NCBI GenBank assembly: GCA_026225595.1
Contig: JAMFTB010000067.1
Span: 1 to 36,827 of the forward strand
Reading direction: 5' to 3'
DNA from: Terriglobus sp.
GTDB lineage: Bacteria; Acidobacteriota; Terriglobia; Terriglobales; Acidobacteriaceae
Length of the DNA stretch: 36,827 nt
The notes under the pieces were generated by a model that did not search any database, was not told the DNA's origin, and saw only the letters and a program-made list of their open reading frames with translations. Positions 1 to 36,827 of the stretch are shown in pieces. Each line of letters opens with the position of its first letter. Within the stretch, counting starts at the first letter, position 1. A program made the position numbers and the translations under genes.

Positions 1-416
1 ATGCCTGCGGCCAGTAGCGCCGGCAGAATGGCCGAGGCGGGCAGTCGAAGGCGTCGCAGCGCTGCCGCCAGGCAGCCCAGCGAAGCCACGACCAGCAGCG
101 CGCTCAGCATCACAGCGGGGCGCGCCTGCCAGTCAAACGGCCGCAGCACCCATGTCTGTAATGCAGCGGCCGTCTTGCCGAAGAGGTGCGTACCATCCAT
201 ACCATTGGGGAATTCCTGGTACAAAAACTGGTCTGTCGAAACACCGTCGACGCCCCAGCCATAAGAGAAAGACAGGAACCACGGGTTGTCCACGTCGTAT
301 GGGCGAAAGCGGAGATACTCCAGGTTGTACCAGGCGAATAGCAGAGCCAGCATCAGCACGGTCGCAGCGGCAAAGCGCCGCTCCAGGGCATCGGCGCATC
401 GCTGCAGTGTGGTCAT
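1..416 (-). CDS. Partial polytopic membrane protein, GT-C glycosyltransferase-like
   Basis: The gene runs off the left edge of the window, so only about the first 138 residues are present. The N-terminus has a hydrophobic helix (about residues 15-28, ATVLMLALLFAW). A loop carrying R-P-Y-D-V-D-N-P-W follows, then another hydrophobic stretch near residues 105-120. An acidic motif just after the first membrane segment is typical of GT-C lipid-linked-sugar glycosyltransferases and related membrane proteins. That assignment is inferred because the rest of the protein is missing. The start ATG at 416 overlaps the stop of the upstream O-antigen ligase gene (ATGA overlap). This implies translational coupling and membership in the same exopolysaccharide operon. 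Confidence 0.6.
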   Translation of the reverse strand, partial: MTTLQRCADALERRFAAATVLMLALLFAWYNLEYLRFRPYDVDNPWFLSFSYGWGVDGVSTDQFLYQEFPNGMDGTHLFGKTAAALQTWVLRPFDWQARPAVMLSALLVVASLGCLAAALRRLRLPASAILPALLAAG

Positions 417-1786
417 GCCGGTACTTCCACGGGCGCGGGCAGGGTTGTCTGCGTCTGCTTCTCTCCGCCCAGTTGACCCTCCGGCCCATACACCATACCC
501 AGCGCGATCGCCGCGGCCACCCATGGATAGGTGAGATTCAGGTGCGCTCCAAACCAGTTGGCAATGGGCTGCATCAGCACCAGGCTGATCAGGCCAAAGC
601 CAATTCGTTTGCGGATCAATGGCAGCGCTGGTACTAGTTCAACCCAGGTGAAGTACAGGAATAGAGGCAGGCCAAGCTCGACAACATAATCAATAGGACC
701 CAGGCTGGGCGAATCCAGATTCGTCTCCACAATGGGGGACGAACGGCGGTATTGCGGATCATCGCGGACGATAGGGTAGTTGCCCCAGCCAATGCCCGCC
801 AGCGGATGCGCCGCAATCATCTTGGGTGCCAGAAATAGTCCAGCCACGCGGCCCACAACAATATTGCCGTCGTCGGGCGACAAATTAGAAATCTGCTCAT
901 AGCTACTGATGGAGGAGGTATAGCCGCTGACCAGGGCGGAGACGTTGATGACAGAAAAAGCAATAATCAGTACCGCCGCAACGGCGCACGTCGTTACCAA
1001 AAGCTTGATGCCGCGCAGACGCACGGCTGGCCCCACCAGCGCAAAAATAGCTATCTCAAACAAAGCGGCCTTTGACTGTGAACCAAGGAGCGCGATGGCA
1101 AAGAGCGACATGCTCCAAAGCCCTGCACGTTTGCTTAGCCATCCTGCCTGCATCATGGCGAGCGTCAGAAAAATGACGGTGAGAAGATACGTGCCATAAG
1201 ATCCGCCTTCGTTGTTGAACCCCACCATGCGATAGTTGCGGCCGGCGCCGCCCAGTTCAATGTGGGCTGCAATCCCAATCGCCGAGACAACGGAATACAG
1301 TGCGCCGGCAACCCCCACCCAGAAATAGGTCCAGCCGCCCACACGCAATAGCCATGGGTCTCTGCGGTAGTGCTCCGCCAGCAAAAGCATGAAAAAAACA
1401 TCGAGGAAGAGTTCGCCCTCGCGCGACAGCGTCACCATGAAGGGCTGCTTCAGCAGGCTGACGTTCCCGCCCACGTAGAAGTCCTGCCGCAGCGCGTACA
1501 ACGCCATCAGCAGCGCCAACACCATGAAGATCACCCACCGCAGCCCAATCCGAAACAGGGGGCGGCTAAGGACGATGGGCTGAGGATGGAGCAGTAGCCA
1601 GACGGTCAGCAGCAGAAGATCAAAGGCAAACAGAAATTCAAGCAGCTGCACCTCTGCAAACTTTACCTGCGACGAGGTGCATAAGATGGCCGCCAGTATC
1701 GATAAAACGAGCGCATTGTTGCGCAGGAACCAGTCCGGTGTTGCCGTGGCCTTTGCCCCCTCGGTGGCTAAGTTCTCAGTTGGCAT
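413..1786 (-). CDS. O-antigen ligase / polysaccharide polymerase-like membrane protein
   Basis: This 457-residue protein is almost wholly hydrophobic, with about ten or more predicted membrane helices. There is a large loop in the C-terminal half containing G-I-G-W-G-N-Y, similar to the periplasmic loop of O-antigen ligase/Wzy family proteins (Wzy_C). Such proteins polymerise or ligate polysaccharide repeat units at the periplasmic face of the inner membrane. The short soluble N-terminus (MPTENLATEG) precedes the first helix. Its start overlaps the end of the Wzz-type gene by 11 bases, and its stop overlaps the next gene by 4 bases. It is therefore translated as part of a tightly packed polysaccharide operon. 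WaaL-type ligase and Wzy-type polymerase cannot be separated by eye. The context with an export protein and chain-length protein favours a polymerase for exopolysaccharide. Confidence 0.75.
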   Translation of the reverse strand: MPTENLATEGAKATATPDWFLRNNALVLSILAAILCTSSQVKFAEVQLLEFLFAFDLLLLTVWLLLHPQPIVLSRPLFRIGLRWVIFMVLALLMALYALRQDFYVGGNVSLLKQPFMVTLSREGELFLDVFFMLLLAEHYRRDPWLLRVGGWTYFWVGVAGALYSVVSAIGIAAHIELGGAGRNYRMVGFNNEGGSYGTYLLTVIFLTLAMMQAGWLSKRAGLWSMSLFAIALLGSQSKAALFEIAIFALVGPAVRLRGIKLLVTTCAVAAVLIIAFSVINVSALVSGYTSSISSYEQISNLSPDDGNIVVGRVAGLFLAPKMIAAHPLAGIGWGNYPIVRDDPQYRRSSPIVETNLDSPSLGPIDYVVELGLPLFLYFTWVELVPALPLIRKRIGFGLISLVLMQPIANWFGAHLNLTYPWVAAAIALGMVYGPEGQLGGEKQTQTTLPAPVEVPA

Positions 1787-2954
1787 GGCCCGTCTCCGCA
1801 GGCGGTCCGCTCAACGCACGCTTCCACGCGGTGTAGCGCGCCAGGCCGGAGGGCGACATGTGCCAGCGCTGGAGGATGGTGCGCGTCAGCAGAAGACCCG
1901 CCGCAATCAGGAAGAACAGCATGCCGCCTACCAGCGCCCATATCTTCCGCGATGGAGAAGACTTCATCTGCGCAACCTCACCGGGATCGATGAGCGACAA
2001 CGAAGGCGTATAGCTGTCCTGCATGCTGGTGGTGGACAGGCCACGGGTCAGCGCTTCCATGGTGCTGGTGTGGAAGGTTACCTCGCGCTGTGCACGCTGC
2101 ACCTCCATCGACAGCCCCGGCAGCTGCGCAGGGGAGTTGGCCTGTGAGCTCTTCGCTTCCAGCCCTGCGATCTGCCCCTGCAGGCTGCTGATCTGTGATT
2201 GCAGGTTGATGACGGCGGGATTCGCATCCGTCGACGATGTGCGCAGCAAAGCCAGCTGCGTCTCCAGGTCATTGATGCGGCCACGCAGTGTTGCTACCTG
2301 TTGCACGCCCAGCGCTGCCTGCGCTCCGGGCAGTACCAGTCCGGTCTTCACCTCTGCATCGCGCAGCGCGCTCTCTGCCTGGTACAGCTTGTCGCGTTCT
2401 GCCTGTAGCGGGCCAGAGAGAAAGTCGAGCCGGTGCTTGCTCTCATCGGATGCAATCCGTTGCGTCAACCGGTACAGCGCTGCAAAGTACTCGTTGGAGA
2501 TGCGCGCTGCCAGCCTCGGATCTTTGTCCGTGGTTGTGATCGTGACGAAGTTATTCGCGTTGATGGCGAACTTTGTCTTGGCCTGAAGGATCTTCCGCGC
2601 AGCAAAGCCATCCTTCGCCTTCAGAACATGCACCAGGTCAAGGTGCTGCACCACATCATCGGTAACACCATTGCTTGTCAGCATGGCGCGGTACTCATCG
2701 CCGGGGTTGGCGCGAATACTGAAGATCAGCGGCGAGCTTGAGGACCGTTGCGGCGGCATAAACTTCAGCTCAGACTCGTACAGCTTTGGACGCGTGTACG
2801 ACAGCCCATAGAACAGGGCCATACCCAGCACGCCCCAACCCAGCAGCCTGAACTTGCTGCGCCACAGCACGCCCACGTAGAAAAGCACATCCAGCACCAC
2901 GGTCTCTGCGGTGGAGTGCGGCTGCGTGATGTTGGTTCCCACAGTGGTTTCCAT
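1776..2954 (-). CDS. Wzz/GumC-type polysaccharide chain-length determinant
   Basis: This 392-residue inner-membrane protein has the classic Wzz layout. A membrane helix lies near residues 35-55 (LGWGVLGMALFYGLSY). A long periplasmic region follows, including a coiled coil of about residues 165-300 (many L/A/E/Q heptads). A second helix lies near residues 335-358 (IWALVGGMLFFLIAAGLLL). A P-S-R motif precedes the second helix. The family sets polymer length and bridges the polymerase to the outer-membrane exporter. There is no cytoplasmic tyrosine-kinase domain, so this is the kinase-less type. Only 5 bases separate it from the upstream SLBB gene and it overlaps the downstream polymerase-like gene, so one transcript is likely. 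Confidence 0.85.
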   Translation of the reverse strand: METTVGTNITQPHSTAETVVLDVLFYVGVLWRSKFRLLGWGVLGMALFYGLSYTRPKLYESELKFMPPQRSSSSPLIFSIRANPGDEYRAMLTSNGVTDDVVQHLDLVHVLKAKDGFAARKILQAKTKFAINANNFVTITTTDKDPRLAARISNEYFAALYRLTQRIASDESKHRLDFLSGPLQAERDKLYQAESALRDAEVKTGLVLPGAQAALGVQQVATLRGRINDLETQLALLRTSSTDANPAVINLQSQISSLQGQIAGLEAKSSQANSPAQLPGLSMEVQRAQREVTFHTSTMEALTRGLSTTSMQDSYTPSLSLIDPGEVAQMKSSPSRKIWALVGGMLFFLIAAGLLLTRTILQRWHMSPSGLARYTAWKRALSGPPAETGHAN

Positions 2955-2959
2955 TGAAA

Positions 2960-5500
2960 TTATTTAACGATTGCCAGTACGGACAGGGGCAGCGCAACTG
3001 CGCTGAGTACAGAGCTGATGGCAACAATATCGCGCATCAGGTTGTGATGGGATATCTGCGGCGGCACGACAACCGTGTCGCCCGGCAGCACGCCGGCCTT
3101 CTCCACGTCACTGTATTGCTTCGACACAACGGAGCCATCTGCACGCACCACAAACATGCGCTTCTTATCTGCAGTGCGTGTGGGGCCGCCAGCATCACGC
3201 AGGTAGTCGCGGACCTGTTCCTTTGACAGGAACAGGAAGGACGCCGCGTTGTAGACCTCACCCGACACTGCCACGCTGGTGGGCTGCCGGGGAACAATAA
3301 AGCGGTCTCCATCTTCCAGCGGGATATCCGGAATGCTGTCCATCCCTGCGGCGGTTGGCGCCATCTTCAGCACAATGCGACCGGTGGCCTCCATGCGGCG
3401 GATGCGTCCCACCGCGTCGCGTGCGCTTTGTGCCTCTGCATTGGCGGCCTGCGCAGCGCCGCCAGGGTCAAGCGCGGAGCCAACGGAGTTACTGATCTGC
3501 GTGTTGATCTGTGCCTCAAGCGAATCCGCGTACTCGCGCAAACGCTGCTGCTCCACGCGGCGTGTGGATTGCCGTGTGAACTCCGATGCGTAGAGGTAGG
3601 CATCGCCGCTCAGGCCGCCGGCACGCTGAATCAGCGACCGCAGCGTCTCTCCCGGCTGAACGCTGTAGACACCGGCAGCATTAAACTCACCCTCCAGCCG
3701 CACAAAGCGCGTCTGCTGCGCCTGCGGCACGCGGATATCCGCCTTGGAGAAGATCGTGATGGTGTCGCCTGGCTGCAGGCTCAGGTTCTGCGTAGCATCG
3801 CCGTTCAGCAGGGCGCCCGGGTTAAAAGGGATCAGCGATGTGGTCAGCGCAGCCGGGTCCAGCCGTTCAATCACGGCATAGGCCAGGTCTACATCCGGCG
3901 CTTCCAGCACCACCGTGTTGGTGGGCGTAAACGTGCCGGAGTTCTGCGTAAGCGCGTCGCCAATGGTGGTTCCGCTGCCATTGGCATTCGAGGATTGTGC
4001 GGCCGTAGGCGTGGGCGAATCATTGCGGCTGCCCGTGGTGCCGCCAGTTGGCGATGTACCCGGTTGCAGCACACCCTGCTGCGGCTGGTAGTTCTGCGCG
4101 GGCAGCCCCAGCTGGTTCAGGGTGCGGTAGTAGTTGCGCGTCACCAGGGCTTCGCGGTTGGGGATAAGGTCCAGCAGCCGCATTCCCTCGTGCCACACGT
4201 AACGCCCTGGCGCGGTTACATTGCCGCGCAGCGTGACCGCGTTCTTGTACTGGTCTGAGATAGAGGCAATCGTGACTATGTCGCCGCCATGAATCTCCAG
4301 CGAGTTGCTGGTCTTCAGGTCAATGTCGCGGATGGACCGCTGCGTGTGGTTGTAGATGCTTTCCACGCGCGCGCTGGTGCCGGTCGCGGTGGGTGAAAGT
4401 CCATGGGCCAGCGTCAGCAGCTGCCCCAGCGTGGTCTCATCGCGCAGCTCGTAGATGCCGGAATCGACCACGGAGCCGACCACTGCAACCTGCGGACCTA
4501 CCGTGGGCACAAACAGAATGTCGCCCGGCTGCAGCTGCATGTCCTTGCTCTTGTCACCATGCAGCAGCAGGTCATACAAATCCAGCGTGGAGACGGTGCG
4601 GCCGCCGCGGCGCAACTCAATGCGGCGCAGGCTGCCCTGCGGACGCACGCCGCCGGAGGCAAACAACGCATTCACCATGGTGGCAAGCGACGACACGGTA
4701 TATGCGCCCGGCCGCGGTGTCTCACCCAGGATGTAGATCTGGATGGAGTGGATCTGGCCCAGCGTTACGCTGAGCTCAAAGTTGCGGTAGATACGGCCGA
4801 TCTGCTGCTGCAGAAACGGCTTCAGCTCGCGGAACTGCAGGCCGCTGACGGTAAGTGCGCCAACCTCTGGAATGGTGATGCTGCCCGCACGGTCCACCGT
4901 GAAGGTGCCCTGGCGGTTGAACTGGCCTGTGGCGGAGACGCGAATCTCATCGCCCGGACCGATCACGTAATCCTGCGGCACCTGTGCATCGCCAATAGGG
5001 GCAAAGGTGCTGGGCGCGCCCGAAAACAAGCCTGATCCAAAAATGGGCAGTGGAGCTCCCAGCGTCTGCTGCACCATCACCTGAAATTCAGTGGGTGTGG
5101 GCGTCTCTGCGGAGGTTCGCTGCTGTTGATTGCGTTCTGCCGCATTGGTGTCGCGGTCGTTGCCGTTCTTGCTATCGCTGCCGTTCGCGTTGTTGGTGCC
5201 GTTCGTATTGTTGTTCTGAGGCGTTGTGCCATTCCAGTTGGGCGTTGTGCCCGCCGGAGTGGCTCCAGCCTGCGCAGGCACCTGCACGGTAATGACCTGG
5301 GGCGCGGCTGCGGGTGCAGCGGCTGCTGCTGCCTGGCCAAACGCTGGCAGGCAACCGGTTGCAAGCAAGGCTCCGGCAGTCAGCCATGCAAAATCACGCA
5401 TGGGAGCGCAAACACCACGGCTCTTCCGAAAAACCGCACAAAGCAGATGGGAAACCATGGGGCGAACCGCGGTTGAAACGCCCGGAACTACCTCATTCAC
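2960..5500 (-). CDS. Multi-SLBB polysaccharide export protein (Wza-like)
   Basis: This 846-residue exported protein begins the exopolysaccharide operon. After a signal sequence (about residues 34-56, WLTAGALLATGCLPAFGQ) comes a disordered N/G/T/Q-rich stretch. A polysaccharide export domain then starts at D-Y-V-I-G-P-G-D-E-I-R-V. Several SLBB-type beta-grasp repeats follow (for example ILGETPRPGAYTV, VVGSVVDSGIYEL, LRGNVTAPGRYVW, VSGEVYNAASFLF), and a hydrophobic C-terminal helix ends the protein. At 846 residues it is about twice the length of Wza (around 380), with extra SLBB copies and an Asn/Ser/Thr-rich insert near residues 470-515. The ATG at 5500 has a GAGGA 11 bases upstream and gives a 33-residue extension before the signal peptide. 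An ATG at 5401 would give a normal signal peptide but lacks a visible ribosome binding site. Confidence 0.88.
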   Translation of the reverse strand: MNEVVPGVSTAVRPMVSHLLCAVFRKSRGVCAPMRDFAWLTAGALLATGCLPAFGQAAAAAAPAAAPQVITVQVPAQAGATPAGTTPNWNGTTPQNNNTNGTNNANGSDSKNGNDRDTNAAERNQQQRTSAETPTPTEFQVMVQQTLGAPLPIFGSGLFSGAPSTFAPIGDAQVPQDYVIGPGDEIRVSATGQFNRQGTFTVDRAGSITIPEVGALTVSGLQFRELKPFLQQQIGRIYRNFELSVTLGQIHSIQIYILGETPRPGAYTVSSLATMVNALFASGGVRPQGSLRRIELRRGGRTVSTLDLYDLLLHGDKSKDMQLQPGDILFVPTVGPQVAVVGSVVDSGIYELRDETTLGQLLTLAHGLSPTATGTSARVESIYNHTQRSIRDIDLKTSNSLEIHGGDIVTIASISDQYKNAVTLRGNVTAPGRYVWHEGMRLLDLIPNREALVTRNYYRTLNQLGLPAQNYQPQQGVLQPGTSPTGGTTGSRNDSPTPTAAQSSNANGSGTTIGDALTQNSGTFTPTNTVVLEAPDVDLAYAVIERLDPAALTTSLIPFNPGALLNGDATQNLSLQPGDTITIFSKADIRVPQAQQTRFVRLEGEFNAAGVYSVQPGETLRSLIQRAGGLSGDAYLYASEFTRQSTRRVEQQRLREYADSLEAQINTQISNSVGSALDPGGAAQAANAEAQSARDAVGRIRRMEATGRIVLKMAPTAAGMDSIPDIPLEDGDRFIVPRQPTSVAVSGEVYNAASFLFLSKEQVRDYLRDAGGPTRTADKKRMFVVRADGSVVSKQYSDVEKAGVLPGDTVVVPPQISHHNLMRDIVAISSVLSAVALPLSVLAIVK

Positions 5501-5647
5501 TTCGAAATCCTCAGGGCCAGGGCACCGGTAGCTGGCAGCCCCGCCATATCTTGAAAGTGTAATCGATGGGACGCCTCCATTGGTGAAATGGTCTCCCGGG
5601 CATCTCCGGGCGCACGGTAGTGACTCTTAATAGGCCAGGAGATTGCC

Positions 5648-5851
5648 ATGGATACCACGAAGTCGGCTTCAGGGAATGCTACCGGCGCAGAGCCCTCAGG
5701 ACCGCGCGGCGATAACCCCGCAACCGCAGGTCCCGGCAACACCGGTATCCGCTCGGCCACGCCGGAGAACAGCGGCGGCCACATCAATCCATCTGCGCCG
5801 GGAGACACCGGCACCACGCCCAGCACCACTCCACGCAACGGGGATCAATAA
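5648..5851 (+). CDS. Small Gly/Thr/Pro-rich disordered protein (hydrophilin-like)
   Basis: This 67-residue protein starts at an ATG six bases after a good ribosome binding site (AGGAG, 5637-5641). It contains no aromatic residues, no cysteine, no leucine and no valine. Gly (12 of 67), Thr, Pro, Ser, Asn and Ala dominate, so it should be fully disordered. Composition and size resemble hydrophilin or desiccation-stress proteins, but no family is recognised. It is transcribed divergently from the exopolysaccharide operon. It ends shortly before a perfect terminator hairpin at 5911-5936, which supports a real monocistronic gene. A chance open frame remains possible. Confidence 0.55.
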   Translation: MDTTKSASGNATGAEPSGPRGDNPATAGPGNTGIRSATPENSGGHINPSAPGDTGTTPSTTPRNGDQ

Positions 5852-5910
5852 GCAACGGGACCAATAACCCGCTGGGAGTAGCCCAAACAAATCAAGCAAC
5901 GGAAAACAGA

Positions 5911-5942
5911 AGAGGCGAGCCCGAAGGCTCGCCTCTTTCTTT
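5911..5942. terminator. Bidirectional rho-independent terminator
   Basis: A perfect 11-bp stem (AGAGGCGAGCC at 5911-5921 with its complement at 5926-5936) closes a CGAA tetraloop. On the plus strand it is followed by TTCTTT, and on the minus strand by TCTGTTTTCC. It lies between the convergent ends of the 67-residue gene and the phosphate transporter, so it can end both transcripts. Confidence 0.88.
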
Positions 5943-5955
5943 GCTGCGTAAAGAG

Positions 5956-7575
5956 TTACTTGGCCATTGCGTTGAAGGCCCAGAACAGCCCAGCCGAGAG
6001 CAGCGCGGCTGCCGGCAGCGTAAAGACCCACGCAGCCGCAATGTCGCGGATTGTGGACAGCTGCAGACCGCTCTTGTTCGCAGCCATGGTGCCTGCGATA
6101 CCAGAGCTGAGTACGTGCGTGGTCGATACCGGCAGACCATAGCCATCAGCCAGACCGATGGTGATCATTGCGGTGATCTCTGCCGCAGCGCCCTGTGCAT
6201 AGGTCAGGTGGGTCTTGCCGATTTTTTCACCCACCGTCACCACAATGCGCTTCCAGCCAACCATGGTGCCAAGGCCCAGTGCCAGTGCCACTGCAACCTT
6301 CACCCATGTGGGGATGAAGCGGGTCGACTTGTCGAGGAACTTCTTGTAGTTGCCCACGACGGCTGTGTCACTGGCGCTGAGTTTCGGTGCGCCATCTGCC
6401 TTGGGGAACAGGCGGAAGACTTCGCTGACCAGGTACATCTGGTTTCGCACGTTGGCCTGCATGTTCTGCGGAACGTCGCCCAGCGAACCATAGCTCTGTG
6501 CTTCGTTGCGGATGGCGAGAACCATCTGCTCAGTTGCAAGTGTGGTCGCCGGCGTATAGGTGTGCGTGGAGACGAAGCGCTCCAGCTCCTGGCCTGGATC
6601 GCCAACCACTGCGCCCGGATCCACATAGTTCTGCAGGGTGCCGGCTACCTGTGTGGATACTGCGGCAAAGGTAGCAATCTCGTTGCGGCTGACGGTGTGG
6701 TTCAACGCGTAAGCGGTGGGAACAGTACCGACGAGGATGAGCATGATGAGTCCCATGCCCTTCTGGCCGTCGTTGGAACCGTGGAAGAACGAAACGCCGG
6801 TGCAGGTAAGAATCAGCAGAGCGCGGATGTGGAAGGGCGGCGGATCGGTGCCTTCCGGAGCCTTGTACAGGCGCGGATCCTTCAGCAGCAGCTTGAATCC
6901 CCAGAAGAGCAGGGCAGCCATAAAGAAGCCAACCAGCGGCGAGATCAGCAGCGCCTTGAAGACCTTGGTGACCTGCTCCCAGTCCACGCCGCTCAGGCCG
7001 CTCTTGCCCTGCATGATCTGGTTCATGATGCCCACGCCCAGGATCGAACCGATCATGGTGTGCGAGCTGGAGGCGGGAAGACCGCGCCACCACGTTGCCA
7101 GGTTCCACAGGATGGCCGCAACCAGCAGCGCAAACACCATGGAGAAGCCAGAGCCCTTGCTCACCTTCATGATGAGCGAGACCGGCAGCAGCGTGATGAT
7201 GGAGAACGCCACCGCGCCCGAGCTGGTGATCACACCAATGAAGTTCCACAGGCCCGACCACACCACCGCAATGTGCGGCTCCAGCGAGTGGGTGTAGATC
7301 ACCGTCGCCACCGCGTTCGCCGTGTCGTGGAAGCCGTTGACGAACTCAAAGCCCAGCGCAATCAGCAGCGCCACGCCCAGCAGAACGAACGGAAAGATGG
7401 AAGCCTGGTGAACCGAGGAAAGGTCCACAGAGAGCTTGGTGATGATGTAAATAAGCCCAACAACCAGCATGACACCGAAGACGATGCCGCCGATCTTGGC
7501 TGCTGGTGAGCCCTTTTGATTCTGCATTTTCTGCTCTAGGGCAGAAAGCTGTGGTGCGGGTGCGGTCGTCGCCAT
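5956..7575 (-). CDS. pit: PiT-family inorganic phosphate transporter
   Basis: This 539-residue polytopic protein is a low-affinity phosphate:cation symporter of the inner membrane. The N-terminal PiT signature is clear (GFEFVNGFHDTANAVATVIY, about residues 55-75). The internally duplicated C-terminal signature is also present (about residues 465-500, with GLPVSTTHVLSSGIAG). The SSSHTMIGSILG motif near residue 155 is the matching repeat in the first half. A central hydrophilic loop of about 110 residues separates the halves, as in E. coli PitA (499 residues). The first 20 residues are soluble and A/Q-rich. No PhoU-type partner and no recognisable Pho box were seen nearby. Transcription ends at the shared terminator at 5911-5942. 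Confidence 0.93.
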   Translation of the reverse strand: MATTAPAPQLSALEQKMQNQKGSPAAKIGGIVFGVMLVVGLIYIITKLSVDLSSVHQASIFPFVLLGVALLIALGFEFVNGFHDTANAVATVIYTHSLEPHIAVVWSGLWNFIGVITSSGAVAFSIITLLPVSLIMKVSKGSGFSMVFALLVAAILWNLATWWRGLPASSSHTMIGSILGVGIMNQIMQGKSGLSGVDWEQVTKVFKALLISPLVGFFMAALLFWGFKLLLKDPRLYKAPEGTDPPPFHIRALLILTCTGVSFFHGSNDGQKGMGLIMLILVGTVPTAYALNHTVSRNEIATFAAVSTQVAGTLQNYVDPGAVVGDPGQELERFVSTHTYTPATTLATEQMVLAIRNEAQSYGSLGDVPQNMQANVRNQMYLVSEVFRLFPKADGAPKLSASDTAVVGNYKKFLDKSTRFIPTWVKVAVALALGLGTMVGWKRIVVTVGEKIGKTHLTYAQGAAAEITAMITIGLADGYGLPVSTTHVLSSGIAGTMAANKSGLQLSTIRDIAAAWVFTLPAAALLSAGLFWAFNAMAK

Positions 7576-7748
7576 GGGAAGAAGCGCCTCGAATCGAGCT
7601 GAGTAGGGAACGCCCCAACTCTACGAGGCTGCTGCGACGGCAGCGTTACAGCAGGATGAAATCAACCTTAAGTCGCGGATACCCGGATCGGATAGCCGCT
7701 AAAGTGCTCATAAATCGGGGCATTTCCCTCAGCTGGGCTTAAGGAAGG

Positions 7749-8714
7749 TTGCCGTATCCTCTGCCCATGAACCAGAAAGCAGCGCCAGAACGGGTGCCAG
7801 GCCAGCTGCCTGCGACGGCCGCTTACCGGACCGCCAGCCCGCGCCTACATGGCGTTGCACGAATCCTCATGGGCCTAAATGCAGTCCAACGGTATGTGAG
7901 TATCAAGCCACTTATCTCTTCTTCTGTATTTCGGTCGGTATTTCCAGCCCGGAACCAGGCCTCTCTTGCGCTGGTCGCGTGTTTGTTTCTGGCGGCGTAT
8001 CCCGCGGCAAGGGCTCAGGCCGTGGCAGCACGGGAAGTACCGGAGGCCATGTTCTCCAGCTCGCTCGCAGACCTGCCGGACAGTCCGGATCAGCAGGCTC
8101 CCACAACCGCTTCGCCCGATTCTGACGAGCCGCAGCAGACCAAGCGCATTCTGGGCATCGTGCCCAACTTCCGCGCGGTCAGCTCCTCGGAGATTCTGCC
8201 GGCCCAGTCCGTGAAGGAAAAGTTCATCACGGCCACGCAAGACAGCTTTGACTACAGCGCCATCCTGATTCCCGCTGCGGTTGCTGCGTACGACCTTGGC
8301 ACGAACCAGACGCCGGAGTTTGGCACGGGCGGCACCGGCTATGGCCGTTACTTCTGGCATGCCGCCCTGGACCAGACCTCGGAAAATTATTTTGTCGAGT
8401 TCATCGTGCCCGCCGTCACGCACCAGGACACGCGCTTCTACACGATGCGGGATGGCAACTTCTGGAAGAAGACGGGATACGCTCTCAGCCGCGTCGTCGT
8501 CACGCGGAATGACAAGGCGAACCAGACCTTCAACACCAGCGAGGTGCTGGGTTCGGGCATGTCCGCCGCTCTGTCTAACGCCTACTACCCTTCCAGCACG
8601 CGCACCTTCTCCAACACCGCAAGGAACTGGGGACTCGACATTGGCATTGATGCGCTGTCGTTCGTCTTCAGAGAATTCTGGCCAGACATCAACCACGCAC
8701 TCAAGCACAACTAA
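7749..8714 (+). CDS. Exported protein of unknown function
   Basis: The product is up to 321 residues and is not a family I can name. A secretion signal lies at about residues 55-78 (ASLALVACLFLAAYPAARAQA), so the mature protein is extracytoplasmic. Following it are a Pro/Ser/Asp-rich linker and a globular domain of about 180 residues. That domain contains several glycine/aromatic patches (GTGGTGYGRYFWHA, THQDTRFYTM, NWGLDIGIDALSFVFREFWPDI). The start is uncertain: TTG at 7749 directly follows AAGGAAGG, and in-frame ATG at 7767 and 7869 or GTG at 7896 are alternatives that place the signal peptide closer to the N-terminus. It is preceded by 173 bp divergent from the phosphate transporter and followed by palindromic repeats. 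Confidence 0.7.
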   Translation: MPYPLPMNQKAAPERVPGQLPATAAYRTASPRLHGVARILMGLNAVQRYVSIKPLISSSVFRSVFPARNQASLALVACLFLAAYPAARAQAVAAREVPEAMFSSSLADLPDSPDQQAPTTASPDSDEPQQTKRILGIVPNFRAVSSSEILPAQSVKEKFITATQDSFDYSAILIPAAVAAYDLGTNQTPEFGTGGTGYGRYFWHAALDQTSENYFVEFIVPAVTHQDTRFYTMRDGNFWKKTGYALSRVVVTRNDKANQTFNTSEVLGSGMSAALSNAYYPSSTRTFSNTARNWGLDIGIDALSFVFREFWPDINHALKHN

Positions 8715-8730
8715 CCGGCGCAAAGAAACG

Positions 8731-8957
8731 TGTCCCGCCGGACGGGCCCGCTACGCGCGGTGCGGGCGTTTGCACGCCTTCTTACTGGCTTCGCCCTCGC
8801 CCCTCCCGACGGTCGGGTTCGAATTCGGGTGCCCCATGTCTCGATTTTGAGACATGGGTTTCCACGAACTCCGTGCCGACATCGGGAGGCACACGCAAAG
8901 CAGGAAAAAGGTGCGTGAGCACCCGCCCTCCGCGCAGGAGACCCGGCCGGCAGGACA
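8731..8957. repeat. Inverted pair of tripartite palindromic repeats (family A) with central hairpin
   Basis: A reverse copy (8731-8817) and a forward copy (8876-8957) of a roughly 85-bp element face each other. Each copy contains a CCGAC-N-CGG-type hairpin, a GGCGTG/GGTGCGTGAGCACC-type hairpin, and an end with C-C-G-G-C-A-G-G-A-C-A. Between them is a perfect 10-bp hairpin (CCCATGTCTC at 8833-8842 with 8849-8858, loop GATTTT). Further copies occur at 15558, 23595/23661 and 29119/29296. Confidence 0.8.
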
Positions 8958-8972
8958 TGATGTCCGGTGTCT

Positions 8973-8978
8973 TAGAAT
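8973..8978 (+). promoter_or_regulatory. Candidate -10 box for the tRNA gene
   Basis: TAGAAT (five of six bases of TATAAT) ends 12 bases before the tRNA 5' end. The usual -35 position falls within or next to the end of the adjacent family A repeat (AGGACA at 8952-8957, spacing 15), beside a GGACATGATGTCC palindrome. This is inferred from spacing only. Confidence 0.35.
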
Positions 8979-8990
8979 CAATTCAACACC

Positions 8991-9066
8991 GGGCCTATAG
9001 CTCAACGGTTAGAGCAGTGGACTCATAATCCATTGGTTCCAGGTTCAAATCCTGGTGGGCCCACCA
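8991..9066 (+). tRNA. tRNA with CAT anticodon, probably tRNA-Ile2 (lysidine type)
   Basis: The full 76-nt cloverleaf includes the encoded CCA. The acceptor stem GGGCCTA pairs with TGGGCCC, with one G-U pair. The D arm is AGCTCAACGGTTAGAGC, the anticodon loop is CTCATAA, and the T arm contains GGTTCAAATCC. The anticodon is CAT. The CTCATAA loop and close resemblance to E. coli tRNA-Ile2 in the D arm and anticodon stem favour the isoleucine (k2C) isoacceptor. Automated calls often label such genes tRNA-Met. Confidence 0.93.
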
Positions 9067-9144
9067 TATTTCCAAGCCAACAGCGTTCATTGCATGCGGG
9101 TTGCGTCTCTTGCAGGCCAGTTGCGTTTTGCTTCCCGCGCGCGG

Positions 9145-11121
9145 ATGATGGCCAGCATGATGCGTCCCTGTGCCAGCGCTCTGGTCCTTTCGATTCTTGC
9201 CGCTCCTCTCGCCGCCCAATCAGCGAAACAGCCAGCGCTGGGGCACCGCTCAGCTCCTCTGCTCACGGTGAATGGGCTGCAGTTCAAAGACCTGAACCGC
9301 AATGGCAAGCTGGACGCTTATGAGGACTGGCGGCTAACGCCTGCTGCGCGCGCGAAGGACCTTGTGGGCCGCATGGCGGTGGAAGATCTTGCCGGTGTGA
9401 TGGTGCATGGCACGCTGCCCGCGGTTGGCGGTGCAGAGGCAAGCATCGGCCGTGGCAGCGGTTATGACCTGGACAAGTCCAAGGCATTTATTGAAGGCAA
9501 GCGCATCAACACGTTCATTACGCGCCTCAGCGGCGACCCCGCCATGATCGCCGATAGCGACAACAAGCTGCAGGAGATTGCGGAGGCCACGCCCTTCGGC
9601 ATCCCGCTGACCATCAGCACAGACCCGCGCAACAACTTCCTCTACATTGCCGGCGCAAGCGTGGAGGCGGGCCTGTTTTCCAAGTGGCCTGAGACGACCG
9701 GCCTGGCGGCCATCAACGATCCTGCACTGACGCGCAAATATGCGGATACGGTTCGCCGTGAGTACATGGCCGTGGGTATCCGCGAGGCGCTGTCGCCACA
9801 GGCTGACCTTGCAACGGAGCCACGCTGGGCCCGGCTGAACGGCACCTTTGGAGAAGACGCAACCGTGGCAGGCGCGCAGGTAAAGGCCTACGTGGAGGGC
9901 ATGCAGAACGGCGCGACTGGACTGAACGCGGGGTCGGTCATTACGGTGGTGAAGCACTGGGTAGGCTACGGCGCGCAGAAGGATGGTCTGGACAGCCACA
10001 ACTACTACGGGCGCTTTTCTGAGGTAACGGACGCGCAGCTGACGTATCACATCAAGCCCTTTTTAGGAGCGTTTCAGGCGCACGTTGCAGCGGTCATGCC
10101 CACGTACTCCATCCTTGAAAACATCACGATGGACGGCAAGCCCATTGAGCAGGTGGGTGCGGGCATGAACAAGCAACTGCTGACTGGTCTGCTGCGCGGC
10201 AAGTATGGGTTTAAGGGCGTCATCATCAGCGATTGGGGCATCACCAGCGACTGCGCCGCGGACTGCCAGGACGGTATGCCCGCGGGCAAGCGGCCGGGCC
10301 CGGCGCAGATTGGTATGCCGTGGGGTGTCATCGACATGCCGCGCGGCGACCGCTTTGCCAAGAGCATCAACGCAGGCGTGGATCAGGTGGGCGGCACGGA
10401 CGATGTAGCCGCGCTGCTGGATGCAGCGCACGCAGGCAAGATCAGCGACGCGCGCATGCGGGAGGCCGCAACCGCCATCCTGCAGCAGAAGTTTGAGTTG
10501 GGCATCTTTGAAGATCCCTACGTCGATGTGGCTGCGGCAAAGCGTGTCGTTGGCGATCCCGCATCCCTTGCCGCTGCAACCGCAGCGCAGGAGCGGGCGA
10601 TGGTGCCTCTGGAAAACAAGCGGCGCACTGTGCCGTTAAAGGCCGGGGCAAAGGTGTGGCTCTTCCACGTTGACCCTGCCGTGGCAAAGGCGCATGGATT
10701 TACCGTGGTCGACAAGCCGGAGGACGCGGACGTTGCCATCATCCGCGCAGAGGCACCCTTCCAGATCACCCACACAGGCTACTTCTTTGGCGGACGCCAG
10801 CATGAGGGCAGTTTGAACTTCCAGCCCGGCGACGCGGCGTATGACGCGCTGCTGAAGGTGGGTAAGACGCCCGCAGTGATGACGGTCTACATGGACCGGC
10901 CCGCGATTTTGACCGAGGTGAAGGATAAGGTCGCGGCGCTGTATGCAGACTTTGGCGTCAGCGACGACGCCCTGCTGAACGTGCTGAGCGGTAAGGCAAA
11001 GGCGCAGGGTCACCTGCCGTTTGAGCTGCCGTCTTCCATGGAAGCGGTTGCAGCGCAAAACAGCGGCCTGCCGCACGATTCTGCGAAGCCGCTGTATCCC
11101 TACGGTTACGCTCTGAAGTAG
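9145..11121 (+). CDS. Secreted glycoside hydrolase family 3 (beta-glucosidase type)
   Basis: The predicted enzyme has 658 residues when started at ATG 9145. That start precedes a signal peptide (PCASALVLSILAAPLAAQSA). In-frame ATGs at 9148, 9157 and 9160 are equally possible, and a more distant GTG at 9055 is excluded because it lies inside the tRNA. The N-terminal (beta/alpha)8 domain carries GH3 landmarks: W-A-R-L-N-G-T-F-G-E-D, K-H-W-V-G-Y-G, and V-I-I-S-D-W-G with the likely nucleophile Asp363. A C-terminal alpha/beta sandwich of about 220 residues follows, without a clear fibronectin-III domain. The family removes terminal beta-linked sugars from oligosaccharides; exact substrate cannot be read here. 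An insert rich in Gly/Pro after the nucleophile (CAADCQDGMPAGKRPGPAQIG) includes two cysteines that may form a disulfide. A GH13 enzyme gene follows 186 bases downstream on the same strand. Confidence 0.92.
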   Translation: MMASMMRPCASALVLSILAAPLAAQSAKQPALGHRSAPLLTVNGLQFKDLNRNGKLDAYEDWRLTPAARAKDLVGRMAVEDLAGVMVHGTLPAVGGAEASIGRGSGYDLDKSKAFIEGKRINTFITRLSGDPAMIADSDNKLQEIAEATPFGIPLTISTDPRNNFLYIAGASVEAGLFSKWPETTGLAAINDPALTRKYADTVRREYMAVGIREALSPQADLATEPRWARLNGTFGEDATVAGAQVKAYVEGMQNGATGLNAGSVITVVKHWVGYGAQKDGLDSHNYYGRFSEVTDAQLTYHIKPFLGAFQAHVAAVMPTYSILENITMDGKPIEQVGAGMNKQLLTGLLRGKYGFKGVIISDWGITSDCAADCQDGMPAGKRPGPAQIGMPWGVIDMPRGDRFAKSINAGVDQVGGTDDVAALLDAAHAGKISDARMREAATAILQQKFELGIFEDPYVDVAAAKRVVGDPASLAAATAAQERAMVPLENKRRTVPLKAGAKVWLFHVDPAVAKAHGFTVVDKPEDADVAIIRAEAPFQITHTGYFFGGRQHEGSLNFQPGDAAYDALLKVGKTPAVMTVYMDRPAILTEVKDKVAALYADFGVSDDALLNVLSGKAKAQGHLPFELPSSMEAVAAQNSGLPHDSAKPLYPYGYALK

Positions 11122-11199
11122 TCGGGGTGGCTTCGGTTCAGAAAAATTCGTGTAAGGCGGTATACGGCACACGACGCGGCCTCGGTTTCCGGCATCGGA

Positions 11200-11235
11200 T
11201 AGCCATATCCCTCCGAAATTTTCGGCATAGGGCTA
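11200..11235. other. Stem-loop between GH3 and GH13 genes
   Basis: Nested complementary segments (TAGCC/GGCTA outside, CCCT/AGGG next, CCGAAA/TTTCGG inside) can fold into a hairpin. No T-run follows, so it is not a standard terminator. It may be an mRNA-processing or stabilising structure. The rest of 11122-11301 shows no gene. Confidence 0.4.
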
Positions 11236-11307
11236 CAGTTGGGTTGAGGCTGTTTCGCGTGCCGTGGTGGAAACACTCGGTGCCCTCACATTGCATTTGA
11301 GGTGTTC

Positions 11308-14300
11308 ATGGAGTTCCACATTGCGCGCGCGTTCCGTGATCAGTTCCAGCTGCGGGACCTGCTGTTTTCGTATACAGGCAATGTGATCTTCGGTAACGTC
11401 GCCGCCAGCCGCAGGCTTGCCCAGCAGATGAACGACGCCCGCGTGGCCGCTGGGGGACCTACACCACAGCAGGAGCCGGCCAGCGTTGTCCATGCCGGGC
11501 AGCTGTTTGCCATGGGCCTTATCGACGAGTTGAGCCACGCCGTCATCGAGCGCTATCGCAAGCAGCAGGACCCCGCCGTTCTGAGCGACGCTCTGAAGTG
11601 GTTCAGCAAACGCGCCGGTGCAAAAAATCTTGACGCGCTGCTGCTCAGCTTTACAGAGCGCTTTCCCAACGTTGCGGTTTACACCGGCAAGCTGACGGCG
11701 AAGCAGTGGCTGGCCGGTTCAACGGACGGCTTGTCGCATCGCGAGGCCACGCTGGAAGAGCTGCTTCTGCTTTGGCTGGCGAATCAAAACCCCGCGTACA
11801 AGCCATTTCGCACGCTGTTTGATGACAGCCCGCTGCGCACAGGCGTGCCCGCATACAAACAATTTCTGCAGGACGCGGACGCCTACTTTGAGACGCGGCC
11901 GGAGTTCAGCGCAGATGTGCGTACCCTGCTGCAGGCGTTGCGCGCGCCGTTTGTTGCGTCACCGGATTCGCTCAGCGGCCAGCTTGATTTCATCCGCCAG
12001 CACTGGGGCGATGTGCTTGGCCCGGCCATGCCGCGGGCGCTGCTGGCCATTGATACGCTGCGCGAAGAAGAGGTTGCCGTGTGGATGCAGTTCCACCCCG
12101 CAGGCCACAACGTGCGGCATCATGACCCGGTGGAGTTCGAGGGCAAAGAGGGCTTTGCCGGCGACGAGTACATGGGCTATGAGGAGTACTGGGAGGACGT
12201 GGTCAACGAAGACGGCACGGTAACGCGCCGCCGCCGTCTACGAACACGACCTGCCGCAGCACATGTTGGTCAGTACGCAGCGGACTACCAGGCCCCGCTG
12301 GACGAGTACGAAGCATTTTCCAGCGACGATGCGTGGATGCCCACCGTGGTGCTGATGGCCAAGAGCACCTACGTGTGGCTTGAGCAGTTGTCGAAGAAGT
12401 ATCAGCGGCACATCCAACGGCTGGACCAGATTCCGCTTGAAGAGCTGCAGCTGCTGCGCGATCGCGGCATGACGGGCCTGTGGCTCATCGGCTTGTGGGA
12501 GCGCTCGCGCGCATCGCAGGTCATCAAGCGGCTGCGCGGCCAGCCGGACGCAGTGGCCTCTGCCTACTCGCTGATGGACTACCGCATTGCAGACGACCTG
12601 GGCGGCGATGAGGCCTACGGCAAGCTGCGCGACCTGGCCATGAGCGTGGGTCTGCGCCTGGCCAGTGATATGGTGCCCAACCACATGGGGCTCGACTCCA
12701 ACTGGGTCATCGAGCATCCGGAGTGGTTTGTGCGCCGCAGCGAATCGCCCTATCCCAACTACAGCTTTGAAGGGCCGGACCTCTCGACCGACCCGCGCGT
12801 CGAGATCAAGCTTGACGATCATTACTACGACCAGACAGACGCGGCCGTGGTCTACCGCATGCGCTATCGCGACGGCGGCAACCGCACGGAGTTCATCTAC
12901 CACGGCAACGACGGCACCACCTTTGCATGGAACGACACAGCACAACTCGACTACTCGCAGCACGCAGTGCGCGAGCATGTCATCCAGGTAATTCTTGAGG
13001 TCGCGCGGCGCTTTCCCATCATCCGTTTTGATGCGGCCATGGTCCTCGCCAAGCGTCACGTCCAGCGCCTGTGGTTCCCGCTGCCCGGTGTGGGTGGATC
13101 GATCCCGTCTCGCGCAGAAAATGCGATGACGCAGGAAGATTTTGACCGCATCATGCCGAACGAATTCTGGCGAGAGGTCGTCGATCGCGTGCAGGCAGAG
13201 GTGCCCGGCACGCTGCTGCTTGCAGAAGCATTCTGGCTGCTGGAGGGGTACTTTGTCCGCACGCTGGGCATGCATCGCGTCTACAACTCGGCGTTCATGG
13301 TCATGCTGCGCGATGAGGAGAATGCGAAGTATCGCAGCTATCTGAAGAAGACCATTGAGTTTGATCCGGACATCATGAAGCGCTACGTCAACTTCATGTC
13401 GAACCCGGATGAGAAGACGGCGATTGAGCAGTTTGGCACCGGCGACAAGTACTTTGGCGTGGCCACCATGATGGCGACCATCCCCGGCCTGCCCATGTTT
13501 GCGCACGGCCAGATTGAGGCCTACACCGAGAAGTACGGCATGGAGTACAAGCAGGCTAAGTTTGACGAGTGGCCCAATGATGACCTGGTCGCGCGTCATC
13601 AGAAGCAGATTGCTCCACTGCTGGCGAATCGCGCATTGTTTGCGGGCAGTGAAAACTTCGTCTTCTTCGACTTCTGGACCGAGCACGGCAGCGTGGATGA
13701 GAACGTCTTCGCGTACTCCAACCGGCTGGACGATGAACGCGCTCTGATCATCTACAACAACGCCTACTCCAGCACGCGCGGCACGGTGCATATCTCGGCT
13801 GCGTCCATGAACAAGTGGACCGGCAACCTGTGGCAGCGGTCGCTTGCGGATGCGCTGGGGCTGCCGCGTGATGGCGATTTTTTTGCCTATCGTGACACCG
13901 CAACGGGGCTTGAGTATCTGCACCGCGCCAATTCGTTGCACAACGGTCTCAGCTTCCATCTCCGCGGCTATCAGTATGTTGTGTTGTTGCACTGGCGCGA
14001 GCTGCGCGCAACTGCAGAGCTGCCGTGGGATCAGCTGTGCGACGGCTTGAACGGTGCAGGTGTACACAGCCTGGACGAGGCGTTGACGCGTCTGCGTCTG
14101 CGTCCGCTGACAGCCGCGCTGCGTCGTGCGGTGGGTGCGGATGCCGTGCGGCTTTTCTCGTCGACCGCGGTTGAAGATACATTCGCTTCTGTCTGGGCGC
14201 AGAGCGCGAAGAGTGTCTTCGAGCGCTGGCTTGAGATTGATAGCGTGGAGACAACGGTCACTGCGGCGTCGTATGTGACAACAGCGACGCAGCTGGCGGA

Positions 14301-15336
14301 TGCTGCAGTCAAGACTGTCGCCGTCGCAAAGACCGCAAACGCGCTGCCACCGCGCATGGCCATTGAGGCGCATCCTGAGGCGCTGTGGACGCCGCTGCTG
14401 ATGGTGGCCGCGCTACGAGCCCTGCCTGATTCAACCGCAAAGACAGATGCGTTGGAAGAGAACGTCATCGACCGGCTGCACCTGCGATCGTCGCTGGCGG
14501 AGATTTTCTCTGAAGTGGGCGTGCAGGGTGAGGATGCATGGCGTGGTGCGGCGCGCGTGCGGCTTGCGCTGCTTGACCTCAGCCTGAATCAACCGGAATT
14601 CTGGCAGCAAGGCGATGTGCAGTGGCTCATCGGCGTCAACCAGAGCGGCGGCGTGCTCTACCTGAACAAGGAATCGCTGGAGCAGTTGCTGCAGTGGCTC
14701 ACACTGGTTGCGGCGGACGTTGACACGGTGCCATCGGCAAAGGTGCTGGCCGCGGCACAGTCCGCGGGCTATCGCTTTGACGCAATGGTGGAGCTGCTTG
14801 TACCGGCGCCCGCGAAGGCGAAGGCTGAAGCTGCAAAGCCTGCTGTGAAGAAATCGACCGCCGTAAAGACTGCGGTCAAGAAGCCAGCGATACCTGCGAA
14901 GAAGGCTGCCAACAAGCAGGTTGTGAAGCCGGTGAAGACGTCTGCAGCCAAGACGGTTGCACCTCCGTCCACACCCGCAAAGAAAGCTGCAGTGCCGAAC
15001 GCATCCGCTAAGCCGCCCGGTGCAAAGACTGTGCCTCCTGCAAAGGAATCTGCTGTAAAGGCAGAGCCTCCAGCAAAAGCCGTGCCACCAGCAAAGGCAG
15101 CTCCGGCCGCGAAGAAAGCGGTGCCGGCTTTGAAGCCTGTCGTCGAGGCAGGCCCATTGAAGGGCACAGTGCGTCCCATGACAGTAGTGCCAGCGCAGAA
15201 GTCTGGTGCCCATGCGTCTGAAGCGGAACATGCAGTGGAGAAGAGCACTCTAAAGATGGAGGCGAATCCTGCGCTTCCTTCTGCAAAGCCCGCTCCCGCT
15301 GTTGCAAAATCAGCCCCGAAAAAGCCAAAGAAATAG
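11308..15336 (+). CDS. Large GH13 alpha-amylase-family protein with Lys/Ala/Pro-rich tail
   Basis: This 1342-residue protein has no signal peptide and is presumably cytoplasmic. ATG 11308 is preferred over GTG 11302 because GAGG lies 5 bases upstream. Residues 1-330 form an all-alpha-like region of no recognised family. The GH13 barrel follows, with region I A-S-D-M-V-P-N-H (D454, H459), region II I-R-F-D-A-A (nucleophile D575), region III L-A-E-A-F (acid/base E640), and region IV S-N-P-D-E (D701). The usual His of region IV is replaced by Pro. Residues of roughly 860-1160 are another helical region. Residues of about 1166-1342 are low-complexity and rich in Lys, Ala, Pro and Val (repeats such as VKKPAIPAKKAA), resembling histone H1 or AlgP tails. 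The three carboxylates suggest an active alpha-glucan enzyme acting on glycogen-like substrates. The role of the basic tail is unknown. Confidence 0.88.
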   Translation: MEFHIARAFRDQFQLRDLLFSYTGNVIFGNVAASRRLAQQMNDARVAAGGPTPQQEPASVVHAGQLFAMGLIDELSHAVIERYRKQQDPAVLSDALKWFSKRAGAKNLDALLLSFTERFPNVAVYTGKLTAKQWLAGSTDGLSHREATLEELLLLWLANQNPAYKPFRTLFDDSPLRTGVPAYKQFLQDADAYFETRPEFSADVRTLLQALRAPFVASPDSLSGQLDFIRQHWGDVLGPAMPRALLAIDTLREEEVAVWMQFHPAGHNVRHHDPVEFEGKEGFAGDEYMGYEEYWEDVVNEDGTVTRRRRLRTRPAAAHVGQYAADYQAPLDEYEAFSSDDAWMPTVVLMAKSTYVWLEQLSKKYQRHIQRLDQIPLEELQLLRDRGMTGLWLIGLWERSRASQVIKRLRGQPDAVASAYSLMDYRIADDLGGDEAYGKLRDLAMSVGLRLASDMVPNHMGLDSNWVIEHPEWFVRRSESPYPNYSFEGPDLSTDPRVEIKLDDHYYDQTDAAVVYRMRYRDGGNRTEFIYHGNDGTTFAWNDTAQLDYSQHAVREHVIQVILEVARRFPIIRFDAAMVLAKRHVQRLWFPLPGVGGSIPSRAENAMTQEDFDRIMPNEFWREVVDRVQAEVPGTLLLAEAFWLLEGYFVRTLGMHRVYNSAFMVMLRDEENAKYRSYLKKTIEFDPDIMKRYVNFMSNPDEKTAIEQFGTGDKYFGVATMMATIPGLPMFAHGQIEAYTEKYGMEYKQAKFDEWPNDDLVARHQKQIAPLLANRALFAGSENFVFFDFWTEHGSVDENVFAYSNRLDDERALIIYNNAYSSTRGTVHISAASMNKWTGNLWQRSLADALGLPRDGDFFAYRDTATGLEYLHRANSLHNGLSFHLRGYQYVVLLHWRELRATAELPWDQLCDGLNGAGVHSLDEALTRLRLRPLTAALRRAVGADAVRLFSSTAVEDTFASVWAQSAKSVFERWLEIDSVETTVTAASYVTTATQLADAAVKTVAVAKTANALPPRMAIEAHPEALWTPLLMVAALRALPDSTAKTDALEENVIDRLHLRSSLAEIFSEVGVQGEDAWRGAARVRLALLDLSLNQPEFWQQGDVQWLIGVNQSGGVLYLNKESLEQLLQWLTLVAADVDTVPSAKVLAAAQSAGYRFDAMVELLVPAPAKAKAEAAKPAVKKSTAVKTAVKKPAIPAKKAANKQVVKPVKTSAAKTVAPPSTPAKKAAVPNASAKPPGAKTVPPAKESAVKAEPPAKAVPPAKAAPAAKKAVPALKPVVEAGPLKGTVRPMTVVPAQKSGAHASEAEHAVEKSTLKMEANPALPSAKPAPAVAKSAPKKPKK

Positions 15337-15357
15337 CTCGCAAATGTTGCACAGTTA

Positions 15358-15524
15358 GCCTGCGGCTTTAGCCGCTGAGATAGAACGTAGCGATCAAGAT
15401 ATGCGGCTTTAGCCGCCGAGATTCGAATCTCGGTGGCTAAAGCCACGTTCGCGTGGACATCATTTCTATCTCGGCGGCTAAAGCCGCCTGTCGCGGGCAC
15501 CTGCAGGATAAAGCCGCATATCTT
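15358..15524. repeat. Palindromic GCGGCTAAAGCCGC repeat cluster (family C)
   Basis: Four alternately oriented copies of a GCGGCTTTAGCCGC-type palindrome occur here, most followed by GAGAT. The outer arms at 15396-15411 and 15509-15524 are perfect 16-nt inverted repeats. The middle holds a CGAGATTCGAATCTCG palindrome. The cluster can form a large cruciform or RNA hairpin just after the GH13 gene and may act as its 3' end structure. Confidence 0.8.
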
Positions 15525-15557
15525 TTGCGTTCGCTGGTCCGCGCAAGAGAATTACAT

Positions 15558-15641
15558 CCCGACCATCGGGAGTGCCAAGCGAAGCAGGGAAAAGGTGCGT
15601 GAGCACCCGCCCTCCGCGCAGGAGGGCCGTCCGGCAGGACA
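15558..15641 (+). repeat. Single family A palindromic repeat
   Basis: A forward copy matching the element at 8876-8957: CCCGACCATCGGGA hairpin, GGTGCGTGAGCACC hairpin, then the CCGGCAGGACA end. It sits 19 bases beyond the stop of the minus-strand gene at 15661. It may serve as a transcription end for that gene. Confidence 0.75.
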
Positions 15642-15660
15642 TGGCCTGCACAGAGTCGAG

Positions 15661-16155
15661 TTAGTACTCGAAGATGTGCGGTGCGGGATAGCTGAAGGTG
15701 CCGTCGGATCGCTGCACGCCCAGAAAGAGTCTGCGGTTCTTGTCGCCGTTGATGGTGGCGGCCACCAGCAGCGTGGTGCCAAACGAGCCGGAGCCGTCGC
15801 TGACGGACTTATCGACGTGGTGCGAGTGGATGGGGCCAACCGGGCTGTAAGTCGTCCAGTCTTCTGTGAAGCGCTTCAGCGGGTAGCCGCTGTATTTTTC
15901 CGGCGTGGACTGCCAGTGCTTGTCGTTCACGTAGATGCCGTAGGCGCCGGCGAAATCCTTGTTTTCAATATCTGTCAGGAAGTGGTCGACGCGGCGCTCC
16001 ACCAGCATGTTGGTAAACAGCCAGCCGTGGCCGCTGATGAAACCGGCCAGCGTCAGCACAATCAGCAGCGCAATCAGCACGCCACTGCCCACAAGCAGGT
16101 TCTGGATCATTTTTTCGCGGCGCGGGTTGTACTCAGGTGCATTCAGCAGGGTCAT
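15661..16155 (-). CDS. Single-pass membrane protein of unknown function
   Basis: The 164-residue product has a short basic cytoplasmic N-terminus (NPRREK), one membrane helix at about residues 20-42 (LLVGSGVLIALLIVLTLAGF), and an external domain of about 120 residues. Its layout, a short segment V-D-H-F-L-T-D-I-E-N-K-D-F-A-G-A-Y, resembles small membrane-anchored proteins with a nuclear-transport-factor-2-like or DUF4864-like fold. That comparison is tentative. The ATG at 16155 follows GGAACGACC with GGAA six bases upstream. It lies between repeat elements on both sides and is probably a single-gene unit or lightly linked to yraN, 208 bases upstream. Confidence 0.75.
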   Translation of the reverse strand: MTLLNAPEYNPRREKMIQNLLVGSGVLIALLIVLTLAGFISGHGWLFTNMLVERRVDHFLTDIENKDFAGAYGIYVNDKHWQSTPEKYSGYPLKRFTEDWTTYSPVGPIHSHHVDKSVSDGSGSFGTTLLVAATINGDKNRRLFLGVQRSDGTFSYPAPHIFEY

Positions 16156-16261
16156 GGTCGTTCCGGTCCTTTAGTGCTCGGTCCTTCGTTGCTTCTCAGA
16201 AGCATTAGACACCGCGGCGGCAAAAATGGTCACTGGCCACGACACAAAAGCATTCGTTCTT

Positions 16262-16353
16262 GCTTTTGAACACAAAGTGCACAGAGTCCTCACAGAGGCC
16301 ACGGAGCAAATCCGTGAACTCCGTGAAACCTCTGTGCACTCTGTGTTCAAAGC
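16262..16353. repeat. Long inverted repeat (family D, CTCTGTG type)
   Basis: The arms 16262-16286 and 16330-16353 are complementary over about 24 bases with one mismatch and one indel (GCTTTTGAACACAAAGTGC against its complement). Inner segments CACAGAG/CTCTGTG and the GGAG/CTCC core are also paired. A long RNA hairpin would form just beyond the stop of yraN. It may be its 3' end structure. Confidence 0.7.
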
Positions 16354-16363
16354 GCAAGGCAGG

Positions 16364-16834
16364 TTAGCGGAAGGCATCCCGATGCAGCTGAATCTGTGGC
16401 CGCTCTCCCTGCCGCGTGTAGACGGAGACGACGTCAAAGCGCGGTGTGATCTGCTGCTGCTCACCACTTATCCAGGGCAGCTGCCGGATGTAGGCGTCGG
16501 CCAGGCGTCGCAGCCGCGTCTGCTGGTCGCGGCTCACGGCGAGCTCTGCTGCGGACGTGGTGGCTGCGTCGCGCGTCTTGATTTCCACCACGCACAGCGT
16601 TTTGCCCTCCCATGCAATCAGATCGGCCTCGCCTTCCAGCAGGCCGTGCCGCCACTGCCGTGCCACCACCGTGTAGCCCAGCCGCCGCAGGTGAAAGTAG
16701 GCTGCGCGTTCGCCGTCCGCACCCCGCTGCTGCGCCGGTGTGCGCGGACCCACACGGCCCAGCCGCAGGTTCACGCGGTCCAGCAGGGCCAGTGTGCGTT
16801 CCATCAGCGCAAGTGCGGGATGTATACGGGGCAT
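16364..16834 (-). CDS. yraN: YraN / UPF0102 family nuclease-like protein
   Basis: The 156-residue protein contains the UPF0102 core. G-A-D-G-E-R-A-A-Y lies near residues 37-45, V-A-R-Q-W-R follows, then the nuclease-like G-E-A-D-L-I-A. The V-V-E-I-K-T-R motif lies near residues 82-88. The spaced E/D...E-x-K pattern is the restriction-endonuclease-like active site expected for the family. YraN is widely conserved, and its biological role is poorly defined. Start may be ATG 16834 or 16804 (the N-terminal 10 residues are not conserved in character). Neither has a strong ribosome binding site. Confidence 0.88.
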   Translation of the reverse strand: MPRIHPALALMERTLALLDRVNLRLGRVGPRTPAQQRGADGERAAYFHLRRLGYTVVARQWRHGLLEGEADLIAWEGKTLCVVEIKTRDAATTSAAELAVSRDQQTRLRRLADAYIRQLPWISGEQQQITPRFDVVSVYTRQGERPQIQLHRDAFR

Positions 16835-16899
16835 GGGTGGATATGAGTATCACGCAGATACAATGCAATTGAGAACCAGGCAGTGCAGTTGAGTACATT

Positions 16900-16925
16900 G
16901 GTGCATCCGTTTGCACCTTTTCTTG
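16900..16925 (+). terminator. Terminator-like hairpin upstream of the patatin gene
   Basis: GGTGCA at 16900-16905 pairs with TGCACC at 16912-16917, followed by TTTTCTTG. On the plus strand it looks like a short intrinsic terminator or attenuator. The stem is only 6 bp, so the call is tentative. Confidence 0.35.
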
Positions 16926-16953
16926 CCTCACCCGGTATGCTTTCGGAATGGTT

Positions 16954-16984
16954 CAAGTTTGCGGAAACATCTTCTGCAAACTTG
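16954..16984. promoter_or_regulatory. Perfect 9-bp inverted repeat ahead of the patatin gene
   Basis: CAAGTTTGC (16954-16962) and GCAAACTTG (16976-16984) are perfect inverted repeats separated by 13 bases, ending 19 bases before ATG 17004. Arm length and spacing fit a dimeric repressor operator or an mRNA hairpin masking the start. The two cannot be told apart by eye. Confidence 0.4.
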
Positions 16985-17003
16985 CGTATTGGATTTGAGA
17001 GCA

Positions 17004-19721
17004 ATGAGCGATCCCCTGGGCAATGGAAGGCAGCGCGCCGCGGCGCGCGCCGTGGTGGCAGCGCTGCTGTTGACAGCAGTCCTGCCCGCCTCTGCAATGC
17101 CAGCGCCGGGGCAAAGCAGCCAGTCGCTGGGGAATGCTGCGCAGGCCGCTGCGGCAACGCAGCCCGTGCAGGCGCCTCAGCCTGCGCAAGCAGCGGAGTC
17201 TACGCCAACGCCCCAAGCTATCCCGGTATCGCAACCAATAACATCGCCGCAAGCGGGACAGGCTACCGCACCATTGGGGCGCAAGCGCATTGGCCTTGCG
17301 CTGGGCGGCGGTGGCGCGCTGGGCCTTTCTGAGATTGGCGTGCTGCGCTGGATGGAAGAGAACCACGTGCCGGTAGACGTCATTGCGGGCACCAGCATGG
17401 GATCGCTGATTGCGGCGCTGTACGCCACCAACCACACGCCCCAGCAGATGTCCGAACTGACCAGCGACAAGGTCTTCAGCAGGGTCTTTCGCATCTCCGC
17501 AGATTTTCGGCAGATGAACTTTCGCCGCCGCGAGGATCAGCGTTTTCTGCCGGGCGGCCTGAGCATGGGTCTGAAGAAGGGTCCGTCCCTGCGCAACGCT
17601 GCGCTGCTGGACTACGGTCTGAACCAGTTTCTGAACGCGCAGTTTCTGCCCTATGGAGCAGACTTCACATTCGACAATCTGCCCATACCGTTCCGCTGCC
17701 TGGCCACGGACATTCTGGTGGGCCGCGAGGCTGTGTTTACGCATGGACCCTTGGCAGAGGCTGTGCGCGCGTCCATCTCCATCCCCGGCGTCTTTCCGCC
17801 GCTGGAGGATGGCGGCCACATCTATGTGGATGGTGCGCTGACAGAGAACCTGCCCACGGACCTGGTCAAGAATGCGCTGCATGCGGACGTGGTGCTTGCC
17901 GTCTCGCTGCCGCTGACGCCGCCCGCCAAGGGCGATACAGCTTCGCTGCTGGGCATCCTTGGTCGCAGTTTTTCCGTGGCGTCGTGGAGCAACGAGGTGC
18001 GCTCGCGCACGCTGGCAGACGTGATTATTGAGCCGATTGCGCCGCCCGGTGTCACGGCGGCGGACTATTTCAGCTCCGCCGAGCTGGAGAAGGCCGGCTA
18101 TGTTGCGGCAACCAAGATGGCGCCGCAGCTATTGGAGTACCGCGTCAGCGACGAGGAGTGGGCAGCGTACCTCGCGCATCGGCAGGGCAGGCAGGCACCG
18201 CCGGTAGGCAACATTGCTACGGTCCGTGTCATTGCGCCCACATCGCGCAATGCCATCGGCGTACGCGACACGTTTATTGACAGCCCCGGCAAGCCGATGG
18301 ATGCCGACAAGGTCGACGCAAAGCTGAATGAAGCCCGCAGCGATGGCCGCTTTGACACGGATTACTTCCTCACCAAGCCGGGTCAGGTCATCAATACAGA
18401 CGTGACCGGCCCCGCCAACGTTGGCCGTAAGGTGCAGGGGCGTGAGCTGCTGCATCCTGAAGAGAAGCGTGGCCCCGGCGACGAGACGGCAGCGCAGATG
18501 GTGGAGCAGGCCAACGGAGCGCCGAACGCACCAGCCGGCACGGCATCGCAGGCGGAAGGCGCAGTGGCGAAGGCCACGGAGCCCGGCTCCAAAGATAAGG
18601 ACGCAAAGAAAGACCGCAGCCCGGTGGAGGCGAAGAAGCAGCAATTTGAAACGGTGGCTGCATCCAGCAGCGGCACCGTTCAGATTGCAATGGCCAACCC
18701 GCCCGCCGGCTACATACCCACGCCCAACGATGTGGACCTGAACCTGTGGGTGCGCGACCGTCCCGGCGGCCCGCCGTACCTGCTGCTGGGCGGCAACATT
18801 GTCGCGCAGACCGGCGGCACGGGCCGCGCCACGGTAGACGGCGTGCTCACATGGCAGGACGTTGGCACCTATAAGAGCGAATTTCGTACGCGCTTCCGCC
18901 TGGGTTTTCTTACAGAGGTGGTGCCGGAGTACTACATGCGGCTGGGCGATCACGGCTTCTTTGTGGCGCCGCGGCTGCAGTTCTACCGCTCGCCGGAATA
19001 CATATGGGCCAACCAGGTGCGCGTTGCAGAACGGATCACGACAACTGCAGGCGGCGGCTTTGATGTGGGCTGGGCCAAGTCGCACTTTACGGAGTGGCGC
19101 GCGGGCTGGCAGGAGGTCTACCAGAACTGGACGACCACCACCGGCAGCGACGGCCAGCCGGACTTCAACACCTCTGCCCAGACGGCGCGGCTGCAGTACC
19201 GCTACAACAATCAGGACCGCGCCATGGTGCCGCTGCGCGGCCTGCGCATCGATGCAACGGCAGGCATGATGCACATTGGCCGCACTGAAAATGTGCCGCT
19301 CGTTCAAGCGCAGGGCGCATACTACCGCTACCTTGGCAAGGGCAATACGCTCTCCCTCGCCTTTGAGGGTGGCAGCTTTGCCAACCGCAACGTGCCCGAT
19401 CCCTTCCGCTTTACGCTGGGCGGACCGGCGCGGCTGACGGCGTCGTCGTTCGACGAATACCGCGGCACAGACTATGTGCTGGCGCGGCCATCGTACTTCC
19501 GCCGCATTGCTTCGCTGCCCACGCCGCTGGGCCAAAGCATCTACGTGCTGGGCACGTATGAGTGGGGCCGCATGGACGCGCCGAACATGCCCACCGTCAC
19601 GCAGCAGGATGTCTTCATCGGCGTGGCCGCGGAGACGCCCATCGGCGCGATTACCTTTGGCCCTGCCTTCGGAGACAACGGCCACCGCAAGCTGATCTTC
19701 ACGCTGGGCCGGTTCTTCTAG
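17004..19721 (+). CDS. Patatin-like phospholipase fused to outer-membrane beta-barrel (PlpD/type Vd-like)
   Basis: The 905-residue protein starts at ATG 17004, just before a signal peptide (AVVAALLLTAVLPASAMPA). An Ala/Gln/Pro-rich linker leads to a patatin domain at about residues 95-300: G-L-A-L-G-G-G-G-A-L-G oxyanion loop, G-T-S-M-G with nucleophile Ser131, and D-G-A with catalytic Asp276. A POTRA-like segment follows (ATVRVIAP to RFDTDYF, about residues 405-455). A C-terminal Omp85-type barrel of about 330 residues ends in Phe, as outer-membrane barrels do. Unusually, about 125 residues rich in Ala, Glu, Lys and Pro separate the first part of the POTRA-like segment from the V-D-L-N-L-W-V strand that should complete it. 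Known PlpD-type proteins secrete a lipase through their own barrel. An alternative upstream ATG at 16911 would break the signal peptide layout. Confidence 0.87.
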   Translation: MSDPLGNGRQRAAARAVVAALLLTAVLPASAMPAPGQSSQSLGNAAQAAAATQPVQAPQPAQAAESTPTPQAIPVSQPITSPQAGQATAPLGRKRIGLALGGGGALGLSEIGVLRWMEENHVPVDVIAGTSMGSLIAALYATNHTPQQMSELTSDKVFSRVFRISADFRQMNFRRREDQRFLPGGLSMGLKKGPSLRNAALLDYGLNQFLNAQFLPYGADFTFDNLPIPFRCLATDILVGREAVFTHGPLAEAVRASISIPGVFPPLEDGGHIYVDGALTENLPTDLVKNALHADVVLAVSLPLTPPAKGDTASLLGILGRSFSVASWSNEVRSRTLADVIIEPIAPPGVTAADYFSSAELEKAGYVAATKMAPQLLEYRVSDEEWAAYLAHRQGRQAPPVGNIATVRVIAPTSRNAIGVRDTFIDSPGKPMDADKVDAKLNEARSDGRFDTDYFLTKPGQVINTDVTGPANVGRKVQGRELLHPEEKRGPGDETAAQMVEQANGAPNAPAGTASQAEGAVAKATEPGSKDKDAKKDRSPVEAKKQQFETVAASSSGTVQIAMANPPAGYIPTPNDVDLNLWVRDRPGGPPYLLLGGNIVAQTGGTGRATVDGVLTWQDVGTYKSEFRTRFRLGFLTEVVPEYYMRLGDHGFFVAPRLQFYRSPEYIWANQVRVAERITTTAGGGFDVGWAKSHFTEWRAGWQEVYQNWTTTTGSDGQPDFNTSAQTARLQYRYNNQDRAMVPLRGLRIDATAGMMHIGRTENVPLVQAQGAYYRYLGKGNTLSLAFEGGSFANRNVPDPFRFTLGGPARLTASSFDEYRGTDYVLARPSYFRRIASLPTPLGQSIYVLGTYEWGRMDAPNMPTVTQQDVFIGVAAETPIGAITFGPAFGDNGHRKLIFTLGRFF

Positions 19722-19839
19722 GCTCGGAATATGTCACTCTTTTGTCATTGGACGCGATAGGTTGCGGCCTTTTGGCCAACCGCCCGTCTATCAACACCAT
19801 AGCGTCATAATCTGCCACAGATTTTCTGGAGACTCCCGC

Positions 19840-20520
19840 ATGTACGGTACCGTCAAGGCCACTGCAGCCACACTTCTTCTTTCCGCTTCCTTCCTGTTTG
19901 CGCAGGGGCCCGGTGGCCCAGGCGGTCCTGGTGGACCCGGCGGACCCGGCGGTCAGCAGCCTCCTCCTCCTCCGCCCACAGCTGGCGCCAAGCTTGAGCT
20001 CCTGCCCGGCTCGTCTGCCAGCTACCGCGTAACGGAGCAGTTTGTCGGCATCGACTTTCCGAACGACGCGGTTGGCACCACGGACAAGGTAAGCGGCTGG
20101 CTGCAGATTCTGCCCGACGGCACCCTCGCGAAAGACAGCAAGCTGGTGGTGAGCCTGACGGAGATGACCAGCGACCAGGGCATGCGCGACGGTTACATCC
20201 GCCAGCGCACGCTGGAGACGGCAAAGTTCCCGGACGCGGTCTTCGTTCCCACGGGAATTACAGGCGTGCCCAAGATGGTGCCCTCCACCGGCCAGGTGGG
20301 CGTTGCGCTTACCGGCAACCTGACGATCCACGGCGTGACCAAGCCGGTCACCTTCAAGGGCATCGCGACGATCGACGCGCGCGCGTCTACCGTTCAGGGC
20401 CGCGCTCTCACCACGTTCACCTTCGCAGACTTCGGCCTGACCAAGCCCTCCATCGGCCGCCTGGCCAACGTGGACGACAAGATCACGCTGGAACTGGTCT
20501 ATAAGTTCAAGCGCAGTTAG
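19840..20520 (+). CDS. YceI-family periplasmic protein with Gly-Pro-Gly linker
   Basis: The 226-residue product begins at an ATG 8 bases after GGAG. It has a signal peptide of about 21 residues. The mature N-terminus is a collagen-like GPGGPGGPGGPGGPGG run (about residues 23-38) and a six-proline block. The YceI lipocalin-like domain occupies residues 48-226, with T-I-H-G-V-T-K-P-V-T-F near the middle and the typical ending S-I-G-R-L-A-N-V-D-D-K-I-T-L-E-L. YceI proteins bind long-chain isoprenoids or amides in the periplasm. It follows the patatin gene by 118 bases on the same strand. The Gly-Pro run may act as a flexible spacer. Confidence 0.9.
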   Translation: MYGTVKATAATLLLSASFLFAQGPGGPGGPGGPGGPGGQQPPPPPPTAGAKLELLPGSSASYRVTEQFVGIDFPNDAVGTTDKVSGWLQILPDGTLAKDSKLVVSLTEMTSDQGMRDGYIRQRTLETAKFPDAVFVPTGITGVPKMVPSTGQVGVALTGNLTIHGVTKPVTFKGIATIDARASTVQGRALTTFTFADFGLTKPSIGRLANVDDKITLELVYKFKRS

Positions 20521-20551
20521 GTACGTCGGCGCGGCGAACTCGTCGCAGCTA

Positions 20552-20642
20552 CCCACAAAAGAGCAGAACGCGGCGTCCGCCACGATTCCGCAGCGATCGC
20601 TGCGAGACCGTTGCGATCGCCGCGTTCTGCTTCTTCTGTGGG
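20552..20642 (+). terminator. Long imperfect hairpin after the YceI gene
   Basis: The arms share 13 perfect bases (GCAGAACGCGGCG at 20563-20575 with 20618-20630) and extend imperfectly to CCCACAAAAGAG/TTCTTCTGTGGG. An inner GCAGCGATCGCTGC palindrome sits in the loop. The trailing TTCTTCT is weakly T-rich. It probably ends the YceI transcript just before the esterase gene. Confidence 0.55.
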
Positions 20643-20651
20643 CGGCAACGC

Positions 20652-20657
20652 TATACT
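20652..20657 (+). promoter_or_regulatory. Candidate -10 box close to the esterase start
   Basis: TATACT matches five of six bases of the -10 consensus and ends 9 bases before ATG 20667. If real, the transcript would begin within a few bases of the ATG, leaving little or no leader. No clear -35 box is visible. Confidence 0.3.
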
Positions 20658-20666
20658 GGCGCGGCC

Positions 20667-22250
20667 ATGCGCCCACTTCTTTTGTTGTGCCTCCTCGCAG
20701 CCACCGCGCTTCCGCCGCAGCAACTTCACGCGCAACAGCCCACGCCTGACGCCTACCCGCCGGGCCCGGACTCGCAGGTGCAGAATGTGCCGCATGGGAC
20801 GGTAGAAAAGCTGGTGCTGCCACCGGGCCGGTTCTACCCCGGCACGCCGCACAACTACGCCATCTACACACCGGCCAACGCACCCGCCGGGCCGCTACCG
20901 TACATGGTCTTCCTCGACGGCAGCAGCTACCTCGGCGGCCTGCGCGCGCCCATCGTGCTGGACAACCTCATCGCCCAAAAGGTGATTCCGCCAATGATCG
21001 GCGTCTTCGTCGATCCCGGCATACTGCCCGCCATCCGGCCCGACGCGCAGAACCGTTACGAACGCATCTTTGAATACGACTCCATCTCAAACCGCTTCTC
21101 GCAGTTTCTGCTGACGGAGCTGCTCCCGGCAGTCGAGAAGAAGCACGCGCTCTCCACCAATCCTGACGAACACGCGATTGTGGGCACCAGCACAGGCGCC
21201 GTGGGTGCGTTTGTTGCAGCGTGGCACCGTCCTGATCAGTTCCATCGCGTCATCTCGCTGATTGGAACGTACGTCGCCATGAAGGGCGCAGACACGCTGC
21301 CCGCGCTGGTGCGCAAGACGGAGGCAAAGCCCATCCGCATATGGATGCAGGACGGCATCAACGACCACAAGACGCCGACCGAGCAGTACGGCACATCGTT
21401 CCCGGGGTCGTGGCCGCGCGCAAACGAGGTGATGTTTGAGGCGCTGCAGTTTGAAGGCTACGACGTGAAGTTCAGCATGGGCACAGGCGCACACGACACC
21501 AAGCAGGGTACTGCGGAGCTGCCGGACGCCATCCGCTGGCTGTGGCGCGACTACACACCAGAGCACGGCGTCGGCAAGATCGAGGTGCATCCACCAGCAG
21601 CGCTGAACGACACAGGCTGGATCACAAGAGGCAGCGTGTGGGCCACAGTGGATGCGGCCAACAACTGGGAATCACTTGGCAGTGCGATAAATCCAAATTT
21701 GGATGAAGCCACGCAGATAGCCTTAGTCGGCGGCGCGCGAACTCAGAACGGTATTATCTACGGTTCCGGTCAAGGCACGGTGATCTGGGGCGAGAGAGGA
21801 AAAAAGGTAAGCGTAGTCCTATCACCCGTCCCAGCACCGTTCGCAATGGCCCTCTCCCCCGACCAGGCCATGCTTGTGGTCACAGATCTTGTACACCGGC
21901 ATCAATGGTCCATGCAGTTAGACAAAGACGGCAAGCCCATCAACGCCGAGCCGTTCTATCGCCTTGAAGTTCTGGATGACGATGGCGGAGCTACCGGCGC
22001 GGCGTTCGACAACCTGGGCCAGGTGTACTTCGCCACTGCGATCGGCGTGCAGGTGTGCGAGGCGAATGGCCGCGTCGCAATGATCCTGAACAGCCCAGTG
22101 GTCGACAAGCCCGTCCAGAAAGTTGCCTTTGGTGGCCCCGATCATGACTGGCTCTACGTCATTGCTGACGGCAAGCTCTTCCGCCGCAAGATGAAGGTGC
22201 ACGGCGTGCCGGTAGACAAGCCAGAGAAACCGCCACAGCCACCGCTCTAA
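20667..22250 (+). CDS. Secreted esterase fused to SMP-30/gluconolactonase-like domain
   Basis: The 527-residue protein has a signal peptide (LLLLCLLAATALPPQQLHAQ). Residues 40-305 form an alpha/beta-hydrolase of the enterochelin-esterase type (Esterase_D). It contains Y-M-V-F-L-D-G-S-S-Y, and G-T-S-T-G-A with nucleophile Ser175; the usual second Gly after the motif is Ala. A downstream G-T-G-A-H-D may provide the catalytic His. Residues of about 310-515 contain short blade-like segments (VLSPVPAPFAMALSPDQ, AAFDNLGQVYFATAIGVQV), resembling an SMP-30/gluconolactonase propeller. The fusion suggests hydrolysis of a sugar-linked ester or lactone outside the cytoplasm, but substrate is unknown. Start is at ATG 20667, with a possible -10 box immediately upstream. 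Confidence 0.8.
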   Translation: MRPLLLLCLLAATALPPQQLHAQQPTPDAYPPGPDSQVQNVPHGTVEKLVLPPGRFYPGTPHNYAIYTPANAPAGPLPYMVFLDGSSYLGGLRAPIVLDNLIAQKVIPPMIGVFVDPGILPAIRPDAQNRYERIFEYDSISNRFSQFLLTELLPAVEKKHALSTNPDEHAIVGTSTGAVGAFVAAWHRPDQFHRVISLIGTYVAMKGADTLPALVRKTEAKPIRIWMQDGINDHKTPTEQYGTSFPGSWPRANEVMFEALQFEGYDVKFSMGTGAHDTKQGTAELPDAIRWLWRDYTPEHGVGKIEVHPPAALNDTGWITRGSVWATVDAANNWESLGSAINPNLDEATQIALVGGARTQNGIIYGSGQGTVIWGERGKKVSVVLSPVPAPFAMALSPDQAMLVVTDLVHRHQWSMQLDKDGKPINAEPFYRLEVLDDDGGATGAAFDNLGQVYFATAIGVQVCEANGRVAMILNSPVVDKPVQKVAFGGPDHDWLYVIADGKLFRRKMKVHGVPVDKPEKPPQPPL

Positions 22251-22268
22251 GGCCCAAGCACCACCACG

Positions 22269-22314
22269 GCTAAAAGAAAGAACGAACGCAGCGATCGCTG
22301 CGTTCGCTCTTAGC
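22269..22314 (+). terminator. Terminator-like 24-bp palindrome after the esterase gene
   Basis: A perfect palindrome at 22283-22306 (CGAACGCAGCGATCGCTGCG then TTCG) is flanked by GCTAA/TTAGC arms at the ends. The core GCAGCGATCGCTGC is identical to the loop palindrome of the hairpin at 20552-20642. It has no strong T-run, so termination is probable but unproven. Confidence 0.55.
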
Positions 22315-22336
22315 AAAGTTCAACTCACCTCAGAAA

Positions 22337-22510
22337 TTGTCATCCTAAGCGAAGCGCAGCGAAGTCGAAGGACCCGCATTCCGTTGGCAGATGCAAGAAG
22401 GCGCATGGATAGCCCAAGAGCTTTCCATGCGCCTTTCTCTTGATGCTAGCAGAAATGCGGGTCCTTCGACTGCACTTCGCTTACGCTCCGTTTCGCTCAG
22501 GATGACAATT
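22337..22510. repeat. Inverted pair of family B repeats with inner hairpin
   Basis: A reverse copy (22337-22380) and a forward copy (22454-22510) of a TGTCATCC...GGACCCGCATT-type element face each other. Between them, AAGGCGCATGGA (22398-22409) pairs perfectly with 22424-22435 and is followed by a T-rich TCTCTTGAT. Related copies are at 25148 (inside mutL) and 29231. Confidence 0.75.
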
Positions 22511-22542
22511 CTGAGCGAAACAGTAAAAGGGCGTGTGAACGC

Positions 22543-23541
<999 letters not shown>

Positions 23542-23594
23542 ATTGCGTTGGATGACGCGCGGCACTCGCCGGACTCCGGCGGCGTGAAATGTCA

Positions 23595-23742
23595 AAAGGT
23601 GCTCACGCACCGTTTTACTGCTTCGCGTGGCCTTCCCGTTGGTCAGGATGAAATTTAATGCCGACCAACGGGAGGGCCACCCGAAGAGTAAAAAGGCGTG
23701 CAAACGCCCGCCCCACGCGCAGTGGGCCCGTCCGGCAGGACA
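23595..23742. repeat. Inverted pair of family A repeats upstream of mutL
   Basis: A truncated reverse copy (23595-23646, hairpin GGTGCTCACGCACC and CCGTTGGTC) faces a complete forward copy (23661-23742, CCGACCAACGG, GGCGTGCAAACGCC, CCGGCAGGACA). The pair fills most of the 249-base gap between the aldo/keto reductase and mutL. Confidence 0.75.
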
Positions 23743-23778
23743 TAGCTTCTGTACCGCTTTTCCACGTTTGAGCAGCCG

Positions 23779-23784
23779 TAGAAT
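23779..23784 (+). promoter_or_regulatory. Candidate -10 box immediately before mutL
   Basis: TAGAAT ends 6 bases before the mutL ATG at 23791, so transcription would start at or near the A of ATG and give a leaderless mRNA. No ribosome binding site is visible, which agrees with this. No convincing -35 was found. Confidence 0.4.
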
Positions 23785-23790
23785 CTCTAT

Positions 23791-25899
23791 ATGGGCCGTA
23801 TCCGCGTACTCTCCGACCAGGTGGCGAACCAGATTGCCGCTGGCGAGGTGGTGGAGCGGCCTGCGTCCGTTGTGAAGGAGCTGCTTGAGAATGCAGTCGA
23901 CGCGGGCGCAACCCGCATCCGCATTGAGGTTGAGGGCGGCGGCCGCAAACTCATTCGCATGGTCGACAACGGCTGCGGCATGGTGCGCGACGACGCTATG
24001 CTGGCCTTTGAACGGCACGCCACCAGCAAGCTGCGCACGGCAGACGATCTGCTGCACATTGCAACGCTCGGCTTTCGCGGAGAGGCTCTGCCATCCATCG
24101 CATCGGTTGCTCGAGTAGAGCTCGACACGCGCGCGGAAGAAGATGCGGTGGGCACCCGCATTGAAATCGTCGGCGGCAAGATGACGCGTGTGGAAGATGT
24201 TGGCGCGCCCGTGGGCACAACGATTGCGATCAAGGATCTGTTCTTCAACGTGCCCGCGCGCAAGAAGTTCCTCAAGAGCGAGCCGACAGAACTTTCGCAC
24301 GTTGCGGCTCTTGTTACGCATTACGCGCTGGCGCATCCGACGAAGCATTTTGAACTGCACACCGCAACGCATGCGCTGCTGGTTGCGCCCGCCGTGCGCG
24401 ATGCGAGCGAGCGGCTGTTTCAGATTCTGGGTAGCGACATCTCGCGCGACATGTTGCCCGTTGCCGCAGAGGTGGACTTTACCCGCGCGGGTCTGCCGGA
24501 GCCTCCGCCATGGCGGCGCGAAGAGGATTACGTCGCGCCGGAGCCGGGCTTTCTGCGTGTGCGCGGCTTCGTCTCAAAGCCAGAGCTGCAGAAGCTCAAC
24601 CGCGGATCGATCTACGTCTTTGTGAACAGCCGGCAGGTGCGCGACCGGCTCATTCTGCATGCGTTGACTGAGGCCTACAAAAACATCCTGCCGCCAACAT
24701 CGTTCCCAGTCGTGTTGTTGTTCCTCGAGATGCCAGCCTCTGAGGTGGATGTGAATGTGCATCCGGCAAAGACGGAGGTTCGCTTCCGGCAATCGAGCTT
24801 TGTGCATGACTTTGTGCGCGACACGGTGCGCACGGCGGTGCTGAATGCGCGGCCCGCGGCCAGCTTTCTGCATGCAGTTGCGCCGTCTCCGCGGCCCGGC
24901 ATGCTGGATGGTGGTGAGGGCATTGAGCTGGATCCGGTCCTGCGTGGGCCGGGGCCGGGCAGTGATGCTCCGTGGAGTGAGCACCAGGTGCGCGAGGCTG
25001 CGGAGCAGGATGCGCTGAAGGCGTGGGGGCCGGTGGATGCGAGTGACGTTGGTTCGTTCTCGCTGAGGGAACGCGCTGTGCCTGAAGTGCAAGTGCCGGG
25101 TAAATTCGTGTTTCCGGTTGAGAGCATTGGTGAAGGAGAAGAACAGCAGGTCCCTCCACTTCGCTCCGCTTCGGTCGGGATGACAAATCTTGAGGGAGGA
25201 GCAAGCGTACCGGCAACCGGCGGTCTCGGCGATCCGCATGCTTCTACACATCTGCCTGCGGGCACGGCGCAGCGCGCGCCTGCAGCGGAGCGCATTGAAG
25301 ACACAGCAAACCTTGCCGGACTTGGCGGTCTGAGGCCGCTGGGGCAGGTGCAGAACTCATTCATCCTTGCGGTGAATGAAGAGGGCCTGTGGATCATTGA
25401 CCAGCATGTGGCGCACGAGCGCATCCTGTTTGAGAAGGTGTTGCGTGAGCGGCAGGTGGAGCGTGTGCAGCGCCAACGGCTGCTGATGCCTCTGCTGATC
25501 GACCTGATGCCAGCGCAGATGGCCAACTTTGCCCACATGGCAGAGGAGTTGGACCGCAACGGCTTTGAGGCGGAGCCGTTTGGTCCGCGCACACTGGCGG
25601 TCAAAGCGGCTCCGGTGGGGCTTGAGGGCAGGGAACTGGAGCTGGCGCTGGCCGAACTGCTGCAGATCGAAGACGACGCCGCCCAGGCCGACAACATGGA
25701 CGCGCGGCAGCGGCGGATTGCCGCCAGCATTGCCTGCCACGCCGCGGTCAAGATCAATATGCCCCTGGAACACAGCAAAATGCAGTGGTTACTGGACGAA
25801 TTGGGAAAAACCGAAAATCCCATGGCATGTCCGCATGGCAGACCCATTGCTTTGCGGTATTCTCATAAGGAGATTCAGCGCGCCTTCCAGCGCATTTAG
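23791..25899 (+). CDS. mutL: DNA mismatch repair protein MutL
   Basis: The 702-residue protein has the full GHKL ATPase N-terminus: [12 protein letters not shown] (catalytic Glu), V-D-N-G-C-G-M, A-T-S-K-L and G-F-R-G-E-A-L. A P-A-R-K-K-F-L motif follows. The linker, about residues 350-520, is poorly conserved. The C-terminal endonuclease domain has [12 protein letters not shown] near residues 535-546 (the usual Ala after DQH is Val), A-C-H-A-A-V-K, and C-P-H-G-R-P-I near the end. These indicate a nicking-competent MutL of the non-E. coli type. The linker contains a family B intergenic repeat read in frame (25148-25187, about residues 454-466). It may be made from a leaderless transcript starting at TAGAAT 23779-23784. 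Confidence 0.97.
25148..25187 (+). repeat. Family B repeat copy inside the mutL coding region
   Basis: The segment reads AGGTCCCTCCACTTCGCTCC and continues to a GGGATGACA end. It is a variant of intergenic copies at 22337, 22454 and 29231. It is read in frame as [11 protein letters not shown] within the variable MutL linker, with no frameshift or stop. Confidence 0.65.
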
Positions 25900-25943
25900 T
25901 TTTCTGCGCGGCTTTTTTACGCGAATGGTTGCAGGACTGAATC

Positions 25944-26050
25944 TTCTACGAACCATGCGGTTCCTCTAGAACGAAGCGGACGACAGGCTTCGTAAAGCCG
26001 GGGTAGTTTCCCGCAGGCCGGATGCGTGGCTTCCTCCTTCACAGGGAAGC
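25944..26050 (+). other. Structured leader candidate between mutL and the 932-residue gene
   Basis: Three adjacent hairpins are visible: GAACC/GGTTC with outer TCTA/TAGA at 25944-25969, ACGAAGC/GCTTCGT at 25971-25993, and GCTTCCT/GGGAAGC at 26029-26050. They lie in a 343-base gene-free region (25900-26242). The remainder to 26242 shows no gene and ends with AAGGA 7 bases before the next ATG. This may be a structured 5' UTR, and no known riboswitch was recognised. Confidence 0.35.
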
Positions 26051-26242
26051 TGGGTCCGAAAAGAGAGTCAACGGGCGTTTGCCGCTTCGGATAAGCACCG
26101 AAGAGCACCGCCGCAGGCGCTCCCACCTACATCCAACACAAGAACGCAGGCAGCAGCGCGGGTCGTCTCCGCGCAGAACTGGCCTTGCGCACACAGGCGC
26201 GCCCGCCGCATACAGGGGCGCCGCAAAAAGAAGGAACACCGC

Positions 26243-29041
26243 ATGGCTACGAGCCCTGAGAGCATCACCCCCAATCAATTGAAACTTGCGCGCGTTGCGC
26301 TTTGGCACCAGAACGGTTCCGCGCTGCGCACCATGGACGACGCCCGCGAATGGCTGGACGCCGCCGGCCTTGTGCCCTACTACCCGCATCCGCAGTTTGC
26401 AGCAGCGCCCCAGCCCAGCTTTGCTGAGGCAGTGCTCGGCCGGCCGGAGAACGGCTGGGTTCCGCAGGCCGCTGCGGTAGAAGACGAAGAGCCTGAGGAA
26501 GGCGAAGAGTCTGACGACGAAGAGTTCGATGAGGACTTTGACGACGATGAGTCCGAAGAAGACGAAGAGTCGGAAGACGAGGACGAAGAGTCCGACGACG
26601 ACGAAGAAGAAGAGACCGAAGACGAAGATCCCGCCGCATCGGACGACGAGATCATGCTGACCACGGACGACGAAGCTGCGGAAGATGAGGGCGATGAGAT
26701 TGCCGAGCAGGACCGCATCCACGCAGGCGGCGACCCCACCCCGAATGATGTAGCTGCTGCTGAAGAAGCCGTAGAGCCGGAGCCTGAAGTCGAACCGATC
26801 AACGGCTTTACCGCAGAAGAAAAAGAAACCGTAAGCCGCACGCTTGCACGCCTGATTGCAGAAGGTTCCGCAGTGCCGCTCAGCCTGCTGGGCACCTCCA
26901 CCGGCGAGCCGGACTTCATCTGCTCCGCAAGCGCGTTTTCGTTTGTGTTCACGCTGCGTGGCGATAAGAACTTCAAGAACGAGCCTGCACAGACGGGTTC
27001 TCTGCGCGTGTCGCCGCTGGCGGTCAAGGTGCATGAGCTGCTGAAGGAAAAGGGCGGCATGACCGCGAATGAGCTGTCGCGCGAGGCGGGCCAGGGCGTG
27101 GTGGATTCTGCCATACTGCGCTCGCTGTGCGAGCTGTGGGCGATTCAGCGCGTCATCCCTGTGCCTGACGCCGAAGGCGCACCCGCAAAGTGGGAGCTGC
27201 TCACCGGCCGCTTTGTTCGCCATCTGAAGGCGGGCGCCAACGCGGGCCAGCCCACGGCGCTGTCTGCTCTGCTGTCGCTCTACCTGTCAAAGGCCATGGC
27301 GGCCAGCAGCGACGAGATGGAGACCTTCCTGTCGCCGCTGGCGGCGCGTTCGCGCGTTCGCGAGGTGGTGAGCGGTCTGCAGGCCACGCGTCAGCTTGAT
27401 TCTGTTGTTGTGGAAGGCAAGACGCTGCTGTACCTGCCCGGCGCTCTGGACAATCTGCCGGAAGAGAGCGCTGTTGCCTCGGTCGCAACCATGCAGCCGC
27501 GCTCGCGCTATGAGGATGATGATCGCCGCCACATGATTGAGGAGCGTGCGGCTCGCTTTGCCGAGCAGGGCGGAGAGCCCGAGCGCCGGGGCAACTTCCC
27601 CGTGCGCCGTCCTGCTGCCGCAGGCGATCGCCCGGCACGCACCGGCGGTTTTGTACCTCGCCAGGGTGGTTCTTCTGGTCCTCGTCGTGAAGGCGGATTC
27701 GCTCCGCGTCGCGAGGGTGGCTTCGCGCCGCAGCGTCGTTCCACCGGCTTTGGTGGACCGCGTCGTGAGGGTGGATTTGCCCCACGCGAAGGTGGCTTTG
27801 CCGGTGGTCGTGACGACCGCGAGCGCCGTCCCTTCCAGCGTCGTGATGACGCTGCAGCACCAGCCGCTCGCACAGGCAATGAGTTTGCACGTCCGTGGGA
27901 TGACGAGCAGCGCCCCGCGCAGCCGTCCGGCGAAGGCCGTCCCGCTGCGGGCGGCTTCTCCTCGCGTGATACCGGCGAGCGCCGCCCCTTCACTCCGCGT
28001 GAGGGTGGTGAGCGTCGTCCGTTCACACCGCGTGGAGATCGCCCGTCGTTTGGCGATCGCAAACCGTTTACTCCTCGCGAAGGCGGCGCCCGTTCGTTTG
28101 CGCCTCGCGGAGATCGTCCCTTCACCCCGCGTGGTGATCGTCCCTTCACTCCTCGTGAGGGTGGCGAGCGCCGTCCCTTTACTCCTCGTGAAGGTAGCCG
28201 TCCGTCGTTTGGCGATCGCAAGCCGTTTACACCGCGCGAAGGCGGAGATCGTCGTCCCTTCACTCCCCGTGGCGACCGCCCCTTCGGCGACCGTCCGTTC
28301 ACACCGCGCGGTGATCGTCCCTTCACTCCCCGCGAGGGTGGTGAGCGCCGTCCGTTCACGCCTCGTGCTGGCGGCGACCGTCCCTTCACACCTCGTGGCG
28401 ATCGTCCCTTCACACCTCGTGAAGGTGGCCGTCCGTCGTTTGGTGATCGCAAGCCGTTCACTCCGCGCGAAGGTGGCGACCGTCCGTTCACCCCGCGTGG
28501 AGATCGCCCGTTTACGCCGCGTGCTGGCGGTGATCGTCCGTTCACCCCGCGTGGTGATCGTCCCTTTACACCTCGTGAAGGAGGCCGTCCGTCGTTTGGC
28601 GATCGCAAGCCGTTTACTCCTCGGGAAGGTGGCGACCGCAAGTCGTTCGCTCCCCGTGGCGACCGTCCGTTTACTCCTCGTGGCGATCGTCCATTTACCC
28701 CGCGCGAAGGCGGCGGTGATCGCCGCCCATTCACACCGCGTGAGGGTGGTGAGCGTCGTCCGTTTACACCTCGTGAAGGTGGTCGTCCTTCGTTTGGTGA
28801 CCGCAAGCCGTTTGCACCGCGTGGCGATCGTCCGTTCACCCCGCGTGAGGGTGGCGAACGCCGTCCGTTTACACCTCGGGAGGGTGGTAGCCGTCCGTCG
28901 TTTGGCGATCGCAAGCCGTTTGCCCCGCGTAGCGGTGGTGGTGGACGTTCCTTCGCTCCGCGTGATGGCGCACCGCGCGGTGGTGGACGCGGACCGGGCT
29001 CCGGCCCAAGCCGTCCCTTCACTCCGCGTCGTTCGGAATAA
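26243..29041 (+). CDS. Acidic/winged-helix-like protein with F-T/A-P-R tandem-repeat basic tail
   Basis: No known family was recognised for this 932-residue protein. ATG 26243 follows AAGGA by 7 bases. Residues 1-78 form a small domain (QLKLARVALWHQNG to PENGWVP). Residues 80-129 are nearly all Asp and Glu. Residues 190-400 look folded. Residues 255-325 resemble a winged helix (VKVHELLKEKGG, TANELSREAGQ, CELWAIQRVIPV). Residues of about 420-932 are Arg/Gly/Pro-rich and disordered. From 579 they form a tandem array with about 31 F-T-P-R or F-A-P-R motifs, interspersed with G-D-R-P and E-G-G-E-R-R spacers and six R-P-S-F-G-D-R-K-P-F units. Such tails bind RNA or drive condensation in other proteins; that is inference here. 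Acidic and basic halves could self-associate. It is followed by a terminator hairpin at 29060 and lies upstream of cmk and a cold-shock gene. Confidence 0.85.
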   Translation: MATSPESITPNQLKLARVALWHQNGSALRTMDDAREWLDAAGLVPYYPHPQFAAAPQPSFAEAVLGRPENGWVPQAAAVEDEEPEEGEESDDEEFDEDFDDDESEEDEESEDEDEESDDDEEEETEDEDPAASDDEIMLTTDDEAAEDEGDEIAEQDRIHAGGDPTPNDVAAAEEAVEPEPEVEPINGFTAEEKETVSRTLARLIAEGSAVPLSLLGTSTGEPDFICSASAFSFVFTLRGDKNFKNEPAQTGSLRVSPLAVKVHELLKEKGGMTANELSREAGQGVVDSAILRSLCELWAIQRVIPVPDAEGAPAKWELLTGRFVRHLKAGANAGQPTALSALLSLYLSKAMAASSDEMETFLSPLAARSRVREVVSGLQATRQLDSVVVEGKTLLYLPGALDNLPEESAVASVATMQPRSRYEDDDRRHMIEERAARFAEQGGEPERRGNFPVRRPAAAGDRPARTGGFVPRQGGSSGPRREGGFAPRREGGFAPQRRSTGFGGPRREGGFAPREGGFAGGRDDRERRPFQRRDDAAAPAARTGNEFARPWDDEQRPAQPSGEGRPAAGGFSSRDTGERRPFTPREGGERRPFTPRGDRPSFGDRKPFTPREGGARSFAPRGDRPFTPRGDRPFTPREGGERRPFTPREGSRPSFGDRKPFTPREGGDRRPFTPRGDRPFGDRPFTPRGDRPFTPREGGERRPFTPRAGGDRPFTPRGDRPFTPREGGRPSFGDRKPFTPREGGDRPFTPRGDRPFTPRAGGDRPFTPRGDRPFTPREGGRPSFGDRKPFTPREGGDRKSFAPRGDRPFTPRGDRPFTPREGGGDRRPFTPREGGERRPFTPREGGRPSFGDRKPFAPRGDRPFTPREGGERRPFTPREGGSRPSFGDRKPFAPRSGGGGRSFAPRDGAPRGGGRGPGSGPSRPFTPRRSE
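27977..29035 (+). repeat. In-frame tandem coding repeats of about 24-33 bases (F-T-P-R array)
   Basis: Units encode RPFTPRGD (24 bases) or RPFTPREGGER (33 bases), with a longer RPSFGDRKPFTPREGG unit recurring six times. Copies differ mainly at third codon positions, for example in the TTT/TTC and CGT/CGC codons. This fits protein-level selection plus old duplications, though recombination-driven length variation between strains is likely. It is not a CRISPR array, because repeats stay in frame and there are no unique spacers. Confidence 0.9.
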
Positions 29042-29059
29042 CAAATCCATAAGCAAAAC

Positions 29060-29106
29060 AAGCGGCGTGCCTGGCAGAGAGATCTGCTGTGCACGCCGCT
29101 TCTTCG
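29060..29106 (+). terminator. Rho-independent-like terminator after the F-T-P-R gene
   Basis: AAGCGGCGTGC (29060-29070) pairs perfectly with GCACGCCGCTT (29091-29101). A nested CAGA/TCTG stem lies inside, and CTTCTTCGT trails the structure. It lies 19 bases after the TAA. Confidence 0.7.
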
Positions 29107-29118
29107 TACACGAATGCA

Positions 29119-29382
29119 TGTCCTGCCGGGACGGGCCTCCTGCGCGTGGGGCGGGTGCTCACGCACCTTTTTACTGCTTTGCGTGGCCTTCCCGTTGGTC
29201 AGGATTTGAAATTCATGCTGGCGCCAGTGAAATGCAGGTCCTTCGACTTCGCTGCGCTCCGCTCAGGATGACAAGATGTGTGGTGAGCGTTTGATCCCGA
29301 CCATCGGGAGGGGCGAGGCGAAGCCAGTAACAAGGCGTGTAAACGCCCGCCTCCGCGCGCAGCGGGCCCGTCCGGCAGGACA
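29119..29382. repeat. Composite of family A inverted pair enclosing a family B copy
   Basis: A reverse family A copy (29119-29201) and a forward copy (29296-29382) flank a forward family B element (29231-29274, AATGCAGGTCC to GATGACAAG). The cluster fills most of the 433-base gap between the F-T-P-R gene and cmk. Confidence 0.8.
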
Positions 29383-29460
29383 GGTTCTTTGAAGCAGCAG
29401 GAAAAAAGAAGTTGCAGAGAGAAGTAGTGCCGGGCGGCCCCAATACGCCCCGCGCTCGGG

Positions 29461-29466
29461 CACAAT
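29461..29466 (+). promoter_or_regulatory. Candidate -10 box close to the cmk start
   Basis: CACAAT (four or five of six consensus bases) ends 8 bases before the ATG at 29475. A very short leader is again implied, and no ribosome binding site is evident. The -35 position is unclear. Confidence 0.25.
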
Positions 29467-29474
29467 AAAGAACG

Positions 29475-30185
29475 ATGAATGAGAACGGAAACGGCACGCG
29501 TTACGGGCTGGTAGTTGCGATTGATGGTCCCGCCGGCGCTGGCAAAAGCACCGTTGCGCAGCACCTGGCGCGGCGGTTTGGTCTGCTGAACCTGGAGACG
29601 GGGGCCATGTATCGCGCGCTGGCGCTGAAGGCACTGCAGCGTGGCACAACTGTTGACGATGCGGAGGAAGTGCTGGCGCTGACCGGCCACACACGCATCG
29701 TGCTGGAGCCGTCCGATGCGGGTAACCGCGTTCTGCTTGACGGCGAGGATGTGACCGCGGAGCTGCGTGCACCGCAGGTGACGACGGCCGCATCGTTCGT
29801 CTCAGTCCATGGCCCGGTGCGTGAGTGGATGGTGCGTGCGCAGCGTTCGCTTGGCCTGGCTTCGCCCGCGGGCGTGGTGATGGAAGGCCGCGACATCGGC
29901 ACGGTCGTCTTTCCGGATGCGCCGGTAAAGATTTTTCTGGACGCAAGTGTTGAGGCGCGCGGTGATCGCCGCTTTGCCCAGCAGCCCACCGCGGCGGAGT
30001 CGCGCGATGCTCTGCTGCACCAGATGCGCGACCGCGATACACGCGACCGTGAACGCGTGCAAAGTCCGCTGCGTCCCGCCGCAGATGCCGTGCTGCTGGA
30101 CACCACAACGTTGTCGCTGGAGCAGGTGCTGCAGCGCACGGAGCAGCTGGTGCAGGCGCACCTGGACTCGCGCTCAAGCAACTAG
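29475..30185 (+). CDS. cmk: Cytidylate kinase
   Basis: The 236-residue cytoplasmic enzyme phosphorylates CMP and dCMP with ATP in pyrimidine nucleotide synthesis. The P-loop G-P-A-G-A-G-K-S-T lies at residues 18-26. It is followed by L-E-T-G-A-M-Y-R-A, the (d)CMP-binding segment E-G-R-D-I-G-T-V-V-F-P-D-A, and the lid R-D-x-R-D motif (RDRDTRDRERVQSPL). Length is typical of the family (about 225 residues). It is separated from the cold-shock gene by 254 bases and is likely its own unit. Confidence 0.96.
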   Translation: MNENGNGTRYGLVVAIDGPAGAGKSTVAQHLARRFGLLNLETGAMYRALALKALQRGTTVDDAEEVLALTGHTRIVLEPSDAGNRVLLDGEDVTAELRAPQVTTAASFVSVHGPVREWMVRAQRSLGLASPAGVVMEGRDIGTVVFPDAPVKIFLDASVEARGDRRFAQQPTAAESRDALLHQMRDRDTRDRERVQSPLRPAADAVLLDTTTLSLEQVLQRTEQLVQAHLDSRSSN

Positions 30186-30310
30186 TTTCTGTTTCCGCCA
30201 CATGGATAGTTTGCCTAACCATCCCTGTAACCCTGCGGCACGCGCGCCTTTTGGATGGTGTGGAGCGCCGGGGCTGCAGCCTATCGTGCTGCTGCAAAGC
30301 AGTTTGATTT

Positions 30311-30341
30311 TTCACAGACCGCCTGGAATTCGTGCTACGCT
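30311..30341 (+). promoter_or_regulatory. Candidate promoter for the cold-shock gene
   Basis: TTCACA (30311-30316, five of six of TTGACA) is followed, after a 19-base spacer, by TACGCT (30336-30341). It would leave a leader of about 95 bases before ATG 30440, in line with the long leaders usual for csp mRNAs. The spacer is long, so this is tentative. Confidence 0.3.
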
Positions 30342-30439
30342 ATGCCCATCGTTTGAGACAAAACTGTGATTCGACCGCCCAAAAGCGGCCGCACACTTGT
30401 ATTCAAACGGCAGATTCGAACAGAAGAGGGCCGTGCTTT

Positions 30440-30640
30440 ATGGAACAGGGGACAGTGAAGTGGTTCAACGACGCAAAGGGTTTTGGATTCGTCAGCCGCG
30501 AGAACGGCGAGGATGTCTTCGTGCATTACTCGGCCATCAACACCACGGGCTTTAAGAGCCTGCAGGAAGGCCAGGCCGTGCAGTTCAACGTGATCAAAGG
30601 ACCCAAGGGCTGGCAGGCATCAGACGTTCAGCCGCTGTAG
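30440..30640 (+). CDS. Cold-shock domain protein (CspA family)
   Basis: The 66-residue protein is a single OB-fold cold-shock domain. It has the RNA-binding motifs K-G-F-G-F-V (RNP1, residues 13-18) and V-F-V-H-Y (RNP2, about residues 26-30). It begins [10 protein letters not shown], as in CspA proteins. Start is ATG 30440, after GAGGG; the upstream in-frame region lacks protein character. It binds single-stranded RNA or DNA as an RNA chaperone. A strong terminator follows at 30754-30797. Confidence 0.96.
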
Positions 30641-30753
30641 TCGTTTCGTTTTGCAAGTAAGATCTGGTTCCCATCTGCAGCCGTGAATGCGCGTTGTTCA
30701 TCCGACGCGTGTGCCTAAGCAGGCGTGGTCCCTGAAACATTGCGGCCCTCAAA

Positions 30754-30797
30754 AAGTAAAAGCGGGCAGCCCCTATTAGGGCTGCCCGCTTTTACTT
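30754..30797. terminator. Strong bidirectional terminator (csp and ferritin-like genes)
   Basis: A perfect 19-bp stem (30754-30772 with 30779-30797) closes a 6-base loop, with flanking A and T tracts. On the minus strand it is followed by TTTTTGAGG and on the plus strand by TTTTACTTGTG within the stem. It separates the convergent ends of the cold-shock gene and the ferritin-like operon. Confidence 0.95.
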
Positions 30798-30812
30798 GTG
30801 TCGATACGTTCG

Positions 30813-31838
30813 TTAGCTGACGTTGCCGTTCAGACCATTGGGGTAGAAGCCGCCCTTTGTGGGCGATCCCGTGGTGGCATACACAATGTTCAGCACCTGG
30901 CGGAACGACCGTGCGAAGGCAATGTAGTTGCTGTCCGCATCCACAATGGTCGATGCGGTGATGTTTGCCGTCGCCGTGTTCAGTGCCACCTGTTTGGTTG
31001 TCAAGCCCACATCGTCTGAGCCGCTGGTGCCGCCGGTGCCGTCAAACATGGCGCGTGCGCCGGCAATCTGCGTTGCATAGGCTGCAGCTCCCGCGCGCGT
31101 TTCGCCCGGAATGGTGATAAAGCCCTGGTCGTATCCGTAGATGGTCGAACGGATCAGGCCTGCGTGGTACGCCTCCACTGCCTGAATCTCCGCAGCGGGA
31201 GCAAGGTAGCTTGCCGTGTTGGTGATGGCCGCTGCAGCTCCGTGGTATGCGGTAACGCCCACATCCTCAAAGATGAACGCGCCCAGCAGGAAGTTCAGAT
31301 CGTTGGCGAACGGGTCAAAGTTGCTGATTGCCGGGCTCAAAAGGCTGCCAAGTGCGGCAAAGCTGGTGACCAGGTCCAGCGTGGGCTGCGCAACCGCGCC
31401 GGTGGAAAGTGCGTTGCGCAGAAAGTTCACGTGGCGACGCTCTTCCAGCGCCGTTTCAAACGCATACGCTGCGATGAACGGGCTGGTAAACGGTACCGGC
31501 GCAATTGCGTTTGCAGAGTTGCCCGATGTGTTTGCCTTGGTAAGCACAGTGGTGGATGTGCTGGCACCCGTGACCGTGCCAGCGCCAACAGCAATCGCGC
31601 TGCCCTTGGTGGACTTGTCCGCGTATACGCCCTCGGTGGCCAGCGTGTAGAACTGCGCCTCCAGGTACTCCAGGTTCAGGGCAAAGTTGAGGATGTCGAT
31701 GTCCGTGGGTGCAGCAGGGATCGCTGCGCTGGCCACGCCGGGTGCGAGTGCCAGAGCGGCAAGCGCTCCGCCACCCATCAGCAGTGCCCGGCGGCTGGCA
31801 ATAATTCCGTCTAGTTTTTGTGTTTCGAGTGATGCCAT
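30813..31838 (-). CDS. Tat-exported ferritin-like protein (four-helix di-iron type)
   Basis: The 341-residue protein starts at ATG 31838, seven bases after GGAG. A twin-arginine signal (S-R-R-A-L-L-M, residues 15-21) precedes a hydrophobic stretch and A-S-A cleavage site near residue 38. The ferritin-like bundle has an apparently complete di-iron ligand set: Glu57 or Glu60 in helix 1 (L-N-L-E-Y-L-E), Glu133 and His136 in helix 2 (E-x-x-H), Glu191 in helix 3, and Glu222 and His225 in helix 4 (E-A-Y-H). It resembles the ferritin-like domain family PF13668 and plant desiccation-related proteins. Tat export implies folding before secretion, consistent with a metal-loaded protein. The upstream paralogue ends 21 bases before it, so they form an operon. 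Confidence 0.88.
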   Translation of the reverse strand: MASLETQKLDGIIASRRALLMGGGALAALALAPGVASAAIPAAPTDIDILNFALNLEYLEAQFYTLATEGVYADKSTKGSAIAVGAGTVTGASTSTTVLTKANTSGNSANAIAPVPFTSPFIAAYAFETALEERRHVNFLRNALSTGAVAQPTLDLVTSFAALGSLLSPAISNFDPFANDLNFLLGAFIFEDVGVTAYHGAAAAITNTASYLAPAAEIQAVEAYHAGLIRSTIYGYDQGFITIPGETRAGAAAYATQIAGARAMFDGTGGTSGSDDVGLTTKQVALNTATANITASTIVDADSNYIAFARSFRQVLNIVYATTGSPTKGGFYPNGLNGNVS

Positions 31839-31859
31839 GTGAGTTCTCCGGGAGGCCGA

Positions 31860-32834
31860 TTAGGCGGTGGGGGTTTTGATGGTGCCGTTCATGCCTGCGG
31901 GGAAGAATCCACCGCTGGCCGTGAGGGTGCCGGGTTGGGTTGCATACACAATGTGCAGCACCTGGCTGGTGGAGCGCGCAAAGCCGAGTGCGTTCGTCGT
32001 ATCGCACGCCACGATGGTGGAGGGCGTTACGTTCGACACCGGACCATTGGTTGTCGTTGCTGCGGTGGCGGAACCCGCAGACAACTGCGTTTCGAAAGTC
32101 GAAGTGCCTGAGCCGCCCAGCATGCCGCGCAGCGTGACCACCTTGTTGAAGTTGGTCAGCAGCATGTTGGTGGAGTTGCCGGTGTAAGCAATCAGGTTGC
32201 GGATGGCGCCTGCGTGGTACGCCTCAGTGGCCTGAATGCCGGCTGCTGCGGTCAACACGGCCTTGCTGGTCAGCAGACCGGCAGCGCCCGTGTATGCGGT
32301 TACGCCCACGTCTTCAAAGATCGCTGCGCCGATGAGGAAGCTGTTCTGATCTGCAAACGGATTGAAGCTGCTGCCAATGCCCGCTGCGGATGCCAGGGAG
32401 TTGAATGCGTTGGTGAAGTCAATTGCAGGAGCACCGACCGCAGTGCCCGCCAGCGATCCAATGGTGCTGCGAATCGCGCGAACGTGCGCAAGCTCCGCCG
32501 CTGCCAGCTCGTTAGCAAGCTGCTGCAGATACATGCTGGTGAAGGTCACCTTCGATCCGCCGGTCACAGTGCCTGCGCCGTCTGCAGTGCCCAGGCCGGT
32601 GCCGGTTGCTGCGCGCAGGTAGAACTCCGCCTCAAGGTATTCCAGGTTCAACGCGAAGTTGAGGATGTCGGAATCCGTGATGGTGACTGTGGGTTGCGTT
32701 ACCGGCGGGGTGGTGGTGGTTGCAGGTGACGACGAGCCGCAGCCCGTAAGCGTGGCCACGCCAGCAACGCCGGCGGTTGCAATAAAGCCGCGACGCGTGA
32801 AGTGAGGGCTAAGAATGTTTCGATTTAGTTCCAC
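31860..32834 (-). CDS. Tat-type ferritin-like lipoprotein (paralogue)
   Basis: The preferred start is GTG 32834, six bases after GGGAG, giving 324 residues; an ATG at 32888 is further upstream. The signal H-F-T-R-R-G-F-I-A followed by a lipobox-like T-L-T-G-C at residues 28-32 indicates a Tat-exported lipoprotein. The mature protein is ferritin-like, with Glu65/Glu68, Glu114 and His117 (E-x-x-H), Glu174, and Glu204 and His207 as probable di-iron ligands. It shares its core and C-terminus (V-L-x-I-V-Y-A-T, F-x-P-x-G-x-N-G) with the neighbour. It is first in the two-gene operon. The lipid-anchored and soluble forms may work together in envelope iron or redox handling; that is inference. Confidence 0.87.
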   Translation of the reverse strand: MELNRNILSPHFTRRGFIATAGVAGVATLTGCGSSSPATTTTPPVTQPTVTITDSDILNFALNLEYLEAEFYLRAATGTGLGTADGAGTVTGGSKVTFTSMYLQQLANELAAAELAHVRAIRSTIGSLAGTAVGAPAIDFTNAFNSLASAAGIGSSFNPFADQNSFLIGAAIFEDVGVTAYTGAAGLLTSKAVLTAAAGIQATEAYHAGAIRNLIAYTGNSTNMLLTNFNKVVTLRGMLGGSGTSTFETQLSAGSATAATTTNGPVSNVTPSTIVACDTTNALGFARSTSQVLHIVYATQPGTLTASGGFFPAGMNGTIKTPTA

Positions 32835-32888
32835 TGGTATCTCCCTTGGGGCGGTGCTCGTGCGTAGTTGGAACGAGCGGGAGAGCAA

Positions 32889-33230
32889 AGTAGATTGGAA
32901 GAAAAGTAAGTGGTTGTTCTAAGTGCAGTGAAGTAAGTGCATTCTTGACCTGAATTTTCGGTGACAAAATGCGCGTATCACCAAGCCAGCATTGGGCGAA
33001 TGGCTGTTGGGTGATGACTGAGCAAGGGCTCGCGAAAGTTGCGTGTCACAAACAGCTCTTGAATCAATGTGCGGTTGGGCGCTACACATCCCACAAAGCG
33101 GTTCAGGGTTGTATGGGCATGTGACTGTTCGCGATGCCAAAAGGCTCGGAAGCCGCATCAATCAAGGGAAATATTGACAACATGGCCGTGCAACCTTCGT
33201 TGCGAAAAATGTTTCGTGCGGTTGCGATAG
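32889..33230. other. Gene-free 342-base region with no clear feature
   Basis: This stretch lies between the collagen-like gene (ending 33231, minus) and the ferritin-like operon (minus). It is more AT-rich than its surroundings. A short direct repeat (TAAGTGCA twice near 32920-32941) is the only structure noted. It probably contains the promoter of the ferritin-like operon, but no convincing -10/-35 pair was found, nor any coding frame worth reporting. Confidence 0.5.
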
Positions 33231-36200
33231 CTAGTTGCAGGTGAACTGCGTGTAGAGATAGGTGGTCGCAGTGTTGCTGCTGGTAATTCCAAAACTTACA
33301 AAGTTACTTGCCCCTAGTAATCCCGGTCCGGTGCATATTGTTGCACTGTTTGCCTTGGCCGTGCAGCTGCCCGCCGATGTTACTGCCATATTTCCCGGTG
33401 TGCCGGTATGTATCTCAAAGGCCGCATCCGTGCTGGATGAGTTATAGACAAGTACCGAGCCCAGGTTACAAGTTGCAGATAAGTAGGCTGCAATGTTGAA
33501 GGCGTCGCCGCCGCTGTGGCCGTCGACCAGCGGGCTATAGATCTGCAGCTGCGCGCTTGCGGGCGCAACCGTATGCGCGGTGGTGTACACGCCGCCAGTC
33601 GATGATCCACCGGTGCCGGCTGCTCCCTTCGGAATGGTGAAGTTCAGCTGGATGCCGTTTGCAGTGGCGGTGGTGCTGACCGAAGCACTGGTGCCGGCGT
33701 TGCCAGTGGTCGTTGTGCCAACGGTGATGGTGGGCGTTGCTCCCGTGTTGCCTTGTGGACCAGTGCTACCCGCTGGGCCTGCCGCGCCCCCGTCTCCCTG
33801 CGCGGCCAGCAAAGCCCATGCCGCTGCACTGCCACTTACGCCCGTGGGAGCAACGCCGGTGTTCGCCGTCATCGCAATGTAAGAAGAGTGAAGATAGCTG
33901 ACAGCATCATTTGGCTGGTAGGCGACCGTGCCGTCCCACGGCCCGCGGAAGGTGAGTCCTGCGGGTCCGGTTGCGCCGGTTGCTCCCTGCGGCAGGGTGA
34001 AGTTCAGTACGGCGGCGTTCTGCGTGCCGGAGTTGGTAACGGCCGCGGTGCTGCCGCCTGTGACAGAGCCGACTGTGACCGTCGCGGCTGAACCTGCCGC
34101 GCCTGTAGCTCCCTGTGGCAGCGTGAAGTTGAGCACCGCCGCGCTGGTCGATCCAACATTCTGCACCGTTGCAACGGAGCCGGAGGTGACCATGCCAACC
34201 TGCACCGTGGCCGCTGTTCCGTTGGCACCATTCGTACCGTTGGTTCCGGCTGCACCTGTAGCTCCAGCTGTACCGTTCAGGCCGTTGATGCCCGCAGCGG
34301 CAAGCAGCGTCCAGGCAGAGTTGGTGCCGGGCAGGTTGCCGTGGTTGTTGTCCGCGGGCGAGACGTAACTGGCTCCGTTGTAGGCCACGGCGTCGCCCGT
34401 GTTGTAAGCGGATGTGGGGTCGTAGGTGCCCTTCCATTGCAGGCCTGCGGGGCCGGTTAATCCGATGGGTCCCTGCGCGCCTGATGCTCCTGCTGTGCCG
34501 GGCGTTCCTGCGCTGCCGGTCTGCCCCTGCGGCCCGGTTGCGCCGGTGTTGCCTTGCGGTCCGGCGGGTCCTGCAAAGCCCTGTGGACCAGCAGGCCCGA
34601 TCGATCCCGCATCGCCCTTTGGCCCCTGCGCACCCACTGGGCCCTGCGCGCCGGGAGCGGCAACTAGCTGCCACCACGTAGTGGAACCGGAAGCGCCCGG
34701 CGTGTTGCCGTGATTGGCATCCTGCAGGCTGATCCATGTGCCACCGCCGTAGGTCACGGCGTCGTGCAGCGCATAGTTCACCGTAAAGTCGTACACGCCC
34801 TGGAAGGCCATGCCCGCCGCGCCTGCAGGACCGGTTGCGCCCGCGCTGCCCTGAGGTCCTGTCGGGCCTGCGGGACCCGCGTTCCCCTGCGCGCCTGTTG
34901 CTCCAGTGAAACCCTGCGCGCCAGCCGGGCCAACGGCTCCCTGAGCCGCAAGCAGCGTCCAGTCCGTGGGGGAGCTATCCGGCGTGTTGCCGTGATTCGT
35001 GTTGTGGAGCGACAGCCACGTCTGCCCCTGCCATGCCACGGCATCGTTGGTGGCGTAGTTGGTGATGAACGAATAGGTGCCCTGCCAAGTAAGCCCCACC
35101 GGGCCTGCTGGTCCCTGCGCGCCTGCGGGGCCGATGTCTCCCTGAGGGCCCTGCGTGCCGTCTCGGCCGGGCGCACCCTGTGGGCCGGTGCTGCCGACGG
35201 GCCCGGTCAATCCCTGCGGACCGGCTGAGCCGACCTGGCCCGCTGGCCCCTGCGGTCCAACTGGTCCCTGCGTTCCGGTTGCGCCCGTGACTCCCTGCGG
35301 ACCCTGGCTGGTCAGCGCGCCCCAGTCCGTTGGCGAGCTGTCTGGAGTGTTGCCGTGGTTGGCATCGTGGAGCGAAGCCCATGAGCCGCCCTGCCACACC
35401 ACCACGTCACCTGCCGCGTAGTTTGTCGTGAAGGAGTATGCGCCCTGGTAGACAAATCCCGGCCGCCCGGTTGCGCCAGCCGCTCCAGCTGCACCCTGCG
35501 CGCCAGTTGCGCCGGGCACTCCCTGCGGACCAGCAGCACCAGTCGCGCCTGTCGCTCCTGCCGGACCCTGTGGCCCGGTAAGGCCAACCGCGGCGGGCAC
35601 CAACACCGCCCAGTCTGCAGCGGAGCTGTCAGGCGTGTTGCCATGGTTGGTGTTGTGCAGGCTCACCCACGCAGCGTTCTGCCAGGTGACCACGGCGTTA
35701 GCCGCATAGTTCGTTGCCGACGCGTAAGCTCCGGCGTACTGCAATCCATTCAGAGTGGTGGCGGATGCGGCGGGCACCAGCACTCCCCACGCAGCGGGCG
35801 ACACCGCAGGCACATTGCCGGTGTTCGCGGTCATCAGCGAAATCCACGCAGCGCCCGCGCTGGTGACCACATCGTTGACCGCGTAGGTTGCGGAGGAGAG
35901 CCACGCGCCCTGAAAGACCATGCCCGCTCCGCTGGTGCCGGGGATGCCCTGTAGACCCTGCGGCCCGATGAGCCCCTGTGGCCCGGCCAGGCCTTGCGGT
36001 CCGGGTGGTCCAGCCGGACCTGGCGTTCCTGTATCGCCTTTGGGTCCCTGCGGACCTTGCGGACCAACCGGCCCGGCTGTGTCGCTGATCATCGCAATTA
36101 GCAGCTCTGCCGGATGCGCGGTGGTGTCATTCTCCTTGCTGTCAAACACTGCGTCTGCAGACGTAGCGGTGAGTGCGACGCCAAAGTTTGCGGCAGGTGC

Positions 36201-36779
36201 GGAGAGCCACGCCTGCACCAGCGCGGTCACATCCACCGTGACGAACTGGCCCTCGTCCGTAACAGGGAAGACCTCCGCAGCAGAATCGATTGGCGGCAGC
36301 GTTCCTGCGGTCAGCGCGTTCTCAGTCCATGCACCGCGTACCGGCGAGAGCGTGATCACGCCCGGTGTGTTCACGCGGTTCACATAGAGCCGCAGCGTTG
36401 CCTTGCTTACCTGCGCGGCGGTGGCTGTAGCAGGCAGCGTGCCCAGGTTGAACTGCAGCAGGGCCGTGCTGCTGCCGCTGACGTATAGATTGCTCAAAGC
36501 CCCGTAGTTGGTAGTGGCCTGTGCTGTGCTGACGGCAGCGTCGGCGGTCAGCGTGGCGCTTTGCGCGAATGCCGTGGGGAGCGCGATGGCCAAACAAAAG
36601 ACACACAGCAGCGTTACCGGCAGCAGCCGCTGCAGCCGGACGAAACGTCGCGGACCCCGGAGATCAAACACCATAGCTGCAGAGGAAGTGCGGACCATTC
36701 TAGCGGCATGCGGCAGCTTTTCGCGGTGAAGCGTCCCGCTTTGGCAAAGGTTTTTGGCTGTGGAGAATTCGATTCCCAT
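33231..36779 (-). CDS. Large modular collagen-like surface protein with CBM5/12-like repeats
   Basis: The product has 1182 residues. A signal peptide is present ([21 protein letters not shown], ending near residue 72). The start may be ATG 36779, or ATG 36674, which suits the signal better. Residues 75-230 resemble a DNRLRE/CBM96 module. Collagen-type G-X-Y tracts begin near residue 236. They are interrupted by seven modules of about 50 residues with W/Y-rich cores (for example [31 protein letters not shown]), which resemble CBM5/12 chitin- or cellulose-binding folds. Near the C-terminus are three copies of a V-x-x-G-x-V-x-x-G-S...[11 protein letters not shown] unit, known from phage-tail and collagen-like proteins. 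A C-terminal domain of about 125 residues has four cysteines. It is probably a long fibre at the cell surface binding polysaccharide; this is inferred from modules. Confidence 0.87.
33830..35935 (-). repeat. Seven CBM-like modules and G-X-Y tracts within the collagen-like gene
   Basis: The seven modules recur with the order G-x-x-F/Y-x-G-x-Y, a short loop with V-V-x-W, then H/A-N-x-G-N-x-P and a W near the end. The linkers are G-P-x-G-P-x type, and G-A-T-G-A-x-G units are common. Modules differ by many substitutions, so they are old duplications. Only about half of them contain the Asn-His-Gly-Asn-Thr-Pro motif. Confidence 0.8.
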
Positions 36780-36827
36780 TTAAGGACGCGGAGGTCCGCA
36801 AATGCATCTCAACCTGCGATCCATTGC

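Follow-up and report, generated by a model that had tools for sequence, protein, structure and literature searches.

A predicted AlkZ/AlkX-fold protein beside mutL in Terriglobus, lacking the glycosylase catalytic residues and carrying a cationic repeat tail

A single open reading frame in Terriglobus joins an almost purely acidic stretch, a folded middle and a long arginine-rich tail, which raises the question of what family such a protein comes from and what it might do. The window, by which we mean the whole 36,827-nt stretch of DNA that was analysed, carries this gene on the forward strand at 26243–29041, with an ATG start and a product of 932 aa whose N-terminus is similar to the starts found in relatives. 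The three-part build proposed by the initial annotation was borne out for this frame, which we describe as an AlkZ-fold protein with an acidic insertion and a cationic tail. Ordered along the forward strand, the parts are the first half of winged helix 1 (WH1; residues 5–70, 26255–26452), matched by the A1 sequence profile at 26267–26452 (E 1.2e-12); an insertion in the WH1 loop that contains the acidic block (residues 71–190, 26453–26812), seen as the gap between two A1 profile matches; the remainder of WH1 with WH2 and WH3 (residues 191–402, 26813–27448; A1 profile E 6.2e-66); and the cationic low-complexity tail (residues 403–932, 27449–29038).

Judged by predicted models and Pfam profiles, the core is the three-winged-helix fold of the AlkZ/AlkX (HTH_42) DNA glycosylases. 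The middle had earlier been credited with possible winged-helix character and no recognised family; structure search of the models together with PF06224 agrees with the first statement and replaces the second with an AlkZ-like HTH_42 assignment. PF06224 scored 31.4 and 33.8 bits on the core alone (33.8 for residues 191–402) against a curated cut-off of 25.9, returned no match row with the full 932 aa as query, and matched two of the 18 A1 members at E ≤ 1. The related profile PF24741 (AlkZ-rel) matched 15 of these 18 at E ≤ 1 (best 2.1e-9) and none of 14 control genomes. Relatives with frames of 277–332 aa exceeded its curated cut-off in 7 of 21 family genomes, whereas neither the window core nor anything else in the window genome reached it. 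We found no description of the function of PF24741 in the open-licence library searched, where PF24741/AlkZ-rel occurs in PMC9040887.

Structural comparison separated a small set of glycosylase-type folds from all others. The model of a tail-less homologue (L058, 297 aa, pLDDT 89.3) matched the AlkX–DNA structure 9zd6 with Z 16.5 over 235 residues (rmsd 3.5, chain residues 16–287 of 390, Foldseek 3.3e-8), followed by AlkZ (Z 14.0), the Lhr C-terminal domain (Z 13.9) and then a drop to Z 10.0. The window model, which covers residues 1–426 (pLDDT 82, with a mean of at least 93 in every 10-residue block across residues 11–70), matched 9zd6 over 256 residues (VIA Z 16.6, rmsd 4.1, Foldseek 1.6e-5). 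AlkZ (5uuj) scored Z 14.0 and 13.8 in the two models, and structures outside AlkZ/AlkX/Lhr reached Z 10.0 and 11.0. Profile comparison with true AlkZ-like proteins, represented by 7 of the 9 ORFs that 13 loci of the same phylum yielded, gave a modest result (hhalign probability 52%, E 1.4e-4). The A1 sequence profile found no PDB match at E ≤ 10, so the link to this fold rests mainly on the models and Pfam; an NCBIfam search gave nothing useful. PHROGs gave no match at E ≤ 0.01 and the core had none in a phage collection at E ≤ 1e-5, so no phage origin is suggested. Core dN/dS values were 0.02–0.12 across seven pairs.

The protein resembles each known relative in part. It shares with AlkX/YcaQ (YQL subgroup of HTH_42; 9zd6) three tandem winged helices over about 235–256 residues and a PF06224 score above cut-off, but has no Q-phi-D motif, beta-barrel or DNA-binding loop, and has instead a cationic tail, an acidic insertion and linkage to mutL. 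The three-winged-helix core is also that of AlkZ (AZL subgroup; 5uuj, Z 13.8–14.0), although the QxQ/HxQ motif and the barrel of AlkZ are missing. The Lhr C-terminal domain (7lhl, Z 13.9–14.5) likewise consists of AlkZ-like winged helices without QxQ; it is fused to a helicase, whereas the window gene stands alone and we found no helicase domain in its 932 aa. A separate 1673-aa frame of the window genome that matches PF06224 (G000:C181) is presumably Lhr itself. In the open-licence library searched, we found nothing on AlkZ in acidobacteria or on intrinsic disorder in Terriglobus.

Residues expected of an active glycosylase were absent across the family. The motifs given in PMC9040887 are Q-phi-D, (Q/H)-phi-Q and H-phi-(S/T)-(D/E). 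At this site the window has P45-Y46-Y47 (26375–26383), placed by hhalign and a column tally, and in the hhalign comparison with the phylum's AlkZ-like proteins LMY stood opposite QVD. None of 75 family rows had Q or H followed by D or Q at the catalytic columns: the first column held L in 50 rows, P in 12, A in 8, F in 3, M in 1 and S in 1, and the second never held D or Q. Both positions were variable, and the proline right after the old motif (P48 in the window) was invariant in all 75. Other [QH]-phi-[DQ] tripeptides occurred within the first 80 model positions of 32 out of 87 rows, at scattered places; HAQ stood a few residues past the motif site in several Terriglobus-type rows and was absent from the window.

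The C-terminal beta-barrel with its DNA-binding loop was also absent. According to PMC13303869, the AlkX loop F319–Y336 is required for DNA binding and unhooking, and this loop falls outside the chain range matched by the tail-less L058 model. The final strand of the window model stops at residue 397; beyond it come two short helices, model confidence drops, and no barrel was modelled within residues 1–426. Alignment ends reached chain residues 379 (9zd6) and 305 (5uuj), which puts a few residues past WH3 in the barrel region. The cationic tail begins about where the AlkX barrel would begin. The Lhr C-terminal AlkZ-like domain lacks QxQ and is reported (PMC10953399) to be a uracil-DNA glycosylase acting through an aspartate, so absence of the motif is no proof of inactivity.

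Tail composition, from which disorder is inferred, was dominated by R (22%), G (18%), P (17%) and F (10%), with a net charge of +45. We counted 33 F-T/A-P-R motifs in tandem arrays at 27698–29029 (26 FTPR and 7 FAPR), close to the 31 or so estimated earlier, while shuffling the last 508 residues 1000 times gave a mean of 0.2 and a maximum of 3. Spacings were mostly 8, 11, 10 or 16 residues, equal to 24, 33, 30 or 48 bases (25 out of 32 spacings). Pairwise codon differences among the 33 motifs were 0.576 per site at third positions, 0.086 at first and 0.000 at second, a contrast to which the choice of units by the F[TA]PR motif itself contributes. Since motif codons vary at third positions, little at first and not at second, the repeats appear constrained as protein.

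Among long-tailed relatives the tails ranged from 120 to 604 aa and were R/G/P/F/K-rich and cationic. Make-up and charge were kept while sequence diverged, 44 main-clade rows averaging a net charge of +47 (sd 12), and some tails were barely repetitive (distinct 5-mers 0.98 in L099 and 0.93 in L122). Lengths differed among near relatives (460, 525 and 554 aa in L044, L046 and L047; 428–466 aa in L053–L056). The sharing of 5-mers fell alike in tail and core, so that we saw neither tail turnover beyond ordinary divergence nor faster turnover of the tail than of the core. No other protein of the window's genome carried the same tail at E ≤ 1. Across 20 genomes, ten gave a match, the stronger ones within this gene, in a search that does not detect differently worded tails and that missed the long tail of this very gene in G002, G016, G097 and G080. 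Two weak matches fell in other frames (G149, E 0.008; G024, E 0.083). Matches to plasmids begin at residue 548 or later and so concern the tail only.

The near-pure Asp/Glu block of about 50 residues noted earlier is present at residues 79–134 (26477–26644), where 42 of 56 residues are D or E; the best 50-residue stretch, from residue 80, has 41. The insertion that holds it is 120 aa long with 52% D/E and a net charge of −61, and model confidence was low across it (pLDDT about 50–61 over residues 81–180). It was present in 13 of 75 family rows and required one change on the tree: the acidic block was gained once, inside the WH1 loop. Insertion charge did not correlate with tail charge (r 0.14 in 12 rows, L043 being excluded as its contig ends in the tail), which speaks against exact charge matching between the two.

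The gene itself is far more widespread than its extra parts: of 109 good genomes sampled from the window's family, a family of soil bacteria, 108 carry it. The initial annotation had named homologues lacking both block and repeats as a finding that would count against it, and such forms, of about 290 aa, do exist: tails shorter than 100 aa with no block were found in 28 of 75 family rows and in all 12 rows of the same-order outgroup. By the tree, these forms look like the older state. Parsimony required three changes for the long tail and the AU test did not reject a single clade (p 0.242), so it was gained one to three times. Over their last 15 residues, short C-termini of the family (28 rows) were more basic than those of the outgroup (12 rows; p 5e-6, kinship uncorrected). 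Among 21 family genomes, a full-length AlkZ-like gene was found in just 1, so many of them may lack the usual AlkZ enzyme.

Conserved neighbours place the gene between mutL and cmk. Upstream on the same strand, mutL (23791–25899, forward; Pfam DNA_mis_repair and MutL_C) was found at 70 of the 73 family loci whose flank was long enough, in 67 cases within 500 nt, and the cytidylate kinase gene cmk (29475–30185, forward; Pfam 225 bits) lay within 2000 nt downstream at 68 of 72, in 66 cases within 500 nt. In the same-order outgroup mutL was nearby in 7 of 12 rows and not nearby in 5, and it was near none of ten distant-class loci outside the order, where a MutL link was accordingly not seen. Adjacency is thus conserved, yet a shared process need not follow. 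The initial annotation had taken a structured leader and a cold-shock gene as hints of RNA biology, and neither hint held up. The leader (25900–26242) folds with z −0.38, a level that 40 of 100 shuffled versions also reach, and it has no Rfam match; a cold-shock gene lies downstream at only 12 of the 66 family loci whose flank suffices, which rules out a general cold-shock operon link. No sigma-70-type promoter was found at 25700–30800, by a consensus that may not suit this phylum, and a terminator-like hairpin with a T run between the gene and cmk (29153–29168, forward) is a consensus match only, with seven such sites in the region against 5.4 expected. From gene order, mutL and cmk would suggest DNA no less than RNA.

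Several explanations compete for these observations. The one we favour, though we hold it at somewhat less than an even chance, is that the protein is a non-catalytic offshoot of AlkZ/AlkX (HTH_42) that works as a scaffold on nucleic acid, most probably binding DNA and taking part in the process that MutL serves. A role on the RNA side, with the tail binding rRNA or mRNA and driving an RNP condensate and with the winged helices attached to structured RNA or to a partner in ribosome assembly, is clearly less probable but deserves weight. Arg- and aromatic-rich low-complexity stretches do occur on RNA enzymes, as had been suggested: C-terminally on a Limnobacter DEAD-box helicase and on an S4/pseudouridine synthase of Paracoccus ferrooxidans, and N-terminally on one of Bacteroides finegoldii. 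These share the make-up of the stretch and F-G-D-R-K-P-like words, but their catalytic domains are unrelated and the likeness is one of low complexity only. Winged helices can bind RNA, SelB–SECIS (2uwm) appears low in the Foldseek list (E 0.05), and the window does have a cold-shock gene two genes downstream. Against this, the closest folds are by a clear margin DNA glycosylases and Lhr, the neighbours in nearly all family loci are mutL and cmk, the cold-shock gene is infrequent and the leader is not specially folded.

The remaining explanations seem improbable. An active DNA glycosylase that removes crosslinked or alkylated bases through other residues would be in keeping with the structural similarity to AlkX and to the C-terminal domain of Lhr, with the reported Lhr precedent, with the possible absence of the usual enzyme from many family genomes and with the invariant proline; we nevertheless consider it rather unlikely, given that both catalytic positions are lost and variable in all 75 rows, that the barrel and loop reported as essential in AlkX are missing, and that alternative tripeptides are scattered, HAQ not occurring in the window. 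It is about equally unlikely that the protein is a transcription factor with tandem winged helices on a promoter and a tail contacting RNA polymerase. WH2 does resemble many regulators (MarR, Fur and TFE types; Z about 10–11 over about 62–97 residues), but such matches span mostly one domain where AlkX spans three, our findings suggest no target gene, and bacterial regulators do not usually carry a cationic tail several hundred residues long. We give least credence to the idea that repeats expanded neutrally or selfishly and that the tail itself has no role. Its length variation between near relatives and its divergence at about the rate of the core would fit, but the repeats show protein-level constraint, charge and make-up are kept across 44 rows even where tails are barely repetitive, and parsimony suggests further gains of similar make-up, although a single origin is not rejected.

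Returning to the scaffold reading, the protein probably holds on to nucleic acid and does not excise bases, because the known catalytic residues are absent, mutL adjoins and a cationic tail is often present. With Q-phi-D/Q lost, the enzyme would be catalytically inactive, while the winged-helix groove may still hold DNA or a DNA/RNA structure. The tail, presumably disordered, would take over the non-specific grip and self-association once given by barrel and loop, and in the window's genus the acidic block could bind the tail in cis, making nucleic-acid binding weaker or conditional. The core itself is not basic (net −3 for window residues 186–410; −8 to +4 in the 59 listed relatives without the block), a charge that would not be expected if the groove alone gripped DNA. 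A bolder version, which we think unlikely as a whole, has the catalytically silent AlkZ fold, present throughout the lineage, acting with MutL: its winged helices would recognise distorted DNA and its tail, acidic-gated in Terriglobus-type bacteria, would gather repair factors in a DNA-bound condensate, so that an ancestral DNA glycosylase would have turned scaffold and swapped a folded DNA-clamping barrel for a disordered one.

So far the HTH_42 fold has been described in glycosylases that repair crosslinks and in the C-terminal domain of Lhr. What appears new here is a stand-alone branch without the known catalytic residues and the barrel, adjoining mutL and with its core under purifying selection; if linked to MutL, it would add a new accessory factor to a mismatch-repair neighbourhood. 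Relatives form a natural series of core only, short basic stub, long tail, and tail with acidic block, and exchanging parts among them may make the role of the low-complexity tail approachable.

The open reading frame at 26243–29041 (+) encodes 932 residues in which four parts can be distinguished. These are the first half of a winged-helix (WH) region (residues 5–70), an insertion of 120 residues (71–190) containing an acidic block with Asp or Glu at 42 of 56 positions, the remainder of the folded core (191–402), and after it a 530-residue tail that carries 33 F[TA]PR motifs. When the last 508 residues were shuffled, the motif occurred 0.2 times on average and at most three times. The initial annotation had described these protein parts and the repeat array correctly, although its count of about 31 was too low, and the structured leader it placed ahead of the gene was not borne out (folding z −0.38). 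Codons of the repeats differ by 0.576 per site at third positions and 0.000 at second positions, which argues that the repeats are constrained at the protein level. In the tail (27515–29038), G+C at third positions is 0.52 versus 0.75 in the core, perhaps owing to CGT and CCT codons in the repeats.

The protein is a new form of the AlkZ/HTH_42 fold; searches of one open-licence library turned up no paper on this branch. Its core matched the Pfam AlkZ-like family (PF06224) with 31.4 and 33.8 bits (curated cut-off 25.9), and a Pfam search with all 932 residues returned only two weak rows, both on the acidic part, and no AlkZ-like match. A model of L058, a tail-less homologue of 297 residues, was based on an alignment (A1) of 18 N-terminus-plus-core sequences of relatives and reached pLDDT 89.3. 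Its best solved structure was 9zd6, AlkX/YcaQ with DNA, at a Foldseek E of 3.3e-8 and a VIA Z of 16.5 (235 residues, rmsd 3.5), and the other leading structures were 5uuj (AlkZ) at Z 14.0 and 7lhl, the C-terminal domain of Lhr, at Z 13.9; after the AlkX, AlkZ, and Lhr entries, the following row dropped to Z 10.0. In a second model, of window residues 1–426 with 51 relatives (A2), pLDDT exceeded 90 over most of the core and was about 50–61 in the acidic insertion, and 9zd6 was again on top (Z 16.6, 256 residues, rmsd 4.1; Foldseek E 1.6e-5). Agreement was modest (E 1.4e-4, probability 52%) when profiles were compared with seven AlkZ-like proteins from within the phylum, and searching PDB sequences with the A1 profile gave no match. 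The winged-helix middle suspected earlier is supported by the modelled structures, which rank three-winged-helix entries first, while the view that no family could be recognized gives way to the Pfam and 9zd6 matches.

According to PMC13303869, AlkX requires a Q and a D for excision and the loop F319–Y336 for DNA binding and unhooking. In our profile alignment, the catalytic Q-V-D of L157 pairs with L-M-Y in L058, and the window has P-Y-Y there. Across the 75 family sequences (group f1), the first catalytic position is never Q or H and the second never D or Q, and all 75 carry Pro directly after the latter. In the outgroup, 12 rows from a second family in the same order, Q is likewise absent from the first position, where five rows have gaps, and occurs at the second in a single row. 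No barrel appears in the models, where the folded part is predicted to end after WH3, and the AlkX loop, as numbered in PMC13303869, falls beyond the range matched by L058. From sequence and models, we infer that this branch is not an AlkX-kind glycosylase. A caution comes from Lhr, in which, PMC10953399 reports, a different residue can do the catalytic job. A full-length AlkZ-like gene was present in one of 21 family genomes (G024). The remaining PF06224 rows in those genomes were the studied gene or frames of about 1400–1700 residues, presumably Lhr.

The A1 search found the gene in 143 of 150 Acidobacteriaceae genomes, and in 108 of the 109 with completeness of at least 90% and contamination of at most 5%. 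A draw across the phylum was positive in 41 of 297 genomes (31 within the family, 10 outside with weak matches), and a first survey in 38 of 41, including the window's own. Core dN/dS was 0.02 to 0.12 (seven pairs). The 75 family rows comprise the window, L033–L035, and 71 further loci hand-picked to span frame lengths, so their split into 47 long and 28 short tails is not a prevalence. All counts are of sequences rather than independent events, and some rows are closely related to each other (L053–L056, L033/L050, L125/L126). Of the acidic/core/repeat architecture, these rows share the core, 47 of the 75 have a long tail, and the block marks one 13-row clade.

On a core tree of 87 rows, built with the acidic insertion excluded, the insertion required one change and the long tail, defined as at least 100 residues, three: one at the root of a clade of 44 rows, every one of them long-tailed, one in L113, and one in the pair L116/L120. 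A single origin was not rejected (p 0.242). Tails of the 44-row clade, including L043 (cut by a contig end) and L110 (unread bases), averaged 421 residues and a net charge of +47 (sd 12, range 17–75). Their composition distance to the mean tail averaged 0.14, versus 0.40 for cores of the same proteins; L113, L116, and L120 lay at 0.09, 0.20, and 0.17. Below 60% core identity, tails shared 0.01–0.02 of 5-mers and cores 0.003–0.03, and since both drop alike, faster tail turnover is not evident. Some tails are almost repeat-free. Because composition and charge are kept while 5-mers diverge and repeats may be scarce, tail make-up and charge look to be under selection, and the F-T/A-P-R repeats look like one local way to encode them. 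Even the short C-termini of family members are more basic than those of the outgroup (p 5e-6, uncorrected for kinship), so the long tail plausibly grew out of a basic stub.

We propose that nucleic acid would be held in the winged-helix groove, with the tail supplying non-specific grip and self-association in place of the barrel loop. The acidic block found in the window's clade (net charge −22 to −85) may compete for the tail. Net charge was +11 to −47 in the 12 members with block and uncut tail, and +17 to +69 in 31 main-clade members with tail and no block. This competition step is weak, since block and tail charges were uncorrelated (r 0.14, 12 rows) and the folded core is slightly acidic. 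An RNA-side function is a less probable alternative that stays under consideration, as a DEAD-box helicase and pseudouridine synthases from other phyla carry low-complexity stretches of this kind. The helicase, identified by Pfam, is from Limnobacter (L036; L037 is also Limnobacter), and its long R/G/F/K repeat tail resembles those studied here; the synthase stretches (L200, L201) are C-terminal in Paracoccus ferrooxidans and N-terminal in Bacteroides finegoldii. An unrelated Cryobacterium protein (L038–L040; L038 without a Pfam match at E≤0.001) joins long basic N-terminal DRPAYKG-type repeats to a strongly acidic C-terminus, an independent combination of acidic block and basic repeats.

The gene's surroundings hint at DNA no less than at RNA. 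Where the flank was long enough, 70 of 73 family loci had mutL upstream on the same strand; the gap was at most about 500 nt in 67 of them, roughly 600 nt for L052 and L140, and 2 kb for L107. Downstream, cmk lay within 2000 nt in 68 of 72 (within 500 nt in 66). The three loci without upstream mutL (L117, L143, L146) retained cmk directly downstream, and the four with no cmk in reach (L044, L046, L047, L138) represent both tail types. Outgroup loci had mutL upstream in 7 of 12, always within 500 nt, and cmk downstream in none of 10; no mutL was seen near the gene in 10 distant loci from other classes. The cold-shock neighbour noted initially is real in the window and not a general feature (downstream in 12 of 66 family loci). 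Further along the window, two adjacent similar genes (30813–31838 and 31860–32888, both −) encode products that are ferritin-like by eye, with an export-type N-terminus. For the AlkZ-fold protein, the linkage with MutL suggests a role in DNA repair.
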